Assembly: GCF_010686705.1 (NCBI RefSeq)
Contig: NZ_JAAGWY010000002.1
Location: 148,001-212,000 of the forward strand
DNA from: Leifsonia tongyongensis
GTDB taxonomy: Bacteria; Actinomycetota; Actinomycetes; Actinomycetales; Microbacteriaceae
Reading direction: 5' to 3'
DNA: 64,000 bases
Part shown: one piece after another, positions 1 through 64,000 of the stretch
Position numbering within the stretch: position 1 is the first letter of the stretch
Layout of the letters: each line of letters begins with the position of its first letter
Notes under the pieces: model-generated
What the model was told of the DNA's origin: nothing
Database searches by the model: none
The model's input: only the letters and a program-made list of their open reading frames with translations
Position numbers and translations under genes: made by a program

Positions 1-55
1 TTGTGGGCATGGGGGTTGTTCCTCCTGATTCGTGGGGAGCGTAGACGGGTGCTCC

Positions 56-77
56 TACCGGACATCCTTGTCCGGTA
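56..77. promoter_or_regulatory. Palindromic operator upstream of TetR gene
   Basis: Perfect inverted repeat TACCGGACA-TCCT-TGTCCGGTA (9-bp arms, 4-bp spacer). A further half site CCGGACA recurs at 94-100 inside the first codons of the gene. The repeat covers the -35 region of the leaderless promoter at 79-84, where an autoregulating TetR repressor would block RNA polymerase. Bases 1-55 to its left show no gene that I can recognise, so a divergent target beyond the window edge is possible. Confidence 0.75.
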
Positions 78-78
78 G

Positions 79-84
79 TACGCT
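79..84 (+). promoter_or_regulatory. -10 element, leaderless TetR promoter
   Basis: TACGCT ends six bases before the GTG at 91, the spacing expected if transcription begins at the start codon. No Shine-Dalgarno sequence is present. The same -10 to start distance recurs at many genes in this window. Confidence 0.5.
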
Positions 85-90
85 ACACCC

Positions 91-654
91 GTGCCGGACA
101 ATCTGAAAGCAAACCGCGGACCGAGCGCCGGCCCCGCCAACCGGCGTGCACTGATCGCTGCAGCCCGCGACGTCTTCGCCGAATCCGGGTTCAGCGCGCC
201 GCTCAGCGCGGTCGCGCGTCGCGCCGGCGTCGGCCAGGGCAGCCTGTACCGGCACTTCCCTGATCGGATCTCCCTCGCCGTCGCCGTCTTCGACGACAAC
301 ATCAACGAACTCGAGGCGCTCGGCTCCAGCAAGGATGCGACACTGAGCGACCTCTTCGACGGTGTCACCGAGCAGGCGCTCGGGTCGACGGCACTGATCG
401 AGGTGGTCTCGTCGAACCTCGGTGATCCGCGCGCCGAACACCTGGCCGAGCGCGTCGGTACGGTCGTCGAGGCTGTCCTCGTGCGCGACAAGGCCGCCGG
501 CCGGGTGGGAACCCACGTCTCGAGCGCCGACGTCATGCTCGCCTTCTCGATGCTGGCCTTCCTGCTCGCGCGGACCGCAGCGGATGAACGTGGCCCGGTC
601 GCCGCGCACGCCCGCTCGATCTTCGAGGCCTCCTTCGCTCCCCGCGCGAGCTGA
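91..654 (+). CDS. TetR/AcrR family transcriptional regulator
   Basis: 187-residue DNA-binding repressor of the TetR type. The N-terminal helix-turn-helix is plain at about residues 15-62 (RRALIAAARDVFAESGFSAP, then LSAVARRAGVGQGSLYRHF), followed by a helical ligand-binding domain without recognisable specificity. The GTG start at 91 is chosen because a -10 hexamer ends six bases upstream, giving a leaderless mRNA. The perfect palindrome at 56-77 is its likely operator, so it probably represses itself. The next gene is convergent and 23 bases away. The inducing ligand and regulated genes are not visible. Confidence 0.9.
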   Translation: MPDNLKANRGPSAGPANRRALIAAARDVFAESGFSAPLSAVARRAGVGQGSLYRHFPDRISLAVAVFDDNINELEALGSSKDATLSDLFDGVTEQALGSTALIEVVSSNLGDPRAEHLAERVGTVVEAVLVRDKAAGRVGTHVSSADVMLAFSMLAFLLARTAADERGPVAAHARSIFEASFAPRAS

Positions 655-677
655 CGCTCGCCGTCGGGCAGTTGGCG

Positions 678-1316
678 TCAGGCGAGGAGTGCCGACTCCA
701 GGGACTCGGCGATGTAGCGTCCGAAGCGCTCGGCCGACCATCCGGACCGGAGCACCAGCAGCTCGAACAGCTCGGGTGCGCTGAATGCCCACAGGACATC
801 GGTCGCCTCGGCGAGGGTGATGCCCGGTCTGAGCTGACCGCGTTCGGCGAGCGACTGCGCGTTGTGCCGCATGCGCGCCCGGCGGTTCGTGTCGCTGTCG
901 CGCAGCAGCGCGGCCATCTCGGGATCGGATGCCGCCGCATCCCGGACCAGAAGATGGATGGGCGCCACCAGGGGCGCGACCTCGGCGGTGAGCGTTCCCC
1001 ATCCGCGGACGATCGCGCGAGCATCCGCCTCGCTGTTCTGCAGTTCGTCGGACCGGACGGGCGCCGCTGTCGGGCCCGCGCCGAGGAGGCTCTCGTCGTA
1101 GATAGCCCGGACCAGCCCGCCTTTGCCTCCGAAGGCTTTGTAGACGGTGTCGACCGAGAGTTGCGCGTCGTCGGCGATGGTGGCGATCGTGGTCGCTGCG
1201 TACCCGTCGGCGAGGAACCGCTCGCGCGCGGAACGCAGGATCGCCGTGCGGTTGCGATGCGCCTGCGCGCGGCGGGCCCGCGAGTCGTAGGGGCGTCGCT
1301 TCGATTCCGTGGACAT
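678..1316 (-). CDS. TetR/AcrR family transcriptional regulator
   Basis: About 212 residues. The TetR helix-turn-helix spans roughly residues 20-70 (HRNRTAILRSARERFLADGY and SVDTVYKAFGGKGGL), with a C-terminal regulatory domain of the TetR_C type. I prefer the ATG at 1316 over the upstream ATG at 1325 because a good -10 hexamer TAGAAT (1324-1329, minus strand) lies seven bases before 1316 and overlaps the 1325 codon, so a transcript starting there would lack it. It is divergent from the NTF2-like/SDR pair at 1377, and the intervening region carries an imperfect direct repeat. By position it probably represses that pair and itself; this is inference. Confidence 0.88.
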   Translation of the reverse strand: MSTESKRRPYDSRARRAQAHRNRTAILRSARERFLADGYAATTIATIADDAQLSVDTVYKAFGGKGGLVRAIYDESLLGAGPTAAPVRSDELQNSEADARAIVRGWGTLTAEVAPLVAPIHLLVRDAAASDPEMAALLRDSDTNRRARMRHNAQSLAERGQLRPGITLAEATDVLWAFSAPELFELLVLRSGWSAERFGRYIAESLESALLA

Positions 1317-1330
1317 GAGATTCATTCTAT

Positions 1331-1366
1331 GCTACCGTATTGAATCCAGCTACCAATAATGGAATC
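1331..1366. promoter_or_regulatory. Imperfect direct repeat between divergent genes
   Basis: GCTACC-GTA-TTGAATC (1331-1346) is repeated as GCTACC-AATAA-TGGAATC (1349-1366), with an 18-base period between the GCTACC blocks. It lies between the divergent TetR gene and the NTF2-like gene and next to the TetR -10 hexamer, so it may be the TetR operator. No palindrome is evident, which weakens the case. Confidence 0.35.
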
Positions 1367-1376
1367 GAGGCCTCCC

Positions 1377-1814
1377 ATGCGAGGTTCGACCGATCCGCAG
1401 TCCGTCATCACCCGTCTCGCGGCTGCGACGAACGCCCACGATCTCGACGCCCTGACAGCGTGCTTCGCCGACGACTACGTCAACGTGACCCCGGTGCATC
1501 CGGCCCAGAGTTTCAGCGGCTCGGCCCAGGTCGCACGCAACTGGGCAGCGCTCTTCGGCGCCATCCCCGATCTGCGAGCAGACCTGCTCGCAACCGCCGT
1601 CGACGGGTCGACGGTCTGGAGCGAATGGGAGATGTCCGGTACGCGTCCCGACCGTACCCAGCATCTGATGCGCGGTGTGATCGTCTTCGTCGTCGAGGCC
1701 GACGCCATCGCGTCCGCCCGGTTCTATCTCGAGCCGGTGACCGCATCCGGACCCGACATCGACGGCGCGATCGCTCGCGCAACACACGGTGCCGTTCAGG
1801 ATGCACGGCCATGA
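1377..1814 (+). CDS. SnoaL/NTF2-like nuclear transport factor 2 family protein
   Basis: About 145 residues with the cone-shaped NTF2/SnoaL fold signature: an N-terminal helix (SVITRLAAATNAHDLDALTACFADDYVNVTP), a central segment with SGSAQVARNWAALFGAIPDL, and a final beta hairpin (VFVVEADAIASARFYLEPV). Family members are small polyketide cyclases, isomerases or ligand binders; no substrate can be assigned. The ATG at 1377 has GAGG six bases upstream (1367-1370); an in-frame ATG at 1359 is an alternative. The stop overlaps the next start as ATGA, so the two genes are translationally coupled and likely act in one pathway. Confidence 0.8.
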   Translation: MRGSTDPQSVITRLAAATNAHDLDALTACFADDYVNVTPVHPAQSFSGSAQVARNWAALFGAIPDLRADLLATAVDGSTVWSEWEMSGTRPDRTQHLMRGVIVFVVEADAIASARFYLEPVTASGPDIDGAIARATHGAVQDARP

Positions 1815-2638
1815 TCCTCGTCACGGGTGCGAGCGGGACGCTCGGCCGGACACTCGTCGCCGACCTGGTCGCACGCGGCGAACAGGTCCGGGTGCTGACC
1901 CGGGATGCGTCGCGGGTCCCGGCCGACGGGGTCGAGGTCGTCGTCGCCGACCTCCGCGACACGCCCGCGGTCGAACGCGCGATGAATGGCTGCGAGGTCG
2001 TCGTCCTCGCCGCCCACGGGTTCGTGGGGCCGCGGGGGATCAGCCCCGAGACCATCGATCGCGACGCGAACATCGCTGCGATCGGCCGAGCGGCCGAGGC
2101 AGGAGTCCGCCACATCGTCCTGGTCTCAGCCTACGGCGCCTCCGCCGATCATCCGATGAGCCTGCACCGCGCCAAGTTCGCGGCCGAGCGCGCCCTGAAA
2201 GCGACCAACCTGACCTGGACGATCATCCGACCGACCCCGTTCCTCGAAACCTGGACGGGGATCGTGGGCGCGCACGTCGGAGACCGGCACCAGGCCATCG
2301 TCTTCGGCCCAGGGGCGAACCTCATCGATTTCGTTCCCGTTGCCGTCGTGGCCGATGCGATCACGGCGGCGATCGGCGAGCATCCGCACCGCAACCGCGA
2401 GTTCGACGTGACCGGCGGCCGCTGCCAGAGCTTCACCGGATTGGCCGAAGCCGCGGTCGCCGCGTCCCCCATGGCGACCGGCATCCGTCACGTCCCGCTC
2501 GGCATGCTCCGGATGCTCGCCCGGGCCGCGAAACCGTTCGCGCCGGCGTTCGCCCGCCAGGCCCGCGCGGCAGTCGTGATGAACACGACCGACATGACCG
2601 CGAGGCGAGTCTCCGCGCCTACGCCGGCCGATACGTGA
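1811..2638 (+). CDS. NmrA-like / atypical SDR family NAD(P)-binding protein
   Basis: 275 residues. The N-terminal Rossmann motif TGASGTLGRTLV (residues 5-16) is followed by a dinucleotide-binding pattern (RVLTRDASRVPADGVEVVVADLRD) typical of NmrA/complex-I-subunit-like SDRs that bind NAD(P)(H), often as redox sensors or reductases. A YXXXK catalytic pair is not evident, as is usual for this atypical group. It overlaps the upstream NTF2-like gene by four bases. Its 3' end overlaps the convergent reductase gene by 20 bases. Its substrate is unknown. Confidence 0.85.
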   Translation: MILVTGASGTLGRTLVADLVARGEQVRVLTRDASRVPADGVEVVVADLRDTPAVERAMNGCEVVVLAAHGFVGPRGISPETIDRDANIAAIGRAAEAGVRHIVLVSAYGASADHPMSLHRAKFAAERALKATNLTWTIIRPTPFLETWTGIVGAHVGDRHQAIVFGPGANLIDFVPVAVVADAITAAIGEHPHRNREFDVTGGRCQSFTGLAEAAVAASPMATGIRHVPLGMLRMLARAAKPFAPAFARQARAAVVMNTTDMTARRVSAPTPADT

Positions 2639-3155
2639 GAATCGCGACCCCGCTCGGCGAGAGCTGCGACTTCACGAGCTCCATCGTCTTCGTCTGGCCC
2701 GTCTCGTCGAAAAGCCGTTTTCCGCTGCCCAGGGTGATCGGGAAGATCATGAGTCGCAGTTCGTCGATGAGGCCGTGCGCGTAGAGGGCGTTGAACAGGG
2801 TGGCGCTGCCCTCGAGCATGATCCGCTCATCGGTGTCGGCCTTCAGCTGCCTGACGGCGTCGACCACCCGGCCGGAGACGAAGGTCGCGTTCCATTCCGG
2901 CTCGGTCAGCGTCGCGCTCACGACGTGCTTCGGCAGCGCGTTCATCCGGTCGGCGAAGCCCTGCGGGTCCGACGTCGCCGGCCACGCCTCCTTGAACCCC
3001 TCGTAGGTGACCCGGCCGAGCAGGAGCGAGTCGCTCTCCATCAGGTTGTCGAATTGGAACCGGGCGACCTCGTCGTCGAACCACGGCCCGCTCCACCGCG
3101 GCTCCTCCATCACTCCGTCGAGGCTCAGGAACTCGACTGCGATCAGTGTGCCCAT
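2619..3155 (-). CDS. RibD C-terminal / dihydrofolate reductase family protein
   Basis: 178 residues matching the DHFR-like domain of RibD: N-terminal strand LIAVEFLSLDGVMEEPRW, the cofactor loop LLGRVTYEGF at about 48-57, MLEGSATLFNALYAHGLIDELRL near 112-134 and a C-terminal LGSGKRLFD. Such stand-alone proteins are NADPH-dependent reductases of unknown substrate. The start at 3155 is supported by AAGGAA on the minus strand six bases before the ATG. The gene is convergent with, and overlaps by 20 bases, the SDR gene. Confidence 0.88.
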   Translation of the reverse strand: MGTLIAVEFLSLDGVMEEPRWSGPWFDDEVARFQFDNLMESDSLLLGRVTYEGFKEAWPATSDPQGFADRMNALPKHVVSATLTEPEWNATFVSGRVVDAVRQLKADTDERIMLEGSATLFNALYAHGLIDELRLMIFPITLGSGKRLFDETGQTKTMELVKSQLSPSGVAILTYRPA

Positions 3156-3289
3156 GGCCGTTCCTTCCGTCGCTTCCGTCCTACACCTTCCGCTGGGCGT
3201 GCCGCGAGGAGAATACTTGGCTGACACCGGCCCGGCGTCGACACGACGGGGCCGGACTCCACGGCGGTGATCGGGGAAGCAGGCAGAAC

Positions 3290-4903
3290 ATGAAGAAGTG
3301 GTCCGTCGTCATCGTCCTCGGCGCAGCCCAGTTCGTCATGGTGCTGGACGGCACGGTGATGAACGTCTCGATCTCGACCGTCGTCAAGGATCTCGGCACG
3401 ACCGTCTCAGCGATGCAGGCCGCCATCACCTTCTACACGCTCACGATGGCGGCGTTCATGCTCTTCGGTGCGAAGCTCGGCGACATCTGGGGGCGGCGGC
3501 GGGCGTTCGTGATCGGGTCGATCGTCTATGCGCTCGGGTCGCTGACGACCGCGCTCGCGCCGAATATCGCGGTGCTCTTCCTCGGCTGGTCGATCGTCGA
3601 AGGTCTGGGCGCCGTGCTCGTCATCCCCGCGATCGCGGCTCTGGTCGCCGACAACTATGCGGGCCGTGACCGGATCACGTCTTTCGCCGTGATCGGTGCC
3701 GTGTCCGGCGCCGCCGTGGCCGCAGGTCCCCTCATCGGCGGGTTCCTCACCACGTATGCCAGCTGGCGCATCGTGTTTGTCGCCGAGGTCGTGATCATGG
3801 CGGTCGTGGTGCTGTTCGCGCGCATCATCGCCGACAAGGCCGCGCCGCGTTCGGAACGGATCGACTTCTGGAGCGTGCTCCTCTCGGCCGCAGGTCTCGT
3901 CTTCGTGGTGTTCGGGATGCTGCAGAGCAAGACCTGGGGCTGGATCACCCCGCTCGCTTCACCGGTCATCGCGGGCGTGCCGATCGCCCCGCTCGGCATC
4001 TCACTCACCGCCTGGCTGATCCTGGCGGGGATCGTCCTGCTGTGGGGGTTCCTCAGACGGCAGCGCCGGCTGGTCGCCAGCGGCCGTCCGCCGCTCGTTC
4101 ACGTGAGCCTGTTCTCGATCCGCCAGCTCCGCAGCGGCCTGAGCGTCCTCGGTGCGCAGTACGCCGTGACCGCCGGCCTGTTCTTCATGGTCCCGGTGTA
4201 CCTGCAGATGACACTCGGGCTGGATGCGCTCCAGACGGGCATCCGGATCTTTCCGCTCTCGATCTCCCTGATCCTCTTCTCCATCGTGGGCACCCGGCTC
4301 TCGAGCCGTTGGTCGCCCAGGCGGATCGTGCGGGTGGGGCAGTGGATCCTCGTCGGCAGCGCCGTCCTGCTCCTCGGCGCGGTGACGCCCGACCTGCAGG
4401 AAGCCCTGTTCGCGGTCGGCATGTTCCTCGCCGGTGCGGCGCTCGGACTGCTCGCCTCGCAGCTCGGCGCCGTCAACATGTCGAGCGTGACCGAGAAGGA
4501 GACGAGCGAGGTGGGGGGGCTCCAGGGCGTGTTCCAGAACCTCGGTTCGTCGTTGGGCACTGCGCTGATCGGGTCCATACTCATCGGTGCGCTGACGACC
4601 TCGTTCGCAGCCGGAGTCGCCTCGAGCACCCTGCCCGACAGCGTCAAGTCGACCATCAGCGAGAAGACTCAGGGCGGCGTCGCGATCGTGCCGGTGTCGA
4701 CCGTCACCGAGATCGGCAAGGAGAACGGCCTCAACGCTGACCAGAGCGAGCAGCTGGCAACCATCTACAGCGAATCCCAGCTCTCATCGCTGAGCACGGC
4801 GTTCTTCGGCCTGATCGCCATCACCCTCGGCTCCCTCCTGCTGTCGTCGGGCATCCCGAACGAGGTGGCCGGGCGCAAGCGAAGCGAGGAGACCGTCGCG
4901 TGA
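3290..4903 (+). CDS. MFS drug:H+ antiporter, DHA2 family (14 TM)
   Basis: 537-residue inner-membrane exporter. It opens with a hydrophobic helix carrying the DHA motif C-like segment LDGTVMNVS (residues about 17-25), and the motif A loop GAKLGDIWGRRRAF follows near residue 63. Length and hydrophobic pattern fit the 14-helix EmrB/QacA group that expels lipophilic drugs in exchange for protons. The ATG at 3290 follows a modest AGCAGG ribosome site. The stop overlaps the next start (GTGA), forming a three-gene operon with two small membrane proteins. The substrate is not predictable. Confidence 0.92.
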   Translation: MKKWSVVIVLGAAQFVMVLDGTVMNVSISTVVKDLGTTVSAMQAAITFYTLTMAAFMLFGAKLGDIWGRRRAFVIGSIVYALGSLTTALAPNIAVLFLGWSIVEGLGAVLVIPAIAALVADNYAGRDRITSFAVIGAVSGAAVAAGPLIGGFLTTYASWRIVFVAEVVIMAVVVLFARIIADKAAPRSERIDFWSVLLSAAGLVFVVFGMLQSKTWGWITPLASPVIAGVPIAPLGISLTAWLILAGIVLLWGFLRRQRRLVASGRPPLVHVSLFSIRQLRSGLSVLGAQYAVTAGLFFMVPVYLQMTLGLDALQTGIRIFPLSISLILFSIVGTRLSSRWSPRRIVRVGQWILVGSAVLLLGAVTPDLQEALFAVGMFLAGAALGLLASQLGAVNMSSVTEKETSEVGGLQGVFQNLGSSLGTALIGSILIGALTTSFAAGVASSTLPDSVKSTISEKTQGGVAIVPVSTVTEIGKENGLNADQSEQLATIYSESQLSSLSTAFFGLIAITLGSLLLSSGIPNEVAGRKRSEETVA

Positions 4904-5760
4904 GCCGGTCCACGGGGGCTCCCGTGGCAGGAGCTCATGAGGAGGCGGCCAGTCAGCCGATACCGTTCACGACCGATGCGCGTCGCGCGCTGCAGCTCGC
5001 GCTCGCTGCACTCTGGCTGCTCGACGGCCTGCTGCAGCTGCAGCCGTTCATGTTCACCCCTGCGTTCGCCACCCAGGTGCTCGCGGCTGCCGCGAACGGC
5101 AATCCCGGCTGGCTCGCGAGTCCGATCCGGTGGGCATCCGGCATCGTCGAACACGAGCCGGTCCTGATCAACACGGGGTTCGCGGCCCTGCAGCTCGCCA
5201 TCGGCCTGGGGATCGCCTGGCGTCGCTCGGTGAAGCCTGCCCTCGCCGTGTCGATCGTCTGGTCGCTCCTGGTCTGGTGGTTCGGCGAAGGGCTCGGCGG
5301 GCTGTTCTCGGGCGGTGCGGATCCGCTGACGGGCGCGCCGGGCGCGGTCGTCCTCTACGCGGTGCTCGGCGTGCTTCTCTGGCCGACGCAGAAGCCGACC
5401 ACGTGTGACTTCGTCGCGACGCAGCCGGTCGGGCCGGTCGCGGCGCGCGTCGTCTGGGCGGTTCTCTGGGGCGGCCTCGCACTGCTCGCCCTGGTGCGCG
5501 GCCCGCTGGCCCCGGCCGGTCTCGTCACGCTGGGGCTCGTCGCCGGCAGTGCCATCCTGGCCGTCATCGCCGTGGCCGTGTTCCTTCCCGTGTCAGCGAT
5601 GCGCGTCGGCGTCATCCTCGCGCTCGTCGCGAGTGCCTGGATCTGGGTGGTCGGCGAGTCGCTCGGCGACCCCGGTGGCGGGATGTCGACCGATCCCGAC
5701 TCGGGGCCGCTGCTCGCCCTGATCGCGCTCGCGTACTGGCCGTCGCGGAGCGACCCATGA
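4900..5760 (+). CDS. Multi-pass membrane protein of unknown function
   Basis: 286 residues with about seven hydrophobic segments, beginning RRALQLALAALWLLDGLLQL near residue 29. A long Trp-rich helix (SIVWSLLVWWFGEGLGGLFS) follows at about 120-139. I do not recognise a named family, although the first segments resemble DoxX-like quinone-associated proteins. The GTG start overlaps the stop of the MFS gene and its own stop overlaps the next start (ATGA), so it is co-translated with an exporter and a DUF5134-like protein. Confidence 0.75.
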   Translation: MSRSTGAPVAGAHEEAASQPIPFTTDARRALQLALAALWLLDGLLQLQPFMFTPAFATQVLAAAANGNPGWLASPIRWASGIVEHEPVLINTGFAALQLAIGLGIAWRRSVKPALAVSIVWSLLVWWFGEGLGGLFSGGADPLTGAPGAVVLYAVLGVLLWPTQKPTTCDFVATQPVGPVAARVVWAVLWGGLALLALVRGPLAPAGLVTLGLVAGSAILAVIAVAVFLPVSAMRVGVILALVASAWIWVVGESLGDPGGGMSTDPDSGPLLALIALAYWPSRSDP

Positions 5761-6389
5761 TCGGGCCCGTCTGGCTGGGCGCCGTGCTCGGCGTCGTCGT
5801 CCTTGTCGCCGGCGCGTCGGCCCTCGCGCGACTCGTTGTCGCCTGGCGGTCGCACCGGCCGACGGACGCCGAGGTCGACATCCACAACCTGCTCATGGGG
5901 GTATCCATGGCCGGGGTGCTCATCCCGCAACTCCTGATCGCCACCGGCCGTGCGGCGACGACCGCATGGCTCGTCGTGTGGATCGTCGTCACACTGTGGT
6001 TCGCCGTCAGCGTCGCACGGGACGCGGCACGTCGCGCCTCCGGTCGGCGCTTCGCCGGGCACCATGTCCCGCACCTCGTCATGTCGGCTGCGATGGTCTA
6101 CATGTTCTCGGTCGGTGACGGACCGATCCCGGGGGCGGATGCCGGGCTCGCCTCCCTCGCGACCCTCGCCTACGCCTTCGTCGTCTTCATGGCCGGCTAC
6201 GCGGTCATCGTGGTGGATCGGCTGCCGGTGATCGCCGTCGCCGGCATCGGGGACGCGCGCCCGATCGGCCGGGCGCCCGCCACCGCATCCAGAACGACGA
6301 CGGCTCCGGTGGCATCCCAGCTGGCGGCCGCGACCAACGTCGTGATGGCGCTCGTCATGGGCTACATGCTCGTGGTGCTCTTCGGCTGA
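5757..6389 (+). CDS. DUF5134-like integral membrane protein
   Basis: 210 residues, about six transmembrane helices. Conserved-looking features are a His near the end of helix 1 (DIHNLLMGVSMAGVLIPQL) and an HHVPHLVMSAAMVYMF segment at about 102-117, the His/Met-rich pattern of DUF5134 proteins, which are common in actinobacteria and often near copper or redox genes. The function of the family is unknown. It ends an operon with the MFS exporter, and its last 28 bases overlap the convergent XdhC gene. Confidence 0.7.
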   Translation: MIGPVWLGAVLGVVVLVAGASALARLVVAWRSHRPTDAEVDIHNLLMGVSMAGVLIPQLLIATGRAATTAWLVVWIVVTLWFAVSVARDAARRASGRRFAGHHVPHLVMSAAMVYMFSVGDGPIPGADAGLASLATLAYAFVVFMAGYAVIVVDRLPVIAVAGIGDARPIGRAPATASRTTTAPVASQLAAATNVVMALVMGYMLVVLFG

Positions 6390-7522
6390 GAGGTCTCGAC
6401 CAGGTCGTCGTGATGGATGCGCCCGTCGAGCCGGGTGAGCGGCTCGCCGCTTCCGCCCCACTGGCGCGAGATGATCTCGGCGGCGATCGACACGGCGGTC
6501 TCCTCGGGAGTGCGAGAGCCGAGGTCGAGACCGACGGGGCTGTGCAGGTGCGCCAGTTCGGCATCGGTCAGCCCGGCGGCGCGCAGCCGCGCGAGACGGT
6601 CGTCATGGGTGCGCCGCGAGCCCATGGCCCCGATGTACGCCAGTTCCGGTCCGCGCAACGCGAGTTCGAGCAGGGGAACATCGAACTTCGGGTCGTGGGT
6701 GAGCACGCAGACGACCGTGCGCGAGTCGATGAGGCCGAGCGCGGCCTGGTCCGCGAAATACCGGTCGGGCCAGGAGACGACCACCTCGTCGACCTCCGGG
6801 AACCGTTCCGGCGTCGCGAAGACGGGGCGTGCGTCGCAGACGGTCACGCGGTAGCCGAGGAAGGCGCCGAGGCGCGCCAGCGCGGCCGCGAAGTCGATCG
6901 CGCCGAAGACGAGCATCCGCGGTCGTGGCGCGTAGCTGTCGAAGAAGATCCGCATCCCTTCGTCGAGACGTTCGCCGTCGGTGCCGTAGGTGAGCGTGGC
7001 GTTCCGCCCCGTCGCCAGGAGGCCGAGCGTGTCGTCGGCTATGGCGGCGCTGGCCCGCTCGGAGGGGAGCTCGCTCTCGAAACGGTCGGTCCGGACGACG
7101 ACGTGGCGACCGAGCCAGAGCACATCCGGATGCTCGATCACGGTCGCCACGCCGACCGGGCGGCCTGCGGCGATGTCGTCTCGAACGGCGTCGAGTCCTT
7201 CGAAGGTGCGGCGCGAGACCGGCTGCACGAAGACGTCGAGGATTCCGCCGCAGGTGAGCCCGACGGCGAAGGCTTCGTCGTCGCTGATCCCGTAGCGCAC
7301 GAGCTGGGGGACCCCATCCGCCGTCACCGCGGTGGCCAGCTCGTAGACCGCACCCTCGACGCAGCCACCGGATACCGAGCCGACCGCGCTGCCGTCGGCG
7401 GTGACGAGCATCGAGGCGCCGGGCGGCCGCGGCGCGGAGTCGAACGTGCGCACCACCGTGGCCAGCCCGGACGTGCGCCCGGCATCCCAATCCGCCATCA
7501 GGGCATCGAGAACATCACGCAT
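6362..7522 (-). CDS. XdhC/CoxF family molybdoenzyme maturation protein
   Basis: 386 residues. The N-terminal XdhC_CoxI domain carries SGGCVEGAV at about residues 50-60. The C-terminal Rossmann domain reads VFGAIDFAAALARLGAFLGY and ends in YIGAMGSRRTHDDRLARL. XdhC proteins bind sulfurated molybdenum cofactor and insert it into xanthine dehydrogenase-type enzymes, so this is the likely CoxF/CoxI for the CO dehydrogenase. I prefer the ATG at 7522, with GGAGAG eight bases upstream, over a GTG at 7531 that would sit on the ribosome site. It is the last gene of the cox operon, 43 bases after coxG. Confidence 0.88.
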   Translation of the reverse strand: MRDVLDALMADWDAGRTSGLATVVRTFDSAPRPPGASMLVTADGSAVGSVSGGCVEGAVYELATAVTADGVPQLVRYGISDDEAFAVGLTCGGILDVFVQPVSRRTFEGLDAVRDDIAAGRPVGVATVIEHPDVLWLGRHVVVRTDRFESELPSERASAAIADDTLGLLATGRNATLTYGTDGERLDEGMRIFFDSYAPRPRMLVFGAIDFAAALARLGAFLGYRVTVCDARPVFATPERFPEVDEVVVSWPDRYFADQAALGLIDSRTVVCVLTHDPKFDVPLLELALRGPELAYIGAMGSRRTHDDRLARLRAAGLTDAELAHLHSPVGLDLGSRTPEETAVSIAAEIISRQWGGSGEPLTRLDGRIHHDDLVETSQPKSTTSM

Positions 7523-7565
7523 ATCGATCACTCTCCGTCGAGCGCATTCGTCTCCAGTTTCGCAC

Positions 7566-8273
7566 TCAGCGCCGCCGTGCCCGGCCGATCAGGAAGCCGA
7601 TGAAGCCGGCTGCCAGCAGAGCCGCAGCCAGCTTGAAGGGGTTCTGCAATTGATCGGCGAAGACGCCGCGGACCAGGCTGAGCCCGTTGAGCGAATTCTC
7701 CGCGGCCACCTGCGCGCGCGGAGGTGCCGGCGTCGCAGCGGATGCGGGCGCCGGGGGGGTCGGCGGGTCGGCCGTGGGTTCGGTCGGCGCCGTCGCGGTC
7801 GCTGCGCCAGCCGCCCCACCGGCGAGCTCGTCCTCCACCAGCTGCTGCAGGTTGGCGGCGAACAGCCCGATCATCTGCTGGGTGACCGAGTTGATGACGC
7901 TCTTTCCCATGGCCGCGGCCCTGCCCGAGAGGTTCAGGTCGGCGTGCACACGTCCGGTCGTGGTGTCGCCGTCCTGCGTCAGCTGCATCGTCGCGCTGCC
8001 GTCGGCCGTCCCCTGGCCGCGCGTCTCCTGGGCTTTGCCGCGGAACACCGCCCGGTGCTGGGTTTCGTCGAGCTCGACGATGGTGACGGTTCCCTTGTAT
8101 TGCAGCGACACGGGGCCGAGTTTGACCTTCATCCCGACCGTGAGGGTGTCGTCCGACGGCCGTTCAAGGATCTCGGCGCCCGGCACGGATGCGGCGACCC
8201 GGTCGAAATCGAGCAGGATCTTCCACACCGTCTCGATCGGGGCGACGACCGAGAAGCTGGTGTCCAGTTCCAT
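7566..8273 (-). CDS. coxG: CO dehydrogenase accessory protein CoxG (SRPBCC)
   Basis: 235 residues. The N-terminal SRPBCC/CoxG fold occupies about 1-150 (VWKILLDFDRVAASVPGAEIL and the strand KVKLGPVSLQYKGTVTI). A proline/alanine-rich linker follows, and the C-terminus is a single membrane helix (AAALLAAGFIGFLIG) with basic RARRR. CoxG is thought to anchor or recruit CO dehydrogenase to the cytoplasmic membrane, and the C-terminal anchor agrees. The ATG at 8273 has AGGAGG five bases upstream and overlaps the coxE stop as TGATG. Confidence 0.9.
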   Translation of the reverse strand: MELDTSFSVVAPIETVWKILLDFDRVAASVPGAEILERPSDDTLTVGMKVKLGPVSLQYKGTVTIVELDETQHRAVFRGKAQETRGQGTADGSATMQLTQDGDTTTGRVHADLNLSGRAAAMGKSVINSVTQQMIGLFAANLQQLVEDELAGGAAGAATATAPTEPTADPPTPPAPASAATPAPPRAQVAAENSLNGLSLVRGVFADQLQNPFKLAAALLAAGFIGFLIGRARRR

Positions 8274-9589
8274 CACGCCCTCCTTATCTCACTAGGGGTA
8301 CGGCTCATCTCGCTGGGAGTATGGCGGACCTCGCCGGGGTGCGGCCGGTCGGCCCTGATGGCCGCGGCCACCTCCTGCAGGGCCGCGTAGCTGTGCCCGC
8401 TCACGAAGGCGTCGCAGTAGGGGAGGGCGGCCGCCATCCCACCGACCAGCGGCTGGAAGCCCGCTGCGACTTTGCGGGGGTTCACCCACACGATGCGATG
8501 GGCGAGCCGCCGCAGCCGCTTCATCTGGGCCGCGACCTCGTCCGGCGCATCCTGTGCCCACCCGTCGGAGAGGATCACGACGACGGCGCCACGTGCGACC
8601 CCGCGTCGACCGTAGTCGTCGATGAACCGGCGGATGCTGTCGGCCAGTCGGGTGCCACCCGCCCAGTCGGGGACGCTGGCCGCGGCGCGGGCGAGCGCCT
8701 GGTCGGGGTCGCGCACGGTCAGCTGCCGGGTAAGCCGGGTCAGCCGGGTCGAGAAGACGAACGCCTCCGCCGCGGCATTGACGACGGCGCCCTGCAGGAG
8801 GCTGAGGAAGACGCGGGTGTACGGCTCCATCGAGCCCGATACGTCGCACAGCAGCACGAGGCGACGCGGACGGGTTCGGCGGTGGGCGTAGACAAGGCGT
8901 GTGGCGTCCGTGCCGGTGCGCTGGGCCGTGCGGAGGGTGCGGCGCAGGTCCAGGCGGGCGCTGCTGTGCGCCGACGGGCGCGGGCGCCTGCTCGGGCGCA
9001 CCGGGGTCGCGACCGTGATGCTCTGCACCAGGCGCCGCATCCCGGCGAGTTCGTCGTCCGACAGGTCGGCGAAGGCCATGTCGTGCAGTCGTTCTTCGCG
9101 TGATGCGACCGCGAGCACCGCATCCCGCTCCGGTCCGTCGTCGGAGCCGGACTCGTCACCTTCGCTGTCGCGGTCCGTGGTGGCGGGGCCGGGCGGCCGG
9201 GGGGCCTCGACCGGGTGCGGCACGGAGGGCCTGCTGTCCGGCGGTGTCGGGCGGGTGCGGGGCTCCGACCCGACGGACGGCGGCGCGTTCGGGTCGCCAC
9301 GGCTGTCCGCCGGGTCGAGCCGGCCGTCGAACACCGCGGAGAACACCGCCTCGAAGACGGGAAGCTGGGCGTGCGTCGAGACGAGGACGGTGCGGCAGGT
9401 GCGGTAGAGGGCGTCGCGCGAGTCGGGCGGGACCAGCCGAAGCGATTCGGCTAGCCAGCCGGTCCGCTCGGGTGGCACCGGAAGCCCGGCACGCCTCAGG
9501 GTGGTGGTGAGCCCGGCAGCGAAAGCCGCCGCCTCGACCCGCGGTGCGGGCCTGGGCAGCACGGTCACGTTCGACCCCGACTCAGCCAT
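8273..9589 (-). CDS. coxE: VWA domain protein CoxE
   Basis: 438 residues. The C-terminal half is a von Willebrand factor A domain whose metal-binding MIDAS motif is visible as LCDVSGSMEPY near residue 250. ILSDGWAQDAPDEV supplies the distal Asp. The N-terminal half is a helical, Pro-rich CoxE-type region. CoxE works with the AAA ATPase CoxD in assembling the [CuSMoO2] active site of CO dehydrogenase. The start overlaps the coxD stop by eight bases and the stop overlaps coxG, which indicates tight translational coupling. Confidence 0.92.
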   Translation of the reverse strand: MAESGSNVTVLPRPAPRVEAAAFAAGLTTTLRRAGLPVPPERTGWLAESLRLVPPDSRDALYRTCRTVLVSTHAQLPVFEAVFSAVFDGRLDPADSRGDPNAPPSVGSEPRTRPTPPDSRPSVPHPVEAPRPPGPATTDRDSEGDESGSDDGPERDAVLAVASREERLHDMAFADLSDDELAGMRRLVQSITVATPVRPSRRPRPSAHSSARLDLRRTLRTAQRTGTDATRLVYAHRRTRPRRLVLLCDVSGSMEPYTRVFLSLLQGAVVNAAAEAFVFSTRLTRLTRQLTVRDPDQALARAAASVPDWAGGTRLADSIRRFIDDYGRRGVARGAVVVILSDGWAQDAPDEVAAQMKRLRRLAHRIVWVNPRKVAAGFQPLVGGMAAALPYCDAFVSGHSYAALQEVAAAIRADRPHPGEVRHTPSEMSRTPSEIRRA

Positions 9590-10505
9590 GGGCGCCGCCG
9601 ACCACCCAGTCGGCCCCGCGGGCAGCCGCCAGGTCGAGGTCGTCCCGGTTCTTCAGCACCGAGCCCCAGGTCTGGTCGACGACGGGCGCCGCGAGCTGGT
9701 CGACACCGAGGATCGCCAATGCCGAGACCCAGTCGATCGCTTCGGCGATGCCCGGCGGTTTCGCCAGGTCGAGCGTCCTGAGGCGGAGGATCGCCGCGGC
9801 CGCCTCGAGGGCGAGTGGCTCCGAGCTCCCGGGAACGCGACGGCGCACGATCTCGGCGATCCGCGCCGGCGAGGGGAAGTCGATCCAGTGGTACAGGCAG
9901 CGGCGGGTGAGGGCGTCGTGGAGGTCGCGGGTGCGGTTGGAGGTCAGCACGACGATCGGCGGATGCGCGGCGCGGATCGTCCCGAGCTCAGGGATGGTGA
10001 CCGCCGCCTCGGCGAGGAGCTCGAAGGTGAACGCTTCGAATTCGGCATCCGCGCGATCGATCTCGTCGAGGAGGAGGACCGCAGGTAGCGGTCCCTGGTG
10101 CTCGATCGCCGACAGCAGCGGCCGGCGCAGCAGGTACTGCGGCGCGAAGAGGTCGGTCTCGTCTATCGTGCCGTCGCCCAGCTCGGCCAGACGGATTCCC
10201 AGCAGCTGCCGCTGGTGGTTCCACTCGTAGAGCGCTTCGCCTGCGTCGATGCCCTCATAGCACTGGAGGCGGAACAGCGGCGTTCCCAGCGCGCGCGCCA
10301 GCGACTTGGCGGCCTCGGTCTTGCCCACACCCGCCTCACCCTCCAGGAGGATCGGCTGCGGAAGGCGCACCGCAAGGAAGAGGGCGGTCGCGAGCGCGTC
10401 ATCCGCCAGGTAGTCGTCGGCCTCGAGCGCGGTCGACAGTGCAGCGACATCGGGTATCCGCCGCCGCACGTCGTCTTCGGCCCCCGTGCGCGCCCGGGCC
10501 GTCAT
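9582..10505 (-). CDS. coxD: MoxR-type AAA+ ATPase CoxD
   Basis: 307 residues. Walker A is GEAGVGKT at about residues 50-57. Walker B is AVLLLDEIDRAD, and a sensor segment reads PIVVLTSNRTRDL. MoxR ATPases paired with VWA proteins act as metallo-chaperone machines, and CoxD is required for sulfuration and copper insertion in CODH. The start at 10505 overlaps the preceding cytidylyltransferase stop (ATGA). It lacks any upstream ribosome site of its own, which is consistent with coupling. Confidence 0.92.
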   Translation of the reverse strand: MTARARTGAEDDVRRRIPDVAALSTALEADDYLADDALATALFLAVRLPQPILLEGEAGVGKTEAAKSLARALGTPLFRLQCYEGIDAGEALYEWNHQRQLLGIRLAELGDGTIDETDLFAPQYLLRRPLLSAIEHQGPLPAVLLLDEIDRADAEFEAFTFELLAEAAVTIPELGTIRAAHPPIVVLTSNRTRDLHDALTRRCLYHWIDFPSPARIAEIVRRRVPGSSEPLALEAAAAILRLRTLDLAKPPGIAEAIDWVSALAILGVDQLAAPVVDQTWGSVLKNRDDLDLAAARGADWVVGGAHG

Positions 10506-11110
10506 CCGGTCGCCTGCAGCTCGGCGAGCACCTTGCGGTAGTCGTCCTCCGTGTCGACGTCGGTCGGGATCACGCCGGGCACCGGCACCTCGACGACGTC
10601 GGCGGCCCGTTGCTCGAGGAGCTTCCACACGGCCTTGTCACCGTGCAGCGCGGCCAGGGCGGGCAGCATGGTGCGGTCGAAGGCGAACGGATGCCCGATC
10701 CCGTCGTCATAGCGGCACACGGCGATCGGCGCCCCACCCCGCCCTCCGAGCAGGGCCTTGACCGCCTCGACGCGGACGCCGGGCTGGTCCCCGAGCAGCA
10801 GGACGAGCACGTCGGTGCTCTCCTCGAGCTTCGGGATGGCCGCCGCGATCGAGGAGGAGCATCCGGCTGCGAAGTCGGGGTTGTCTGCGATCTCGACGCC
10901 GTCGAGGTCCACCACCTGCCTGACCGCTTCCTCCGCACCCCCGAGAGCGACGACCACCTGGTCGAAGCCGCACTGGCGCGCGAGCCGGAGCACCGCATCG
11001 AGGAGCACACCGTCACCGTAGGGAAGCAGCTGCTTCGGTCGCCCCAGCCGGGTGGAGCCGCCCGCCGCCAGCACGAGACCGGCGACCCGGCCGTCAGTCG
11101 GCGCCGACAT
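10502..11110 (-). CDS. MobA-like / molybdenum cofactor cytidylyltransferase
   Basis: 202 residues with the nucleotidyltransferase signature LVLAAGGSTRLGRPKQLLPY at about residues 12-31 and the metal-binding segment VLLLGDQPGVR near 100. The family (MocA/MobA/YgfJ) joins CTP or GTP to molybdopterin. CO dehydrogenase uses the cytosine dinucleotide form (MCD), so MocA-type cytidylyltransferase is the natural assignment. The start at 11110 overlaps the 3' end of the XdhC-YHS gene by 17 bases. The nucleotide preference is inferred from the operon, not from a residue that I can verify. Confidence 0.85.
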   Translation of the reverse strand: MSAPTDGRVAGLVLAAGGSTRLGRPKQLLPYGDGVLLDAVLRLARQCGFDQVVVALGGAEEAVRQVVDLDGVEIADNPDFAAGCSSSIAAAIPKLEESTDVLVLLLGDQPGVRVEAVKALLGGRGGAPIAVCRYDDGIGHPFAFDRTMLPALAALHGDKAVWKLLEQRAADVVEVPVPGVIPTDVDTEDDYRKVLAELQATG

Positions 11111-12005
11111 AGCGCTGGGGGTCTGCGAGGAAGGCACTGTGGCAGCCTTCCGAGCAGAAGTAGAAACGGGTGCCGTCCACATCGGCATGCAGGCTGGTCT
11201 CGACGGCGACCACCTCCATGCCGCAGACGGGGTCGGTCGCCGTCAGGATGGGCGCCTCCGGCTCCGCCTCACGGGAGCGTTCGGCGACGAGCTGGGCGAG
11301 GATCGAGAGCGCGATCTCGGCTGGGGTGACGGCCCCGATCTCGATTCCGGCGGGCGTGAAGACCCGGCCGCGCTTCTCGTCGTCGACGTCGAGCGAAGCC
11401 AGGACGGCAGCTCCACGGATGTCGCTCGCCACCAATGCGACATACGGCACGCCCGCGCGCAGGGCCCGTTCGAGCGCGGGCTCCTCCTCTTTGCCGTGCG
11501 AGGCCACGATCACGGCTGCGTCCGTCGCGCCGGGCGCCATGGCAGCGCCATCCGTGAGCACCATCTCGAAACCGAGCTGGCCGCCGAGCGCGGCGAGCGC
11601 ATGGGCGACAGGGGTCGAGCCGACGACGAGCACTGTCGGCGCGGGCACCTCGGGCTGGAGGAACACCTCGATCGCTCCGCCGCTCAGGCACGGATTCGAC
11701 ACCTCCACGGCGCCCTCCTCGTTCACACGCGACGGCTCGCCGGGGACGACCCGCAGCAGCACGGGCTCCTGGGTGATGAGCGCCCGCAGGCTGTACTCGC
11801 GCACGGACGCCTCGACGCAGTTGCCGCCGACGAACCCGTGGATCTCGCCCGTCGACCTGACCAGCGCGACATCGCCCGCGCGCGCACTGGTCGGATGCTG
11901 CGCGCGGACGACGGTGGCGCGCACGAACGGCTCCCGGCGGGAGGCGAGTTCCGCCGCGAGGGTCGCCTGTGCATCCTTCATCGAGTTCATTCCGTGCTTA
12001 TTCAT
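11094..12005 (-). CDS. XdhC family protein fused to C-terminal YHS domain
   Basis: 303 residues. An N-terminal XdhC_CoxI domain (GGNCVEASVREYSLRALI, about 59-76) and an XdhC Rossmann domain (VLVVGSTPVAHALAALGGQLG, about 123-143) are followed by a complete YHS domain at about 257-303. This reads DPVCGMEV, a 20-residue strand region, and FYFCSEGCHSAF. YHS domains bind metals through Cys residues (here Cys in PVCGM and CSEGC), so the fusion may couple Moco delivery with copper or another metal. The ATG at 12005 directly follows a five-copy 15-bp repeat. ATG codons at 11990 and 11981 are alternatives, and none has a strong ribosome site. It is same-frame with coxL. Confidence 0.82.
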   Translation of the reverse strand: MNKHGMNSMKDAQATLAAELASRREPFVRATVVRAQHPTSARAGDVALVRSTGEIHGFVGGNCVEASVREYSLRALITQEPVLLRVVPGEPSRVNEEGAVEVSNPCLSGGAIEVFLQPEVPAPTVLVVGSTPVAHALAALGGQLGFEMVLTDGAAMAPGATDAAVIVASHGKEEEPALERALRAGVPYVALVASDIRGAAVLASLDVDDEKRGRVFTPAGIEIGAVTPAEIALSILAQLVAERSREAEPEAPILTATDPVCGMEVVAVETSLHADVDGTRFYFCSEGCHSAFLADPQRYVGAD

Positions 12006-12077
12006 CTGGGCCGATCACGCCTGGGCCGATCACGCCTGCTCCGATCACTCCTGCTCCGATCACGCGTGCTCCGATCA
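12006..12077 (-). repeat. 15-bp tandem repeat carrying in-frame TGA stops
   Basis: Read on the minus strand, the unit TGATCGG-AGCAGGCG occurs five times (12077-12063, 12062-12048, 12047-12033, 12032-12018 and a 12-base copy at 12017-12006). The first TGA is the coxL stop codon. Because the period is a multiple of three, every copy adds another TGA in the coxL/xdhC frame, and the ATG of the next gene follows the last copy at once. Three copies also contain GGAG five to six bases before a GTG in another frame. Confidence 0.9.
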
Positions 12078-14468
12078 CACAGGGGGAGTGGCCCTGCCCT
12101 GCATGGCCTCCCAGACGCGGGCGGGCGTGCACGGCATGTCGATCGTGGTCACTCCGAGCGGCGACAGCGCGTCGATGATCGCATTCACGATCGCCGGGGG
12201 CGAGCCGACTGTCGCCGACTCGCCGATGCCTTTCGCGCCGATCGGGTGGTGCGGCGACGGGGTGACGGTGTAGCCGGTCTCCCAGTTCGGCACCTCCATC
12301 GCGGTCGGGATCAGGTAGTCCATGAACGAGCCGCCCAGGTTGTTGCCGTCTTCGTCGAACTCGATGATCTCCATCAGCGCCATGCCGACGCCGTCGGTGA
12401 GCCCGCCGTGCACCTGGCCCTCGATGATCATCGGGTTGATCCTGGTCCCGCAGTCGTCGACGGCGATGAAGCGCCGCACCTTCACGACACCCGTGCCCGG
12501 GTCGACGTCGACCACGCAGATGTATGCGCCGTAGGGGAAGGTCAGGTTCGGCGGATCGTAGGTGACCTCGGCGTCCAGGTTGCCGTCGATGCCCTCGGGC
12601 AGCTCGATCGTTCCGACCGCGCCGAGGGCGATCTCGGCCATCGTCTTGCCGACACTCGGGTCGCCCTTGACGAACCAGCGGCCCTTCTCCCACTCCAGGT
12701 CCTCCGGCCGGGTCTCCAGCATCGCGGCCGCGATGAACTTCGCCTTCTCGCGCACCTTGCGAGCGACCAGGGCGACCGCACCGCCGGAGACAGGTGTCGA
12801 CCGGCTGCCGTAGGTGCCGAGCCCGAACGGCGTCTGGTCCGTGTCGCCGTGCACCACCTGGATGTCCTCGGGCGGTATGCCGAGCTCCTCCGACACGATC
12901 TGGGCGAAGGTCGTCTCGTGCCCCTGCCCCTGCGACTGGACCGAGATGCGCACGACGGCCTTGCCGGTCGGATGCACGCGCAGTTCGGCGCCGTCGGCCA
13001 TTCCGAGGCCGAGGATGTCCATGTGCTTGCGCGGCCCCGCGCCCACCGTCTCGGTGAAGAACGAGATGCCGATGCCCATGAGCTCACCGCGGGCCCGTCT
13101 CTCCTCCTGCTCGCGCCGCAACTCGTCGTAGCCGGCGATCTCCATCGAGAGCCGCATGGTCTTCTCGTAGTCGCCCGAGTCGTACTCCCAGCCCGTCTTG
13201 TTCGGGTAGGGGAACTGCTCGGGCCTGATGAAGTTCTTCAGCCTGAGTTCCGCCGGGTCCATGTCGAGTCGGCGGGCGAGCGCATCCACCATCCGTTCGA
13301 CGAGGTAGACGGCCTCCGTGACCCGGAACGAGCAGGCGTACGCGACCCCGCCCGGCGCTTTGTTGGTGTACACGCCGGTGACTTTGCAGTAGGCCGCCTG
13401 AAGGTCGTAGCTGCCCGTGAAGATGTGGAAGAAGCCGGCCGGGTACTTCGTCGGCTGCGCCGTGGCGTTGAAGGCGCCATGGTCGGCCAGCACGTTCGTG
13501 CGCAGGCCGAGGATCTTCCCGTCCTTCGTCGCCGCGATCTCGCCCTGCATGATGTAGTCGCGCGCGAACGACGTCGACATCAGGTTCTCGCTGCGGTCCT
13601 CCATCCATTTCACCGGCCTGCCCGTGACGATGGAGCCGACGGTCGCGAGGATGTAGCCCGGATAGATTCCGACCTTGTTGCCGAAACCCCCTCCGATGTC
13701 GGGCGAGACGATGCGGATCTTCTGCTCGGGGATGCCCGCCACCATGGCGAAGATCGTGCGGTGCGCGTGCGGCGCCTGGCTCGTCTCGTACAGGGTCAGC
13801 TTTCCGTCGATGGGGTCGAAGTCGGCGACGGCGCCGCAGGTCTCCATCGGTGCAGGGTGGACGCGCGGGTAGACGACCTCCTGCGATACCACCACGTCGG
13901 CGGATGCGAACACCGCGTCGGTCTCGGCGGCGTCGCCCGCCTCCCAGTCGAAGATGTGGTTGTCGGTGCGGCCTTCGAGGTCGTCGCGGATGACCGGGGC
14001 GTCCGGGTCGAGCGCCTTGCGTGCGTCGACCAGCGGCGGCAGCACCTCGTACTCGACGTCGATCAGTTCGAGCGCGTCGCGTGCGGCGTAACGGTCCTCG
14101 GCGACGACGAACGCGACCTCCTGGCCCTGGAACCGCACTTTGTCGGTGACGAGTACGGCCTGGACGTCGTAGGAGAGCGTCGGCGCCCACGCGAGGCCGA
14201 GCCCCTCGAGGTCCTTGCCCGTGATGACGGCCACCACTTTAGGGTTGGCCAGCGCCTGGGTGGTGTCGATGGAGACGAGGCGGGCGTGGGCGACCGGGGC
14301 GCGCAGGATCGCTCCGTGGAGCATCCCGGGCAGCACGATGTCGTCCACATAGTGGCCTTTGCCGCGCACGAACCGGGGATCCTCCTTGCGCTGGAGGCGT
14401 CCGTAGCCGATCGGGCGGTGCTCGTCGCCGGCGGCCGGGTTGGGGGTGTGTTCTTCGACGATGGTCAT
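12075..14468 (-). CDS. coxL: Aerobic CO dehydrogenase large (molybdenum) subunit, form I
   Basis: 797 residues, near the 809 of the Oligotropha enzyme. The active-site loop reads VAYACSFR at about residues 375-382. This matches the AYxCSFR signature of form I CoxL, whose Cys binds the copper of the [CuSMoO2] cluster, and not the AYRGAGR of form II homologues. The C-terminal KGIGESATVGSPPAI near 745-759 supplies the conserved catalytic Glu. The subunit oxidises CO to CO2 with water, passing electrons via CoxS and CoxM to the respiratory chain. Its ATG overlaps the coxS stop (ATGA). Confidence 0.95.
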   Translation of the reverse strand: MTIVEEHTPNPAAGDEHRPIGYGRLQRKEDPRFVRGKGHYVDDIVLPGMLHGAILRAPVAHARLVSIDTTQALANPKVVAVITGKDLEGLGLAWAPTLSYDVQAVLVTDKVRFQGQEVAFVVAEDRYAARDALELIDVEYEVLPPLVDARKALDPDAPVIRDDLEGRTDNHIFDWEAGDAAETDAVFASADVVVSQEVVYPRVHPAPMETCGAVADFDPIDGKLTLYETSQAPHAHRTIFAMVAGIPEQKIRIVSPDIGGGFGNKVGIYPGYILATVGSIVTGRPVKWMEDRSENLMSTSFARDYIMQGEIAATKDGKILGLRTNVLADHGAFNATAQPTKYPAGFFHIFTGSYDLQAAYCKVTGVYTNKAPGGVAYACSFRVTEAVYLVERMVDALARRLDMDPAELRLKNFIRPEQFPYPNKTGWEYDSGDYEKTMRLSMEIAGYDELRREQEERRARGELMGIGISFFTETVGAGPRKHMDILGLGMADGAELRVHPTGKAVVRISVQSQGQGHETTFAQIVSEELGIPPEDIQVVHGDTDQTPFGLGTYGSRSTPVSGGAVALVARKVREKAKFIAAAMLETRPEDLEWEKGRWFVKGDPSVGKTMAEIALGAVGTIELPEGIDGNLDAEVTYDPPNLTFPYGAYICVVDVDPGTGVVKVRRFIAVDDCGTRINPMIIEGQVHGGLTDGVGMALMEIIEFDEDGNNLGGSFMDYLIPTAMEVPNWETGYTVTPSPHHPIGAKGIGESATVGSPPAIVNAIIDALSPLGVTTIDMPCTPARVWEAMQGRATPPV

Positions 14469-14959
14469 GCGTCCACCTCTTCTGGTGCTTCGGCGGTCTG
14501 CGCCGGATGCTCCGCTGCCCACTGCACGGAACGGACGATGGTCGCGTACCCGGTGCAGCGGCAGATCTGGCCTGAGATCGCTTCCCTGACCTCCAGTTCG
14601 GTCGGGTGCGGGTTGCGGTCGAGCAGTGCCCGGGTGGTGAGCATCATCCCCGGTGTGCAGAAACCGCACTGCAGGCCGTGCTCCTCCATGAAGCCTTGCT
14701 GGATGGGGTCGAGGGTTCCGCCGGAGGCGAGCCCCTCGACAGTCCGGATGTCGTGACCGTCGGCCATCGCGGCGAGCACCGTGCAGGACTTCACCGGTAG
14801 CCCATCCATCAGGACGACGCAGGTTCCGCAGTTGGAGGTGTCGCATCCCCAGTGCGTTCCGGTGAGGCCGAGGTCGTCGCGGATGAAGTGCACCAGCAGG
14901 ACGCGCGGTTCGATCTCGCGGGTGATCTCCTCACCGTTCATGGTCATGGTGACCTGCAT
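14465..14959 (-). CDS. coxS: CO dehydrogenase small [2Fe-2S] subunit
   Basis: 164 residues. The plant-ferredoxin-type cluster is ligated by Cys39, Cys44, Cys47 and Cys59 (GCDTSNCGTC, then KSC). The C-terminal four-helix cluster is ligated by Cys98, Cys101, Cys133 and Cys135 (QCGFC and ICRC). It relays electrons from the Mo-Cu site of CoxL to FAD in CoxM. A strong GGAAGG ribosome site lies seven bases before the ATG, three bases after the coxM stop. M-S-L gene order is that of canonical form I cox operons. Confidence 0.95.
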   Translation of the reverse strand: MQVTMTMNGEEITREIEPRVLLVHFIRDDLGLTGTHWGCDTSNCGTCVVLMDGLPVKSCTVLAAMADGHDIRTVEGLASGGTLDPIQQGFMEEHGLQCGFCTPGMMLTTRALLDRNPHPTELEVREAISGQICRCTGYATIVRSVQWAAEHPAQTAEAPEEVDA

Positions 14960-14962
14960 GGT

Positions 14963-15841
14963 TCAGCCTTCCTGTGAGCCGGCAGCGCGTGCGCATGCAC
15001 GCCGCAGTGCCCGGCGGGTGAGTTCGTCGGCGAGATGCCGCTTGTAGTCGACCGGCCCGCGCTGGTCGGCGACCGGGTCGCACGCTTCGGCGGCCAGCGC
15101 GCCCGCCTCGGCGAAGAGGTCCTCGCCCGGTGGTCTGCCGGCGACGAGGTCGTCGATGCCCGGAACCGTCCCGTCGAGGTTGACGGCCGTGACGCCCACT
15201 GCGGCATCCGCGATCGTTCCGTCGGATGCGAGCGTGGCCGCAGCCCCCGCCGCGACGACAGCCCAGTCGCCCACGCGCCGCTCCACCTTCTCGTAGGCGC
15301 TCGACGTCCGCGCCCTCAGCGGGAAGCGGAGCTCGCAGAGCAGTTCGTTCGGAGCCAGCGCCGTCTCGTACGGCCCGACATGGAACTCCTCCATGGTCAG
15401 GGTCCGTTCCCCACCCGGGCCGCGGGCCACCGCGATCGCCCCGAGCACATCGCAGACCGTGGACAGGTCTTCGGCCGGGTCCGCCTGGCAGAGCGAGCCG
15501 CCGATGGTGCCGCGGTTGCGGACGACGGGATCGGCGATGACATGTTCGGCGTCGGTGATGATCGGAAGCAGCCGGGCGATGTCGGCCGAGTCGAGCAGGG
15601 CGGCGTGCCGGGTGAGGGCGCCGACACGGACCTGGTCGTCCTCGACGGTGATGAAATCGAGTTCGTACAGGTTGTTGATGTCGATGAGCCACTCGGGCCT
15701 GGCGAGCCGGAGCTTCATCATCGGCAGCAGGCTGTGGCCGCCTGCGATGACCCGCGATTCGGGTCCGTGGCGCTCGAGCAGGGCGATGGCGTCGTCGACG
15801 CCTGTTGCGCGGGCGTAATCGAATGGAGCCGGGATTTGCAC
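14963..15841 (-). CDS. coxM: CO dehydrogenase medium (FAD) subunit
   Basis: 292 residues. The FAD pyrophosphate-binding motifs are AGGHSLLPMMKLRLA (about 35-49) and TIGGSL (about 112-117), and a CO_deh_flav_C domain ends the protein. It passes electrons from the iron-sulfur subunit to quinone. The GTG at 15841 is chosen because GGAG sits six bases upstream and the protein then begins at the usual point (QIPAPFDYARA). The open frame extends further 5', but without family similarity. It is the first gene of the cox operon, with a promoter at 15893-15922. Confidence 0.94.
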   Translation of the reverse strand: MQIPAPFDYARATGVDDAIALLERHGPESRVIAGGHSLLPMMKLRLARPEWLIDINNLYELDFITVEDDQVRVGALTRHAALLDSADIARLLPIITDAEHVIADPVVRNRGTIGGSLCQADPAEDLSTVCDVLGAIAVARGPGGERTLTMEEFHVGPYETALAPNELLCELRFPLRARTSSAYEKVERRVGDWAVVAAGAAATLASDGTIADAAVGVTAVNLDGTVPGIDDLVAGRPPGEDLFAEAGALAAEACDPVADQRGPVDYKRHLADELTRRALRRACARAAGSQEG

Positions 15842-15859
15842 AATGCACTCCTTCGGAGG

Positions 15860-15879
15860 GCCGCACGACGGTGTGCGGC
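15860..15879 (-). promoter_or_regulatory. Hairpin/palindrome in cox 5' leader
   Basis: GCCGCAC-N6-GTGCGGC (arms 15860-15866 and 15873-15879) lies between the predicted cox transcription start and the coxM ribosome site. It could be an RNA hairpin in the leader or a second operator. Confidence 0.45.
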
Positions 15880-15892
15880 ACCCGTTGGGGAA

Positions 15893-15922
15893 AGTGTTGC
15901 TCCGTGGATTCGCGAGTGTCAA
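15893..15922 (-). promoter_or_regulatory. Predicted cox operon promoter
   Basis: On the minus strand a perfect -35 TTGACA (15922-15917) is followed after 18 bases by a weak -10 AACACT (15898-15893). A poor -10 with a perfect -35 fits an activated promoter. A near-palindrome TCG-A-CTTAAG-CGA (15925-15937) sits just upstream and is a plausible site for the divergent LysR protein. Confidence 0.6.
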
Positions 15923-15957
15923 TATCGACTTAAGCGAAAGGTTATGACGCCTTGTCG

Positions 15958-16923
15958 ATGACGCTTACCCAGCTCAGGGCCTTCGCACTGGTGGCACGGC
16001 TCGGCTCTTTGCGCGCCGCGGCGCTGGAACTCGGCATCAGCGAACCGGCGGTCTCGTCCGCGTTGGCCGCGCTCCGCCTGGACCTCGGCGATGCCCTGTT
16101 CGTCCGTTCGGGTGGCGGGATCGCGCTCACCCCGGGCGGGCGGATGCTCGCCGACCACGCGCAGGAGATCGTCGGTCTCGCCGACAAGGCCCGGTGGGAT
16201 GTCGCCCACGCCGAAGCGGCCAGGCCGGAGCTGCGGGTGCTGGCGACGGCCGCCTTCGCCGAACACGCCGCAGGCAGGCTGTTCGATGTCTTCACCAAGT
16301 GGGTGCCGGCGGCATCCGTCGATGTCGTCGTCGAATCGGCAGCGGATGTGGCCGCGCTGCTCACGGACCGCGCCTACGACATCGCGCTCGGCGCCCGACC
16401 CTCGAAAGCGGACGAGGCGACGATGGAGGTCGTGCCGTTCCTGCGCTACCAGCGCGTCCTCGTCGCGGCACGGTCGCACCGCCTCAGCTCGCTGACAGGC
16501 CCCATCCCGCTCCCGCAACTGCTCGCCCCGCAGTGGTTCGCCGGGTCGGCCGGTATCGAGGAGCAGACCGAGGAGGGCCGCTGGCTCTCGCACCTGGCCG
16601 GCGTTCCCCGGATCGTCAGGCTGACGAGCGAGACGGATGCGCTGGCCGCCGTCCGCGCAGGCGAGGGGATCATGCTCGCCCTCGCGCATGCTGTCGCCGG
16701 GGAGCTGGAGAGCGGCTCGCTTGTGCGTCTGCCGGTCGCGGGCACACCTGTCGGGGGGCTCTGGTGGGCGACGATCCTCGATCGCGGGCGGGCCGGCATC
16801 ACGGCGCGCATCCTGCAGCGGTTCGTCACCACCGCCGAAGCGACCGCGGCCATGGTGGCACCGGGCGGATCGCGTGGGCTCTCCGGCCGCGGATCGAAGG
16901 TCCACGTCGCCCTGTGGACCTGA
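15958..16923 (+). CDS. LysR-type regulator divergent from cox operon
   Basis: About 321 residues. The N-terminal winged helix-turn-helix is clear at residues 4-62 ([20 protein letters not shown], then [21 protein letters not shown]). A periplasmic-binding-like effector domain follows from about 90. Its position, head to head with coxM, matches actinobacterial cox/cut loci that carry a LysR activator, so it probably switches CO dehydrogenase on; the effector is unknown. The start at 15958 is my choice. It is reached by an ATGA overlap from a six-codon reading frame (ATG 15944) that has AAGG upstream, which may couple its translation. An in-frame TTG at 15952 is possible. Confidence 0.88.
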
Positions 16924-16948
16924 TCGCGCTGTGGACTTGATCCACGGC

Positions 16949-16978
16949 TTGGGTGGCGCGCCACGGAGGACGTACAGT
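16949..16978 (+). promoter_or_regulatory. Promoter of moaA (leaderless)
   Basis: -35-like TTGGGT (16949-16954), 18-base spacer, -10 TACAGT (16973-16978), then exactly six bases to the ATG at 16985, and no ribosome site. moaA thus appears to have its own leaderless promoter although it lies only 61 bases after the LysR gene. Confidence 0.6.
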
Positions 16979-16984
16979 GACAGC

Positions 16985-18052
16985 ATGACCCTGGTGAGTG
17001 TGGGCATCCCGCGCATCCGGCGCGATCCGGCGCAGATGCCGAGCCTTGCCGATCGACCGGACGTCCCCGGCCTCGTGGACCGGTTCGGCCGCGTCGCGCG
17101 TGACCTCCGCATCTCGGTCACGGAGAAGTGCTCGCTGCGCTGCACCTACTGCATGCCGGAGGCCGGCCTTCCGCCGATCGCGCGCGACGACCTCTTGACG
17201 CCGGTGGAGATCGCGCGGCTCGTGGGCATCGGCGTGCGCGACCTCGGCATCCGCGAGGTCCGTTTCACCGGTGGCGAACCGCTGATGCGCGTGGACCTCG
17301 ACGAGATCATCGGGCTCAGCGCTGCGGTCGCACCAGGCATCGACCTGTCGATCACGACGAATGCCGTCGGCCTCGAGCACCGGGTCGCCCGTCTCGTGGC
17401 AGCCGGTCTCACCCGCATCAACATCTCGCTGGACACCGTCGACCGCAAGCATTTCGCGGAGCTCACCCGGCGCGACAGGCTCGACTCGGTGTTCGCGGGG
17501 ATCCGCGCGGCGCACGCGGCCGGTCTGACCCCGCTCAAGCTCAACGCGGTGATGATGCGGTCGACCCTCGACGACGCGCCCGACCTGCTGGAGTGGGCGA
17601 TCGCCAACGGATGCCGGCTGCGGTTCATCGAACAGATGCCGCTCGACGCCGACCACACCTGGACGCGCGACAACCTCGTGACGGCGGCCGAGCTCCTGGA
17701 GAAGCTGGGCGAGCGGTTCGCGCTGGACGAGATCGGTCGCGACGACCCGTCGGCGCCGGCCGAGGAGTGGACGGTGGACGGCGGCCCGCACACGGTCGGC
17801 ATCATCGCGTCGGTCACCCGGCCGTTCTGCGAGAACTGCGACCGCACCAGGATCACGGCCGAGGGCACGGTCCGTTCGTGCCTGTTCGGCGACGACGAGA
17901 CCGACCTGCGGCCGCTGTTGCGGGGGAGCGCCACCGACGACGAGATCGCGCAGTGGTGGCGCGGCGCGATGTGGGGAAAGCAGGCGGGCCACGGGATCGA
18001 CGCGGCCGACTTCATCCCACCCGAGCGCAGCATGGGCGCGATCGGCGGCTGA
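16985..18052 (+). CDS. moaA: GTP 3',8-cyclase MoaA (molybdenum cofactor biosynthesis)
   Basis: 355 residues. The radical-SAM cluster motif is Cys49-x3-Cys53-x2-Cys56 (CSLRCTYC). The second substrate-side cluster is Cys282, Cys285 and Cys299 (FCENCDRTR and RSC), and the C-terminus is the essential Gly-Gly (MGAIGG). With MoaC it converts GTP to cyclic pyranopterin monophosphate, the first step of molybdopterin synthesis. Placement beside the cox genes fits a cofactor supply role. It converges on sufU across a 24-bp stem-loop. Confidence 0.96.
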
Positions 18053-18072
18053 CCCGCCGCCCACCTTGTGCA

Positions 18073-18131
18073 TCGAGTCGGCGGTAACTCACCTCATCCG
18101 CCGGTTTTGAGGTGAGTTACCGCCGACTCGA
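18073..18131. terminator. Long perfect stem-loop between convergent moaA and sufU
   Basis: Two perfectly complementary 24-base arms (18073-18096 and 18108-18131, beginning TCGAGTCGG and ending CCGACTCGA) enclose an 11-base loop. It sits between two convergent genes and would work in both directions. There is only a short T run inside the loop, so it is not a textbook U-tract terminator. It may be a bidirectional barrier or a repeat element. Confidence 0.65.
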
Positions 18132-18145
18132 CGCGGCTGTAGGGC

Positions 18146-18631
18146 TCAGGCGCGAGTGAGGGCGTCCTCGAGCGCGACCCAGGGGAGCATCGCGCACTTG
18201 ATCCGCGCGACGTAGCGGGATGCGCCGGCCAGTACGACGGCGTCGCCGAGCAGCTCCTCGTCGCCCTCGACCGTGCCCTTCGACTGCATCATCGTGCGGA
18301 ACGCGTCGATCCGCGCGTTCACCGCGTCGCGCTCGAGGTCGTGGATGACGTCGGAGAGAAGGGATGCGGACGCCTGCGAGATCGCGCAGCCGTGGCCCTC
18401 CCAGCTCACGGCTTCGATCCGCCGGCCCGACGCATCCACTCGCACGCGAAGCGTGACCTCGTCGCCGCAGGTCGGGTTGATCTGGTGGGATTCGGCGCCC
18501 GACGGCTCGGTGAGCCCGTAGCCGTGCGGTCGGCGTGCGTGATCCATGATCACTTCCTGGTAGAGGTTGCGCAGGGACATGCCGTCCCCGCCGTCCACGC
18601 CGTGAGAGCTCGCCGCGCCGTGGTCGTTCAT
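18146..18631 (-). CDS. sufU: SUF system iron-sulfur scaffold/sulfur acceptor SufU
   Basis: 161 residues. After an N-terminal extension the SufU core starts at MSLRNLYQEVIMDHARRP, followed by NPTCGDEV, EGHGCAISQASAS and a C-terminal RIKCAMLPW. The three Cys and the Asp of CGDE are the zinc/cluster ligands of SufU, which takes sulfur from SufS. The start at 18631 overlaps the sufS stop (ATGA); the internal ATG at 18580 is the usual family start. It is the second gene of a sufS-sufU pair that provides Fe-S clusters. Confidence 0.92.
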   Translation of the reverse strand: MNDHGAASSHGVDGGDGMSLRNLYQEVIMDHARRPHGYGLTEPSGAESHQINPTCGDEVTLRVRVDASGRRIEAVSWEGHGCAISQASASLLSDVIHDLERDAVNARIDAFRTMMQSKGTVEGDEELLGDAVVLAGASRYVARIKCAMLPWVALEDALTRA

Positions 18632-19929
18632 CGCCCGAGTCCGAAGAACGGGCGCACGTCGGCGACGGCATTCAGGAAGGCGTCGACCTCATCCGGTGTC
18701 GAATACAGGTAGGCGCTCGCCCGGGTCGTGGCAGTGATGCCGTACCGGCGGTGGAGCGGCTGCGCGCAGTGGTGACCCACCCGCACTGCGATCCCCAGTT
18801 CGTCGAGGTACTGACCGACGTCGTGGGCGTGCACGTCGTCGACGACGAAACTCGCGAGACCGGCGCGGTCCTCGCCGGGACCGGGGCCGAGAACGCGGAT
18901 GCCCGGGATGTCCGCGAGCCCCGTGACGAGCCGCTGCCCGAGCGAGAACTCCCAGTCGTGGATGCGCTCCAGACCGACAGCGTCGAGGTAGCCGACCGCC
19001 GCGGCCAGGCCGATCGCCTGGGAGACCCGCTGCGTCCCCGCCTCGAACCGCTGCGGCGCCGGCAGGTACTCGGCGTGGTCGAGGGTCACCGTGGTGATCA
19101 TCGAGCCGCCGGTGAGGAACGGGGGGAGGGCGTCGAGGAGTTCGGCTCGCCCGTAGAGGACGCCGACACCCGTAGGGCCGAGCATCTTGTGGCCCGAGAA
19201 AGCCGCGAAGTCGACGTCGAGGGCGCGGAGGTCGAGCGGGCGATGCGGTGCGGACTGGCAGGCGTCGAGAACGACGAGAGCGCCCGCCGCGTGTGCGAGA
19301 GCCGTCAGCCTCTCGACGGGGTTCACCGTGCCGAGAACATTCGAGACGTGCGTGAAGCAGACCAGCCGGGTTCGATCGCCGATGACGTTCGCGGCCTCGG
19401 CGAGGTCGAGCGCGCCATCGTCGGTCAGGGGGATCACGCGGAGCGACGCCCCGGTGCGGGCCGCGAGTTCCTGCCACGGGACCAGGTTGGCGTGGTGCTC
19501 CATCTCGGTCACCACGATCTCGTCACCGGCGCCGAGCCGGAACCGCTCGGCTGCCTCGCCGCCCCGTCCGGCGCTCGCGTTCGACATCGCGTAGGCGACC
19601 AGGTTCAGCCCTTCCGTCGCGTTCGACGTCCAGACGATCTCGTCGTGATCGACGCCGACGAACGATGCGACCGTCGTGCGTGCGTTCTCGAACAGGTCGG
19701 TGGCCTCGGCGGCGAGCGTGTGCGCCCCGCGATGAACGGCGGAGTTGTAGTGGAGCGCGAAGTCGACCTCGGCATCGATCACCGCACGCGGGCGCTGCGA
19801 CGTCGCGCCGGAGTCGAGGTAGGCGAGCGGATGCCCGTTCACCCGCTCCCGGAGGATCGGGAAGTCGTCGCGCAGGCGTTCGACGTCGTCGATCGTCAGC
19901 GCGCGCGTCGTCGGGTCGGCAAGTGTCAT
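18628..19929 (-). CDS. sufS: Cysteine desulfurase SufS
   Basis: 433 residues. This PLP enzyme of the class V aminotransferase fold has its Schiff-base Lys in SGHKMLGP at about residue 247. The catalytic Cys, which carries the persulfide, is in RVGHHCAQPLHRR at about residue 388. It takes sulfur from cysteine and passes it to SufU, whose gene overlaps downstream. The length is slightly above the usual 405-420 residues. The ATG at 19929 begins the conserved N-terminal DDVERLRDDFPIL region. Bases 19930-20126 upstream hold no gene. Confidence 0.95.
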   Translation of the reverse strand: MTLADPTTRALTIDDVERLRDDFPILRERVNGHPLAYLDSGATSQRPRAVIDAEVDFALHYNSAVHRGAHTLAAEATDLFENARTTVASFVGVDHDEIVWTSNATEGLNLVAYAMSNASAGRGGEAAERFRLGAGDEIVVTEMEHHANLVPWQELAARTGASLRVIPLTDDGALDLAEAANVIGDRTRLVCFTHVSNVLGTVNPVERLTALAHAAGALVVLDACQSAPHRPLDLRALDVDFAAFSGHKMLGPTGVGVLYGRAELLDALPPFLTGGSMITTVTLDHAEYLPAPQRFEAGTQRVSQAIGLAAAVGYLDAVGLERIHDWEFSLGQRLVTGLADIPGIRVLGPGPGEDRAGLASFVVDDVHAHDVGQYLDELGIAVRVGHHCAQPLHRRYGITATTRASAYLYSTPDEVDAFLNAVADVRPFFGLGR

Positions 19930-20126
19930 CGCAGTGCAGTCCTGTTCGTGTGGGGCGCGGCGCCGGTCACCGGTCTGGTCACAGCGCCGCTGTCCGCTCT
20001 CCAAGGCTACGCCGCCGAACAGCGCGATGGGTCGGCTGTGACATTGTTGCGAGCCTGCACCAGAGCTGCCCCGACGGCGTACATTCGGGAATCGGAGCCG
20101 AACTCGACATCGGACGGAGAAACACC

Positions 20127-20423
20127 ATGACCGTGAAACTGGGAATCCTGGCGCTGCTGCAGGCCAAGCCGGGCAAGGGGGACGAGCTCGGCGCCTTCCT
20201 CGAGGGCGGCAGATCCATCGCCGCGGGTGAGGACGGCACCATCACCTGGTACGCCTTCAAGGTGAGCGATACCACGTACGGCATCTTCGACACCTTCGAG
20301 ACCGAGGATGCGCGCCAGGCGCACCTGAACGGCGAGATCCCGAAGGCGCTCGGGCAGGTGGCGCCCGACCTTCTCGCGGCCGACCCGGACATCCGCACCA
20401 TCGAGATCCTCGCCGTGAAATAG
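20127..20423 (+). CDS. ABM-superfamily small protein (antibiotic biosynthesis monooxygenase fold)
   Basis: 98 residues with the dimeric ferredoxin-like ABM pattern: VKLGILALLQAKPGKGDELGAFL at the start, GTITWYAFKVSDTTYGIFDTFETED in the middle and a final strand RTIEILAVK. Family members include quinol monooxygenases and heme-degrading enzymes, but most small ones have no proven reaction. GGAGA lies six bases before the ATG. It is a single-gene unit between sufS (divergent) and the penicillin-binding protein. Confidence 0.82.
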   Translation: MTVKLGILALLQAKPGKGDELGAFLEGGRSIAAGEDGTITWYAFKVSDTTYGIFDTFETEDARQAHLNGEIPKALGQVAPDLLAADPDIRTIEILAVK

Positions 20424-20482
20424 GTGCATCCACCGTCTCCTGATGAGGGTTCGGACAGGGTTCACACCAACCTGTCAGGCAA

Positions 20483-23122
20483 ATGCACGTAAACCAGTGG
20501 GACGGTGGGACGGTGGACATACCCCCGCTCTCTTTCCCGCGCGACCGCATGGCCGACCTCAGGAGACGGCTGGAACCTCTGCGGCACTATGAGATCACGC
20601 CCGCGAAAACCCGTCTCGGCGTCTTCGCACAGATCGGCGTCGCCTGCCTGATGGCCGCCGTGCTCGTCGCGGCCGTCATGCTTCCCGGGCTCCTCGGCGT
20701 GGGAGCCGCGGCGTCTGCCGGGATCAACGGTTTCAACGAGTTGCCCTCGAGCCTGAAGATCGCGCCGTTCGCCCAGAATTCCGCCATCTACGCCAAGAAG
20801 GGCGGAGTCGAGGTTCCGATCGCGTCCTTCTACGCGCAGGACCGGGTGAACGTCACGTGGAATGCGGTCGCGCAGACCGTCAAGGATGCGACGATCGCGG
20901 CCGAAGACCCGCGCTTCTATGCGGAGGGCGCCGTCGACATCCTGGGAACCGTGCGCGGAGCGCTCTCGACCGTCGCCGGCGGATCGGTTCAGGGTGGATC
21001 GTCGATCACCCAGCAGTATGTGAAGAACGTCGAGGTGCAGCAGTGCGACGCACTCACCGACGCGAAGGCGGTGCAGGCGTGCTACCAGAGCGCGGCCGGA
21101 GTCACCCTGCAGCGCAAAGTGCAGGAGATGCGGTACGCGGTCGGGCTCGAGAAGGTGTACAGCAAGAACCAGATCCTGATGGGCTACCTCAACGTCGTCG
21201 GGTTCGGCGGGCAGATCTACGGAATCGAGAGCGCCGCTCACTACTACTTCGGCATCTCGGCCTCGCAGCTGAGCCTGGTTCAGGCGGCGACCCTGGTGGC
21301 CATCCTGAACAACCCCTCGAACCTGCGGATCGACCAGCCGAAGAACGCGGCCAACGGTGCCGCCAACGGCTACAAACTGACGAAGGAACGCCGCGACTAC
21401 GTCCTCGACCGCATGTACGTGAACCACAAGATCACGGCGGCGGAGCGGACAGCCGCAAAAGCCACCCCGGTGAAGCCCACGATCACGCCCACGACCTCGG
21501 GGTGCGCCACCGCCGCGCAGTACAACGCAGCCTTCTTCTGCGACTACGTGCGCGACGTCGTGCTCAACGACCCGGCTTTCGGCGCCACGTCGGCCGACCG
21601 CTGGGGCACGCTCAACCGCGGTGGGCTGAAGATCTACACCACCCTGAACCTCGACCTCCAGGCCGTCGCCCAGAAGTCGCTCAGTTCCTACATCCCCGCG
21701 TCGGCCCAGGGCATCGACCTCGGGGCGTCGAACGTCTCGACCGAGACGGGTACGGGTCGCATCCTCACGATGGTCGAGAACCGATCCTTCAACAACACGG
21801 ACCAGGCCGTCCCGGGCACGACGGCCGTCAACTACAACACCGATGAGGCGTACGGCGGATCGCAGGGATTCCAGACCGGTTCGACGTTCAAGGCCTTCGA
21901 CCTCGCCGCCTGGCTCCAGGCAGGGCACAGTCTCTACGAGAGCATCGACGCGACGCACTACGACTTCCCGACCTCCGACTTCACCAACACGTGCGCCAAT
22001 ATCGCGGGGCCGGACTGGCAGGTGTCCAACGACGAGGGCTCGGCCGGTTACCTGTCCGTCATGTCGGCCACCGCCCAGTCGGTGAACACGGCGTTCGCGA
22101 TGATGGCTACGAAGATCGACCTGTGCTCGATCCTGAATGCGGCCAAGGGGCTGGATGTGCATCCCGCGTCCCCGAACAATCCCCTGAACTCCTTCCCGTC
22201 CATGGTGCTCGGCACCAACTACCTCTCCCCCCTCACGATGGCGACCGCGTACGCCGGCATCGCCAACGGTGGCGTGGTCTGCACACCCGTCGCCATCGAC
22301 CGGGTGATCAACGCGGACGGCTCCGCCCGTGCAGTCACCCCGTCGAAGTGCACCCAGGGCATCGCACCGAACATCGCAGCCGGCGTCAGCTACGCCCTGG
22401 AGGGCGTCCTGCGCGGGGGCGGGACCGCCGCGAGTGCGAACCCGGGCGACGGCGTCCCGATCATGGGCAAGACGGGCACCACCGACAACTCCCTCCAGAA
22501 CTGGCTCGTCACCTCGACCAGCAAGGTGTCGACGGCGACCTGGGTGGGCAACGTCTCCGGCTCGACCCCGCTGCGCAGCCTGAACTTCAACGGTGTCGGC
22601 GGCGGCAACGTCAAATTCGAGATCGCACGACCGATCCTGCAGGCGATCAACGCGGCCTACGGCGGCGCTCCGTTCACGCAGCCGTCGGATGCGCAGCTCT
22701 ACGGCACGCAGGTCACGGTTCCGGATGTCTCGGGCCAGACCCCGCAGGCGGCCCAGTCGGAGCTGCAGAACCTCGGTCTCACCGTGACGATCGACCCGAA
22801 TCAGGTGGACAGCTCGCAGCCCGCCGGGCAGGTGGATTCGACGAACCCGAGCGCCGGCAGCCGGGTCAGCAGCGGGGACTCGATCACGATCGAGGTGAGC
22901 AACGGCAGCGGCGCGCAGACGGCGACGCCGGGGACGATCCCGACCGGGCTGGTCGGCCAGTCCGTCGCGAACGCCCAGTCTGCGCTGGCGGCGGCCGGTT
23001 TCACGAACGTGACCGTCAAGGGAGCGGGCCGCAACGATCCGAACGCGATCGTGACTTCCGTCAACCCCGGCGAGGGCTCCCAGGCCCCTACGGACACGCC
23101 TGTGAAACTGTCCACGGGCTAG
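20483..23122 (+). CDS. Class A penicillin-binding protein with PASTA domains
   Basis: 879 residues: a cytoplasmic tail, one membrane helix (about 50-72), a GT51 glycosyltransferase (about 100-270), a transpeptidase and two C-terminal PASTA domains (about 745-879). GT51 motifs are EDPRFYAEGAVD near 141 and GSSITQQYVKN. Transpeptidase motifs are STFK near 467, SVN near 534 and KTGTT near 662. It polymerises and cross-links peptidoglycan, and the PASTA domains probably sense muropeptides. The usual GT51 motif has His where this has Glu (position 8 of the motif), which is unusual. The start is uncertain: ATG 20483, GTG 20513 and ATG 20549 are possible. Confidence 0.93.
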   Translation: MHVNQWDGGTVDIPPLSFPRDRMADLRRRLEPLRHYEITPAKTRLGVFAQIGVACLMAAVLVAAVMLPGLLGVGAAASAGINGFNELPSSLKIAPFAQNSAIYAKKGGVEVPIASFYAQDRVNVTWNAVAQTVKDATIAAEDPRFYAEGAVDILGTVRGALSTVAGGSVQGGSSITQQYVKNVEVQQCDALTDAKAVQACYQSAAGVTLQRKVQEMRYAVGLEKVYSKNQILMGYLNVVGFGGQIYGIESAAHYYFGISASQLSLVQAATLVAILNNPSNLRIDQPKNAANGAANGYKLTKERRDYVLDRMYVNHKITAAERTAAKATPVKPTITPTTSGCATAAQYNAAFFCDYVRDVVLNDPAFGATSADRWGTLNRGGLKIYTTLNLDLQAVAQKSLSSYIPASAQGIDLGASNVSTETGTGRILTMVENRSFNNTDQAVPGTTAVNYNTDEAYGGSQGFQTGSTFKAFDLAAWLQAGHSLYESIDATHYDFPTSDFTNTCANIAGPDWQVSNDEGSAGYLSVMSATAQSVNTAFAMMATKIDLCSILNAAKGLDVHPASPNNPLNSFPSMVLGTNYLSPLTMATAYAGIANGGVVCTPVAIDRVINADGSARAVTPSKCTQGIAPNIAAGVSYALEGVLRGGGTAASANPGDGVPIMGKTGTTDNSLQNWLVTSTSKVSTATWVGNVSGSTPLRSLNFNGVGGGNVKFEIARPILQAINAAYGGAPFTQPSDAQLYGTQVTVPDVSGQTPQAAQSELQNLGLTVTIDPNQVDSSQPAGQVDSTNPSAGSRVSSGDSITIEVSNGSGAQTATPGTIPTGLVGQSVANAQSALAAAGFTNVTVKGAGRNDPNAIVTSVNPGEGSQAPTDTPVKLSTG

Positions 23123-23151
23123 GGGAATATCCCGGGGTCTCCGTTGTTGAA

Positions 23152-23172
23152 CTTGAGCGTACACGACTCAAC
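23152..23172. promoter_or_regulatory. HAIR-like element (HspR-associated inverted repeat)
   Basis: CTTGAGC-N7-ACTCAAC. The actinobacterial HAIR consensus is CTTGAGT-N7-ACTCAAG, so arm order and the 7-base spacer are conserved and only the final base of each arm differs. It lies 21 bases upstream of the Clp ATPase start codon, as expected for heat-shock repression by HspR. No hspR gene is in the window. Confidence 0.75.
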
Positions 23173-23193
23173 TTTCAAGAAACAGGAGATCTC

Positions 23194-25752
23194 GTGCCCG
23201 ACAACTTCACTCCCGAGGGCGACGCCGGCAACTCGTTCGACGAGTTCCTCGCGCGTTATCTCGCGGGTGAGCGCGCTCGTTCATCGCGCTCGATCGACAT
23301 CAGCCGCTTCCTCAGCCGCCGTACCCAGGAGGTCCTGGCGGAGGCCGGCCGGTTCGCGCTCGAACACGGCCACCGCGAGCTGGACTCACTTCACATCCTC
23401 CGCGTGATGGTCGACCAGGAGCCCGCCGCCGACGCGATGCGCCGGATCGGCGTCGACCCCGCCGCGGTCGCCGCGGCAGCCGAGCAGCGGCTCCCGCAGA
23501 GCGGCAACCTCGTCGACGCGGACTCCGCATCGATCACGCCCTCAGCGCAGCGTGCGCTGTTCCACGCGTACCAGGTCGCCCGTGCATCCGGTGCCACCTA
23601 CATCGACCCCGAGCACCTCTTCTTCGCGCTCGTCATCGTGCAGGATTCGCCTGCCGGGCAGGTGCTGCAGGCGGCCGGCGTGACCCCGGACGCGCTGACG
23701 TCGGCGATGCGCCAGACCACGAGCGTCGGCCCCGACGGGGCTCCGGTGCCCGAGGGCGCCGAGGCGTCCGCCACCCCGATGCTCGACCAGTTCGGCACCG
23801 ACCTGACGGCGCTCGCCCGCGAGGGCAGGCTGGACCCGGTCATCGGCCGCCTCGACGAGATCGAGCAGACCGTCGAGATCCTGTCCCGGCGCACCAAGAA
23901 CAACCCGGTGCTCGTCGGTGAGGCGGGCGTCGGCAAGACCGCCATCGTCGAAGGACTCGCGCAGGCCGTCGTCGACGGCGCCGTGCCCGAGCAGCTGCGC
24001 AGCAAGCGCGTGGTCTCGCTCGACCTGGCCGGGATGGTCGCAGGCACCCGCTACCGTGGCGACTTCGAAGAGCGCCTCACCAAGCTGATGGACGAGATCA
24101 GCGCAGGCCGCGACGAGCTCATCGTCTTCATCGACGAGCTCCACACGGTGGTCGGCGCGGGCGGATCCGGTGAGAGCGGCGGCATGGACGCCGGCAACAT
24201 CCTGAAGCCCCGGCTCGCCCGCGGCGACCTGCACATGGTCGGCGCGACGACGCTCAAGGAGTACCGCCGCATCGAGAAGGACCCCGCCCTCGAGCGCCGG
24301 TTCCAGCCGGTGACGGTCGGCGAGCCCAGCATCGAAGACGCTGTGCTCATCCTCGCTGGCCTGCGCAAGGTCTACGAAGAGCACCACGGTGTCAGCTACA
24401 CCGACGACGCGATCCGCTCCGCCGTCGAGCTGTCCGCCCGGTACGTCTCCGACCGTTTCCTGCCCGACAAGGCCATCGACCTGATCGACCAGGCCGGCGC
24501 GCGACTGCGACTGTCTCTCGGCAAGCGGGTCGACGCATCCGCCCTCCTCGAGCGTCTTGCGAACCTGGAGGCCGAGAAGAACTCGGCCGTCTCGGCGGAG
24601 CACTACGAGGACGCGTCGCGCCTGCGTGACGAGATCGAGGCCGTCCAGGCCGAGCTCGACACGATGAGCACGAAGCCGCAGGCGGAAGCCGTGGTGGGCG
24701 AGCCCGAGATCGCCGCGGTTATCTCGCGTGCGACCGGCATCCCGGTCAGCCGCATCGGCGAAGCCGACCGCGAGCGTCTCGCGCGCCTCGAGACGGAACT
24801 GCACCGGCGGGTCGTCGGCCAGGACGACGCGGTCGTCGCGGTCTCCAAGGCCGTGCGCCGCAACCGCACCGGGATGGGCGACCAGCGTCGACCGGTCGGC
24901 AGCTTCCTGTTCCTCGGCCCCACCGGCGTCGGCAAGACCGAGCTGGCGAAGGCCCTGGCGGCGTCGCTGTTCGGCGATGAGAAGGCCATGCTGCGCTTCG
25001 ACATGAGCGAGTTCGGCGAGCGTCACACCGTCGCACGCCTGGTTGGTGCCCCTCCCGGATACGTCGGCTACGACGAGGCCGGCCAGCTCACCGAACGCGT
25101 GCGGCGCAACCCGTACTCGGTGCTGCTGTTCGACGAGATCGAGAAGGCGCACCCCGACGTGTTCAACCTGCTGCTGCAGGTGCTCGACGACGGACGCCTC
25201 ACCGACGGCCAGGGCCGCACGGTCGACTTCCGCAACACGGTCGTCATCATGACCTCGAACCTCGGTTCGGAGTTCCTCGCGTCGAGGAGCGGTGCGCTCG
25301 GATTCGTGCCCGTGGGCGCATCCGGTGACGCCAGCGGCTTCGCGTCCGAGAAGGACCTGCGCGACCGCGTCATGGGCAAGCTCCGTGAGGCGATGCGGCC
25401 CGAGTTCCTGAACCGTATCGACGAGATCGTGCTGTTCCGGAAGCTCGACAAGGCTCAACTGCGCGACATCGTGCGCCTGCTGCTCGCAGCGACGGCCGCC
25501 CGGCTCGGGCAGCGCGACGTCGAGCTGGACGCGACGGATGCCGCGGTCGAGTGGATCGCCGACAACGGCTACGAGCCCGAGTACGGCGCTCGCCCGCTGC
25601 GGAGGCTCATCCAGCGCGAGCTCGACGACCGCGTCGCGGACCTGCTGGTCAGCGGCGAACTGGTCGACGGCGGAACGGTGCGCGTGGACGCCCGCGACGG
25701 CGACCTGATCGTCGCCGCAGCGGCCCCTGCCGGTCTCGCCGCAGCAGCCTAG
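23194..25752 (+). CDS. ClpC-like AAA+ chaperone, Clp protease ATP-binding subunit
   Basis: 852 residues: a double Clp_N domain (about 35-180), AAA-1 with Walker A GEAGVGKT near 242, a short middle domain with a UVR-like [12 protein letters not shown] near 475, AAA-2 with Walker A GPTGVGKT near 575, and the Clp C-terminal D2-small domain. The middle domain is far shorter than in ClpB, and an LGF tripeptide near 701 resembles the loop that docks on ClpP. I therefore favour a proteolytic ClpC-type partner over a ClpB disaggregase. The GTG at 23194 has AGGAG five bases upstream. The HAIR element indicates heat-shock control. Confidence 0.9.
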
Positions 25753-25762
25753 TAGGCGCGCA

Positions 25763-25816
25763 AGCACAGCAATCGTGGGGGAAAGAAGCGATTCTTTCCC
25801 CCACTTTTTCTGTGCT
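25763..25816. terminator. Strong hairpin terminator between convergent genes
   Basis: A 13-bp perfect stem GTGGGGGAAAGAA/TTCTTTCCCCCAC (25775-25787 and 25792-25804) is closed by a GCGA tetraloop and followed by TTTTT. Outer arms AGCACAG (25763-25769) and CTGTGCT (25810-25816) pair as well. It ends the clp gene and, read in reverse, the SHOCT-protein gene. Confidence 0.85.
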
Positions 25817-25825
25817 CGCTGCGCG

Positions 25826-26236
25826 TCAGGCGGTGGGGGCGGCTGCGGCGGGGGATCCCGAGAGGGCTTTGGCCTTGAGGGCGTCGAACTCGGGCTGGGT
25901 GATCGTGCCGGAGTCGAGAAGCGCCTTGGCCTTCGCGATGTCGTCGGCCGGCGATGACGGCGTGGCCGCGACCGAGCGGATGTACGAATTGGCGTCGGCT
26001 TGGGCGGCTTCGGCTGCTGCCCGCTGGCGTTCGGCCATCCCGCGCCCGCGCGCGATCAGGTAGACGAGTGCCGTGAGGAACGGCAGGAACACCAGGAAGA
26101 TCACCCACACCGCCTTCCACCAGCCGTTCAGCTTGTGGTCGCGGAAGAGGTCTCCGATGATCGAGAACAGGATCATCAGGTAGGCGATGAAGACGAATGT
26201 CCAGAAGAAGAACGAAACGAAGTCCCAGAAGTTCAC
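25826..26236 (-). CDS. PLDc_N/SHOCT small membrane protein
   Basis: About 136 residues. Two hydrophobic helices (FVSFFFWTFVFIAYLMILFSIIGDLF and a second with WWKAVWVIFLVFLPFLTALVYLIARG) match the phospholipase-D N-terminal-like membrane domain. A linker leads to a C-terminal SHOCT motif (DDIAKAKALLDSGTITQPEFDALKAKAL). SHOCT motifs act as oligomerisation modules. A GTG at 26236 starts the domain; AAAGG lies about ten bases upstream. The promoter is marked by palindrome A (26315-26335) and a TACATT hexamer, which links it to the stress regulon described at 45-50 kb. Confidence 0.8.
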   Translation of the reverse strand: MNFWDFVSFFFWTFVFIAYLMILFSIIGDLFRDHKLNGWWKAVWVIFLVFLPFLTALVYLIARGRGMAERQRAAAEAAQADANSYIRSVAATPSSPADDIAKAKALLDSGTITQPEFDALKAKALSGSPAAAAPTA

Positions 26237-26287
26237 GAGAGTTGACCTTTCAGACGGCGCGGCCCTGACGGGAGCGTCAGTCGCTCG

Positions 26288-26335
26288 AATGTAACGGCGT
26301 CGCGCTGGCGGGTGCATCACCCTCATCGGGTGATG
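26288..26335 (-). promoter_or_regulatory. Palindrome site A and -10 of SHOCT gene
   Basis: CATCACC-N7-GGTGATG (26315-26335), with perfect arms, is followed on the minus strand after 21 bases by -10 TACATT (26293-26288). Transcription would start near 26281 and leave a leader of about 45 bases before the GTG at 26236. The palindrome and its distance to the -10 match sites B, C and D. Within the 383-base stretch 26237-26619 the other feature is the sorting-signal remnant. Confidence 0.7.
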
Positions 26336-26604
26336 TCACTTCTGCGGATCCTCCGGCGGCGACGCCACACGGTGCCTGCTGCGAGCATGAATCCACCTGC
26401 GAGCGCCAGCAGTGCGGCAATGGATGCGGCCTGGCCGATGTGGAGACCCGTGTGCGCGAGTCCGCCGACCACGGTGGTCGCTGTCGAGGGGCTCGAGGTG
26501 ATGGGCACGCCCGGCCGCCGTACCGGGGGAAAGGAATCCTCCGCACCCCGCGCGTTATCTGCGTCCGCAGAGTGTGTCTGACAGTCAGGCGGGACAGCCC
26601 GCAC
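26323..26604 (-). pseudogene. C-terminal fragment of a LAXTG sortase-anchored surface protein
   Basis: The minus-strand frame ends with a complete sorting signal: LAHTG (26460-26446), a hydrophobic segment of about 23 residues (QAASIAALLALAGGFMLAAG) and a basic tail WRRRRRIRR. A Ser/Thr/Pro linker precedes it. There is no signal peptide or protein domain upstream; that DNA is the leader of the divergent surface gene at 26620. It therefore looks like the 3' remnant of an eroded class E sortase substrate. A short intact protein is unlikely because anchoring needs export. Its stop lies inside palindrome A. Confidence 0.5.
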
Positions 26605-26619
26605 GAATGGAGAGTCACA

Positions 26620-27156
26620 ATGAAGAAACCAATGATGGGTCTCGTTGCAGCGGGGTCCGGTCTCATCCTGCTGATCGGAACATCCGGCTCCCTGGCGCTC
26701 TGGAACGACGCTGCGACGATCGACGCCGGCAACGTCGCCTCCGGTGTGCTGACCGTTGTCGCGACCGGGGGCAGTTGGTCACAGCAGCTCCAGCACTGGG
26801 TGCCCGGCGATTCGGAGACCTACACCGCCCAGGTGTCGGTCGTTGCGCAAGGCGACAATCTGAAGTCGCAGGTGACGATCGATCCGTCGTCGATCACCGG
26901 TGACCCCCAACTATTGGGAGCCTTGCAGATCACACTCAGTTTCGGCGCGGCGACCGGTGGCAGCTTCACTCCCGTCGCCGGCCAGCCGAACGTGTACGAC
27001 GTCGTGCCGACCGACCCCAATTCAGCCACGCCGATTGTGGCACCCGTGACCGTGACGGTCGACTTCCCTGCCGATTCCGTCACAGGCACGGAAGCCCAGG
27101 GCGAGACCGTACAGCTCGGCGGGATGCAGTTCGTGCTTCAGCAGATCGCCTCCTGA
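26620..27156 (+). CDS. SipW-dependent secreted protein, TasA/CalY-like
   Basis: 178 residues. The alternate-type signal peptide is a hydrophobic helix (GLVAAGSGLILLIGTSGSLA) running straight into LWNDAATIDAGNVASGVL, the typical junction of TasA/CalY-type proteins processed by SipW peptidases. The remainder is beta-rich, like the biofilm fibre subunit TasA. GGAGAG lies six bases before the ATG. It is the first gene of a four-gene plus-strand cluster that includes the likely peptidase at 29446. The assignment as a fibre subunit is inference from the signal type and operon. Confidence 0.78.
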   Translation: MKKPMMGLVAAGSGLILLIGTSGSLALWNDAATIDAGNVASGVLTVVATGGSWSQQLQHWVPGDSETYTAQVSVVAQGDNLKSQVTIDPSSITGDPQLLGALQITLSFGAATGGSFTPVAGQPNVYDVVPTDPNSATPIVAPVTVTVDFPADSVTGTEAQGETVQLGGMQFVLQQIAS

Positions 27157-27171
27157 AATTCCGGCACACCA

Positions 27172-28746
27172 GTGATTCGTCTGCCGGGGTCACCGACGCC
27201 GAGGAGGGGCCGTGACGGAGCGTCGCTGCCCCTCGGGGGTGCTGTCGCGCGCATCGCGCTGGTCGTCACGGTGATCCTCGGTTCGGTTCTGACTGCGACG
27301 CACGGCAGTTTCGCCCTCTGGAACGGGTCTGCCCCGATCAGTGCGACGACGGTTGTCGCCGGAACGCTGACCGCGACGGTCGCGGAAGGGGACGTGGCCT
27401 CGTCGACAGGAACAACGGCCCCGTTCACACCATCGACCTGGGCAGGGATGCTGCCGGGCGAATCCCGGCAGGCGGCCTTCACTGTAGCCAACACGGGGAC
27501 GACCCCATTCGTGCTGGCCGCCTCGCTCGATCCTGTTGCGGCCAGTAGCACAGACGTTCATTTCGCGGTCGGTGTGGGTCCCTGCCCGTCGGACGTCGTT
27601 TCCCTCACGCCGATAGCGGGGACCCCCGTGCAGGTCGGGCAGACACAGACTCCTTCTCAGGCCGTCACCTACTGCCTTTCCGTCACCCTCGACCCCGGCA
27701 TCGCGTCAAGCGCGCAGGGCACGACCGTCCTCGACGGATTCACTCTCTATCTCTCAGCGAATCAGGCTTCGGGAGGCTGGAGTGCCAGCCTGACCGCTAC
27801 GGGGTCCGTCAGCGCCGGCAGCCTTTCTGTGGGGACGGGAGGCCCGCTTCCGGCACTGACCTTCACCAACTCCTCCCTCTCGTCCACCGCCTCCGTGACG
27901 ATTTCGAACTCGACCGCGGCCGGGGCCACCGCACCATCTGCGGACCTGGCGGTGACCTTCACGGGCTCATCGGGCCCGTTGGCGGGGGTGACGAATCTGG
28001 TCGTCTGGTCGGCTCCGGATTCGTCGGGATGCGCTGACACGTCGACTCCGGGTCCCGATGCGGTCACCGGCGTCTGGGCGAGCGGGGTGACTTCGACGAT
28101 GTCGTCCGTCCCTGCCGGGTCGACGCGGACCATCTGCGTCCGCAGCACCGTCAACGCCCGTCAGGACGCAGCCTCGTCGTCAGGTTCACTATCCTTCGCC
28201 GCCAGTGTTCAGGCACGCCTGACACTCCACAATTTCAGCGCCCAGTCATCGTCGAACTCAACGGTCGGTTCCTCCTCCATCTACCCTTTCTCAACGCTGG
28301 GCAACTTCTGGTACACCTTCCGGCCCGCATCCGATCTGTCCAGGTGCCTCGACGTGACCGGTGGGATCAATGCCGCGCCCGGTACCCTACTCGGGACCTG
28401 GACGTGCCACACCTCGTTCGATCCCGGCTTCGCGAATCAGTGGTTCACGCTTGCGCCCGCTTCGGGGTCACTCGTCGGGATCCGCAGCGCCGTCAACGCG
28501 AACCTTTACGCAACAGCGAACGGCAACGGCACCGTCACCATGGAGGTCAGGAACGATCTGAACCCGTCCCAGAAGTGGGAGCCCCAGCTGATCGGCTCTG
28601 GCGTATTCCAGCTCGTGAACGATCCGACCGGGCTGTGCCTGGCGGCCGTAGTCACGCCCGGCCCTCTGGCGCTCGCAACCTGCAATGGATCAACGAGTCA
28701 GATGTTCGCCGCAACTCAACTCACCGTCCCGCCCCCGACGGGTTAG
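27172..28746 (+). CDS. SipW-type secreted protein with ricin-type lectin domain
   Basis: 524 residues. A long basic N-region is followed by a membrane helix and the SipW-type junction GSFALWNGSAPI (about 45-56). A long Ser/Thr-rich beta region carries paired Cys. A C-terminal beta-trefoil (about 385-515) shows RCLDVTGGINAAPGTLLGTW, NQWFTL, KWEP and LCLAAV repeats typical of ricin B carbohydrate-binding domains. It is probably a surface adhesin that binds polysaccharide. The GTG at 27172 follows the previous stop by 15 bases. Base composition is lower in GC than the surrounding genes. Confidence 0.78.
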   Translation: MIRLPGSPTPRRGRDGASLPLGGAVARIALVVTVILGSVLTATHGSFALWNGSAPISATTVVAGTLTATVAEGDVASSTGTTAPFTPSTWAGMLPGESRQAAFTVANTGTTPFVLAASLDPVAASSTDVHFAVGVGPCPSDVVSLTPIAGTPVQVGQTQTPSQAVTYCLSVTLDPGIASSAQGTTVLDGFTLYLSANQASGGWSASLTATGSVSAGSLSVGTGGPLPALTFTNSSLSSTASVTISNSTAAGATAPSADLAVTFTGSSGPLAGVTNLVVWSAPDSSGCADTSTPGPDAVTGVWASGVTSTMSSVPAGSTRTICVRSTVNARQDAASSSGSLSFAASVQARLTLHNFSAQSSSNSTVGSSSIYPFSTLGNFWYTFRPASDLSRCLDVTGGINAAPGTLLGTWTCHTSFDPGFANQWFTLAPASGSLVGIRSAVNANLYATANGNGTVTMEVRNDLNPSQKWEPQLIGSGVFQLVNDPTGLCLAAVVTPGPLALATCNGSTSQMFAATQLTVPPPTG

Positions 28747-28756
28747 GGGAGTGACC

Positions 28757-29449
28757 ATGAGCTTGCTTGCGCTCCTGACTGTATTGGTCGCCGGTGCAAT
28801 CGGAGGTCCTCAGCCGACACCTGGGCACACCGGTGCTCCCGCTCCGTCCCCCGCTATCGTGGAGGTCTCCGGGGAGGGATCGGTCTTCGGCACCCCGTAC
28901 GCAGGACTCTTCGACGGTCGGATTCTCGTACCGGAAGCCGCAGCGACGGATTCCTTCGTCGTACGAAACGAAGGCTCGTCCCCGGGCTACGTGCGTGTCG
29001 TCCTGACGACGGTTGTGATTCCCAACCGGGATGTGCTCGATTCCCTGGCTCTTTCCGCAGGAACGTCGGCTCACCCAGGGATATCGCTGCCCGTTTCAGG
29101 CGCACGTCCCTGTCTTACTCTCCTGGAAGGTCAACTGATCGAGCCCGGTCAGAGCGTTCGGGTGAACTCCGTCCTGACGCTCGGGAATCTCACGGCCACG
29201 CACGGACAGGGCGTCCCGATCCGGTTCCGCCTCGAAGTTCTGCTGTCGGAGCGCGCCGGGCAGAACGCCGTCGGCTGTCCGGTTGCTGAATCGTCACCGC
29301 CCGTTCCCGACGGGGACTTGGCGGCGACCGGCCTCACGGGGGTGTGGGGCGCAGGCGCTGTCGGCGCGATGTTGACGGCCGCGGGGGCATCGTTGGCTGT
29401 CAGGCTCAATCGGCGGGGGGCCACAGCAGGGAAAGTCCGGCAACGATGA
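28757..29449 (+). CDS. LAXTG-anchored surface protein (class E sortase substrate)
   Basis: 230 residues. It has an N-terminal hydrophobic export segment (LLALLTVLVAGAIGG) without the LW(N/S) junction of its neighbours, and a beta-rich ectodomain with an Ig-like FVVRNEGSSPGYVRVVLTTVV stretch. The sorting signal is LAATG at residues 188-192, followed by a hydrophobic helix and the basic tail RLNRRG. Class E sortases of actinobacteria cut LAXTG between Thr and Gly. GGGGAG lies just upstream of the ATG. Its stop overlaps the peptidase start (ATGA). No sortase gene is in the window. Confidence 0.75.
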   Translation: MSLLALLTVLVAGAIGGPQPTPGHTGAPAPSPAIVEVSGEGSVFGTPYAGLFDGRILVPEAAATDSFVVRNEGSSPGYVRVVLTTVVIPNRDVLDSLALSAGTSAHPGISLPVSGARPCLTLLEGQLIEPGQSVRVNSVLTLGNLTATHGQGVPIRFRLEVLLSERAGQNAVGCPVAESSPPVPDGDLAATGLTGVWGAGAVGAMLTAAGASLAVRLNRRGATAGKVRQR

Positions 29450-29979
29450 CTCGCACCGTTCTCACCGTCGTTGGCACCGCGCTGGCTTCAGGCCTTCTCG
29501 CCGTCGTGCTCGCCATCGGGGTGTTTGCCGTTGCGGTGCCGGCTGCCACGGGATCGGCGACGTACACGATCCTCACATCCTCGATGAAGCCGGGCCTTTC
29601 CCCGGGCACCTTCGTCGTCGTCCAGCGCCGCAATGCCGAAGACTTGCACGTGGGCGACATCATCACTTACCAGCTGGTCTCCGGGAAACCGGAGGTGGTC
29701 ACGCATCGGATCGTGAAGGTCATGGTCGATTCGGGTGCATCGCGGACGTTCATCGTCAAGGGGGACAACAACGCCGTCGCCGACGCCGGACCGGTCCAGG
29801 CCGCCCAGATCAGAGGCAAGGTCTGGTATGCGATTCCGTATGTGGGGTGGATCGCCTACCTCCGAAGCACCAGTATCGGATTGTTCGCGCTCGCTATCGC
29901 CGGCTGGGCACTTGTGCTCTACGGCGTGTGCATGATTCTGCTGACGCTGCTCAGGCGACGAAGACGTTGTGGCGCCTGA
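29446..29979 (+). CDS. Signal peptidase I, SipW/ER type
   Basis: 177 residues with an N-terminal and a C-terminal membrane helix. The S26 nucleophile is Ser46 in TSSMKPGL, and the general base is His87 in VVTHRIV, not the Lys of ordinary bacterial LepB; this Ser-His pair defines the SipW/Sec11 type. KGDNNAVAD at about 110 is the conserved box E. It probably processes the two SipW-type precursors encoded upstream. It overlaps the LAXTG gene by four bases and ends inside the convergent hypothetical gene. Confidence 0.9.
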   Translation: MTRTVLTVVGTALASGLLAVVLAIGVFAVAVPAATGSATYTILTSSMKPGLSPGTFVVVQRRNAEDLHVGDIITYQLVSGKPEVVTHRIVKVMVDSGASRTFIVKGDNNAVADAGPVQAAQIRGKVWYAIPYVGWIAYLRSTSIGLFALAIAGWALVLYGVCMILLTLLRRRRRCGA

Positions 29980-30250
29980 GCACCGCATCCCGTTCGCTCT
30001 TCAGTGAGCGCAGCGTGTCCTCGTCGAGTCCGGGCTCGATGAGGTCGGTGAACGGGCTGGGCAGGCCGGTCTTCGTGTGGACGGCCTCGGTGTAGGCGTT
30101 CACCGCCGCCTGAACGCGCGCCGCGGCCTTCTGCGCTCGCTTGATGGGAACGCGGGGCGCCCCCGTGACCTCGGCGTGCTTCTTCAGCGCCTTGATGAGC
30201 TCTTTGAGCGTTGAATCGATCTTCTTGGACACGTGCTCATTGTGGCGCAC
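29951..30250 (-). CDS. Hypothetical small helical protein
   Basis: 99 residues, strongly charged and almost wholly helical: SKKIDSTLKELIKALKKHAEV at the start and a C-terminal DEDTLRSLKSERDAVLRRHN. It has no signal peptide or membrane segment and I recognise no family. A GTG at 30250 or at 30232 could be the start. It lies downstream of the divergent side of the pot operon and overlaps the peptidase gene by 29 bases. Its codon use is normal for this genome, which supports a real gene. Confidence 0.55.
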   Translation of the reverse strand: MRHNEHVSKKIDSTLKELIKALKKHAEVTGAPRVPIKRAQKAAARVQAAVNAYTEAVHTKTGLPSPFTDLIEPGLDEDTLRSLKSERDAVLRRHNVFVA

Positions 30251-30275
30251 GCGCGCCGACCTTGGCGAGCGTACG

Positions 30276-31088
30276 CTAGACGCGGCTCGTGGCGGAGTCG
30301 CCCGAGAACCGCTGGGCGAGCCAGACCGGGATCACCGCGACGACGACCAGCACGGCAGCCACGACGTTGATGACGGGCGCCTGGTTCGGGCGGAACAGGT
30401 TGCTGAAGATCCACAGCGGCAGGGTCTGGATGGCGGGTCCGGCGGTGAACGTCGTCACGACGATCTCGTCGAAGCTCAGCGCGAACGCGAGGACCGCGCC
30501 CGCGATGAGAGCGCCGCGCACGCCCGGGAACGTCACGCGCCAGAAGGTCTGCCAGCCGGACGCACCGAGGTCGGCCGAGGCGTCCTCGAACGACGTCCCC
30601 ACGCGACGCAGCCGCGCTTGCACGTTGTTGTACACGATGACGATGCAGAACGTCGCGTGACCGATGATCACCGTCGCGAGGCCCAGCGCGACACCGAAGG
30701 GCCCGAGCACCTGGACGAACGTCGCGTTGAGGGCGATACCGGTCACGATGCCGGGAAGGGTGATCGGCAGCACGACCAGGAAGCTGATCGTGCTCTTGCC
30801 GAAGAACTCGAACCGCTGAACCGCGAACGCGGCCATCGTTCCCAGGAGGAGTGCGATCACCATCGCGCACAGCCCGGCGATCACCGACGTGCCGAGCGCG
30901 CTCAGCGCGCCGCTGCTCTGGAAGGCCCGCTGCCACCATTCGAGCGTGAACGAGGTCGGGGGAAAGCCGAACGTGCGCGAACTGTTGAACGAGTTCAGCA
31001 CGATCAGCGCCAGCGGGATGTACAGGATGGCGAGCCCGATCACCATGCAGATGGTGAGGGTGACGCGCAGCGAGCGTGGCAGTTTCAT
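30276..31088 (-). CDS. potC: ABC transporter permease, PotC-like
   Basis: 270 residues with six membrane helices and the permease EAA loop (TSFEDASADLGASGWQTFWRVTFPGVRGALI, about 171-201) that docks on the ATPase. It is the last gene of a potA-potD-potB-potC order, so it forms the transmembrane channel with the PotB-like protein for spermidine/putrescine or a related solute. The start overlaps the potB stop (TGATG). Confidence 0.9.
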   Translation of the reverse strand: MKLPRSLRVTLTICMVIGLAILYIPLALIVLNSFNSSRTFGFPPTSFTLEWWQRAFQSSGALSALGTSVIAGLCAMVIALLLGTMAAFAVQRFEFFGKSTISFLVVLPITLPGIVTGIALNATFVQVLGPFGVALGLATVIIGHATFCIVIVYNNVQARLRRVGTSFEDASADLGASGWQTFWRVTFPGVRGALIAGAVLAFALSFDEIVVTTFTAGPAIQTLPLWIFSNLFRPNQAPVINVVAAVLVVVAVIPVWLAQRFSGDSATSRV

Positions 31089-31960
31089 CAGACGTTCTCC
31101 AGGGCACCGGTGCGGCGCATCGCGAACAGGTAGAGCACGATTGCGACGAGCGGGATGAGCGAGAGGGCGGCCGCGAACGGCTGGTTGTTGGCGGTGACGA
31201 GCTGGCCGTAGATCAGGTTCGCCAGCAGCTGGGTCTTGCCGCCGACGATCCCGACCGCGATGTAGTCGCCGAGCGTCAGTGAGAACGTGAAGATCGACCC
31301 TGCCGCGATCGCCGGGAAAACGAGCGGCAACGCCACCGAACGGATGGTGCGCCAGGTGCTCGCGCCCAGGTCGAAGCTGGCCTCGACCAGGGAGTCCGAC
31401 ACCCGGTCGAAGCCGGCGTACACCGGGATGATCATGTATGGCAGCCAGAGGTAGGCGAGCGTGATGATCGTGGCAGTGAGCCCGTAGCCCGGCGTGTTCC
31501 CGCCGGTCACGAACGCGATCGGGCCGTTGGGCGCGAGCAGGATGCGCCAGGCGTACGCCTTCACGAGGTAACTCGCCCACAGCGGGGTGGTCACCGCGAC
31601 GACGAGGGCGATCCGTCCCCGCGGTGAAGCGACCTTGCTCATGAACAGCGCCATCGGCACCGCGATGACCACGTCGATGACCGTCACCGTGACCGCGACC
31701 AGGATGGTCCGCAGGGCCACCTCGCCGAACAGCGGATCGGTGAACAGGCGTGTGATGTTGTCGAGCGTGAACGTGTGGACGACGGCGCCCGTGAAGTCGT
31801 CGACCGTCCAGAACGCCGACACCAGCATGACGGCGATCGACCCGAGGTACATCACCACGAGCCAGAGCAGCGGGACGCTGAGGAGCAGCGCCAGCCGTGC
31901 CCTGGGCCTCGTGGAGAGGTAGCTGGGTCGCCGTACGGCTAGCCCCTGATCTTCTGCCAC
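31088..31960 (-). CDS. potB: ABC transporter permease, PotB-like
   Basis: About 290 residues with six helices and an EAA loop (DSLVEASFDLGASTWRTIRSVALPLV). The start is taken as the GTG at 31960, the first start codon in frame; it overlaps the binding-protein gene by 22 bases, and after a short basic tail the first helix begins (LALLLSVPLLWLVVMYLG). A later start would truncate that helix. It pairs with the PotC-like permease directly downstream. Confidence 0.88.
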   Translation of the reverse strand: MAEDQGLAVRRPSYLSTRPRARLALLLSVPLLWLVVMYLGSIAVMLVSAFWTVDDFTGAVVHTFTLDNITRLFTDPLFGEVALRTILVAVTVTVIDVVIAVPMALFMSKVASPRGRIALVVAVTTPLWASYLVKAYAWRILLAPNGPIAFVTGGNTPGYGLTATIITLAYLWLPYMIIPVYAGFDRVSDSLVEASFDLGASTWRTIRSVALPLVFPAIAAGSIFTFSLTLGDYIAVGIVGGKTQLLANLIYGQLVTANNQPFAAALSLIPLVAIVLYLFAMRRTGALENV

Positions 31961-33138
31961 GCGTTCACCCAATCGGTGTACGAGGTGCAGTCGGTGCCCT
32001 TGCCGTCCACGCAGTCCTTGGTCGGGGTCGTCCAGTACGCGATCTTCTTCGCGTACGCGGCGTCGGTGGCGTGGTACATCGCGCAGAAGTTCGGGTCGGA
32101 GGTCTCCGAGCACGCGAGCGTCTGAGCGGGGGCCTCACCGAACCATTCGGCGACCTGGGCGTTGACCTTCGGCGACGTGATCCAGTTCATCCACTGGTAC
32201 ATGCAGTTGGGGTGCTTCGCCTTCGTCGAGACCATCCAGGTGTCCGACCATCCGGTCGCGCCTTCCTTCGGGATGATCGTTTCGACCTTGACCTTCTTGT
32301 CGGAGTTGATCAGGTTCGCGATGACCTGCCAGGTGGTGCCGACCACGGAGGTGCCGGACTCGAACGCCTGGACTTCCTTCGTGTAGTCGGACCAGTATTC
32401 GCCGATGTTCGTGTTCTGCTGCTTGAGCAGTGCGACGGATGCGGCGAGCTGCTTGGCCGTGAGCGAGTACGGGTCGGTGATGCCCAGCGACGGCTTCGTC
32501 GCCTTCAGGTACAGGGCCGCGTCGGCGATGTAGATGGGCGAGTCGTACGCGGTGACCTTGCCCTTGTAGGCGCCGGAGTCGGTGAAGACGGCCGACCAGG
32601 AGGTGGGGGCCGGGGTCACGGTCGACGGTGTGTACATGAGCAGGTTGGCGCCCCAGCCGTGCGGGATGCCGTACATCTGGCCGTTGACCGAGTTCCATTT
32701 GCCGTTCTTGAGGAAGGGCGAGATCGTGGCGTAGTTCGGGACGAGCTTGGTGTTGACCGGGGCGACGTCGCCCGCGTAGATCAGGCGGAGCGTCGCGTCA
32801 CCGGATGCGGACACCCCGTCGTACTGCCCGGAGCGCATGAGCTGCACCATGTCGTCGGAGGTCGCGCCGTAGGTGGTGTGGACCTTGCAGCCGGTCTGGG
32901 CTTCGAACGGGTGCACCCAGTCGACCGTCTTGTCGTTGGAGCCGTCCTCGGCGTAGCCCGCCCAGGCGATCAGGTTGAGCTGGCCTTCGCCGGTGCCGAC
33001 GGAGGACTGCATCTTCTCCTTCGGCGGCTGGGCGCGAGTGCCCGTCGTGGTGGTTCCGGCCGAACATCCGGACAGGAGCATGGTAGCGGCGAGCAGTACT
33101 GCCGCTCCGGCGCTCGCTGTGCGAAACATCGTCTTCAT
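31939..33138 (-). CDS. potD: Polyamine-type ABC substrate-binding lipoprotein, PotD-like
   Basis: 399 residues. A lipobox LLSGC places the lipid anchor on Cys25. The mature protein has the type II solute-binding fold of PotD/PotF proteins: LNLIAWAGYAEDG near residue 54 and GIPHGWGANLLMYTP in the first lobe. It captures solute outside the membrane and delivers it to the permease pair. Polyamine specificity is by family only; related proteins bind other cations or sugars. Confidence 0.9.
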   Translation of the reverse strand: MKTMFRTASAGAAVLLAATMLLSGCSAGTTTTGTRAQPPKEKMQSSVGTGEGQLNLIAWAGYAEDGSNDKTVDWVHPFEAQTGCKVHTTYGATSDDMVQLMRSGQYDGVSASGDATLRLIYAGDVAPVNTKLVPNYATISPFLKNGKWNSVNGQMYGIPHGWGANLLMYTPSTVTPAPTSWSAVFTDSGAYKGKVTAYDSPIYIADAALYLKATKPSLGITDPYSLTAKQLAASVALLKQQNTNIGEYWSDYTKEVQAFESGTSVVGTTWQVIANLINSDKKVKVETIIPKEGATGWSDTWMVSTKAKHPNCMYQWMNWITSPKVNAQVAEWFGEAPAQTLACSETSDPNFCAMYHATDAAYAKKIAYWTTPTKDCVDGKGTDCTSYTDWVNAWQKIRG

Positions 33139-33174
33139 TGATGTGCCTCTCTGCTGTGTGGGGGTGGGGTGTTG

Positions 33175-34311
33175 TCAGTCCGTGATGCGGCGCAGGGCCG
33201 CTTCCGGCCAATGCACGGTGACCTCGCTTCCGCGCTGGATGCGCGGGTCGAGGCCGCCGGTGGCGTTCAGCACGGTCGCGCTGAGGGAGAGGCCTTCCGG
33301 GCCGTCCGTCACGATGCGGGTGACCGAGCCGGCGTAGACGACGTCGCGGACGACCGCGTCCGCGCGGACCGCCCCGGCCGGGACGGGTTCGCCCCGGTAG
33401 ACGATCGCGACCTTCTCCGGGCGCACCGCGAAGGAGCCGGTCAGGCCGAAGATGGACTGTGCCGCATCCGCGTTGATGAAGTTGGACGAGCCGACGAATC
33501 CGGCGACGAACGCGGTGGCCGGATGCTCGTACACGTCGCGTGCGCCACCCAGCTGTTCGATCCGCCCGTTGTTGAACACCGCGAGCCGATCGCACAGGGT
33601 GAGCGCTTCATCCTGGTCGTGGGTCACGAAGACGAAGGTGATCCCGATGTCGCGCTGGATGGCTTTGAGCTCGAGCTGCATCTGTTCGCGCAGCTTGAGG
33701 TCGAGCGCACCGAGGGGCTCGTCGAGCAACAGAACCCGGGGGCGTTTGACGAGGGCACGGGCGAGCGCGACGCGCTGCCGCTGGCCGCCGGAGAGCTGGT
33801 TCGGCCTGCGGTCGCCGAACCCGCTGAGGCGCACCATCTCGAGCGCTTCTCCGACGCGGCGGGTGCGCTCGGCTTTCGCGACCTTGTCGACGAGGAGACC
33901 GTATTCGACGTTCTTGGCGACCGTCATGTGCGGGAAGAGCGCGTAGTCCTGGAAGACCGTGTTGACGTCGCGACGGTAGGAGGGGAGCGCTGTCGCGTCG
34001 GTGCCGCCGAGGAAGACCGAACCGGAGGTCGGGGTCTCGAAGCCGGCGATCATCCGGAGCACGGTCGTCTTGCCGGAGCCGGAGGGTCCGAGCATGGCGA
34101 AGAATTCGCCGTCGTAGACGTCGAGGTCGATGCTGTCGACGGCGGTGACCGTCCCGAAGGTCTTGCGGAGCGCCCGCAGGGAGATCTGTGCCGTGCGGGA
34201 GTCGCTGGCTCCGCCCGCGGTTTCCAGCGAGGCTGTTCGGGTCACCTCGCTGGTCATGGCACCTGCTGATTCCGAAGGTAATCCGGGGTCTGCAGTGCGG
34301 AATTCGGTCAT
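33175..34311 (-). CDS. potA: ABC transporter ATP-binding protein, PotA-like
   Basis: 378 residues. Walker A is GPSGSGKTT, the Q loop lies in VFQDYALFPHM, the signature is LSGGQRQRVALARAL, Walker B is VLLLDEPLGALD, and the switch His is in FVTHDQDEAL. A C-terminal TOBE domain (about 300-378) is of the PotA/UgpC kind. It energises the importer encoded by the next three genes. The ATG at 34311 gives a long N-terminal tail; an internal ATG (MTSEVTR) is possible. Confidence 0.93.
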   Translation of the reverse strand: MTEFRTADPGLPSESAGAMTSEVTRTASLETAGGASDSRTAQISLRALRKTFGTVTAVDSIDLDVYDGEFFAMLGPSGSGKTTVLRMIAGFETPTSGSVFLGGTDATALPSYRRDVNTVFQDYALFPHMTVAKNVEYGLLVDKVAKAERTRRVGEALEMVRLSGFGDRRPNQLSGGQRQRVALARALVKRPRVLLLDEPLGALDLKLREQMQLELKAIQRDIGITFVFVTHDQDEALTLCDRLAVFNNGRIEQLGGARDVYEHPATAFVAGFVGSSNFINADAAQSIFGLTGSFAVRPEKVAIVYRGEPVPAGAVRADAVVRDVVYAGSVTRIVTDGPEGLSLSATVLNATGGLDPRIQRGSEVTVHWPEAALRRITD

Positions 34312-34449
34312 TTCACTCTTTTGGGGGGACGGTTTCGATGGTCGGGAATGAAAGTAATGCAACCACGCGCCCCGCGTGTCGTCAAGCTGAGGCGCGCGGA
34401 CAGGTCTGTCTGCCGAGGCTGGACACTCAGGCAGGTTGCCACCCGGGTG

Positions 34450-34455
34450 CAAGAT
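34450..34455 (+). promoter_or_regulatory. -10 element, leaderless PHP gene
   Basis: CAAGAT ends six bases before the GTG at 34462, with no ribosome site. The same hexamer at the same distance precedes the DNA ligase gene start at 60895. Confidence 0.4.
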
Positions 34456-34461
34456 GGACCA

Positions 34462-35478
34462 GTGGATGCCACCGACGCACTGAACGAGATCGCCTTCTGG
34501 CTCGAACGCGAGCTCGCACCGACGTTCAAAGTGCAGGCCTTCCGCAAGGCGGCCGGAATAATCGCCGGCCTCAGCGCGGATGAAGTGGCCGAGCGCGTCC
34601 ACGACGGCCGCATGAAATCGACCAAAGGCATCGGTGATTCGACCTTCGCGGTCATCAGCGAGGCCGTCGACGGCGCGGTGCCCGACCGCCTCGAGACCCT
34701 GCGCGAGCGGAACACCCAGCCCCTCGCATCCGGTGGCGCCGAACTGCGCGCGCAGCTCCGCGGTGACCTGCACAGTCACAGCGACTGGTCCGACGGCACG
34801 ACGTCCATCGAGCTCATGGTCGACGGTGCGCGCTTCCTCGGGCGCGAATACCAGGCACTGACAGACCATTCGCCCACCCTCACCGTCGCGAACGGGCTGA
34901 GCCCGGAGCGTCTCAGCGAGCAGCTCGAGGTCGTCGCCGGCATCGACTCGACGCACGGCGTCCGCCTCCTGAGCGGCATCGAGGTCGACATCCTCGAGAG
35001 CGGCGAGCTCGACCAGCAGCCGGAACTGCTCGGGCGGCTGGACGTGGTGGTCGCGAGCGTCCACTCGAAGCTGCGGGCCGATTCCATCGTCATGACGCAA
35101 CGGATGCTCGGCGGCATCCGGGACCCGCACACCAACGTCCTCGGGCACTGCACCGGTCGCCTGGTCTCAGGTTCCCGCGGGACGCGGCCGCCGTCGGAGT
35201 TCGACGCCGCGCGGGTGTTCGCCGCGTGCGCGGAACACGATGTCGCGGTCGAGATCAATTCGAGGCCGGAACGCCAGGACCCGCCGGACGACCTCATCCA
35301 GCTCGCGCTCGAGGCGGGCTGCCTGTTCAGCATCGACAGTGACGCGCACGCGCCCGGGCAGCTCGACTTCCTCTCCTACGGCGCGGAGCGGGCGGCCGCC
35401 AACGGGGTTCCCGCCGAGCGCATCGTCACGACCTGGCCCGTCGACCGCCTGCTCGAGTGGACGCACGCCAAACGGTAG
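34462..35478 (+). CDS. PHP-domain phosphoesterase with N-terminal helix-hairpin region
   Basis: 338 residues. The first 85 residues form a helical module (FKVQAFRKAAGIIAGLS, then STKGIGDSTFAVISEAV) like the HhH region of family X DNA polymerases. The rest is a PHP domain with metal ligands in GDLHSHSDWSDG, LTDHSPTL, GIEVDIL, SVHSK, GHCTGR and DSDAH. Such proteins resemble the C-terminus of bacterial PolX but lack the polymerase core. A nuclease or phosphoesterase role in DNA repair is likely but unproven. The GTG at 34462 is supported by the leaderless -10; a GTG at 34447 is an alternative. Confidence 0.82.
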   Translation: MDATDALNEIAFWLERELAPTFKVQAFRKAAGIIAGLSADEVAERVHDGRMKSTKGIGDSTFAVISEAVDGAVPDRLETLRERNTQPLASGGAELRAQLRGDLHSHSDWSDGTTSIELMVDGARFLGREYQALTDHSPTLTVANGLSPERLSEQLEVVAGIDSTHGVRLLSGIEVDILESGELDQQPELLGRLDVVVASVHSKLRADSIVMTQRMLGGIRDPHTNVLGHCTGRLVSGSRGTRPPSEFDAARVFAACAEHDVAVEINSRPERQDPPDDLIQLALEAGCLFSIDSDAHAPGQLDFLSYGAERAAANGVPAERIVTTWPVDRLLEWTHAKR

Positions 35479-35496
35479 ACCGGGCCGAACGTCGGG

Positions 35497-35754
35497 TCAG
35501 GTCGCGGCGTCCTGTCGCAGGTCCTCGGTGGTCAGCGGGATGGTCGCCAGGTAGGGGTACGCCGGCATGAGCGAGTAGTCCGAATCGTCTTCGAGCTGGT
35601 AGACGTCGTAGGCGAGCGCGCCGCAGAACGTCGTCGTGACGCGGATCTGCCCGGGCGGGCATCCGCCGATCAGGGGCACGAGCACGACGCTGTCGAGGGT
35701 CTGGCCGTCCTCGTACAGGAGGGCCGCTTTGATGGTTCGCGATGAAGCGTCCAT
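35497..35754 (-). CDS. Hypothetical protein
   Basis: 85 residues, acidic C-terminus (YQLEDDSDYSLMPAYPYLATI), no membrane segment or signal peptide. Two Cys (GGCPPGQ and TFCGAL) could bind metal. I do not recognise a family. It lies between the PHP gene (convergent) and the GH15 gene and may share a transcript with the latter, although the 74-base gap could hold its own promoter. Confidence 0.5.
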   Translation of the reverse strand: MDASSRTIKAALLYEDGQTLDSVVLVPLIGGCPPGQIRVTTTFCGALAYDVYQLEDDSDYSLMPAYPYLATIPLTTEDLRQDAAT

Positions 35755-35828
35755 GCGCGCAGCGTAATCCCGCGCGCCCCCGTCGCGGCGCCGCGCCCCG
35801 GGCGAGTCCGGGATGCGCGCCGTCACGG

Positions 35829-38800
35829 TCAGGGGACCGTCAGTCCGTGGACGACGACCGGGCTGTGGATGAGGAAGTTCAGCTCGTCCGACTGCGTGAC
35901 GCCGGCCGGCGGGATCGTGTCCATCACCTTCGGCACCGTGTTCGGATTGCCCGCGCACAGCGGGCCGGACGCGCCGGATGCGCACACTCCGAAGCTGTAC
36001 TGTCCCGGCGTGCTGGTGAAGGCGCGGGTCTGGTCGAAGCCGTGCGTTCCGTCCTGGCCGGTCAGGGTCACCACGAAGGTCCAGCCGCTCGTCGGCGTCC
36101 CGCCGAGCGCCGTCTTGTCGACGCTGAACGTGGTGTACCGCGAGACCTGGTTCGCGCTCACCGTGACGGTGCCGGCCGACGCTCCGGACGCATCCACGAA
36201 CCTGTTCCCGCCGAAGCCCTGCGCTTCGATCAGCCGGCTCCACGCGGGGGTGACCTGGTAGTTCATCCCGGGGTAGCTCGACGCGGTCGAGGTGCTCGCC
36301 GCACCGGGCTGGCCGACGTAGACGTCGACGAGCTGTGCGCCGTTCGTCGAACCGAACGTCGGGCTGAGGTCGGCCGTCTGCACACGGAACGTCACCGTGG
36401 TCCCGGTGTCGTAGACCTGGAACTTCGTCAGATCGAATGCCCCTGCATGGAAGTCGCCGGCGGTGGGATACGCGTAGGTTCCCGGTCCGTTGTCGTCGCC
36501 GGTCGGGTCGTCCGTGGTGAAGATCAGCGTGCCGTTGACGACGTCGTTGACGACGGAGCGCACCGTCTGCGCGGTGCCGCCGTCGGGTGCGGTGCTCGTG
36601 ACGACCAGCACGTTCGTGCCGACGGCCGAGGTGATGTCGGCGCTGAACGAGCCGTCGTCGGCTGCCGTCAGCGTGGTGTGGGTCGTCACCGAGTTGCCGT
36701 CCGTCGCGACATCGGCGATGTCGATGGTCGCGTGCGGTGCGGCGGTCCCCGTCACCGTGATGGTCGCGCCGGCGGCCGTGCGGTCGACGGGCGACGTCAC
36801 CGTGAGTGCGGTGCCCTTCTGCGTGTGGGTGATGTAGCGGTCTCGCACCTGGACCGGCTGGTCGACGCTGCGTCCGGCCGACAGGTCGGCCGTCAGCCGC
36901 ACCTGCGAGGCGGAACCCCACGACAGCGGGGAGGCCGACCCGTCGGCTTCGCCGTTCACGAAACCGATGGATGCAGTGGCCGGGTCCGACCCGTACGGCG
37001 CCCGTGCGAGGTCGGGCTGGTCCCACACCTGTTCGGGCACGAGCCCTGCGCCCGAGTTCATCGCGTTGATCGCGACGAGGACGGATGCCGCATTGCCCGA
37101 CTGTCCGAGCGCGAGGTACTGCTGCGCCCGCTCGGCCCCGAGCACGGGCCACGGGTGACCGGTGCCGCTGAACGCGTTCGTCCACGGTGCGCCCGTGATC
37201 GTGCAGCTGTTGCCGGAGCCGGCCACGCAGTCGCCGTAGCCGTCGCCGTTGTACCGCAGCCAGCCGGGTCCGTTCGCCGTGTGCCGCTGGATGGTCCCGT
37301 CGGTGACGGCCAGCGAGTTCGCGATGACCGGATCGCTCGCGGGCAGGATGCCCAGCCGCACGTACTCGAGGAAGCCGGCGTCCACGATCGACCGCTGGTC
37401 GAGGGTCGGGCCGCCGTTGCCGACGTTGTAGGAGATCGCCGCATTCGGGTCGCCCGTCTTGGAGAGCCGGATGAAGTAGGGCGAGCTCGACAGGGGCCCC
37501 GTCGTCGTGACACCCCACGCCTTGATCGTGCGCTGGTACTGGTCGGCGGTGGCGCGCCAGACCCGCGCGCTCGCCGCATCCCCGTGGACGTCGGCGATGC
37601 TCGCGGCGGCGATGAGCCCGGCGATCTCGGCGGCGATGGTCGAGGGGGAGTAGCCGGTCTGCTCCTCCCAGCGTTCGACGCCGAAGCTGGGGCCGTGGCT
37701 GATCAGGAAGTTCGCCGCGCTCCTGACGTGGGGCCACAGCGTGTTGTCCGAGGCGAGCCCCGACTGGAGGGCCATCAGGATGGGGTACGCCGTCTCGTCG
37801 AGCTGGTCGTTGAACGCATCCGCCGCCTTGGTGCCGTCGACGAGAGAGTTGCGCGGCTGGGATCCGTTCGCCTGCTGGCTCTTCGTCAGCAGGAAGCGCA
37901 CCGTGTCCTGTGCGGTGGCGAGGTCGCCGTCGGTGTAGAGGGCCGTCCACGCCTCGTACAGGTCGCGCGAGAAGACTTCGCGGTAGCCGCTCGTGAACAG
38001 GTTGTTCGGGTCGTTGGCGACGATCGACTGGCCCCAGGGAGCGTCGAGGCCTGCGACGATCGCGCCCGGGTGGAGCTTGTCCTCAGAGGCCTTCACGACG
38101 TTCGCCGACTGGTAGTAGTCGAGGAGGGCGGTGCGACGCTGGCTGTTCGTGAGTCCTGTTCCGTCGAGGTTCGGTCGCTTGAGGCCGGTGTCGTATTTCG
38201 CCCAGCCGCCGAGGTAGGAGGCGGTCAGTCTGGCGAGCGAACTCTGCACGGTCGACCCGGCTGTCGCAACCGCTGCAGCCTGCGTGGTGCCGAAACCGAG
38301 CGCGATCGTCGCCGAACCGTGCTGGTCGCGCGTGACGCCGACCGTCTGCTCCACGTTGCCGCCGGTCGCGGTTTCCGTGGCCGGGCTGAGCGTGTGGATG
38401 CTGTCCAGCTGCGTGATCGAATCGCTCGCGGTTCCGACGAAACCGCTGCTCACGGCCGAGAACGGCCGGTCCGCGCGCAGCGCGAGGAAGGAGGGGACGG
38501 CGTAGGCCGTACGGTTCGCCTGGCTGGTCGTGTGCGTGTCGTACGAGACCGGCACCGGGGTTCCCGTCGAGGTGTCGACGACGGCGTTGTCCGCGCCGCC
38601 GTTCGCCGTGCCGCCGCCTCCGTTGCCGCCCGCGTTCGCATCCATCCGCAGGTACAGCGCGTAGTCGCGGGCTGCCTTCGTCAGCGGAACGTACGTCGTG
38701 TGCACGACGACGCTGTCACGGGCGGGGTCGGTGAGGTAGCTGGTGACGAGTCGGTACGCGCCGCTCTTCGCCGTGGACGTGACCGTGCACATCATCCCGG

Positions 38801-39137
38801 TCGGGTCCGAGGCGACCGTGTAGGTCGTGTCGCGTTCCTGCAGGTCGGCGAAACTCGAGCCGTCCGTGACGAGGAACTGCATCGTCTGGACGTTCGTGGC
38901 GTCCACGGTCGGAGCGTACACATCGCTGAGGATCCCGTTCGCGACGGTGAACCAGATCGTGGAGCCGGTGTTGCGGGCGGTGCCGACGCAGTCCTTGCGT
39001 GATTGGGCCTGGTGGCTGACAGCTCCGGGGGAGCCCGTGGCCTCCGTCGCCGCGCTGGCGCTGACCGAATTGAGTCCGATTGCCGCAAGGGCGAAAGTGG
39101 TGACGGCGACAGGCACGACGAAACGGCGACGGATCAC
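35829..39137 (-). CDS. Secreted GH15 glucodextranase/glucoamylase-like enzyme
   Basis: 1102 residues, exported by a Sec signal peptide (about 1-30, ending SASAATEA). It has an N-terminal beta domain (about 45-290), an (alpha/alpha)6 GH15 catalytic domain (about 310-710), an Ig-like linker (about 735-820) and a glucodextranase C-terminal DOMON-like module (from about 830, TDDPTGDDNGPGTYAYPT). The presumed catalytic acid and base are Glu in ERWEEQTGYSPS (near 490) and VPEQVWD (near 701). The Arthrobacter glucodextranase has the same domain order and releases glucose from dextran. Oligosaccharide specificity is not proven. The gene stands alone with no sugar transporter nearby. Confidence 0.9.
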   Translation of the reverse strand: MIRRRFVVPVAVTTFALAAIGLNSVSASAATEATGSPGAVSHQAQSRKDCVGTARNTGSTIWFTVANGILSDVYAPTVDATNVQTMQFLVTDGSSFADLQERDTTYTVASDPTGMMCTVTSTAKSGAYRLVTSYLTDPARDSVVVHTTYVPLTKAARDYALYLRMDANAGGNGGGGTANGGADNAVVDTSTGTPVPVSYDTHTTSQANRTAYAVPSFLALRADRPFSAVSSGFVGTASDSITQLDSIHTLSPATETATGGNVEQTVGVTRDQHGSATIALGFGTTQAAAVATAGSTVQSSLARLTASYLGGWAKYDTGLKRPNLDGTGLTNSQRRTALLDYYQSANVVKASEDKLHPGAIVAGLDAPWGQSIVANDPNNLFTSGYREVFSRDLYEAWTALYTDGDLATAQDTVRFLLTKSQQANGSQPRNSLVDGTKAADAFNDQLDETAYPILMALQSGLASDNTLWPHVRSAANFLISHGPSFGVERWEEQTGYSPSTIAAEIAGLIAAASIADVHGDAASARVWRATADQYQRTIKAWGVTTTGPLSSSPYFIRLSKTGDPNAAISYNVGNGGPTLDQRSIVDAGFLEYVRLGILPASDPVIANSLAVTDGTIQRHTANGPGWLRYNGDGYGDCVAGSGNSCTITGAPWTNAFSGTGHPWPVLGAERAQQYLALGQSGNAASVLVAINAMNSGAGLVPEQVWDQPDLARAPYGSDPATASIGFVNGEADGSASPLSWGSASQVRLTADLSAGRSVDQPVQVRDRYITHTQKGTALTVTSPVDRTAAGATITVTGTAAPHATIDIADVATDGNSVTTHTTLTAADDGSFSADITSAVGTNVLVVTSTAPDGGTAQTVRSVVNDVVNGTLIFTTDDPTGDDNGPGTYAYPTAGDFHAGAFDLTKFQVYDTGTTVTFRVQTADLSPTFGSTNGAQLVDVYVGQPGAASTSTASSYPGMNYQVTPAWSRLIEAQGFGGNRFVDASGASAGTVTVSANQVSRYTTFSVDKTALGGTPTSGWTFVVTLTGQDGTHGFDQTRAFTSTPGQYSFGVCASGASGPLCAGNPNTVPKVMDTIPPAGVTQSDELNFLIHSPVVVHGLTVP

Positions 39138-39278
39138 GGTCCTACTCCTTCGCGGTCAGCTCCCCTGCTGACACATCAATGGCGACGGTACGCCATGGCT
39201 GCTGGCGAGACAAGGATCGGATGCGCGTACTATTCGCAGCAGACACCCCCGTCCAGAAACCCGAACCGAAGGAACGGC

Positions 39279-39608
39279 ATGATCACGTTCTCCTGGCTCC
39301 TCCTCATCGGCCTCGTCGGCGGCGTCCTCGCCGTCATCGACGGAGCCGCCCGCACCCGTGGGCGCGGGACACCCATCCTCGCCATCATCGAGATCGTGGT
39401 GGGCGCCCTCTGGGTGCTCTCGCTGTTCTTCCCTTCGATCCCGTTCGGGGCGGTGACGCTCGCCATCGTCACGTTGATCGTCCTGGTCGTCCAGCTCGTG
39501 CTGCCCGGAAAGCGACGGGGGGGCGCGATGACGATCATCGCCCTCATCCTCACAGCCGTCTGGATCGTGCTCGCCCTGCACTGGGTGATCATCCCCGGCG
39601 TCAACTGA
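39279..39608 (+). CDS. Small integral membrane protein
   Basis: 109 residues with four hydrophobic segments (SWLLLIGLVGGVLAVIDG, TPILAIIEIVVGALWVLSLF, VTLAIVTLIVLVVQLVL and TIIALILTAVWIVLALHWVII). AAGGA lies five bases before the ATG. I know of no assigned function. It is single and convergent with the next gene. Confidence 0.72.
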   Translation: MITFSWLLLIGLVGGVLAVIDGAARTRGRGTPILAIIEIVVGALWVLSLFFPSIPFGAVTLAIVTLIVLVVQLVLPGKRRGGAMTIIALILTAVWIVLALHWVIIPGVN

Positions 39609-39630
39609 AGCGGGTCGTCGTAGCGCCGCG

Positions 39631-39990
39631 TCAGGAGCTGGCGTGGCGGCGTCGCTTCGCGGCGGTGCCTTCCGGGATCTCCTCGCGGATCTCGGCACGG
39701 AGCTCGTCGTCGAGCCGCAGCCCCGCCGACGAGTTCGACGACTCGGTCAGGAGCATGAGCCAGTCTTTGTTGATCGCGGGGATCTGCGCGCCGGAGTAAC
39801 GGAAGAGGAGGCTCAGCGACGGGTCGAACCACGCCGTGGTGATGACGTCGTCCCCGCGGGTGCGGTCGGTCCACGTCATCAGGAAGCCTTCGCGGCGGCG
39901 CAGTTTCAGGCCGATGACGATCTGCAGGTGCGCCAGGACGCGGTCGTCGAAGGTGAACTCGGCGGTGCCGTCGTACACGAGTGTGCCCAT
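39631..39990 (-). CDS. DUF7882-type protein of Microbacteriaceae
   Basis: 119 residues. The opening MGTLVYDGTAEFTFDDRVLA, then HLQIVIGLKLRRREGFLMTW, is the conserved face of a small Microbacteriaceae family sometimes mislabelled as an ATP-dependent DNA ligase. It contains none of the ligase motifs. No membrane or signal region is present and the function is unknown. A basic tail AAKRRRHASS ends it. The start at 39990 is set by the family N-terminus. Confidence 0.75.
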   Translation of the reverse strand: MGTLVYDGTAEFTFDDRVLAHLQIVIGLKLRRREGFLMTWTDRTRGDDVITTAWFDPSLSLLFRYSGAQIPAINKDWLMLLTESSNSSAGLRLDDELRAEIREEIPEGTAAKRRRHASS

Positions 39991-40087
39991 GCTGCCCCCG
40001 ATCGAGCGCTGTACCGCGAAGCGACGATGCCCCGCGATCCGAATGCTATTCGACGGGATCGGGTGCGCGCGCCCCCAAAACACGCGT

Positions 40088-40142
40088 GAGCACAGGGTTC
40101 TTCCCGAAAAGACGCGGTCTTAGCGGGAAAAACCCTGTGCTC
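40088..40142. terminator. Long stem-loop downstream of rpmJ
   Basis: Arms GAGCACAGGGTTCTTCCCG (40088-40106) and its complement (40124-40142) pair over 19 bases with one mismatch. An inner AAGAC-GCG-GTCTT hairpin fills the loop. It shares the AGCACAG/CTGTGCT outer bases with the hairpin at 25763-25816. It probably ends the rpmJ transcript; bases 39991-40163 contain no gene. Confidence 0.65.
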
Positions 40143-40163
40143 GACGGATGCTCGGTGGGCGCG

Positions 40164-40286
40164 TCAGCCCTGGCGGGCCTTGTAGCGCGGGTTCAGCTTG
40201 TTGATCACGAATGTGCGCCCGCGGCGGCGGACGACCTGCGATCCCTGCTGGGTCTTCATCGAACTGAGCGAGTTGCGTACCTTCAT
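40164..40286 (-). CDS. rpmJ: 50S ribosomal protein L36, type B (zinc-independent)
   Basis: 40 residues: [11 protein letters not shown] at the start and [19 protein letters not shown] near the end. The Cys/His zinc ribbon of ordinary L36 is absent, so this is the C-minus paralogue that can replace the zinc-binding form in zinc shortage. A 15-base palindrome resembling a Zur operator lies upstream (40309-40323), in keeping with zinc-controlled expression. The gene stands alone and not with other zinc-independent ribosomal genes. Confidence 0.92.
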
Positions 40287-40308
40287 GTCTGGGTTTCCCT
40301 TCCAGTGA

Positions 40309-40323
40309 TGAGAACCATTCTCA
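40309..40323. promoter_or_regulatory. Putative Zur operator
   Basis: TGAGAA-CCA-TTCTCA is a perfect palindrome that differs from the actinobacterial Zur consensus TGAAAATGATTTTCA only in a few inner positions. It is 22 bases upstream of the start codon of the zinc-independent L36, the type of gene Zur represses when zinc is plentiful. Confidence 0.7.
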
Positions 40324-40366
40324 GGAAGGTTTTGTTCCGGATGCGTCGCAGCTGCGCAACCGGGCG

Positions 40367-41512
40367 TCAGCGCCCGGCCCGCTCGGGCGAGAGGCGCATC
40401 AGGACGATCGTGGTCGAATCGTCCAGGTCGGCGATGTCGGAGCGTGACTTCACGAAATCGGAGAACGACCGGAAACCGAGCGTCTTCTCGCTGAACGACG
40501 GGTCCATCCGCTTCATCTGCGACTTCACCGACGAACTGTGCAGCCAATCCGCGTCGTCCTTCTCATGCCCGAGGCGCAACGCGCGCTCGAGCAGCCGCGA
40601 CGCGAGTTCCTGGGGATCCTCGGCGGGCGCATCCGGTTCCGTGTCGGCGGATTCACCCTGCTCGGCATCCGAGAAGGCGACCGCGAGCGCCTCGGATTCG
40701 GCCGGGCCGGCCGACCGGGACGTGCGGCGCGAGCGCGCAGGCGCAGCTGCGGGTTCGGCCGCCGGCTCGATCTTCGTCTCGGCAGGCGCCTCGGCAGGCG
40801 CCTCGGCAGGCGCCTCCGCGGATGCCTCGGCCGCCTTCTTGCCGCTCGACCGTCGCTTCGTCGTCGGGGCCGAAGGCGCCTTGGCCGGGGCTTCAGCAGG
40901 ACCCTCGACAGGGGCCGCCGTCCTGCTCGGTGCCCGCTTCAGCGGCACCACGCCCGGCAGATCGTCGTAGTTGACGAATTCGTCGCACGCTGCAGCCAGC
41001 GTCTTGCTCGTCGAGCCCGCCATCCCGACACCCACGACGTAGCGGCCGAGGCGCTTGCACCGCTGCGCGAGGGCGATGTAGTCGGAGTCGCCGGCGACGA
41101 TGACCACGTGTGTGAGGTCGGAGAGGCGGAACAGGTCCTCGACGGCGTCGACGGCGAGCCGGATGTCGGCCCCGTTCTTCGCATAGGCCGCCGCCGGGAA
41201 CAGCTGCACCAGGTCGACCGCACGCCCCACCAGCTGCCCGCGGTACTCCGCGTTCATCGGTGTCGACCAGTCCGCGTACGCCCGGGTGAGCACCAGTGTG
41301 CCGAACGATGAGGCGAAGTCGATCACCGCGCCGAGGTCCACGGTCGCGCGGGCGAGCCGCTCGGCGACCTCCGGGTCGGCGTTCTTGCCGGCCGTGATCT
41401 TCGCCCGGTCGCGCTGGAAGGCGTTGCGGCCGTTCACCTGGTCGTAGCGCGACAGGATGATGTTGTCGAAGTCGATGTAGACGGCCACGCGGCCGTCACC
41501 TGGTTCAGCCAT
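40367..41512 (-). CDS. NYN-domain ribonuclease-like protein with C-terminal LOTUS/OST-HTH
   Basis: 381 residues. The NYN (PIN-like) domain occupies about 8-185: [28 protein letters not shown] and [17 protein letters not shown] supply the acidic metal ligands. An alanine/proline-rich linker (about 195-300) includes [13 protein letters not shown], encoded by a 12-bp tandem repeat. The C-terminus (about 300-375) fits the LOTUS/OST-HTH fold ([35 protein letters not shown]) that binds RNA. It is likely an RNA-processing nuclease. AAGAGG lies four bases before the ATG. Confidence 0.85.
40779..40814 (-). repeat. 12-bp tandem repeat coding for an APAE linker
   Basis: Three perfect copies of TCGGCAGGCGCC (40779-40790, 40791-40802, 40803-40814) encode repeated Ala-Pro-Ala-Glu in the linker of the NYN protein. 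The copy number can change without a frameshift. Confidence 0.9.
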
Positions 41513-41664
41513 GGATCCTCTTCCCGAATACGCACCTGCCGAAACCGCACCTGCGTGGCTCCAGTCTGGCCGAAGTTTTCCCGAGATGGACCGTTCGACC
41601 CGATCAGGCGTACGTTCGGCGTGTGGCCCGGTGCCAACGCGGGCCGTTCAGGCGGGAGGCAGTC

Positions 41665-43163
41665 ATGACATCGCTCTGGCTGGCGCGGGCTGGTCGCGCC
41701 AACACCGATCCGTACCCGGCAGGTGAGCACGTCGACACGATCGTGATCGGCGCAGGCATCACCGGGCTCGCCACGGCGCTCATGCTGTGCAGGGCGGGGA
41801 TGCGCGTCGCGGTGATCGAGGCGCGGCAGATCGGCGCTGCCGCGACCGGCAACACCTCGGCGAAGCTGAGTCTGCTGCAGGGCGACGTGCTGGGCAGCAT
41901 CCGCCAGCACGCCAACGACCGGGTGCTCCAGGCCTACGTCGACGCGAACCTGGCCGGCCGGCGCTGGCTGCTCGACTACCTCGAGGAGCGCTCCGTGCCG
42001 GTGCAGCGCCGCGACGCCTGGACGTTCGCGACCACGAGCGAAGGCGCGGCGCTCCTGGATACCGAGCTCGAGGCATCCAGGGTCGCGGGGCTCGCCGTCG
42101 AGCGCGACGACCGGACCGAGCTGCCGTTCGCGATCGAGGGCGCACTGCGACTCCGCGACCAGGCCCAGTTCGATCCGATGGATGTGCTGCTCGCGCTGGC
42201 CGACGATGTGCGGCCTTGGGCGGTCTCGTGGTCGAGGGCGAGAGAGTGGTCGGCGTGGACGCAGGTAAACCGGCGACCGTGAGGACGGCATCCGGGCCGA
42301 TGACGGCGGACGCCGTCGTCCTGGCGACCGGCGCACCCATCCTGGAACGCGGGCTCTATTTCGCGAAGACGGAGGTGCGTCGCTCCTATGTGGTCGCGAT
42401 GCGCGTCCCCGGCGGTGAGGATGCGATCCCGCGCGGCATGTACCTGTCGATCGAGCGGCCGACGCACTCGCTACGCACCGCTCCCGATCCGGGCGGCGAA
42501 CTGCTGCTCGTCGGCGGCAACGGTCATCCGACCGGGCGCGTCCCGTCGGAGCTGGCGTACGTCGACGGACTCGCGCAGTGGGGGGTGGAGAACTTCCCCG
42601 GGGCGGTCGAGGTGTCCCGGTGGTCGGCGCAGGACTACCGTTCGGGAAACCTGATCCCGTTCGTCGGGTGGTTCCCCCGCGGCCGGGGGCGCGTCTACCT
42701 CGCGACCGGGTACAACAAGTGGGGCATGACGAACGGTGTGGCTGCCGCGCTCAGCCTGACCGCCGACCTGACGGGTGAGACGCTCGACTGGGCGCAGGTG
42801 ATGCACCACCGTCGCACGCATCCGGCCGATCTCGCTGCGGGCATCGGGATGAACGTCCGCGTCGGCACGACGATGGCGAAGGTCTGGGCGGCGGCGGAGA
42901 GGGCGGAGCCCGACATCGCAGAAGAGATGAGCCCGCCCGCCGAAGGCACCGGGCATGTGGGGCACGCCGGCCGGCATCCGGTCGCCGTGTCCACGATCGA
43001 CGGGCGCACCTGCGCACTGTCGGCTGTCTGCACCCACCTCGGCGGGATCGTCCACTGGAACGACGCCGAACACACCTGGGACTGCCCACTGCACGGTTCA
43101 CGGTTCGCGCCGGACGGCGACGTGCTCGAGGGGCCGGCGACGGAGTCGCTGCGGCAGGCGTGA
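41665..43163 (+). pseudogene. FAD-dependent oxidoreductase with Rieske domain, frameshifted
   Basis: The first frame gives a DAO-type N-terminus (TIVIGAGITGLATALMLCRAG, about residues 23-43) and runs to 42282. Homology continues from about 42217 in the frame shifted by one base (GGLVVEGERVVGVDAG), through the rest of the FAD domain, to a C-terminal Rieske [2Fe-2S] domain (CTHLGGIVHWND and CPLHGSRF). One missing G near 42213/42214 restores the reading frame. GGGAGG precedes the ATG at 41665. An intact protein of about 500 residues would be a Rieske-fused glycine/D-amino-acid-oxidase-like enzyme. A sequencing error is as likely as true inactivation. Confidence 0.85.
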
Positions 43164-43192
43164 GTGTGCCCGGCCTCGCTTGGCGACCTGGC

Positions 43193-43477
43193 TCAGGCGG
43201 TCGACCCTTCCAGCTCGGCTCTTTCGAGTACACGGGTGAGCGGGGGAGCCGTCCGCAGCTGTGCGAGCGCCGACTCGAACCGGCGATGGTAGGTGCGCTT
43301 TCCCGGTCGGCAGATCTCGGTGACTTCGAACATGCCGCCGACCTGCTGGACGAACCCGAGAAGGGAATGCGGATCGGCCTCGTCGCCGTTCATCAGGCTC
43401 ACACGCCATTCGGATGCGGAGATCTCGACGACGTCGACTCCGAAATCGGCATACGTCTGGAGTCTTCGGTGGTTCAT
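43193..43477 (-). CDS. Hypothetical small protein
   Basis: 94 residues, soluble: VVEISASEWRVSLMNGDEAD, then LLGFVQQVGGMFEVTEIC and RRFESALAQL. The alternating strands and final helix suggest an alpha-beta fold. I do not recognise a family. It converges on the Rieske oxidoreductase gene with a 29-base gap. Codon usage and third-position GC are typical of the genome. Confidence 0.55.
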   Translation of the reverse strand: MNHRRLQTYADFGVDVVEISASEWRVSLMNGDEADPHSLLGFVQQVGGMFEVTEICRPGKRTYHRRFESALAQLRTAPPLTRVLERAELEGSTA

Positions 43478-43615
43478 GACTCTTACTCAACTCCTGTTGG
43501 GAGCGTTGCGAAAGGGATTGACATTCGCGGGTTTTGACGTCCTGCGGGGACGAAATGTCGGCCGATACGGAGCACACTGGAATGGACAGCATTCGCACGG
43601 GGTGAGGAGGATGCC

Positions 43616-44410
43616 GTGACGCAGACGGACGCGGCCGACACCTGGGAGCATGCCGCTGCATACGAGCGCTACATCGGCCGGTGGAGCACCCGCGTCGCCC
43701 AGGTGTTCCTCGACTGGCTCGGGCTGCCGCCCGGGTTGCGCTGGCTCGACGTCGGGTGCGGAACCGGGGCGCTCACGGCCGAGATCGTCGAACGCTGTGA
43801 GCCCTCCTCGACGGTCGGTGTCGAGCCGTCCGAAGCGTTCCTCGCCCAGGCGAAGAAGCGGCTGGGCGCCCGGGCCGAGCTGCATCGTGCGGGGGCGGAT
43901 GCGATCCCGTTGCCCGACGCATCCGTGGACGTCACGGTCTCGGGTCTCGTGCTGAACTTCGTTCCGGATGCGCGGGCAGCCGTCGCCGAGGCGAAACGTG
44001 TCACGCGTGCCGGCGGTGCGATCGCCGCCTACGTCTGGGACTACGTCGGCCGCATGGAACTGTTGCGCTACTTCTGGGATGCGGCGGTCGAGCTCGATGC
44101 AACCGCACCGGATGAAGGTTCCCGGTTTCCGATCAGCGACCCGGGGCGGCTGGAAGAGCTCTTCGCCGGCGCCGGGCTGACCGGCCCGCATGCGCGCTCC
44201 ATCGACGTGCCCACGACGTTCACCGACTTCGACGACTACTGGCAGCCCTTCCTCGGTGGACAGGGCCCGGCTCCCGCCTACGCGATGTCTCTCGACGAGC
44301 CCGCGCGGAACCGGCTGCGGGACCGCATCCGCGAACGCCTGCCGATCCGCGGCGACGGGTCGATCCCGCTCGTCGCGCGCGCCTGGGCGGTGCGCGCCTC
44401 CGTCGCGTGA
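43616..44410 (+). CDS. Class I SAM-dependent methyltransferase
   Basis: 264 residues. Motif I is LRWLDVGCGTGALTAEI (about 42-58). It is followed by the acidic end of strand 2 (VGVEPSEAF), DAIPLPDASVDVTVSGLVLNF and RAGGAIAAYVWD, the UbiE/Methyltransf_11 pattern. A C-terminal cap carries FDDYWQPFLGG. It methylates a small molecule of unknown identity. The GTG at 43616 follows GAGGAG. It ends five bases from the convergent YrhK-like gene. Confidence 0.9.
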   Translation: MTQTDAADTWEHAAAYERYIGRWSTRVAQVFLDWLGLPPGLRWLDVGCGTGALTAEIVERCEPSSTVGVEPSEAFLAQAKKRLGARAELHRAGADAIPLPDASVDVTVSGLVLNFVPDARAAVAEAKRVTRAGGAIAAYVWDYVGRMELLRYFWDAAVELDATAPDEGSRFPISDPGRLEELFAGAGLTGPHARSIDVPTTFTDFDDYWQPFLGGQGPAPAYAMSLDEPARNRLRDRIRERLPIRGDGSIPLVARAWAVRASVA

Positions 44411-44414
44411 CGCT

Positions 44415-45056
44415 TCAAGCGCTCGCGGGCGTCGCGGCGCGCGCCGGGCGACTCAGAAGCGCCGCCACGAGGAAGCACGCCGCCCCGAACAGGGTTCCCG
44501 CGTTCGCCCAGAACACGCTCAGCAGGTCGCCGGTCTGCGGGATCACGTAAGCGCCGATCGCCGAGAGCCCGAACAGCACCGACCCGGTCATGTTCAGCCA
44601 GGTGCACTGCCAGGTTCGCGCCTGTGGATCCCACAGCTTGTCGCGCTCGGTCGTCGCGACCACCGCGAACGCACTCGAGACGAGAAAGCACACCGACCCG
44701 AGCACGTCGGGTCGCCAGCCGCCGTTGACCCTCGCAGCGTCGTTGATCGAGTGGAGCAGCGCATCCGTCGTGCTGATGTTGAAGAAGAGGGTCCCGACGA
44801 ACTGCACCGCCGCCGACCACCAGTCGAACGTATCCGGCCGGTTCGTTCCGCGGCGGGGCGGCCGCCGGCCGCTCAGCCCCAGCTGGATGAGCGCCGCCGC
44901 GGTGAAGAACAGCGCACCGATGAAGAACGTCAGGTTGTCGACCGTCGAGCCGACCGCCTCCGCATAGAACGGTATGGCGCCGACCATGAAGAACAGCGAG
45001 CCGATCGCGAACCCCCACGCCTCACGGCGAAGGCGAAAGGACTGGTCGGCCGCCAT
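44415..45056 (-). CDS. YrhK-like membrane protein
   Basis: 213 residues with five to six helices (GFAIGSLFFMVGAIPFYAEA, NLTFFIGALFFTAAALIQL, VLGSVCFLVSSAFAVVAT and others). The repeated GS(L/V)-x-F plus aromatic pattern resembles the YrhK domain, a membrane family of unknown function; I hold that name loosely. The start codon lies six bases after TACATT (45068-45063), and 20 bases beyond that is palindrome B, shared with the divergent aquaporin gene. That makes it a member of the proposed stress regulon. Confidence 0.72.
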   Translation of the reverse strand: MAADQSFRLRREAWGFAIGSLFFMVGAIPFYAEAVGSTVDNLTFFIGALFFTAAALIQLGLSGRRPPRRGTNRPDTFDWWSAAVQFVGTLFFNISTTDALLHSINDAARVNGGWRPDVLGSVCFLVSSAFAVVATTERDKLWDPQARTWQCTWLNMTGSVLFGLSAIGAYVIPQTGDLLSVFWANAGTLFGAACFLVAALLSRPARAATPASA

Positions 45057-45141
45057 CGGCCGAATGTAGCGCGGGTTCGCCCAGGCGACATCATCCCTTC
45101 CGGGTGATCGCCGACGCGCGCGAGAGGACTACATTGTCGCC
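45057..45141. promoter_or_regulatory. Mirror-symmetric divergent promoter with palindrome site B
   Basis: Site B, CATCATC-N7-GGTGATC (45089-45109), is flanked on each side by exactly 20 bases, then TACATT reading outward (45068-45063 minus, 45130-45135 plus), then exactly six bases to an ATG (45056 minus, 45142 plus). Both transcripts would be leaderless. The palindrome centre would lie at about -43 for each, and no good -35 hexamer is present, as in activator-dependent promoters. Confidence 0.82.
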
Positions 45142-45990
45142 ATGACCGAGGAAAACGAGCTCGAAAAACCGGGCGACGAAATCGTCTCCGACATCGTGCA
45201 CGGCCGCATCACGCACCTGCCGGTAAGTGTCGACCGCGCGATCGAAGACTTCCACGACAGCTCTCAGGAGTGGCGGAGGCTCTTCTCGGAGCTGCTCGGC
45301 ACGTTCTTCCTCGTGCTCGCCGCGGCCGGCGGCGGCATGATGGGCCAGGCCTTCCCGAACACGATCTCACGGACCGCCGCGGTCACGGCGCCGGCCCTCA
45401 CCGTCTTCGCGATCATCCTGTTCATGGGCAAGGTGTCGGGCGCACACCTCAACCCGGCGGTGAGCATCGCATTCGCACTGAGAGGCGATTTCCCGTGGGC
45501 GCGAGTACCCGGCTATATCGTCGTACAACTGGCCGGAGCATCCCTCGCCGCCTGGTTCCTCGCGGGGGTGCTTCCCGTCTCGGCGAAGTACGGCTCCAAC
45601 TACCCGGCCAGCGGTTATGCGGCCGGCATCGCTTTCGTCATGGAACTGGTGCTGACCTTCGGTCTGGTCAGCGTCATCCTCGGCACCGCATCCGGTGCGC
45701 AGAACCTGGGAGTCATCGGCGCTTTCGGTGTCGGCGCGTACATCGCGCTCGCGGGCCTGTGGGCGAGCCCCGTCTCTGGCGCATCGATGAACCCGGCCCG
45801 CACGTTCGGGCCCGACCTCGTGGCGGGCGACTTCACGTCGTACTGGGTCTACGTGGCGGGTCCGATCGCCGGCGCGATCGTCGCGGTCGGTGCGGCCTTC
45901 CTGCTGCGTGGGCGCGGTGGCGGCGCATCCGGATCGGGTGCGGCCCAGGGCGACCTCAACACGAAAGTCGCCAACCCGCGCAAGCCGTGA
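45142..45990 (+). CDS. Aquaporin/MIP family channel
   Basis: 282 residues, six helices with the two pore half-helix motifs HLNPAVS (about 106-112) and SMNPARTFGPD (about 215-225). It has long hydrophilic N- and C-terminal tails, the latter Gly/Ser-rich. It allows water, and possibly small neutral solutes, to cross the membrane; selectivity residues cannot be read with confidence. It is leaderless from the divergent site B promoter and is followed by the glutamate decarboxylase gene, which has its own site C. Confidence 0.92.
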   Translation: MTEENELEKPGDEIVSDIVHGRITHLPVSVDRAIEDFHDSSQEWRRLFSELLGTFFLVLAAAGGGMMGQAFPNTISRTAAVTAPALTVFAIILFMGKVSGAHLNPAVSIAFALRGDFPWARVPGYIVVQLAGASLAAWFLAGVLPVSAKYGSNYPASGYAAGIAFVMELVLTFGLVSVILGTASGAQNLGVIGAFGVGAYIALAGLWASPVSGASMNPARTFGPDLVAGDFTSYWVYVAGPIAGAIVAVGAAFLLRGRGGGASGSGAAQGDLNTKVANPRKP

Positions 45991-46009
45991 CCGGGCGAGA
46001 TCGGCGGGA

Positions 46010-46056
46010 CATCACCCGCATGGGATGATGCCGTGCGACGACCGAGTTCTTAGCGT
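46010..46056 (+). promoter_or_regulatory. Palindrome site C and -10 of glutamate decarboxylase gene
   Basis: CATCACC-N7-GATGATG (46010-46030), 20 bases, -10 TAGCGT (46051-46056), then six bases to the ATG at 46063. The geometry is identical to both sides of site B. No ribosome site precedes the ATG. Confidence 0.8.
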
Positions 46057-46062
46057 GGCAGC

Positions 46063-47484
46063 ATGACCGCCACCACAACCTTGAAGCACGGCGACGTGCC
46101 ACACGCTTTCACCGGCATCGGCGACCAGAACCAACTCAACCCGATATTCGCCCGTGCCGGTGAATCAACCGATTTCCCACTCAATGCCCTTCCCCCCAGC
46201 GAGTCTCTGCCGGAGACCGCGTACCAGATCGTGCACGACGAGGCCATGCTCGACGGCAACTCGCGGCTCAACCTCGCGACCTTCGTCGGCACCTGGATGG
46301 ACCCCTTCGCGAACAAGATCTACGCCGAGTCCGCAGACAAGAACATGGTCGACAAGGACGAGTACCCGCAGACCGCCGCCATCGAGACGCGCTGCTGGAA
46401 GATGATGGCCGGGCTCTGGCACGCACCCGACCCGGAGAACGCCATCGGCACGTCGACCATCGGGTCGTCCGAGGCGTGCATGCTCGCCGGCCTCGCGCTG
46501 AAACGGCGCTGGCAGCTGGCACGACGGGCCGCAGGCAAACCTGCGGACAAGCCGAACCTGATCCTGTCGAGCGCTGTCCAGGTGTGCTGGGAGAAGTTCT
46601 GCAACTACTGGGACGTCGAAGCGCGCTACGTCCCCATCTCGCTCGAACACAAGGTGCTCGACGGCCACGACCTCGAGTCGTATGTCGACGAGAACACGAT
46701 CGGCGTCGTCGCCATCATGGGCGTGACCTACACCGGCATGTACGAGCCGGTCGAGAAGATCTCGCGTGTGCTCGACAAGATCGAGGAGTCGACGGGGCTC
46801 GACATCCCCATCCACGTCGACGGCGCGTCGGGCGGCATGATCGCGCCGTTCCTGCAACCGGACCTGATCTGGGATTTCCGGCTCGAACGGGTCGCCTCCA
46901 TCAGCACGTCCGCCCACAAATACGGACTGGTGTACCCGGGTCTCGGATGGGTGATCTGGCGCACCGTCGACGACCTGCCCAGCGAGCTCGTCTTCGACGT
47001 CACCTACCTCGGCGGCCACATGCCCAGCTTCGCCCTCAACTTCTCCCGGCCGGGCGCGCAGGTGCTGCTGCAGTACTACCTGTTCCTGCGCCTCGGGTTC
47101 GACGGCTACTACCGCGTGCAGAAGGCGTCCCAGGACGTGGCCGTGTACCTCGCGAGCGAGATCGGCCGGATGCCCGCCTTCGAGCTCTGGAACGACGGCA
47201 CCGACATACCCGTTTTCGCCTGGCAGCTGGCGAAAGGTCACACGGACAAGTGGAACCTGTACCACCTCTCCGAGCGGCTGAGGCTGAAGGGCTGGCTGAT
47301 CCCCGCCTACCCGATGCCCGACGACCTGACCGACATCGTCGTGCAGCGCATCGTCGTGCGCAACGGGCTCAGCCGCAACCTCGCGGAGAGCCTCGTCGTC
47401 GACATCGCCGAGGCTGCCGCCTATCTCGATGCGCTCGATTCGCCGATGCCGACGGAAGGGCTGGTCACGTCGTTCACCCATTGA
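46063..47484 (+). CDS. gadB: Glutamate decarboxylase
   Basis: 473 residues, the standard length for bacterial GAD. The PLP Lys is in ISTSAHKYGLVYPG at about residue 285; PIHVDGASGGMIAPF carries the PLP-binding Asp. Substrate-side TSTIGSSEACMLAGLALK near 130 and the N-terminal lid region are typical. It converts glutamate to GABA and consumes a proton, so it raises cytoplasmic pH in acid stress. No glutamate/GABA antiporter gene lies next to it. It has its own leaderless promoter (site C), and the DUF2252 gene follows 63 bases later. Confidence 0.95.
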   Translation: MTATTTLKHGDVPHAFTGIGDQNQLNPIFARAGESTDFPLNALPPSESLPETAYQIVHDEAMLDGNSRLNLATFVGTWMDPFANKIYAESADKNMVDKDEYPQTAAIETRCWKMMAGLWHAPDPENAIGTSTIGSSEACMLAGLALKRRWQLARRAAGKPADKPNLILSSAVQVCWEKFCNYWDVEARYVPISLEHKVLDGHDLESYVDENTIGVVAIMGVTYTGMYEPVEKISRVLDKIEESTGLDIPIHVDGASGGMIAPFLQPDLIWDFRLERVASISTSAHKYGLVYPGLGWVIWRTVDDLPSELVFDVTYLGGHMPSFALNFSRPGAQVLLQYYLFLRLGFDGYYRVQKASQDVAVYLASEIGRMPAFELWNDGTDIPVFAWQLAKGHTDKWNLYHLSERLRLKGWLIPAYPMPDDLTDIVVQRIVVRNGLSRNLAESLVVDIAEAAAYLDALDSPMPTEGLVTSFTH

Positions 47485-47547
47485 GCGGTGGAGTCGAGCT
47501 TCACAGTCGGGGGTCGAGGGTCAGGGGTCGAACCGAAAGGATGCGTC

Positions 47548-48972
47548 ATGGATTCGACGATCGAAGTCCCATTGCACGATTTCGAGGCGAGGGAGTCACT
47601 GGGCCGCGCCGCCCGTGAGCGAACGCCGCGTTCCGCGCAGTCGCTGTGGGAGCCGCCCGGCGATCGGCCCGACCCTGTCGAGCTCCTCGAGGAGCAGGCC
47701 GCGAGCAGGCTCCCCGAGCTCGTGCCCATCCGGTATGGGCGCATGATGGTGTCGCCGTTCGCCTTCTACCGTGGCGCGGCCCTGATCATGGCGTCCGACC
47801 TCGCGGGCACGCTCAACTCGGGGATGACCGCCCAGATCTGCGGCGATGCGCACTTGTCGAACTTCGGGCTGTTCGGCACACCGGAGCGCACGATGATCTT
47901 CGACCTCAACGACTTCGACGAGACCCTGCCCGGCCCCTGGGAGTGGGACCTGAAGCGGCTGGTGACGAGTTTCGAGATCGCGGCACGATACCGAGGTTTC
48001 ACGCCGACGGATCGGCGGGAGGCGACCACTGCTGCGGTGCGGGGGTACCGCAAGCAGATGCGGTTCTCGGCGTCCATCCCGGTCCTCGCCGCGTGGTATG
48101 ACCACATGGATGCCGACACGATGCTCGACTGGGTCAAGCAGCAGCAGCGCGACGAGAAGGCGGGCGAGGCGCAGGTCGAACGCACCGCGCAGATGATCGC
48201 GAAAGCCCGGACCAAGGACAGCATGGGTGCGTTCGAGAAGCTGGTCGGCGAGGTCGACGGCCAGCTGCGCATCCTGGCGGATCCGCCTCTCATCGAACCG
48301 ATCGAGAACATCGTTCCGGATGCGGTGGAGCGCCGGGAGGACGAATCCTTCATCCTGAACCTCATCGCGAACTACACGCAGACGCTGCTGCTCAAGCACC
48401 ACCCGGTCGAGGAGTACACGTACGTGCACATGGCCAGGAAGGTCGTCGGTGTCGGGAGCGTGGGAACGCGGGCGTGGGTCGTGCTCCTCAAGGGACGCAA
48501 CACGAAGGACTACCTTCTGCTCCAGGCGAAGGAAGCGCAGGCGTCCGTGCTCGAACGCTTCGTCGCACCCAGCGAGTTCTCTTCGCACGGCGAACGCGTG
48601 GTTCGCGGCCAGCGCCTGATGCAGTCGGCGAGCGACATCTTCCTCGGCTGGGAGACCGTCACCGGCATCGACGGTCTGCTGCGCGACTTCTACATTCGAC
48701 AGCTGCACGACTGGAAGGGCTCGCTCGACATGGAGAAGGTCCGTCCGATCGGGTTGAAGCTCTACGCGCAGGTGTGCGGCGAAACCCTCGCCCGTGCCCA
48801 CGCCCGCTCGGGAGACCGCGTCGCGATCGCCGCGTACATGGGCGGCAGCAGCCGTTTCGACGAGCTGATCGCCGACTTCGCGGAGGCGTACGCCGACCAG
48901 AACGAGCAGGATTACGAAGCGTTCCTGGAGGCGATCGCGTCGGGCAGGCTCGAGGCCCGCACCGGCCTGTAG
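47548..48972 (+). CDS. DUF2252 family protein (kinase-like fold)
   Basis: 474 residues. Family landmarks are RMMVSPFAFYRGAALIMASDL, CGDAHLSNFGLFGTPER and DLNDFDETLPGPWEWDLKRL; the His-x-x-Asn and Asp resemble the catalytic loop and metal ligand of aminoglycoside-phosphotransferase-like kinases. The substrate is unknown. AAAGG is seven bases before the ATG at 47548. The short gap after the gadB gene contains degenerate GGGTCGAG repeats and no clear promoter, so co-transcription with gadB is likely. Confidence 0.88.
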   Translation: MDSTIEVPLHDFEARESLGRAARERTPRSAQSLWEPPGDRPDPVELLEEQAASRLPELVPIRYGRMMVSPFAFYRGAALIMASDLAGTLNSGMTAQICGDAHLSNFGLFGTPERTMIFDLNDFDETLPGPWEWDLKRLVTSFEIAARYRGFTPTDRREATTAAVRGYRKQMRFSASIPVLAAWYDHMDADTMLDWVKQQQRDEKAGEAQVERTAQMIAKARTKDSMGAFEKLVGEVDGQLRILADPPLIEPIENIVPDAVERREDESFILNLIANYTQTLLLKHHPVEEYTYVHMARKVVGVGSVGTRAWVVLLKGRNTKDYLLLQAKEAQASVLERFVAPSEFSSHGERVVRGQRLMQSASDIFLGWETVTGIDGLLRDFYIRQLHDWKGSLDMEKVRPIGLKLYAQVCGETLARAHARSGDRVAIAAYMGGSSRFDELIADFAEAYADQNEQDYEAFLEAIASGRLEARTGL

Positions 48973-48983
48973 CCGCCGGGCGC

Positions 48984-50135
48984 TCAGGCTGCGTCGGCGG
49001 GGGCGGGCTCGCCCGACGAGGGCGGGTGCTTCTTCGCTTCGCGCCTGTCCTTGCGCTCGTGCTTGGCTTCCGCCTCCTCCGCCTTCTGCAGGTCGCGCGT
49101 CTCTGTCGTCGGGCCGAGCGCCGGGCGCCACCAGTGCGCATCCGGGTCGGAATCGACGAGGATCGTCTTGCCGAGCAGCGTGAGCGGAATGGCCAGGATC
49201 GCACCGATCGGGCCGATCACCACCGCCCAGAAGAGCACGGAGAAGAACGTGATGGTCTGGCTGAGCGAGACGGCGTGACCGACGACACGGGGCTGGATGA
49301 TCGACTGCACGACTGCGTTGATGATTCCGTACACGACGATGACGGCGATGACGGTCGGCCAGCCCCCGACGAGGAAGCCGAACACGACCGGCGGGATCAG
49401 CGCGAAGAAGTAGCCGATGTTGGGGATGAAACTGCACAGAAACGCCAGGAGGCCCCAGAGGAGCGCGGCCGGCACGCCCAGGATGTAGAGGGCGATCGAG
49501 TTCAGCGCGCCCTGTACGACACCGAGGACTGTCGTCACCACCATGTAGCGCCGCACATTCGACGCGTAGTCGGTGACCGCCGACACCAGGTTGGGATTGC
49601 GGGTGCCCAGCTGGTGCAGGATCGTATGGGCATAGGCAGCGTCGGCCGCCATCAGGATCATCATGGTCAGGATGATCACCAGAGCTCCGGTGATGCTGAC
49701 CACGCTGCCCAGAAGACCGGAGATGACGTGCCCGAGGTTGCTCGGCGTCAGTCCTTTCTCGACGGCCTGAACCTGATCGGGTCCGACACCGAGACTGGTC
49801 AGCCAGGCGCCGATACTCGCCCCGATCTGCTCGAACTGCTTCTGGTAGTTCGGCAGCATCGCGACGAACTGGGCGGTGGCCAGGATGAGCGTGTAGGTGA
49901 ACCCGGCGAGCAGGCCGAACACGACCAGGATGACGGAGCCGGTCGCGATTCCTCCCGGCACACCGCGCTTCAGCAGCCCCGTTCGCACCGGGTTCGCGCA
50001 GATCGTCAGGATGAGCGTGAGAAGGACGGGCGCGAGGATGCCCCTGATCGAGCTGATGCCGATCGCCGTCAGCGTCGCCGCGCCGAGCGCGACCAGGATG
50101 TTGGTTCCTCTGGGCAGTCCCAGACTGCTTGTCAT
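48984..50135 (-). CDS. AI-2E family transporter (TqsA/PerM-like permease)
   Basis: 383 residues with about eight helices. The family signature region PQVVGHAVSLSQTITFFSVLFWAVVIGPIGAILAIPLTLL-like C-terminal bundle is present (about 275-320). A charged Lys/Glu-rich tail (LQKAEEAEAKHERKDRREAKK) follows. Members export autoinducer-2 or act as Na+/H+ antiporters or general permeases. The ATG at 50135 is leaderless, with TAGCGT six bases upstream and palindrome D 21 bases beyond. Confidence 0.88.
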   Translation of the reverse strand: MTSSLGLPRGTNILVALGAATLTAIGISSIRGILAPVLLTLILTICANPVRTGLLKRGVPGGIATGSVILVVFGLLAGFTYTLILATAQFVAMLPNYQKQFEQIGASIGAWLTSLGVGPDQVQAVEKGLTPSNLGHVISGLLGSVVSITGALVIILTMMILMAADAAYAHTILHQLGTRNPNLVSAVTDYASNVRRYMVVTTVLGVVQGALNSIALYILGVPAALLWGLLAFLCSFIPNIGYFFALIPPVVFGFLVGGWPTVIAVIVVYGIINAVVQSIIQPRVVGHAVSLSQTITFFSVLFWAVVIGPIGAILAIPLTLLGKTILVDSDPDAHWWRPALGPTTETRDLQKAEEAEAKHERKDRREAKKHPPSSGEPAPADAA

Positions 50136-50141
50136 GGCCTC

Positions 50142-50189
50142 ACGCTAGGGATTTGCGCGGTCGGCCCACATCATCCCAACGGGGTGATG
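50142..50189 (-). promoter_or_regulatory. Palindrome site D and -10 of AI-2E gene
   Basis: Site D, CATCATC-N7-GGTGATG (50169-50189), then 21 bases, -10 TAGCGT (50147-50142 minus) and six bases to the ATG at 50135. In the other direction a TATCGT at 50212-50217 stands 22 bases away and could serve the GAP-family gene at 50266 with a leader of about 42 bases. Confidence 0.78.
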
Positions 50190-50265
50190 TGGGCGGGCGC
50201 GGGATGCGCACTATCGTTCACGAAGGGGCGCCCGCGCGCAGTCCCCGGAAAGTGGGGCGGGACCG

Positions 50266-50931
50266 ATGCTGGCGGCCGTGGGGCATGTGCTTCCCCTGGC
50301 TGTCGCTTTCGCGCTCAGTTCGATCCCGATCATGGCGACCATTCTCATCCTGCTCTCGAAGAACAGAAATCGGGCGGCGATTCCGTTCCTGATCGGCTGG
50401 ATCGTCGGCATCGCCCTCGTGCTCGTCCTGCTGATCGCCCTCGCACAGGCAGTGCCGGGCACCGTGCCGAAGACGTCGCAGGTGCTTCTCGGCTCGTTCC
50501 TCATCGTCATCGGGGTCGCGTTGATCGCGCTGTCGGTCGTCAACTGGGCGCGCGGGAGACGGAAGCAGACCGCCGGTATCCCTCGGTGGCTCCGTGCGGT
50601 GAGCTCGTTCGGCCCTTTATCGTCGTTCGGATTCGCGCTGCTGCTGAACGTGCGCCCGAAGGCGATCCTGCTGAGTGCGGCTGCCGGGCTGTCGCTCCGC
50701 GGCGACGGGCTGACGCCGGGCGAGACCGTGGGGGTGATCGTCATCTATACGCTCGTGTCCGCGTCCACGGTGGCGATCCCGATCATCGCGCGTCTCGTGG
50801 CGCCGACCCGCACGGAACTGCCCCTGGTGCACGCGCGGCGATGGCTCGAGGACAACAGTTCGGTCGTGTCGGCGCTCATCCTGGTGCTCGTGGGATTCGT
50901 CGTCATCGCCGACGGCCTCACCCGGCTCTGA
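50266..50931 (+). CDS. GAP-family (Sap) / LysE-superfamily membrane protein
   Basis: 221 residues, six helices: AVGHVLPLAVAFALSSIPIMATILILLS at the N-terminus with the proline pair, then AIPFLIGWIVGIALVLVLLIAL and a later NVRPKAILLSAAAG. This matches GAP (Sap, sulfolipid-addressing protein) proteins, which move lipids or peptidolipids across the membrane in mycobacteria. The substrate here is unknown. It is divergent from the AI-2E gene and shares palindrome D. Confidence 0.82.
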   Translation: MLAAVGHVLPLAVAFALSSIPIMATILILLSKNRNRAAIPFLIGWIVGIALVLVLLIALAQAVPGTVPKTSQVLLGSFLIVIGVALIALSVVNWARGRRKQTAGIPRWLRAVSSFGPLSSFGFALLLNVRPKAILLSAAAGLSLRGDGLTPGETVGVIVIYTLVSASTVAIPIIARLVAPTRTELPLVHARRWLEDNSSVVSALILVLVGFVVIADGLTRL

Positions 50932-50954
50932 GCGGCCGACCTCGGCCGCGCTCG

Positions 50955-51236
50955 CTAGGAAACCGGGCGGAGTTCGGCTTCGTCGGCGATCGCGGCCAGC
51001 GCCGACGACCGGTGGCGGAACGTTGTGCCCAGGACCAGCCCGTAGGCCGCGGTCGCCGTCCATTGCCCGTCATGTTCGGCCAAGTGTCCGACGAGGTAGC
51101 GGGAATGGCCGCCCAGCACCTGCCGTTCGGCGATCGGCAGCGTGAGTGGAAAGGCGTACACGTCCCCGGCCGGACTGACCTCGAGCTCCCAGCGGGCGCG
51201 GCCGGGGTTGATCTTGCTGGTGAAGATGCGAGACAT
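50955..51236 (-). CDS. Hypothetical small protein
   Basis: 93 residues, soluble beta-rich: KINPGRARWELEVSPAGDVY, PLTLPIAERQVLGGHSRYLVGHLAEHDGQW, then HRSSALAAIADEAELRPV. No family known to me. It converges on the GAP-family gene with a 23-base gap. The upstream repeat TAAGACC-G-TAAGACC overlaps the presumed start region. Confidence 0.5.
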   Translation of the reverse strand: MSRIFTSKINPGRARWELEVSPAGDVYAFPLTLPIAERQVLGGHSRYLVGHLAEHDGQWTATAAYGLVLGTTFRHRSSALAAIADEAELRPVS

Positions 51237-51349
51237 GGTCTTACGGTCTTAGCCGATCGGGGTGCATCCGCGCACGGCGTGTGACTCTGTGTTGCACTGC
51301 ACGGGCGACCCGCGACAATGGGGGGAGGGGTCGCGACGGAAGGGTTCGG

Positions 51350-51970
51350 ATGCGCTGGTTCAGACGCCGACGCGAATCTGCCGCGCCCCCCATGCGTCCC
51401 TTCGACGAATCGCAGCTCGTGTCTCCGATGCCGACGACCCTCGACCATGCCCTCGACGAGGGCATCATGATCGCCGAGTATGCGGCTCGCATGACGGTCA
51501 AGAACCGGATCGTCGTCGACGCCATCCGGACCGAATCCGGATTCGACGCCGAGCGTTACCTGCCGGTCGCGGCCGACGCGCTGCGCGAGCTCGCAGACGA
51601 ATCGGATGCGGCCGGTGCGCGCATCGCCGAGGAGCGGGAGTTCGCGGTCGCCCTCGATGGGCAGGGCGCGCACATCCACGACTACCGTGCCGTCGACGAC
51701 CTCAACCTCAGGCGGAGGGAGCGCGTCGCCGAGGAACTGGCCCGCGCGCTGCGTCGGCAGGCGGACGACGAAGAAGCGCTCCGCGGGCTGGTCGAGACGT
51801 CGCGGGATGATGCGTGGCACGAGATCGGGTCGGCGATCGAAGCGTCGCTCGACGCGTTCGCGGGCGTGGAGGGATTGAAGGCCGACTACGAGCGCGAGAA
51901 GCCGGAACGACTCAACCTGCTCATCCGGCGTGACCTGGCCCGGCTGGCGGAGGAGCGCAGCGGGTACTGA
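51350..51970 (+). CDS. Hypothetical conserved-type cytoplasmic protein
   Basis: 206 residues, highly charged and helical. After a basic start (MRWFRRRRESA) it reads LDHALDEGIMIAEYAARMTVKNRIVVD, then EEREFAVALDGQGAHIHDYRAVDDLNLRRRERVAEELARALRRQADD, a long coiled-coil-like stretch. I recognise no domain. AGGG lies six bases before the ATG at 51350. It is a single gene with convergent neighbours on its right. Confidence 0.6.
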   Translation: MRWFRRRRESAAPPMRPFDESQLVSPMPTTLDHALDEGIMIAEYAARMTVKNRIVVDAIRTESGFDAERYLPVAADALRELADESDAAGARIAEEREFAVALDGQGAHIHDYRAVDDLNLRRRERVAEELARALRRQADDEEALRGLVETSRDDAWHEIGSAIEASLDAFAGVEGLKADYEREKPERLNLLIRRDLARLAEERSGY

Positions 51971-52034
51971 GCGCCCCGTCCGCCCCCGCCGTCGCCCCCG
52001 CACTTCTTCGTTCCCACCGCACTTCTTCCTCGCC

Positions 52035-52060
52035 AGCGCACGCGTACGTACGAGTGCGCT
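52035..52060. terminator. Inverted repeat between convergent genes
   Basis: AGCGCAC (52035-52041) and GTGCGCT (52054-52060) enclose a 12-base loop that itself contains the palindrome ACGTACGT. The preceding bases repeat GCACTTCTTC twice. It separates two convergent genes and may end both transcripts, although no T run follows. Confidence 0.4.
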
Positions 52061-52069
52061 CGGAAACAC

Positions 52070-53539
52070 CTAGTGCGAGTCGCCCCGATTGGCGTCCGGC
52101 CGCAGGTCGTCCAAGCTCACGTCGATCCCGAAATGCGTGTGTGCCGCCAGTCGCGCCGCGTACCACCCGTTCATCCCCTGCACTGACGGCCCCGGGGGAG
52201 TCGAAGCCGAACACAGGTAGAGCCCGTCCACCGGTGTCGCCCACGGTGTCGGCGACAGCACCGGGCGCCTGAGCAGCCGGTAGACGCTGACCGTGCCACC
52301 CATGATCTCGCCGCCGACGTCGTTGGGGTTGTTCGCCTCCACGTCGCGCGCCGTCATCGTCGCGCTTGCGAGCACCGTGTCGCGGAACCCCGGCGCGACC
52401 CGTTCGAGTTGCCGCGTGATCGCCTCGGTCGGATCGTAGATCGACCCGGCCGGCACGTGCATGTACGCCCACAGCGTGTGCTTGCCGAGCGGCGCCCGCG
52501 TGTCGTCGAGGATGCTCGGCTGGGTGACCAGCACGAACGGGGATGACGGGATGCGCCCTCGGGCGACCTCGCGTTCGGAGCGCGCGATGGCCCCGCGCGA
52601 ACCGCCGAGGTGCACGGTGGGCGCGAGGGCGACATCCGGATTCGTCCACGGAACCGGCGCCGACAGTGCGTAGTCGACCTTCGCGACGCCACCGCCACGA
52701 GGGAAACGCTGCAGCGCGTGCCGGTAGCCGGCGGGAAGGCGGTCGCCGCCGAATCGCGCCAGGAAGGCGGGGGAGGTGTCGAGCATCGTGACGCGCGACG
52801 GTTCCAGGTCGGCGGGGCTCGCGACATCCGTGTCGAGCACGATGCGTCCGCCGTGGGCCACCAGGTCGTCGGCGAGCGCATCCGCGATGGACTGGGAGCC
52901 GCCGACCGGGAAACCCCAGCCTGCCGCGTGCGCGTGGGCGCCGAGCAGCAGCCCGGTGCCGGCGGCGGCGAGCGACGGCTGCGACACGACCGCATGCGCG
53001 GACACCCCGCTCAGCATCGCCGGCGCGATCCGTTCCCTGAAGCGCTCGTTCCAGGCGGGCGTTCCCTGTTCGAGCACACGCAGGCCGAACGCCAGCGCGT
53101 CCAGCGGATGTGGAGGGATGCGCAACAGCTGCGACCCGGTGAAGTCGGTCACCGACTCGATGTGGTCCACGAGCGGGCCGAACAGGGAACGCCAGGCGTT
53201 GCCGTCCCGTCCGAGATCGGCGACCGTGCGTTCGAGGTCGTGCCAGGCGATCCCGGCCACACCGTGGTCGAGCGGATGCGCGTACGAGGCCGACGGGATG
53301 ACGAACGGCACCCGCTCGGTCAGCCCGAACGCGCGGAAGAACGGCGACGCGAGGGCGGCCGGATGCACGGCGGAGCACACATCGTGCCGGAACCCGGGCA
53401 GCGTCAGCTCGGCGGTGCGCAGGCCCCCGCCCACGGTCGAAGCCCGTTCGACGAGCACCACCTCGAGGCCGGCCCGGGCGAGGGTGACGGCGGCCGCCAG
53501 CCCGTTAGGCCCGCTGCCGACGACGGTCGCGTCGATCAT
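52070..53539 (-). CDS. Phytoene-desaturase-like (CrtI-type) FAD oxidoreductase
   Basis: 489 residues. The N-terminal FAD motif is VVGSGPNGLAAAVTLARAG (about 6-24), followed by GGGLRTAELTLPGFRHDVCSAVHP. The C-terminal FAD-binding end reads GLYLCSASTPPGPSVQGMNGWYAARLA, the pattern of the CrtI/amine-oxidase group. No carotenoid gene is nearby, so the substrate is open. It overlaps the stop of the lipase-maturation-factor-like gene by four bases and follows it in the same operon. Confidence 0.88.
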   Translation of the reverse strand: MIDATVVGSGPNGLAAAVTLARAGLEVVLVERASTVGGGLRTAELTLPGFRHDVCSAVHPAALASPFFRAFGLTERVPFVIPSASYAHPLDHGVAGIAWHDLERTVADLGRDGNAWRSLFGPLVDHIESVTDFTGSQLLRIPPHPLDALAFGLRVLEQGTPAWNERFRERIAPAMLSGVSAHAVVSQPSLAAAGTGLLLGAHAHAAGWGFPVGGSQSIADALADDLVAHGGRIVLDTDVASPADLEPSRVTMLDTSPAFLARFGGDRLPAGYRHALQRFPRGGGVAKVDYALSAPVPWTNPDVALAPTVHLGGSRGAIARSEREVARGRIPSSPFVLVTQPSILDDTRAPLGKHTLWAYMHVPAGSIYDPTEAITRQLERVAPGFRDTVLASATMTARDVEANNPNDVGGEIMGGTVSVYRLLRRPVLSPTPWATPVDGLYLCSASTPPGPSVQGMNGWYAARLAAHTHFGIDVSLDDLRPDANRGDSH

Positions 53540-54987
53540 CGGCCGTACCCGCGACGGGCCTGCGTCGAACGCGAGATCGGTGGGACCAGGATCCCGGCCT
53601 CTTCACGCATCCACCACACTCCTTCTTCCCGCCGTTCACGCCGTGTAGCGAAACGGTACAGGTACAGTCTGGCCCGCACCCAGGTCGGAGGCGTGCCCCC
53701 GAACGGGTCGACGCGCAGGAGCTTGAGCGTCCGTCGGTCGGCGTCGAGCAGTTTCGAGAGGAAGACGAGGAACCAGCGCGAGTCGTGCGACCCGAGCGCG
53801 AGGAACCACATGAGCCAGTCGAGCCGCAGGTGGTAGGGGGCGAACTGCCGGGGGATCCGCCGCGGGTCGCCCGGTTTGCCTTTGAACTCGTAGACCTGCC
53901 AGACCGCCTCGCCGCCCGGCTGTTCGGCAGCGGTCCCCTCGACGACGACCTCGTAGCGTTCCTTCGTGACACTGCCGAACGCCCCGTACGCGTTGACGAG
54001 GTGCCAGCGGTTGAAGCTGGCGTTCATCAGCTGGCGGCGCGACAGCAGGTTGCGGGCCGGCCACCAGCTGAGGGCGATCAGAAGCGCGGATGCGACCAGC
54101 GCGAGGAACGCGAACCAGGGCGGCATCGCATCCGTCGCTCCGGTCGGCGGGATGAGCGGCACGATGACATGCGCGACCGGGTTGCTGATCGCCGAGAACG
54201 CCAGGACGATCGTGATCACGTTCAGCCACGCGAAATTGCCGGTGAACACCAGCCACAGCTGGGTGAGGATCACGATCGCTGCGGCGATGGATGCGACCGG
54301 CTGCGGTGCGAAGAGGAAGAACGGCACGATGAGCTGGGCGAAATGATTGCCGAGCACCTCGAAGCGATGGAACCACTTCGGCAGCAGGTGCGCGTAACGG
54401 CTCACCGGGTTCGGCATCGGCTGGGTTTCGTGGTGGTAGTACAGCGCCGTCAGGTTGCGCCACGACCGGTCGCCGCGCATCTTGATCATCCCCGCGCCGA
54501 ACTCGAGCCGGAACACCAGCCAGCGCAACAGAATGATGACCGTGATCGGCGGGGCCTCCTGGCTGCCCCCGAGGAACGCGACGGTGAAGCCGGCCTCGAG
54601 CAGCAGGCTCTCCCAGCCGAACGCGTAGAACGTCTGGCCGATGTTCACGATCGACAGGTAGGCGAGCCAGATGACGAGGAACAGGATGAGCGGCACCCAG
54701 CCGGGTGCGAGCTGCGGGATGCCGAGCACGAGAAGCGCCGAGATCGCGGCTCCCGTCCAGGCAACGGCCAGCAGCAGCCGGTCGGAGTAGCGCCAGCGGA
54801 AGAGGGTGGGCTGGCGTCGCGCGTAGCTCAGCCGCAGGAAGTCGGGCGCGGGCAGCAGACCGTGCTCGCCCAGAAGCGCCGGGAACTGGTTGACGGCGGA
54901 GATGAACGCGATCAGGTAGATCGCCGCGGTGCCGCGCTGGAGCACCTCACGTGCAAACCCGTAGTCGCTCGCCGCCAGCCAGTCCAT
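53536..54987 (-). CDS. Lipase maturation factor (LMF1) family membrane protein
   Basis: 483 residues with about eight membrane helices. Family-typical stretches are GREHG-like LLGEHGLLPAPDFL, LEFGAGMIKMRGDRSWRNLTALYYHHETQPMPNP-type core, and in the soluble tail LRLDWLMWFLALG. Eukaryotic LMF1 folds lipases in the ER; the bacterial role is unknown. The translation start at 54987 begins with the first helix region. It is co-translated with the CrtI-like gene, a pairing that is seen in other actinobacteria as far as I recall. Confidence 0.85.
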   Translation of the reverse strand: MDWLAASDYGFAREVLQRGTAAIYLIAFISAVNQFPALLGEHGLLPAPDFLRLSYARRQPTLFRWRYSDRLLLAVAWTGAAISALLVLGIPQLAPGWVPLILFLVIWLAYLSIVNIGQTFYAFGWESLLLEAGFTVAFLGGSQEAPPITVIILLRWLVFRLEFGAGMIKMRGDRSWRNLTALYYHHETQPMPNPVSRYAHLLPKWFHRFEVLGNHFAQLIVPFFLFAPQPVASIAAAIVILTQLWLVFTGNFAWLNVITIVLAFSAISNPVAHVIVPLIPPTGATDAMPPWFAFLALVASALLIALSWWPARNLLSRRQLMNASFNRWHLVNAYGAFGSVTKERYEVVVEGTAAEQPGGEAVWQVYEFKGKPGDPRRIPRQFAPYHLRLDWLMWFLALGSHDSRWFLVFLSKLLDADRRTLKLLRVDPFGGTPPTWVRARLYLYRFATRRERREEGVWWMREEAGILVPPISRSTQARRGYGR

Positions 54988-55057
54988 GTCACCACCCCGT
55001 GGCCCGGCTCCACCGTACGCCGCCGCGCACGTCCGGTCGAGAGCGGCGCCGCGCGGA

Positions 55058-55735
55058 TCAGGCGGCGGCGGTGATGTGGGCGGCCAGCGAGATCGGCCGA
55101 TGGTCGGAGGCCCCGGCGGGCAGCACATCCACTCGGTCGATACTGAACCCGGTCGACGTCACGAAGTCGAAGTACCCCGTGAAGAATTTGTAGCGCGCAT
55201 AGGTCGGCTCGGTGCTGCGCATGAGTTCGTAGCCGGTCGTCGTGAGCCGGCGCTCCAGCCCCCGGATGAACCACGGATAGTTGAAGTCGCCGACCATCAC
55301 CGCGGGCAGGTCGGCCGCGAGCGACCGCATCCCTTCGTGGGCGGCTGCGATCTGCTTGCGGCGCAGCGAATTGGATGCCGTCAGCGGCGCCGCGTGGAAC
55401 GACCCGACCAGCACATCCTGCCCGCTCTCACGATCGACCAGGTGCGCGGCGAGCAGGCGTTCGTGCGCCGGAGCGAGCACCCGGTCGTGCATCGACTTGT
55501 GTACCGCGAAGACTTTCGTCGACCGGATGTCGTATCGCTCCGCGCTCGTGTAGATCGCCAGCCCGAGGCGGTTCGTCTTGGTGGAGTCGGCGAGCATGAG
55601 GTGGCCGAGCCGCTCGGGAAGCGCTTCGCTGTCGGCCTCCTGGAGGCACAGCACGTCGACGTCGTTCTCGTCGACGAGATCGGCGAGTTCCCCGCCGGCG
55701 GCATGTTTGCGCAGGTTGTAGCTGATGATCCTCAT
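55058..55735 (-). CDS. Endonuclease/exonuclease/phosphatase family protein
   Basis: 225 residues with the EEP fold: RIISYNLRKH (Asn ligand), DVLCLQEADSE (metal Glu), GSFHAAPL (catalytic His), MVGDFNYPW (Asp/Asn) and a final SDHRPISL (Asp-His). It could be a nuclease or a phosphodiesterase; no lipid- or DNA-specific insertion is visible. Its start is divergent from the LigD-type polymerase gene only 60 bases away, so the pair may share regulation in DNA repair. Confidence 0.87.
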   Translation of the reverse strand: MRIISYNLRKHAAGGELADLVDENDVDVLCLQEADSEALPERLGHLMLADSTKTNRLGLAIYTSAERYDIRSTKVFAVHKSMHDRVLAPAHERLLAAHLVDRESGQDVLVGSFHAAPLTASNSLRRKQIAAAHEGMRSLAADLPAVMVGDFNYPWFIRGLERRLTTTGYELMRSTEPTYARYKFFTGYFDFVTSTGFSIDRVDVLPAGASDHRPISLAAHITAAA

Positions 55736-55783
55736 GACCGTGCCAGCCTACGACCGAACGGTGTGCAGAACATCCCCAGCGGG

Positions 55784-55789
55784 TACGGT
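55784..55789 (+). promoter_or_regulatory. -10 element, leaderless ligD-polymerase gene
   Basis: TACGGT ends six bases before the ATG at 55796, with no ribosome site; a leaderless transcript is expected. Confidence 0.45.
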
Positions 55790-55795
55790 TGTCGC

Positions 55796-56818
55796 ATGGC
55801 GAGCGAAGCTGTTGTCCTGACGGTGAACGGTCCTTCCGGTGATCGCGAGGTGCGCATCTCCAGCCCGAGCCGCGTTCTCTGGCCCGACTTGGGGTTCACC
55901 AAGCTCGATCTCGCCAACTACCTGATCGCGGTGGGCGACGCCTTCGTCGCGGCCAACGGTGATCGCCCTCTGTCGCTGCAGCGCTTCCCGGAGGGCATCG
56001 ACGGCGAACAGTTCTTCTCGAAGAACCCGCCCAAGGGCGCACCCGACTACGTGCGATCGGTGATGGTGATCTACCCGAGCGCCCGGTCGCATCCGCAGCT
56101 CATCATCGACGAGCCCGCTGCGGCCGTGTGGGCCGTGCAGATGAACACGATCGTGTTCCACCCGTGGCCGTCGCGGGCCGAGGACTCGGACAATCCCGAC
56201 CAGCTGCGCATCGACCTGGACCCGCAGCCGGGCACGGATTTCGATGACGCGATCCCGGCCGCCATCGAACTGCGCAAGGTGCTCGCCGAGGCGGGACTGG
56301 AGGCGTTCATCAAGACCTCCGGCAACCGCGGCCTGCATGTGTTCGCGCCCATCGAACCGGTACGGGAGTTCCTGGATGTGCGCCACGCGGTCATCGCGGC
56401 TGCTCGCGAACTCGAGCGGCGGATGCCCGACAAAGTGACGACAGCATGGTGGAAGGAGGAGCGCGGGGAACGCATCTTCGTCGACTTCAACCAGGCGAAC
56501 CGTGATCGCACGATGGCCGGCGCCTACAGTCCGCGCGCGCTCGCACATGCACCCGTCTCGACCCCGATCACCTGGGACGAGCTGGAGACCACCGACCCGA
56601 AGGCGTTCACCGTGCTGACCGTGCCGGACAGGCTGCGGACCGTCGGTGACCCGTGGGCCGATTTCGGCGCGAAGCCGGGAAACATCGACGAACTGCTCGG
56701 ATGGTGGGCGCGCGATCTCGAGAATGGCCTCGGCGAGCTTCCGTTCCCGCCCGACTATCCCAAGATGCCGGGGGAGCCCCCGCGCGTGCAGCCGAGCCGC
56801 GCCCGCAAAGAAGCCTGA
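55796..56818 (+). CDS. Stand-alone LigD-type polymerase/primase (PolDom)
   Basis: 340 residues covering only the AEP-superfamily polymerase domain of LigD. Marks are SRVLWPDLGFTKLDLANYL, the 5'-phosphate-binding region GEQFFSKNPP, the catalytic DLDPQPGTDF (two metal Asp) and KTSGNRGLHVFAP with its His. It adds nucleotides or ribonucleotides to broken ends in non-homologous end joining. No nuclease or ligase domain is attached; a separate ATP-dependent ligase lies 3 kb away. No ku gene is in the window. Confidence 0.92.
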   Translation: MASEAVVLTVNGPSGDREVRISSPSRVLWPDLGFTKLDLANYLIAVGDAFVAANGDRPLSLQRFPEGIDGEQFFSKNPPKGAPDYVRSVMVIYPSARSHPQLIIDEPAAAVWAVQMNTIVFHPWPSRAEDSDNPDQLRIDLDPQPGTDFDDAIPAAIELRKVLAEAGLEAFIKTSGNRGLHVFAPIEPVREFLDVRHAVIAAARELERRMPDKVTTAWWKEERGERIFVDFNQANRDRTMAGAYSPRALAHAPVSTPITWDELETTDPKAFTVLTVPDRLRTVGDPWADFGAKPGNIDELLGWWARDLENGLGELPFPPDYPKMPGEPPRVQPSRARKEA

Positions 56819-56854
56819 ATCGAAGCACGAATCGAAGCACGAATCGAAGCACGA
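56819..56854 (+). repeat. 12-bp tandem repeat in a short intergenic gap
   Basis: Three perfect copies of ATCGAAGCACGA run directly from the stop codon of the polymerase gene to the GGAGGA ribosome site of the next gene. The repeat length sets the distance between the two genes without changing frame. Confidence 0.9.
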
Positions 56855-56863
56855 GGAGGACAG

Positions 56864-57298
56864 ATGGCGCATTCCGCTGAGACCGTGACGGTGAACCGGA
56901 CCATCGCCGAGGTGTTCGACTTTCTGGCCGATGGCATGAACGAACAGAAGTGGCGACCCGACGTCGTCTCGATCGAACACGTCGCAGGTACCGGCCCCGG
57001 AGTCGGGACGACCTACGCCCAGACGATGAAAGGTCCGGGCGGGCGCGCGATCAAAGGCGACTACCGCATCACCCGTTTCGAGGCGCCGACCCGGCTCGAC
57101 TTCGAGACGATCGCCGGCCCCGCTCGGCCCGTCGGCTCGTTCGTGCTGCGGGAGATCGTGCCCGGCACGACCGAGGTCACCTTCACGATCGACCTCACCC
57201 CGAAGGGCGCGATGGTCCTGATGAAGGGGATGATCACCAAGCAGGTCGCCACCGAGGCCGCGAACATCCACAACGTGCCCGCGGCGATGGGGGCCTGA
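56864..57298 (+). CDS. SRPBCC family protein (polyketide-cyclase-like)
   Basis: 144 residues: VTVNRTIAEVFDFLADGMNEQKWRP at the start, a Gly-rich GTGPGVGTTYAQTMKGPGGR turn and a C-terminal long helix (MVLMKGMITKQVATEAANI). This is the hydrophobic-pocket START/Bet v1 fold. The ligand is unknown. GGAGG is five bases before the ATG. It is probably co-transcribed with the preceding polymerase gene and the following TfoX-like gene, which starts two bases after its stop. Confidence 0.85.
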   Translation: MAHSAETVTVNRTIAEVFDFLADGMNEQKWRPDVVSIEHVAGTGPGVGTTYAQTMKGPGGRAIKGDYRITRFEAPTRLDFETIAGPARPVGSFVLREIVPGTTEVTFTIDLTPKGAMVLMKGMITKQVATEAANIHNVPAAMGA

Positions 57299-57299
57299 C

Positions 57300-57665
57300 G
57301 TGCAGATCCCGAAACCGGGCGAGGAGACGAAGGCGCTCTTCCGGTCGGTCGTGCCGGAGGCGCCGGACGTCGAGGTCAAGCCGATGTTCGGCAACCTGGG
57401 CGCGTTCGTGCACGGCAACATGTTCGCCGGGCTGTTCGGCGACGTGATCGGGGTGCGCGTGCTCGACGACGTGACCCGCGACGAACTCGCAGCGGTGGAC
57501 GGCACAGGCCCCTTCGGGCCCGCCGAGCGGCCGATGGGCGGTTATGTGGGCCTTCCGGCCGACTGGTCGGACAAGCCGGAGCTCATCACGCCGTGGATCG
57601 AACGGGCCCTGGCGAGCGTCTCCGAACTGCCGCCGAAGGTCGCGAAGCCGCGCAAGAAAGCCTGA
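57300..57665 (+). CDS. TfoX/Sxy N-terminal domain protein
   Basis: 121 residues matching the TfoX N-terminal domain: VEVKPMFGNLGAFVHGNMFAGLFGDVIGVRV at about 24-54, then PFGPAERPMGGYVGLP and a basic C-terminal tail KVAKPRKKA. In gammaproteobacteria TfoX controls competence; in actinobacteria the role is unknown. GTG start immediately after the SRPBCC gene indicates coupled translation. Confidence 0.85.
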   Translation: MQIPKPGEETKALFRSVVPEAPDVEVKPMFGNLGAFVHGNMFAGLFGDVIGVRVLDDVTRDELAAVDGTGPFGPAERPMGGYVGLPADWSDKPELITPWIERALASVSELPPKVAKPRKKA

Positions 57666-57780
57666 CCGCATCCGGTGCGTGAAGCGCCCCTGAAATTGGG
57701 GGTGACTGCACCGTCCACGGAAGCCTGCATTCATGCATAATTGCGTCAGAGCAGCGGACGCCCGTTCGCGCCATGGGTGA

Positions 57781-59808
57781 ATGCGTGGAGAAATGCGCGA
57801 ACAAACAAGCCTGTCCACCGATCGAACCCGGCGGGCGGGCGGTTCGCGCAAGCTCGTCGCTGCGCTGTCCGCCGTTGCCCTTGCCGGCATCGGGCTCGCG
57901 GCAGCGACCCCCGCATCCGCCACCGACTCGTACAAGGCGCCCACCTTCGGCGTGGGAAACAACCCCGGTGGCATCGCGTTCACCCCGGACGGCGCCAGGG
58001 CGGTCGTCGTGACCGCGCCCCCGGGCGCGATCGAAGGAAACCTCACGACCTACAACGCCACCACGCACGCCAAGCTGTGGGGGACGACCGTCGACGGCCA
58101 GGGAGCCAACGGTCTCGCGATCAGCCCGGACGGCACGATGGCACTTGTGGCCTACGCAAACGGAGCTGGGAATTCTGGTGGGCTGACCGTCGTCGACCTG
58201 GCGCACAACACCAATCTCGGCACGATCACCGGGACCGACCAGCTCTGGGATGTCGCGTTCACGCCTGACGGCTCGAAGGCGTACGCCATGGACTGGCCGG
58301 CCAATAGCTCGACCGGCTCTGTAGCGGTCGTCAATCCGGCCACACGCAGCGTGGTCGACTATATCCCCGTGAGCGGGATTCCGTTCGATGTCGTGTTCAG
58401 CCCGGACAGTTCGCTTGCCTATGTCGTGTCCGCCTTCAACGGCAATGGTGCGGGACTGATCACCGTCATCAACGTCGGAGCCGGCACCGTGCAGACCACG
58501 ATTCCGATCGGGGCGGGGTCTGACGGCATCGCCATCACGCCGGACGGCTCCACGCTTTTTGCTACGAATTCCGGTGACGCGGTTCACCCCGGAACCGTCT
58601 CGGTGGTGTCGACCTCGCAGAACAAGGTCCTGTCGACCATCGCCAACGTCGGCGTCGGCCCATTCGCCGTCAAGGTCTCACCGGACGGCTCGCAGGCGTG
58701 GGTGCTCAACTGGAACGGCGGCACCGTTGCGGTGATCGATGCCTCCTCGAAGGCTGTCGTCAACCGGTACGCCGTGAGCGGTGGCGGACCATGGAGTTTA
58801 GTCTTCTCCCCCAATGGCAAGCAGGCTTGGGTCACGATCGACGGCGACGACTCTCATATCACAGGTAGCGTGGCAGTCTTCGACGTGAAGTCGGCACGCT
58901 GGAACCCGACGGTCGCCCGGATCTCAGGGACGGACCGCTACCAGACCTCGGTGCAGGTCGCGCAGAAGGCGTTCCCGACGGCCGCGCCCGTCGTGTTCGT
59001 CGCAACCGGCACCGGTTTCGCGGATGCGCTTGCTGCGGCTGCTCCGGCGGCGAAGCTCGGCGGCCCCCTGCTTCTCACGGATCCCAACCGCCTTCCGGCC
59101 AGCGTCAAGGCCGAGATCACGACTCTGCACCCGTCGACGATCTACATCGTCGGTGGGACGGGCGCGATCTCGACGGCGGTCGAACAGCAGTTGAAGCCGC
59201 TGGCGGCAACGGTCACCCGGGTGGCGGGCACCGACCGGTTCGATACCGCGCGCCAGGTGATCAACGTCGCCTTCCCGACATCGACACCCATGACGAAGGT
59301 GTACGTCGCGACCGGGATGAACTTCCCGGATGCCCTGTCGGCATCCGCTGCGGCCGGAGCTGCCGGCCTCCCGGTGCTCCTGGTGAACGGAACGAAGTCG
59401 TCGCTCGACACCGCGACGACCAACTTCCTGACCGCGCACGGCGCGAACGCCTTCACGGTCATCGGCGGCCCGAACGTGGTCTCGGCCGGCATTGCGACCC
59501 AGCTCGGCGCATCCGGACCCGTCAACCGCATCTTCGGCGCCGACCGCTACACCACCTCGCAGCTGATCAACTCGGACGCGTTCACCTCCGGCACGGCCGC
59601 CTACTTCGCGACCGGCACCTCGTTCGCGGATGCGCTTTCCGGCGCCGTCCTCGCAGCCGTGAAGGGCTCGCCGCTCTACGTCGTCAACCCGGTCTGTGTA
59701 CCCGACGGCTCGGAGGCCGACCTCGCCGGCCGCGGCGTCAGCGCCGTCACGCTGATCGGCGGCACGGGCGCACTGAGCCCCGCCGTCGCCGCGATGCACA
59801 ACTGCTGA
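57781..59808 (+). CDS. Secreted YVTN beta-propeller protein with cell-wall-binding repeats (CWB2)
   Basis: 675 residues. After a Sec signal peptide (about 22-48, ending TPASA) come seven or so propeller blades with the DGAR/DGSK/DGTM motif (GGIAFTPDGARAV, GLAISPDGTMALV, and so on, about 55-365). Three CWB2 repeats follow from about 380, each beginning RISGTDRYQTS, RVAGTDRFDTA or RIFGADRYTTS and containing GxxFADALS-type blocks. CWB2 repeats hold proteins non-covalently on the cell wall. It is probably a surface-displayed binding protein. The ATG at 57781 is chosen; 57793 has a nearer GGAG. Confidence 0.88.
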   Translation: MRGEMREQTSLSTDRTRRAGGSRKLVAALSAVALAGIGLAAATPASATDSYKAPTFGVGNNPGGIAFTPDGARAVVVTAPPGAIEGNLTTYNATTHAKLWGTTVDGQGANGLAISPDGTMALVAYANGAGNSGGLTVVDLAHNTNLGTITGTDQLWDVAFTPDGSKAYAMDWPANSSTGSVAVVNPATRSVVDYIPVSGIPFDVVFSPDSSLAYVVSAFNGNGAGLITVINVGAGTVQTTIPIGAGSDGIAITPDGSTLFATNSGDAVHPGTVSVVSTSQNKVLSTIANVGVGPFAVKVSPDGSQAWVLNWNGGTVAVIDASSKAVVNRYAVSGGGPWSLVFSPNGKQAWVTIDGDDSHITGSVAVFDVKSARWNPTVARISGTDRYQTSVQVAQKAFPTAAPVVFVATGTGFADALAAAAPAAKLGGPLLLTDPNRLPASVKAEITTLHPSTIYIVGGTGAISTAVEQQLKPLAATVTRVAGTDRFDTARQVINVAFPTSTPMTKVYVATGMNFPDALSASAAAGAAGLPVLLVNGTKSSLDTATTNFLTAHGANAFTVIGGPNVVSAGIATQLGASGPVNRIFGADRYTTSQLINSDAFTSGTAAYFATGTSFADALSGAVLAAVKGSPLYVVNPVCVPDGSEADLAGRGVSAVTLIGGTGALSPAVAAMHNC

Positions 59809-59815
59809 GGATGCG

Positions 59816-59839
59816 GGGGGTCGCCGACCTGCGACCCCC
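59816..59839. terminator. Hairpin terminator between convergent genes
   Basis: GGGGGTCGC (59816-59824) and GCGACCCCC (59831-59839) with a six-base loop form a strong GC stem between the CWB2 gene and the convergent ligase gene. It could serve both directions; no T run is present. Confidence 0.6.
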
Positions 59840-59842
59840 GCC

Positions 59843-60895
59843 TCAGCTGATGACCTGGCTCAGGTCGTAGGCGATCGGGCGGTCCAGCTGCGCGAATGTG
59901 CACGACGTGGGCTCGCGGTCGGGGCGCCAGCGGTCGAACTGGGCGGTGTGCCGGAAGCGCATCCCCTCCATCTGGTCGTACCGCACCTCGACGACACGCT
60001 CGGGCCGCAGGCGAACGAATGAGACGTCCTTGCTGGACGAGAAACGGCTCCGCTCGCCTTCGCCTTTGACGATCTCACCGTCGGCGTCCCGCTCGACGAG
60101 CGGGTCGAGCTCGTCGATCAGCTCGAGCCGGCGCGCATCGCTGAACGCTGACGCACCACCGACACTCCGCAACTGGCCGTCGTCGTCGTACAGCCCGAGC
60201 AGCAGCGAGCCGACGCCGCGACCGCTCGAATGGATGCGGTACCCGATCACGACGACATCCGCCGTCCGATGGTGCTTGATCTTCAGCATCACCCGCTTGT
60301 TGGGCGCGTACGCCGACGCCAGCGGCTTCGCCACGACGCCGTCGAGGCCCGCACCCTCGAACTCGACGAGCCAGCGGCGCGCGAGGTCCACATCCGTCGT
60401 CGTCCGGGTCAGGTGCAGCGGATGCGGCAACGGGCCGATCAGTCGCTCGAGTTCCGCGCGGCGCTCGGCGAATGGGACGCCGGTCAGGTTCCGGTCACCG
60501 TCGGCGAGCAGGTCGAACGCCACGAACATCGCCGGCGTCTCGACCGCGAGCTTCTGCACGCGGCTGTCGGCGGGGTGGATGCGCTGCGAGAGGGCCTCCC
60601 AGTCGAGCCGCTCACTGCCGCTCGCTCCTGTGGGCACGACGATCTCGCCGTCGAGGACGCACGGTCCCGGCAGGAGCCGGGCGAACGCATCCGTCAGCTC
60701 CGGAAAATAGCGCGTGAGCATTTTAGAGCCGCGGCTGCCGATCTCGACCTTCTCGCCGTCGAAGTAGACGATGGCGCGGAAGCCGTCCCACTTCGGTTCG
60801 AAACTGAGGCCGCCGGCGACGCTCTCCTGGTCGGGGACCGCATCCACCGCCTTGGCGAGCATCGGCGCGACAGGGGACGAGACCGAAGGTTCCAT
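59843..60895 (-). CDS. ATP-dependent DNA ligase (LigC/LigD-type ligase domain)
   Basis: 350 residues. The nucleotidylated Lys is in EPKWDGFRAIVY (motif I, KWDG, near residue 34), and motif III and IV regions are FVAFDLLA and GLDGVVAKPL; motif V is KIKHHRTADVVV near 225. The OB-fold domain ends it. It seals nicks using ATP and likely cooperates with the separate polymerase gene at 55796 in end joining or base excision repair. The ATG at 60895 has CAAGAT six bases upstream on the minus strand, so it too looks leaderless. Confidence 0.92.
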   Translation of the reverse strand: MEPSVSSPVAPMLAKAVDAVPDQESVAGGLSFEPKWDGFRAIVYFDGEKVEIGSRGSKMLTRYFPELTDAFARLLPGPCVLDGEIVVPTGASGSERLDWEALSQRIHPADSRVQKLAVETPAMFVAFDLLADGDRNLTGVPFAERRAELERLIGPLPHPLHLTRTTTDVDLARRWLVEFEGAGLDGVVAKPLASAYAPNKRVMLKIKHHRTADVVVIGYRIHSSGRGVGSLLLGLYDDDGQLRSVGGASAFSDARRLELIDELDPLVERDADGEIVKGEGERSRFSSSKDVSFVRLRPERVVEVRYDQMEGMRFRHTAQFDRWRPDREPTSCTFAQLDRPIAYDLSQVIS

Positions 60896-60922
60896 GGCTC
60901 GATCTTGCCGCAGCCGGGTCGG

Positions 60923-60944
60923 CCGCGCCAGCGGAGCGGCGCGG
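60923..60944 (-). terminator. Hairpin between two minus-strand genes
   Basis: CCGCGCC (60923-60929) and GGCGCGG (60938-60944) around an eight-base loop, just after the stop of the dehydrogenase gene and upstream of the ligase gene. It may end the first transcript. Confidence 0.4.
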
Positions 60945-60950
60945 AGAGGC

Positions 60951-61796
60951 TCAGGCGTCGGGCTCGGCCAGCGCGGCGATGTCCTTCTCGCCGCGGCCGT
61001 CGCGGGACGCATCCTCGAGCGCCTCATGAACTGTTGAGACAGCCGGCAGCGGCACGCGGCTGCTGGCGATCATCAGCCGAGTGTCCTTGAGCAGGAGGTC
61101 GATGGAGAACTGCGTGTCATCGAACGAGCGGTCACGGATGATGTCGCCCTTGCTCGCGGCGAGCGGCGCCAGCGTGGTCAATGACAGCGCCGACAGCACG
61201 TCATCGGTGCTCAGGTCGTTCGAGTGGCCGAGCCGGAGGGCTTCGACGACGCCCTCCATCGAGACGGCCAGCGCAAGGTTGGCGATCAGCTTGCCGGTGG
61301 CCGCCTTCGGAGCGGTGTCCACGATCCGGAGCTTGTCGGGGTCCGCCCAGACGGCGACGATCCCTGCCGCTTCCTTCGCCGCATCCGGTGCCCCTCCGAC
61401 CAGGACGGCGAGCCGCCCGGCCCGCGCGGGAGCCAGGGAGCCGATCACGGGGGAGTGCACGTATCGCACCTCCGCATCCGCCGCCCAGGCCGCGAACGAG
61501 GCCGCATCGGCGGGCGCGACAGTGGTCACGTCGATCCACAGTGCCGACGGCGCGAACGGCAGACCGGCGTCGAGGATCACCTCGCGTACGGCTTCCGGGC
61601 CGAACAGGGCCGACACCACGACTTCGGCGCCGGCGACGGCTTCGGCGGCGCTCCCGGCGACGGTCGCGCCACGTGCTCCCGCGTCTTCCGCGGCCGGAGC
61701 GCTGCGGTTCCAGACCGTCACCTCGTGTCCGGCATCGATCAGGTGGACAACGAGTTCGCGGCCCATCCGCCCCAGCCCGATGAATGAGATCTTCAT
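60951..61796 (-). CDS. NAD(P)-dependent beta-hydroxyacid dehydrogenase family protein
   Basis: 281 residues. The Rossmann motif is IGLGRMGRELVVHLIDAG (about 6-23). The family substrate loop is expected near SPVIGSLAPARAG, where HIBADH proteins have DAPVSGG; here it is altered. The catalytic Lys is likely in TGKLIANLAL near 167. It resembles 3-hydroxyisobutyrate dehydrogenase or imine-reductase-like oxidoreductases. GGGAGG is six bases before the ATG. The change in the loop makes the substrate uncertain. Confidence 0.85.
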   Translation of the reverse strand: MKISFIGLGRMGRELVVHLIDAGHEVTVWNRSAPAAEDAGARGATVAGSAAEAVAGAEVVVSALFGPEAVREVILDAGLPFAPSALWIDVTTVAPADAASFAAWAADAEVRYVHSPVIGSLAPARAGRLAVLVGGAPDAAKEAAGIVAVWADPDKLRIVDTAPKAATGKLIANLALAVSMEGVVEALRLGHSNDLSTDDVLSALSLTTLAPLAASKGDIIRDRSFDDTQFSIDLLLKDTRLMIASSRVPLPAVSTVHEALEDASRDGRGEKDIAALAEPDA

Positions 61797-61866
61797 GATC
61801 AGCCTCCCGCCCCCATTCCACGCCCAATCACACTGCGCTCACAACCCACTTTCCCGCCCCCGCGCC

Positions 61867-61925
61867 TCGCGAGTTGGCACTCGTGGTTGTTCTGGCCACC
61901 GCGAAGCAGCCACGAGTGCCAAGTC
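61867..61925. terminator. Long stem-loop between minus-strand genes
   Basis: GCGAGTTGGCACTCGTGG (61867-61884) pairs with 61908-61925 over 18 bases with one mismatch; the loop is 23 bases. It lies between the quinone-oxidoreductase-like gene and the dehydrogenase gene (bases 61797-62002 have no gene). It is probably a terminator of the former. Confidence 0.5.
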
Positions 61926-61929
61926 GCCG

Positions 61930-61985
61930 GCCAGCGAGCCGAGGCCAGCGAGCCGAGGCCAGCGAGCCGAGGCCAGCGAGCCGGG
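61930..61985. repeat. 14-bp tandem repeat, about four copies
   Basis: GCCAGCGAGCCGAG occurs four times in a row (the last copy ends differently), immediately downstream of the quinone-oxidoreductase-like gene. It has no coding role in either flanking gene. The function is unknown; it may be a slippage product. Confidence 0.85.
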
Positions 61986-62002
61986 GTCGCCCCGAGAGAA
62001 GC

Positions 62003-62944
62003 TCAGGGGACGAGCACGACCTTGCCGGTGACCGCGCCCGACTCGATGTCGCGATGGGCGGCAGCCACCTCGTCGAGCGGATACACGTGCGCGACGTCGA
62101 TGGTGAACTCACCGCGCTCCAGCAGGCCGGCCACCACCTGGTACGCCTCGGCGCGCAACGCCTGCTCCTCGGGCGTCAGCGGCACTGGGCTGCCGCCCGC
62201 CCAGGCGCGGATCCCCAGGTCGGCGGCGCGCGCGCCCGCGGCGATCGTGCCGATGTGCGAACGATCCGGCACGAGTTCGAAGGATGCGTCGAGCGCCTCG
62301 TCCGTGCCCACCGCGTCGAACACCACATCCACTCCGCCCGGTGCGAGAGCGCGCACGCGCTCGGCCAGACCGGGACCGTACGTCGTCGGTATCGCGCCGA
62401 GGTCGCGCATCCGCTGCTGGTTCGCTTCGCTGCCGGTCGCGATCACCGTCGCACCCCACGCGACCGCGAACTGGATGGCGGCGCTCCCGACGGCGCCCGA
62501 CCCCGCATGCACCAGAAGCGTCGTGCCTTCGCCCACCTCCAGCGACTTCAGTACCTGGTAGGCGGTGCTCACCGGCGTTCCGAGGGCTGCCGCCTGCTCC
62601 CAGGTGATGGATGCGGGCTTGCGCACCAGCTGGGCGGCGGATGCGACCACCTGCGTCGCATCCGCACCGTGCGCACCGCGAACGATCACCTCGTCGCCCG
62701 GCGCCCACCCGGACACGGCCGAGCCCACTTCGAGGATGACGCCTGCCGCATCCGAGCCGAGCCGCCTCGGCCCGTTGAATGGCGCCGGCCGCTCGCCCGA
62801 ACGCAGCTTCAGGTCGATGGGATTGATGCCGGCGGCCTTGACCTCCACGAGCACCTGATCATCGGACGGCGTCGGGTCCGGCACCTCGACAACCTCGAGG
62901 ACCTCCGGTCCGCCGACCTTCTCGTATTGCACGACACGCGCCAT
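62003..62944 (-). CDS. Quinone-oxidoreductase-like NADP-dependent MDR protein
   Basis: 313 residues. The GroES-like N-terminal domain is followed by a Rossmann domain with the NADPH motif HAGSGAVGSAAIQFAVAWGATVIAT (about 147-171) and VDVVFDAVGTD. Zinc ligands of alcohol dehydrogenases are absent, as in QOR/zeta-crystallin proteins, which reduce quinones or enones. The start at 62944 opens with MARVVQYEKVGGPEVLEV, typical for the family. No partner genes are evident. Confidence 0.9.
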   Translation of the reverse strand: MARVVQYEKVGGPEVLEVVEVPDPTPSDDQVLVEVKAAGINPIDLKLRSGERPAPFNGPRRLGSDAAGVILEVGSAVSGWAPGDEVIVRGAHGADATQVVASAAQLVRKPASITWEQAAALGTPVSTAYQVLKSLEVGEGTTLLVHAGSGAVGSAAIQFAVAWGATVIATGSEANQQRMRDLGAIPTTYGPGLAERVRALAPGGVDVVFDAVGTDEALDASFELVPDRSHIGTIAAGARAADLGIRAWAGGSPVPLTPEEQALRAEAYQVVAGLLERGEFTIDVAHVYPLDEVAAAHRDIESGAVTGKVVLVP

Positions 62945-63004
62945 GATGCTCTCCGTTTCCGTAGACCTATCCCCATGCTGACAACCCGAGGGGGTCTCTG
63001 AATA

Positions 63005-63038
63005 GTCCGAGATCGGCGAATCGTCCGAAATCGGCGAA
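63005..63038. repeat. Direct repeat, 18-base period, upstream of two divergent genes
   Basis: GTCCGAGATCGGCGAA (63005-63020) and GTCCGAAATCGGCGAA (63023-63038) differ by one base. They lie between the divergent oxidoreductase (62944 minus) and NTF2-like (63101 plus) genes and could bind a regulator on the same face of the helix every 18 bases; no regulator is evident. Confidence 0.5.
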
Positions 63039-63100
63039 CCACGTGGCGACTCGCGCGCTGCCTCCCCTTTTTCGGCGGTTCTGTGACCCACACTGGGTTC

Positions 63101-63436
63101 ATGCGCATCCATGTCCCCGAGGGCGTGCCGGCGGTGGTGAGCGAAGCCATCGAGGCGGCGAACGCTCACGACACCGAGCGGTTCCTCGACGCCTTCGCGG
63201 CGACGGGGACTGTCGACGACTGGGGGCGCGTGTTCACGGGACGTGACGAGATCCGCGGATGGAGCGACCGGGAGTTCATCGGACTGCAGGTCACGCTCGA
63301 CGACCTGGTCTTCGTGGAGATCCCCGATGGAGTCGCCGTGCGAGCGCGCGTCGGCGGCGGTGGGTTCAACGGCCCATCGACGTTCACGTTCCTGGTCTCC
63401 GGCGACTCGATCGACCGGATGAGCATCACCGCCTAA
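63101..63436 (+). CDS. SnoaL/NTF2-like protein
   Basis: 111 residues: VSEAIEAANAHDTERFLDAFAATGTVDDWGRVFTGRDEIRGW followed by four strands. This is the NTF2-like fold, shorter than the example at 1377. The ATG at 63101 is preferred, since CACACT ends six bases upstream as in other leaderless genes here; a GTG at 63083 would extend it by six residues. The ligand is unknown. It is divergent from the oxidoreductase gene. Confidence 0.72.
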   Translation: MRIHVPEGVPAVVSEAIEAANAHDTERFLDAFAATGTVDDWGRVFTGRDEIRGWSDREFIGLQVTLDDLVFVEIPDGVAVRARVGGGGFNGPSTFTFLVSGDSIDRMSITA

Positions 63437-63488
63437 GCATCACAGCCTGGCGGTCGCGGCCAGCGGTTCGCGGTGCCACGATGGATGA

Positions 63489-64000
63489 ATGGCCCACGAC
63501 CTTCACATCACCGGCGACGCCGAAGCGGATGCTCTCCTGTCCACCGACCCGCTCGCACTCCTGATCGGCATGCTGCTCGATCAGCAGATCCCGATGGAGA
63601 CCGCGTTCTCCGGTCCTGCGAAGCTCCGCGACCGGATGGGCGGCCACCTCGATGCCTCGACGATCGCGTCGTACGACCCGGACGCCTTCCTCGCCATCAT
63701 GAAGCAGCCGCCGTCGGTGCACCGTTTCCCGGGGTCCATGGCTGGGCGCATCCAGTCGATGTGTGCTGCCCTGGTGGCGGATTGGGGAGGCGACGCCGCT
63801 GCGATCTGGACGCAGGGCGATCCCGACGGCGCCGAGGTGCTCGAGCGGCTGAAGTCGCTGCCCGGGTTCGGCGAGCAGAAGGCGAAGATCTTCCTCGCGC
63901 TGCTCGGCAAGCAGTGGGGCGTCGCGGCTTCCGGCTGGCAGGACGCCTCCGCACCGTACGGCGAGACCGGCTCGTACCGGTCGGTCGCCGACATCGTCGA
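63489..64000 (+). CDS. HhH-GPD base-excision-repair-like protein, 3' end cut off
   Basis: Partial: 170 codons visible and the frame is open at the window edge. The N-terminus HDLHITGDAEADALLSTDPLALLIGMLLDQQIPMETAFSGP and the helix-hairpin-helix LKSLPGFGEQKAKIFLALLGKQWGV (about 119-143) match an uncharacterised HhH-GPD family, relatives of DNA glycosylases. The usual catalytic Asp after the HhH would lie near or beyond the edge. CACGAT ends six bases before the ATG at 63489, so the gene is probably leaderless. Confidence 0.82.
   Translation, partial: MAHDLHITGDAEADALLSTDPLALLIGMLLDQQIPMETAFSGPAKLRDRMGGHLDASTIASYDPDAFLAIMKQPPSVHRFPGSMAGRIQSMCAALVADWGGDAAAIWTQGDPDGAEVLERLKSLPGFGEQKAKIFLALLGKQWGVAASGWQDASAPYGETGSYRSVADIV

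What the first reader, a model, noticed from the sequence alone, without database searches (positions are those of the whole stretch)
45057..45141. Perfectly mirror-symmetric leaderless divergent promoter
From the palindrome outward, both sides read 20 bases, TACATT, six bases, ATG. Neither side has a -35 hexamer or ribosome site. One dimer at about -43 could serve both RNA polymerases, so this 85-bp unit is a compact bidirectional activator-dependent promoter.
Basis: partly seen in the sequence, partly recalled or inferred. Interest (0 to 1): 0.75.

Follow-up and report, generated by a model that had tools for sequence, protein, structure and literature searches.

The report
Two-way promoter sharing one activator site
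A short symmetric DNA site between two oppositely pointing genes looks like the docking site of a MalT-like activator that could start transcription in both directions, and the same site with the same spacing recurs beside stress-type genes in this and other actinobacteria.

Summary
A 17-bp palindrome, TCATCC-N5-GGGTGA (45091-45107), lies exactly midway between two divergent ATGs. On each side 22 bases, TACATT and 6 bases lead to the ATG, without a -35-like hexamer or ribosome site. It is one of a family: TCAYCC-N5-GGRTGA occurs 11 times in this genome (reversed control 1) and 80 times in 40 genomes, own included (control 6). In 73 of those 80 sites TANNNT starts 22-23 bases beyond the palindrome in 31 of 146 arms, 0.5 expected. 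Motif and -35 overlap match the published MalT site of Actinoplanes SE50/110 (PMC7567727): 34.4 +/- 1.0 bases to mapped starts there, 34 to the ATGs here. A MalT-like LuxR gene with the same palindrome upstream lies 2.4 kb outside the window; such genes track the sites in 150 family genomes. The 'perfect' symmetry follows from a symmetric operator with fixed spacing; leaderlessness varies. Apparently new: the mirrored divergent use and the targets (glutamate decarboxylase, aquaporin, AI-2E transporters). Transcript starts, binding and signal are untested; 43 of 73 sites lack such a -10.

The parts
45091..45107 (.). MalT-box-like palindrome TCATCC-CTTCC-GGGTGA, shared operator, centre 45099 (-43 from both ATGs)
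45130..45135 (+). -10 hexamer TACATT for the aquaporin gene, 22 bases from palindrome
45063..45068 (-). -10 hexamer TACATT for the YrhK gene, 22 bases from palindrome
45142..45990 (+). aquaporin-type MIP channel, ATG 6 bases after the -10
44415..45056 (-). YrhK-family membrane protein, ATG 6 bases after the -10
46012..46028 (.). second palindrome TCACCC-GCATG-GGATGA; -10 TAGCGT at 46051-46056 (+), 22 bases away
46063..47484 (+). glutamate decarboxylase (TIGR01788, 610.8 bits, cut-off 380.4), ATG 6 bases after the -10
50171..50187 (.). third palindrome TCATCC-CAACG-GGGTGA, divergent: -10 TAGCGT at 50142-50147 (-), 23 bases; TATCGT at 50212-50217 (+), 24 bases
48984..50135 (-). AI-2E family transporter, ATG 6 bases after the -10
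50266..50931 (+). SfLAP family membrane protein
26317..26333 (.). fourth palindrome TCACCC-TCATC-GGGTGA; -10 TACATT at 26288-26293 (-), 23 bases
25826..26236 (-). PLDc_N/SHOCT small membrane protein, with a leader

Best explanation
The 85-bp intergenic unit is a bidirectional, activator-dependent promoter of a MalT-like LAL (large ATP-binding LuxR) regulon. The palindrome is two inverted MalT-type half-sites (GGRTGA). An activated MalT-like protein, most likely the LAL encoded at G000:C2:142997-145570 just outside the window, binds there; in each direction the proximal half-site covers -40 to -35 and stands in for the missing -35 element, so that sigma/RNA polymerase is recruited to the TANNNT -10 22-23 bases further on. 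Because site and spacing are symmetric, either strand can be read: YrhK one way, aquaporin the other, both from an A that is also the A of ATG. Shown here: anatomy, spacing rule, recurrence, association with the LAL. Taken from published work in Actinoplanes: activation by MalT through the same motif. Inferred: that this LAL is the binder, that both directions fire, that polymerases alternate rather than bind together, and that the signal is a stress cue.
For: Palindrome enriched: 11 vs control 1 in this genome, 80 vs 6 in 40 genomes including own, 157 vs 27 in 150 family genomes (summed). Fixed -10 spacing: 31 of 146 arms at 22-23, P about 5e-44 by a binomial that ignores relatedness. Palindrome plus 22 bases plus TANNNT: 35 matches in 20 of 396 phylum genomes, 3 for the reversed control. 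Published MalT motif TCATCC-5nt-GGATGA over -35, 34.4 +/- 1.0 bases from 17 mapped TSSs, activation shown by malT deletion and overexpression (PMC7567727). LAL gene P0001: MalT is its best NCBIfam and PDB match (8bob, 1.1e-36); palindrome upstream of 7 of 28 LAL-like loci examined. Genomes with a LAL match average 3.4 sites against 0.6 without; at least 4 sites in 9 of 23 vs 2 of 127. The same-genus orthologous locus keeps palindrome and 22/22 spacing.
Against: No transcript ends, binding data or mutants for this organism. 43 of 73 sites have no TANNNT at 21-25 on either side, including the own-genome site upstream of the LAL gene and one at C2:522073. P0001 scores 290 bits, below the curated MalT cut-off of 537. 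5 of 23 family genomes with a LAL match have no site, and 2 of the 11 genomes with at least 4 sites (G015, G136) have no LAL match at 1e-20; one search scored only 6 candidates per genome. The genome has 25 LuxR-type HTH matches, including a second P0001 relative without the palindrome (L100). Of 16 family genomes with a YrhK homologue only 4 have the palindrome within 160 bases upstream, and in one of these (G104) the YrhK arm has no TANNNT at 21-25.
Confidence: 0.82

Rival explanations
1. Same kind of operator and geometry, but the binder is another LuxR-type regulator of this genome (another LAL or a response regulator), not the LAL at C2:143 kb.
For: 25 GerE/LuxR HTH matches in the genome. 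In G004 a second LuxR-type gene (L105) also has the palindrome just upstream. Two family genomes with at least 4 sites have no close LAL match.
Against: The LAL carries the palindrome in own genome and sister species at the same distance; LAL presence tracks site number over 150 genomes; GGATGA is the MalT half-site (PMC7567727 discussion).
Confidence: 0.2
2. The palindrome is a repressor operator: the protein blocks both divergent promoters, which otherwise work from the -10 alone, as many actinobacterial promoters lack a -35 motif.
For: No conserved -35 motif was found in M. tuberculosis, where TANNNT dominates (PMC3898074 passages), so missing -35 boxes alone do not prove activation.
Against: The -10 spacing is fixed within 1-2 bases over many genes and genera, which a blocking site would not need; the same motif at the same position activates in Actinoplanes.
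Confidence: 0.07
3. Only one direction is activated from the palindrome in practice; the other TACATT is weak or used by a different promoter.
For: Most sites are one-sided: 7 of 73 have a -10 on both sides and 23 on one. In G104 the YrhK arm lacks TANNNT at 21-25. In E. coli, strong activation in one direction of a bidirectional promoter can repress the other (abstract of PMC12825309); those promoters are of another design.
Against: Both arms here have the same TACATT at the same spacing; the 22/22 pair is kept in the sister species; exact 22/22 pairs recur in 9 actinobacterial loci of 25 found in a genome-collection scan.
Confidence: 0.2
4. Chance arrangement without function.
For: A single symmetric 85-bp unit read by eye could be picked out after the fact.
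Against: Counts against controls and the spacing peak; same-genus conservation.
Confidence: 0.01

Closest known systems
MalT regulon of Actinoplanes sp. SE50/110 (MRLGR; PMC7567727)
   Same: Palindrome TCATCC-5nt-GGATGA overlapping -35; 34.4 +/- 1.0 bases to TSS against 34 here; LAL/MalT-like regulator in the region; genes unrelated to maltose uptake.
   Different: Targets there are mostly amino-acid related or unknown; here glutamate decarboxylase, aquaporin, YrhK, AI-2E and SfLAP membrane proteins. The text I read does not discuss divergent use of one site or leaderless starts. Here most sites have C/G at the fourth base of one or both half-sites (TCAYCC/GGRTGA).
Enterobacterial MalT boxes (E. 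coli, Klebsiella mal promoters; as described in PMC7567727)
   Same: Half-site core GGA(T/G)GA next to the -35 region; STAND/LAL activator.
   Different: There described as repeats of the core hexanucleotide at maltose genes (same source); here one inverted pair with 5-base spacing that can face either way.
Pseudo-symmetric bidirectional promoters of E. coli (Warman et al., PMC12825309, abstract and outline only)
   Same: One short DNA unit drives divergent transcription; possible competition between polymerases.
   Different: The abstract describes one pseudo-symmetrical sequence that engages polymerase in two exclusive orientations; here the two -10 elements are 61 bases apart and the shared part is an activator site.
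Leaderless TANNNT promoters of actinobacteria (M. tuberculosis, PMC3898074, passages)
   Same: TANNNT -10 shortly before the start codon, no conserved -35.
   Different: Those are defined by mapped 5' ends; here leaderlessness is predicted and the activator palindrome is added.

Membership tests
Actinoplanes-type MalT-dependent promoter | Inverted repeat TCATCC-5nt-GGATGA (allowing TCAYCC/GGRTGA) | tested here: met
   TCATCC-CTTCC-GGGTGA: one base off the strict motif, exact to the relaxed one; 1 of 11 own-genome sites (C1:40284) is strict
Actinoplanes-type MalT-dependent promoter | 3' end of motif 34.4 +/- 1.0 bases from TSS, overlapping -35 | tested here: inconclusive
   34 bases lie between motif and ATG on both sides and the -10 spacing is fixed, but the TSS is assumed, not mapped
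Actinoplanes-type MalT-dependent promoter | MalT-like LAL regulator in the same genome and linked to sites | tested here: met
   LAL at C2:142997-145570 with palindrome upstream; 8 of 11 sites lie within C2:81928-198187 around it
Actinoplanes-type MalT-dependent promoter | Expression falls without, and rises with excess of, the regulator | not testable with these tools
   needs mutants; shown only in Actinoplanes
MalT protein (NCBIfam NF003420 equivalog) | Score above curated cut-off 537 bits | tested here: not met
   P0001 scores 290.1 bits; called MalT-like LAL, not MalT
LAL (large ATP-binding LuxR) regulators | N-terminal AAA/NTPase, TPR region, C-terminal GerE HTH | tested here: met
   AAA_22 35.2 bits (cut-off 27), GerE 43.3 (23.5), TPR_12 33.7 (30.1); TPR_MalT 41.7 is below its cut-off of 45
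Leaderless promoter | TANNNT about 6-7 bases before the start codon and no ribosome site | tested here: met
   6 bases on both sides; sequence criterion only
Leaderless promoter | 5' end of mRNA at the start codon | not testable with these tools
   no transcript data for this organism
E. coli pseudo-symmetric bidirectional promoter | One pseudo-symmetrical core sequence in which one polymerase binding event prevents the other (as in the abstract) | tested here: not met
   two separate -10 hexamers 61 bases apart, each with its own spacing to the palindrome; exclusive binding itself was not tested

The most novel reading that the evidence does not exclude
A MalT-like regulator family found in several actinobacterial orders uses one direction-neutral operator: a dyad that replaces the -35 element on both strands, so that any gene placed on either side at the right distance joins the regulon. 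Divergent partners have been swapped across genera while palindrome and -10 spacing stay (YrhK/aquaporin, YrhK/glutamate decarboxylase, AI-2E/SfLAP, AI-2E/BrkB, AI-2E/phospholipase D-like, SHOCT/sulfate permease-like), giving a maltose-unrelated stress regulon with strictly coupled two-way output.
Probability: 0.45. Interest if true: 0.55.

Novelty: new variant of a known kind. Interest (0 to 1): 0.42.

Why it matters
If true, it gives an exactly symmetric natural test of how one activator dimer can drive two polymerases in opposite directions: the two sides have the same -10 hexamer and the same distances, so any bias in output must come from the palindrome halves or the flanks. It also extends a published but little-followed MalT motif from Micromonosporaceae to Microbacteriaceae and, by pattern matches, to Actinomycetospora, Arthrobacter, Cryobacterium and Solirubrobacterales genomes, and offers a regulator and a target list for poorly understood membrane proteins.

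Tried and rejected
Treating the unit as a one-off was rejected when 11 genome sites appeared. A sigma-70 promoter with a poor -35 was rejected for lack of any -35 match above 3 of 6 and because the spacing is tied to the palindrome. A repressor operator was judged unlikely (see rivals). Leaderlessness as the cause of the symmetry was rejected because the sister species keeps the spacing but not the short leader on one side. Search for prior mention of TCACCC/GGGTGA with LuxR, actinobacteria and palindromic gave 180 papers with at least 3 of 5 terms, 12 listed, none recognisably about this motif from the listing. Searches gave background only. No structure prediction or fold search was run. The conserved bases's table for the palindrome are partly circular, because sites were picked by that pattern; the -10 and the following TG (T 0.74, G 0.71 of 31) were not part of the site pattern, but the arms in that table were chosen for having TANNNT. 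The binomial P value and the co-occurrence tests are not corrected for relatedness; G000 and G001 are one genus and share orthologous sites. The 73 sites are 73 of the 80 counted: not fetched were 4 of 5 in G007, 1 of 2 in G030, 1 of 2 in G035 and the single G029 site. Of the 25 stretches, 9 are high-GC actinobacterial; the other 16 come from other phyla and many may be chance matches in AT-rich DNA.

Full report
Observation. One search shows the unit as described. The palindrome TCATCC-CTTCC-GGGTGA (45091-45107) is centred on 45099, which is also the exact midpoint between the two ATGs (45054-45056 on the minus strand, 45142-45144 on the plus strand). On both sides the order is 22 bases, TACATT, 6 bases, ATG. 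Both ORFs are listed from the first possible start codon after a stop. The left gene is a YrhK-family protein (PF14145, 34.6 bits, cut-off 26.1), the right one a MIP/aquaporin-type channel (PF00230, 158.6 bits). No -35-like hexamer is present: at most 3 of 6 matches to TTGACA at 15-20 base spacing.

It is one of a family. The relaxed motif TCAYCC-N5-GGRTGA occurs 4 times in the window, all exact, and 11 times in the genome against 1 for the reversed pattern. Eight of the 11 lie in C2:81928-198187. In 40 genomes (own included) there are 80 sites in 19 genomes against 6 control matches; in 150 family genomes 157 against 27 (summed).

Fixed geometry. I could read both flanks of 73 of the 80 sites. 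TANNNT begins 22 or 23 bases after the palindrome in 31 of 146 arms, against 0.53 expected from the density elsewhere in the same arms, and in none at any offset from 0 to 20. At 21-25 bases it is 37 hexamers in 146 arms, on 30 of 73 sites; 7 sites have it on both sides (3 own, their 3 same-genus orthologues, 1 in G007); 43 sites have none. In the own genome 12 of 22 arms on 9 of 11 sites have it. Across the phylum, palindrome + 22 bases + TANNNT matches 35 times in 20 of 396 genomes, against 3 for the reversed control. A blocking site would not need such constancy; a protein that touches polymerase at the -35 position would.

Own-genome targets with such a -10 include the aquaporin, YrhK, glutamate decarboxylase (TIGR01788, 610.8 bits, cut-off 380.4), AI-2E transporter, SfLAP, two PLDc_N/SHOCT proteins, two DUF7144 proteins, a DUF998 protein and two MFS transporters. 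This looks like a stress or envelope regulon rather than sugar use; that is inference. Five of the 12 own-genome arms have their gene's ATG six bases after the -10 (both sides of the focal site, glutamate decarboxylase, AI-2E, one MFS); the others have leaders.

Regulator. The own-genome site at C2:145652 lies 81 bases upstream of an 858-residue LAL protein (P0001; AAA, TPR and GerE domains). Its best NCBIfam match is MalT (290.1 bits, below the cut-off of 537) and its best PDB match is E. coli MalT 8bob (E 1.1e-36; organism recalled, the call names only MalT). Of 28 loci with LAL-like matches in the relatives, 7 have the palindrome upstream (L080, L081, L082, L083, L088, L101, L105; 78-588 bases from the match or ORF start; in L101 it falls inside the longest possible ORF) and 21 have none within the 1.5-kb flank held. 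In some searches, G067 and G156 show the same (131 and 187 bases). Leifsonia poae L112 has a 50% identical LAL start with a palindrome at 792 just upstream. Over 150 family genomes, those with a LAL match (E up to 1e-20) average 3.4 sites, those without 0.6; at least 4 sites in 9 of 23 against 2 of 127. Exceptions: five LAL genomes without a site (G054, G056, G098, G112, G127) and two site-rich genomes without a match (G015, G136). These tests ignore relatedness, and one search scored only 6 candidates per genome.

Known counterpart. In Actinoplanes sp. SE50/110, MEME on mapped TSSs found TCATCC-5nt-GGATGA in 17 promoters, 34.4 +/- 1.0 bases from the TSS and over the -35 region; deleting malT lowered 42 of 51 genes of the region and overexpression raised 39 (PMC7567727: abstract, sections 12, 13 and 15, and part 1 of 2 of section 14 read). 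The same paper recalls the E. coli MalT core GGA(T/G)GA. Here 34 bases separate palindrome and ATG, and one half-site differs from the strict motif by one base. I therefore place the unit as a MalT-type promoter. The mirrored two-way use and leaderless starts are not discussed in the sections I read; I did not see the figures.

Divergent use elsewhere. A scan of about 85,000 genomes for palindrome with TANNNT exactly 22 bases away on both sides gave 25 stretches, 9 of them high-GC actinobacterial: Leifsonia poae, four Actinomycetospora, Arthrobacter sp. GMC3, Cryobacterium sp. BB307, a Solirubrobacterales MAG (two units) and an Actinomycetota MAG. In three Actinomycetospora loci (L114, L124, L131) both ATGs lie 7-9 bases after the -10. 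Partner pairs tested by Pfam: AI-2E/SfLAP (L112), sulfate permease/SHOCT (L113), AI-2E/BrkB (L114), AI-2E/phospholipase D-like (L115). LAL-like sequence is near in L110, L112, L114, L118 and L131. For YrhK, 16 of 150 family genomes have a homologue; 14 of these 16 loci also hold a glutamate decarboxylase match within the fetched 3.6 kb. Four of 16 have the palindrome upstream of YrhK: own genome and G001 facing the aquaporin, G104 and G136 facing glutamate decarboxylase. In G136 both arms fit (23 and 22 bases, ATG 6 and 7 bases after the -10); in G104 only the decarboxylase arm does. In G001 both arms keep 22 bases, the aquaporin ATG stays 6 bases after its -10, but YrhK starts 55 bases after its -10 behind GGGGAG. 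So the spacing is conserved more than leaderlessness.

Why the symmetry is 'perfect'. Given an inverted-repeat site and a spacing limited mostly to 22 or 23 (17 and 14 of the 146 arms), equal spacing on both sides is expected in about half of all two-sided cases; and a start codon at the TSS fixes the 6-7 bases after the -10. The symmetry is thus a by-product, not an extra signal.

Mechanism. Most likely an activated MalT-like multimer binds the dyad; the proximal half-site in each direction covers -40 to -35 and takes the place of the -35 box. The two half-sites are only 11 bases apart centre to centre, so two polymerases back to back would crowd each other; alternation is my guess. Confidence 0.82 for the MalT-type activator promoter, lower for the exact regulator and for simultaneous use.

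Verdict. A well-spotted, real promoter unit of a known regulatory kind in a new arrangement and with new targets. Interest 0.42.

Noticed in passing
L120:3815, L132:6182 and 6424, L134:5065, L123:2610 and 6296 (Tenacibaculum, Pedobacter): The same palindrome in Bacteroidota with TAnnnT 22 bases away, on both sides in most and often reading TAnnTTTG (resembles the Bacteroidetes -7 element, recalled); LuxR-type HTH matches lie in L120 and L123. Could be a parallel regulon or chance in AT-rich DNA.
   Followed up: no
L052:6595 and 6633 (G003 C6:114594 and 114632): Two palindromes 21 bases apart, each with a TANNNT 22 bases outward: a doubled divergent unit.
   Followed up: no
G004 C2:761629, locus L105: A second LuxR-type gene in G004 has the palindrome 78 bases (site start) upstream of its longest ORF, besides the LAL at C1:494654.
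   Followed up: partly
window 44415-47484 and loci L135-L150: YrhK homologues sit near a glutamate decarboxylase match in 14 of 16 family loci, suggesting a role of YrhK in glutamate-dependent acid resistance.
   Followed up: partly
L009:6652 (G000 C2:145652): The palindrome upstream of the LAL gene itself has no TANNNT at 21-25 on either side; a second, imperfect TCACCC-N6-GGGTGT lies between it and the gene. Its role in autoregulation is unclear.
   Followed up: no
L139, L141, L142, L144 (G117, G143, G078, G070): YrhK matches listed with one stop codon inside the matched stretch; may be match overrun or broken genes.
   Followed up: no
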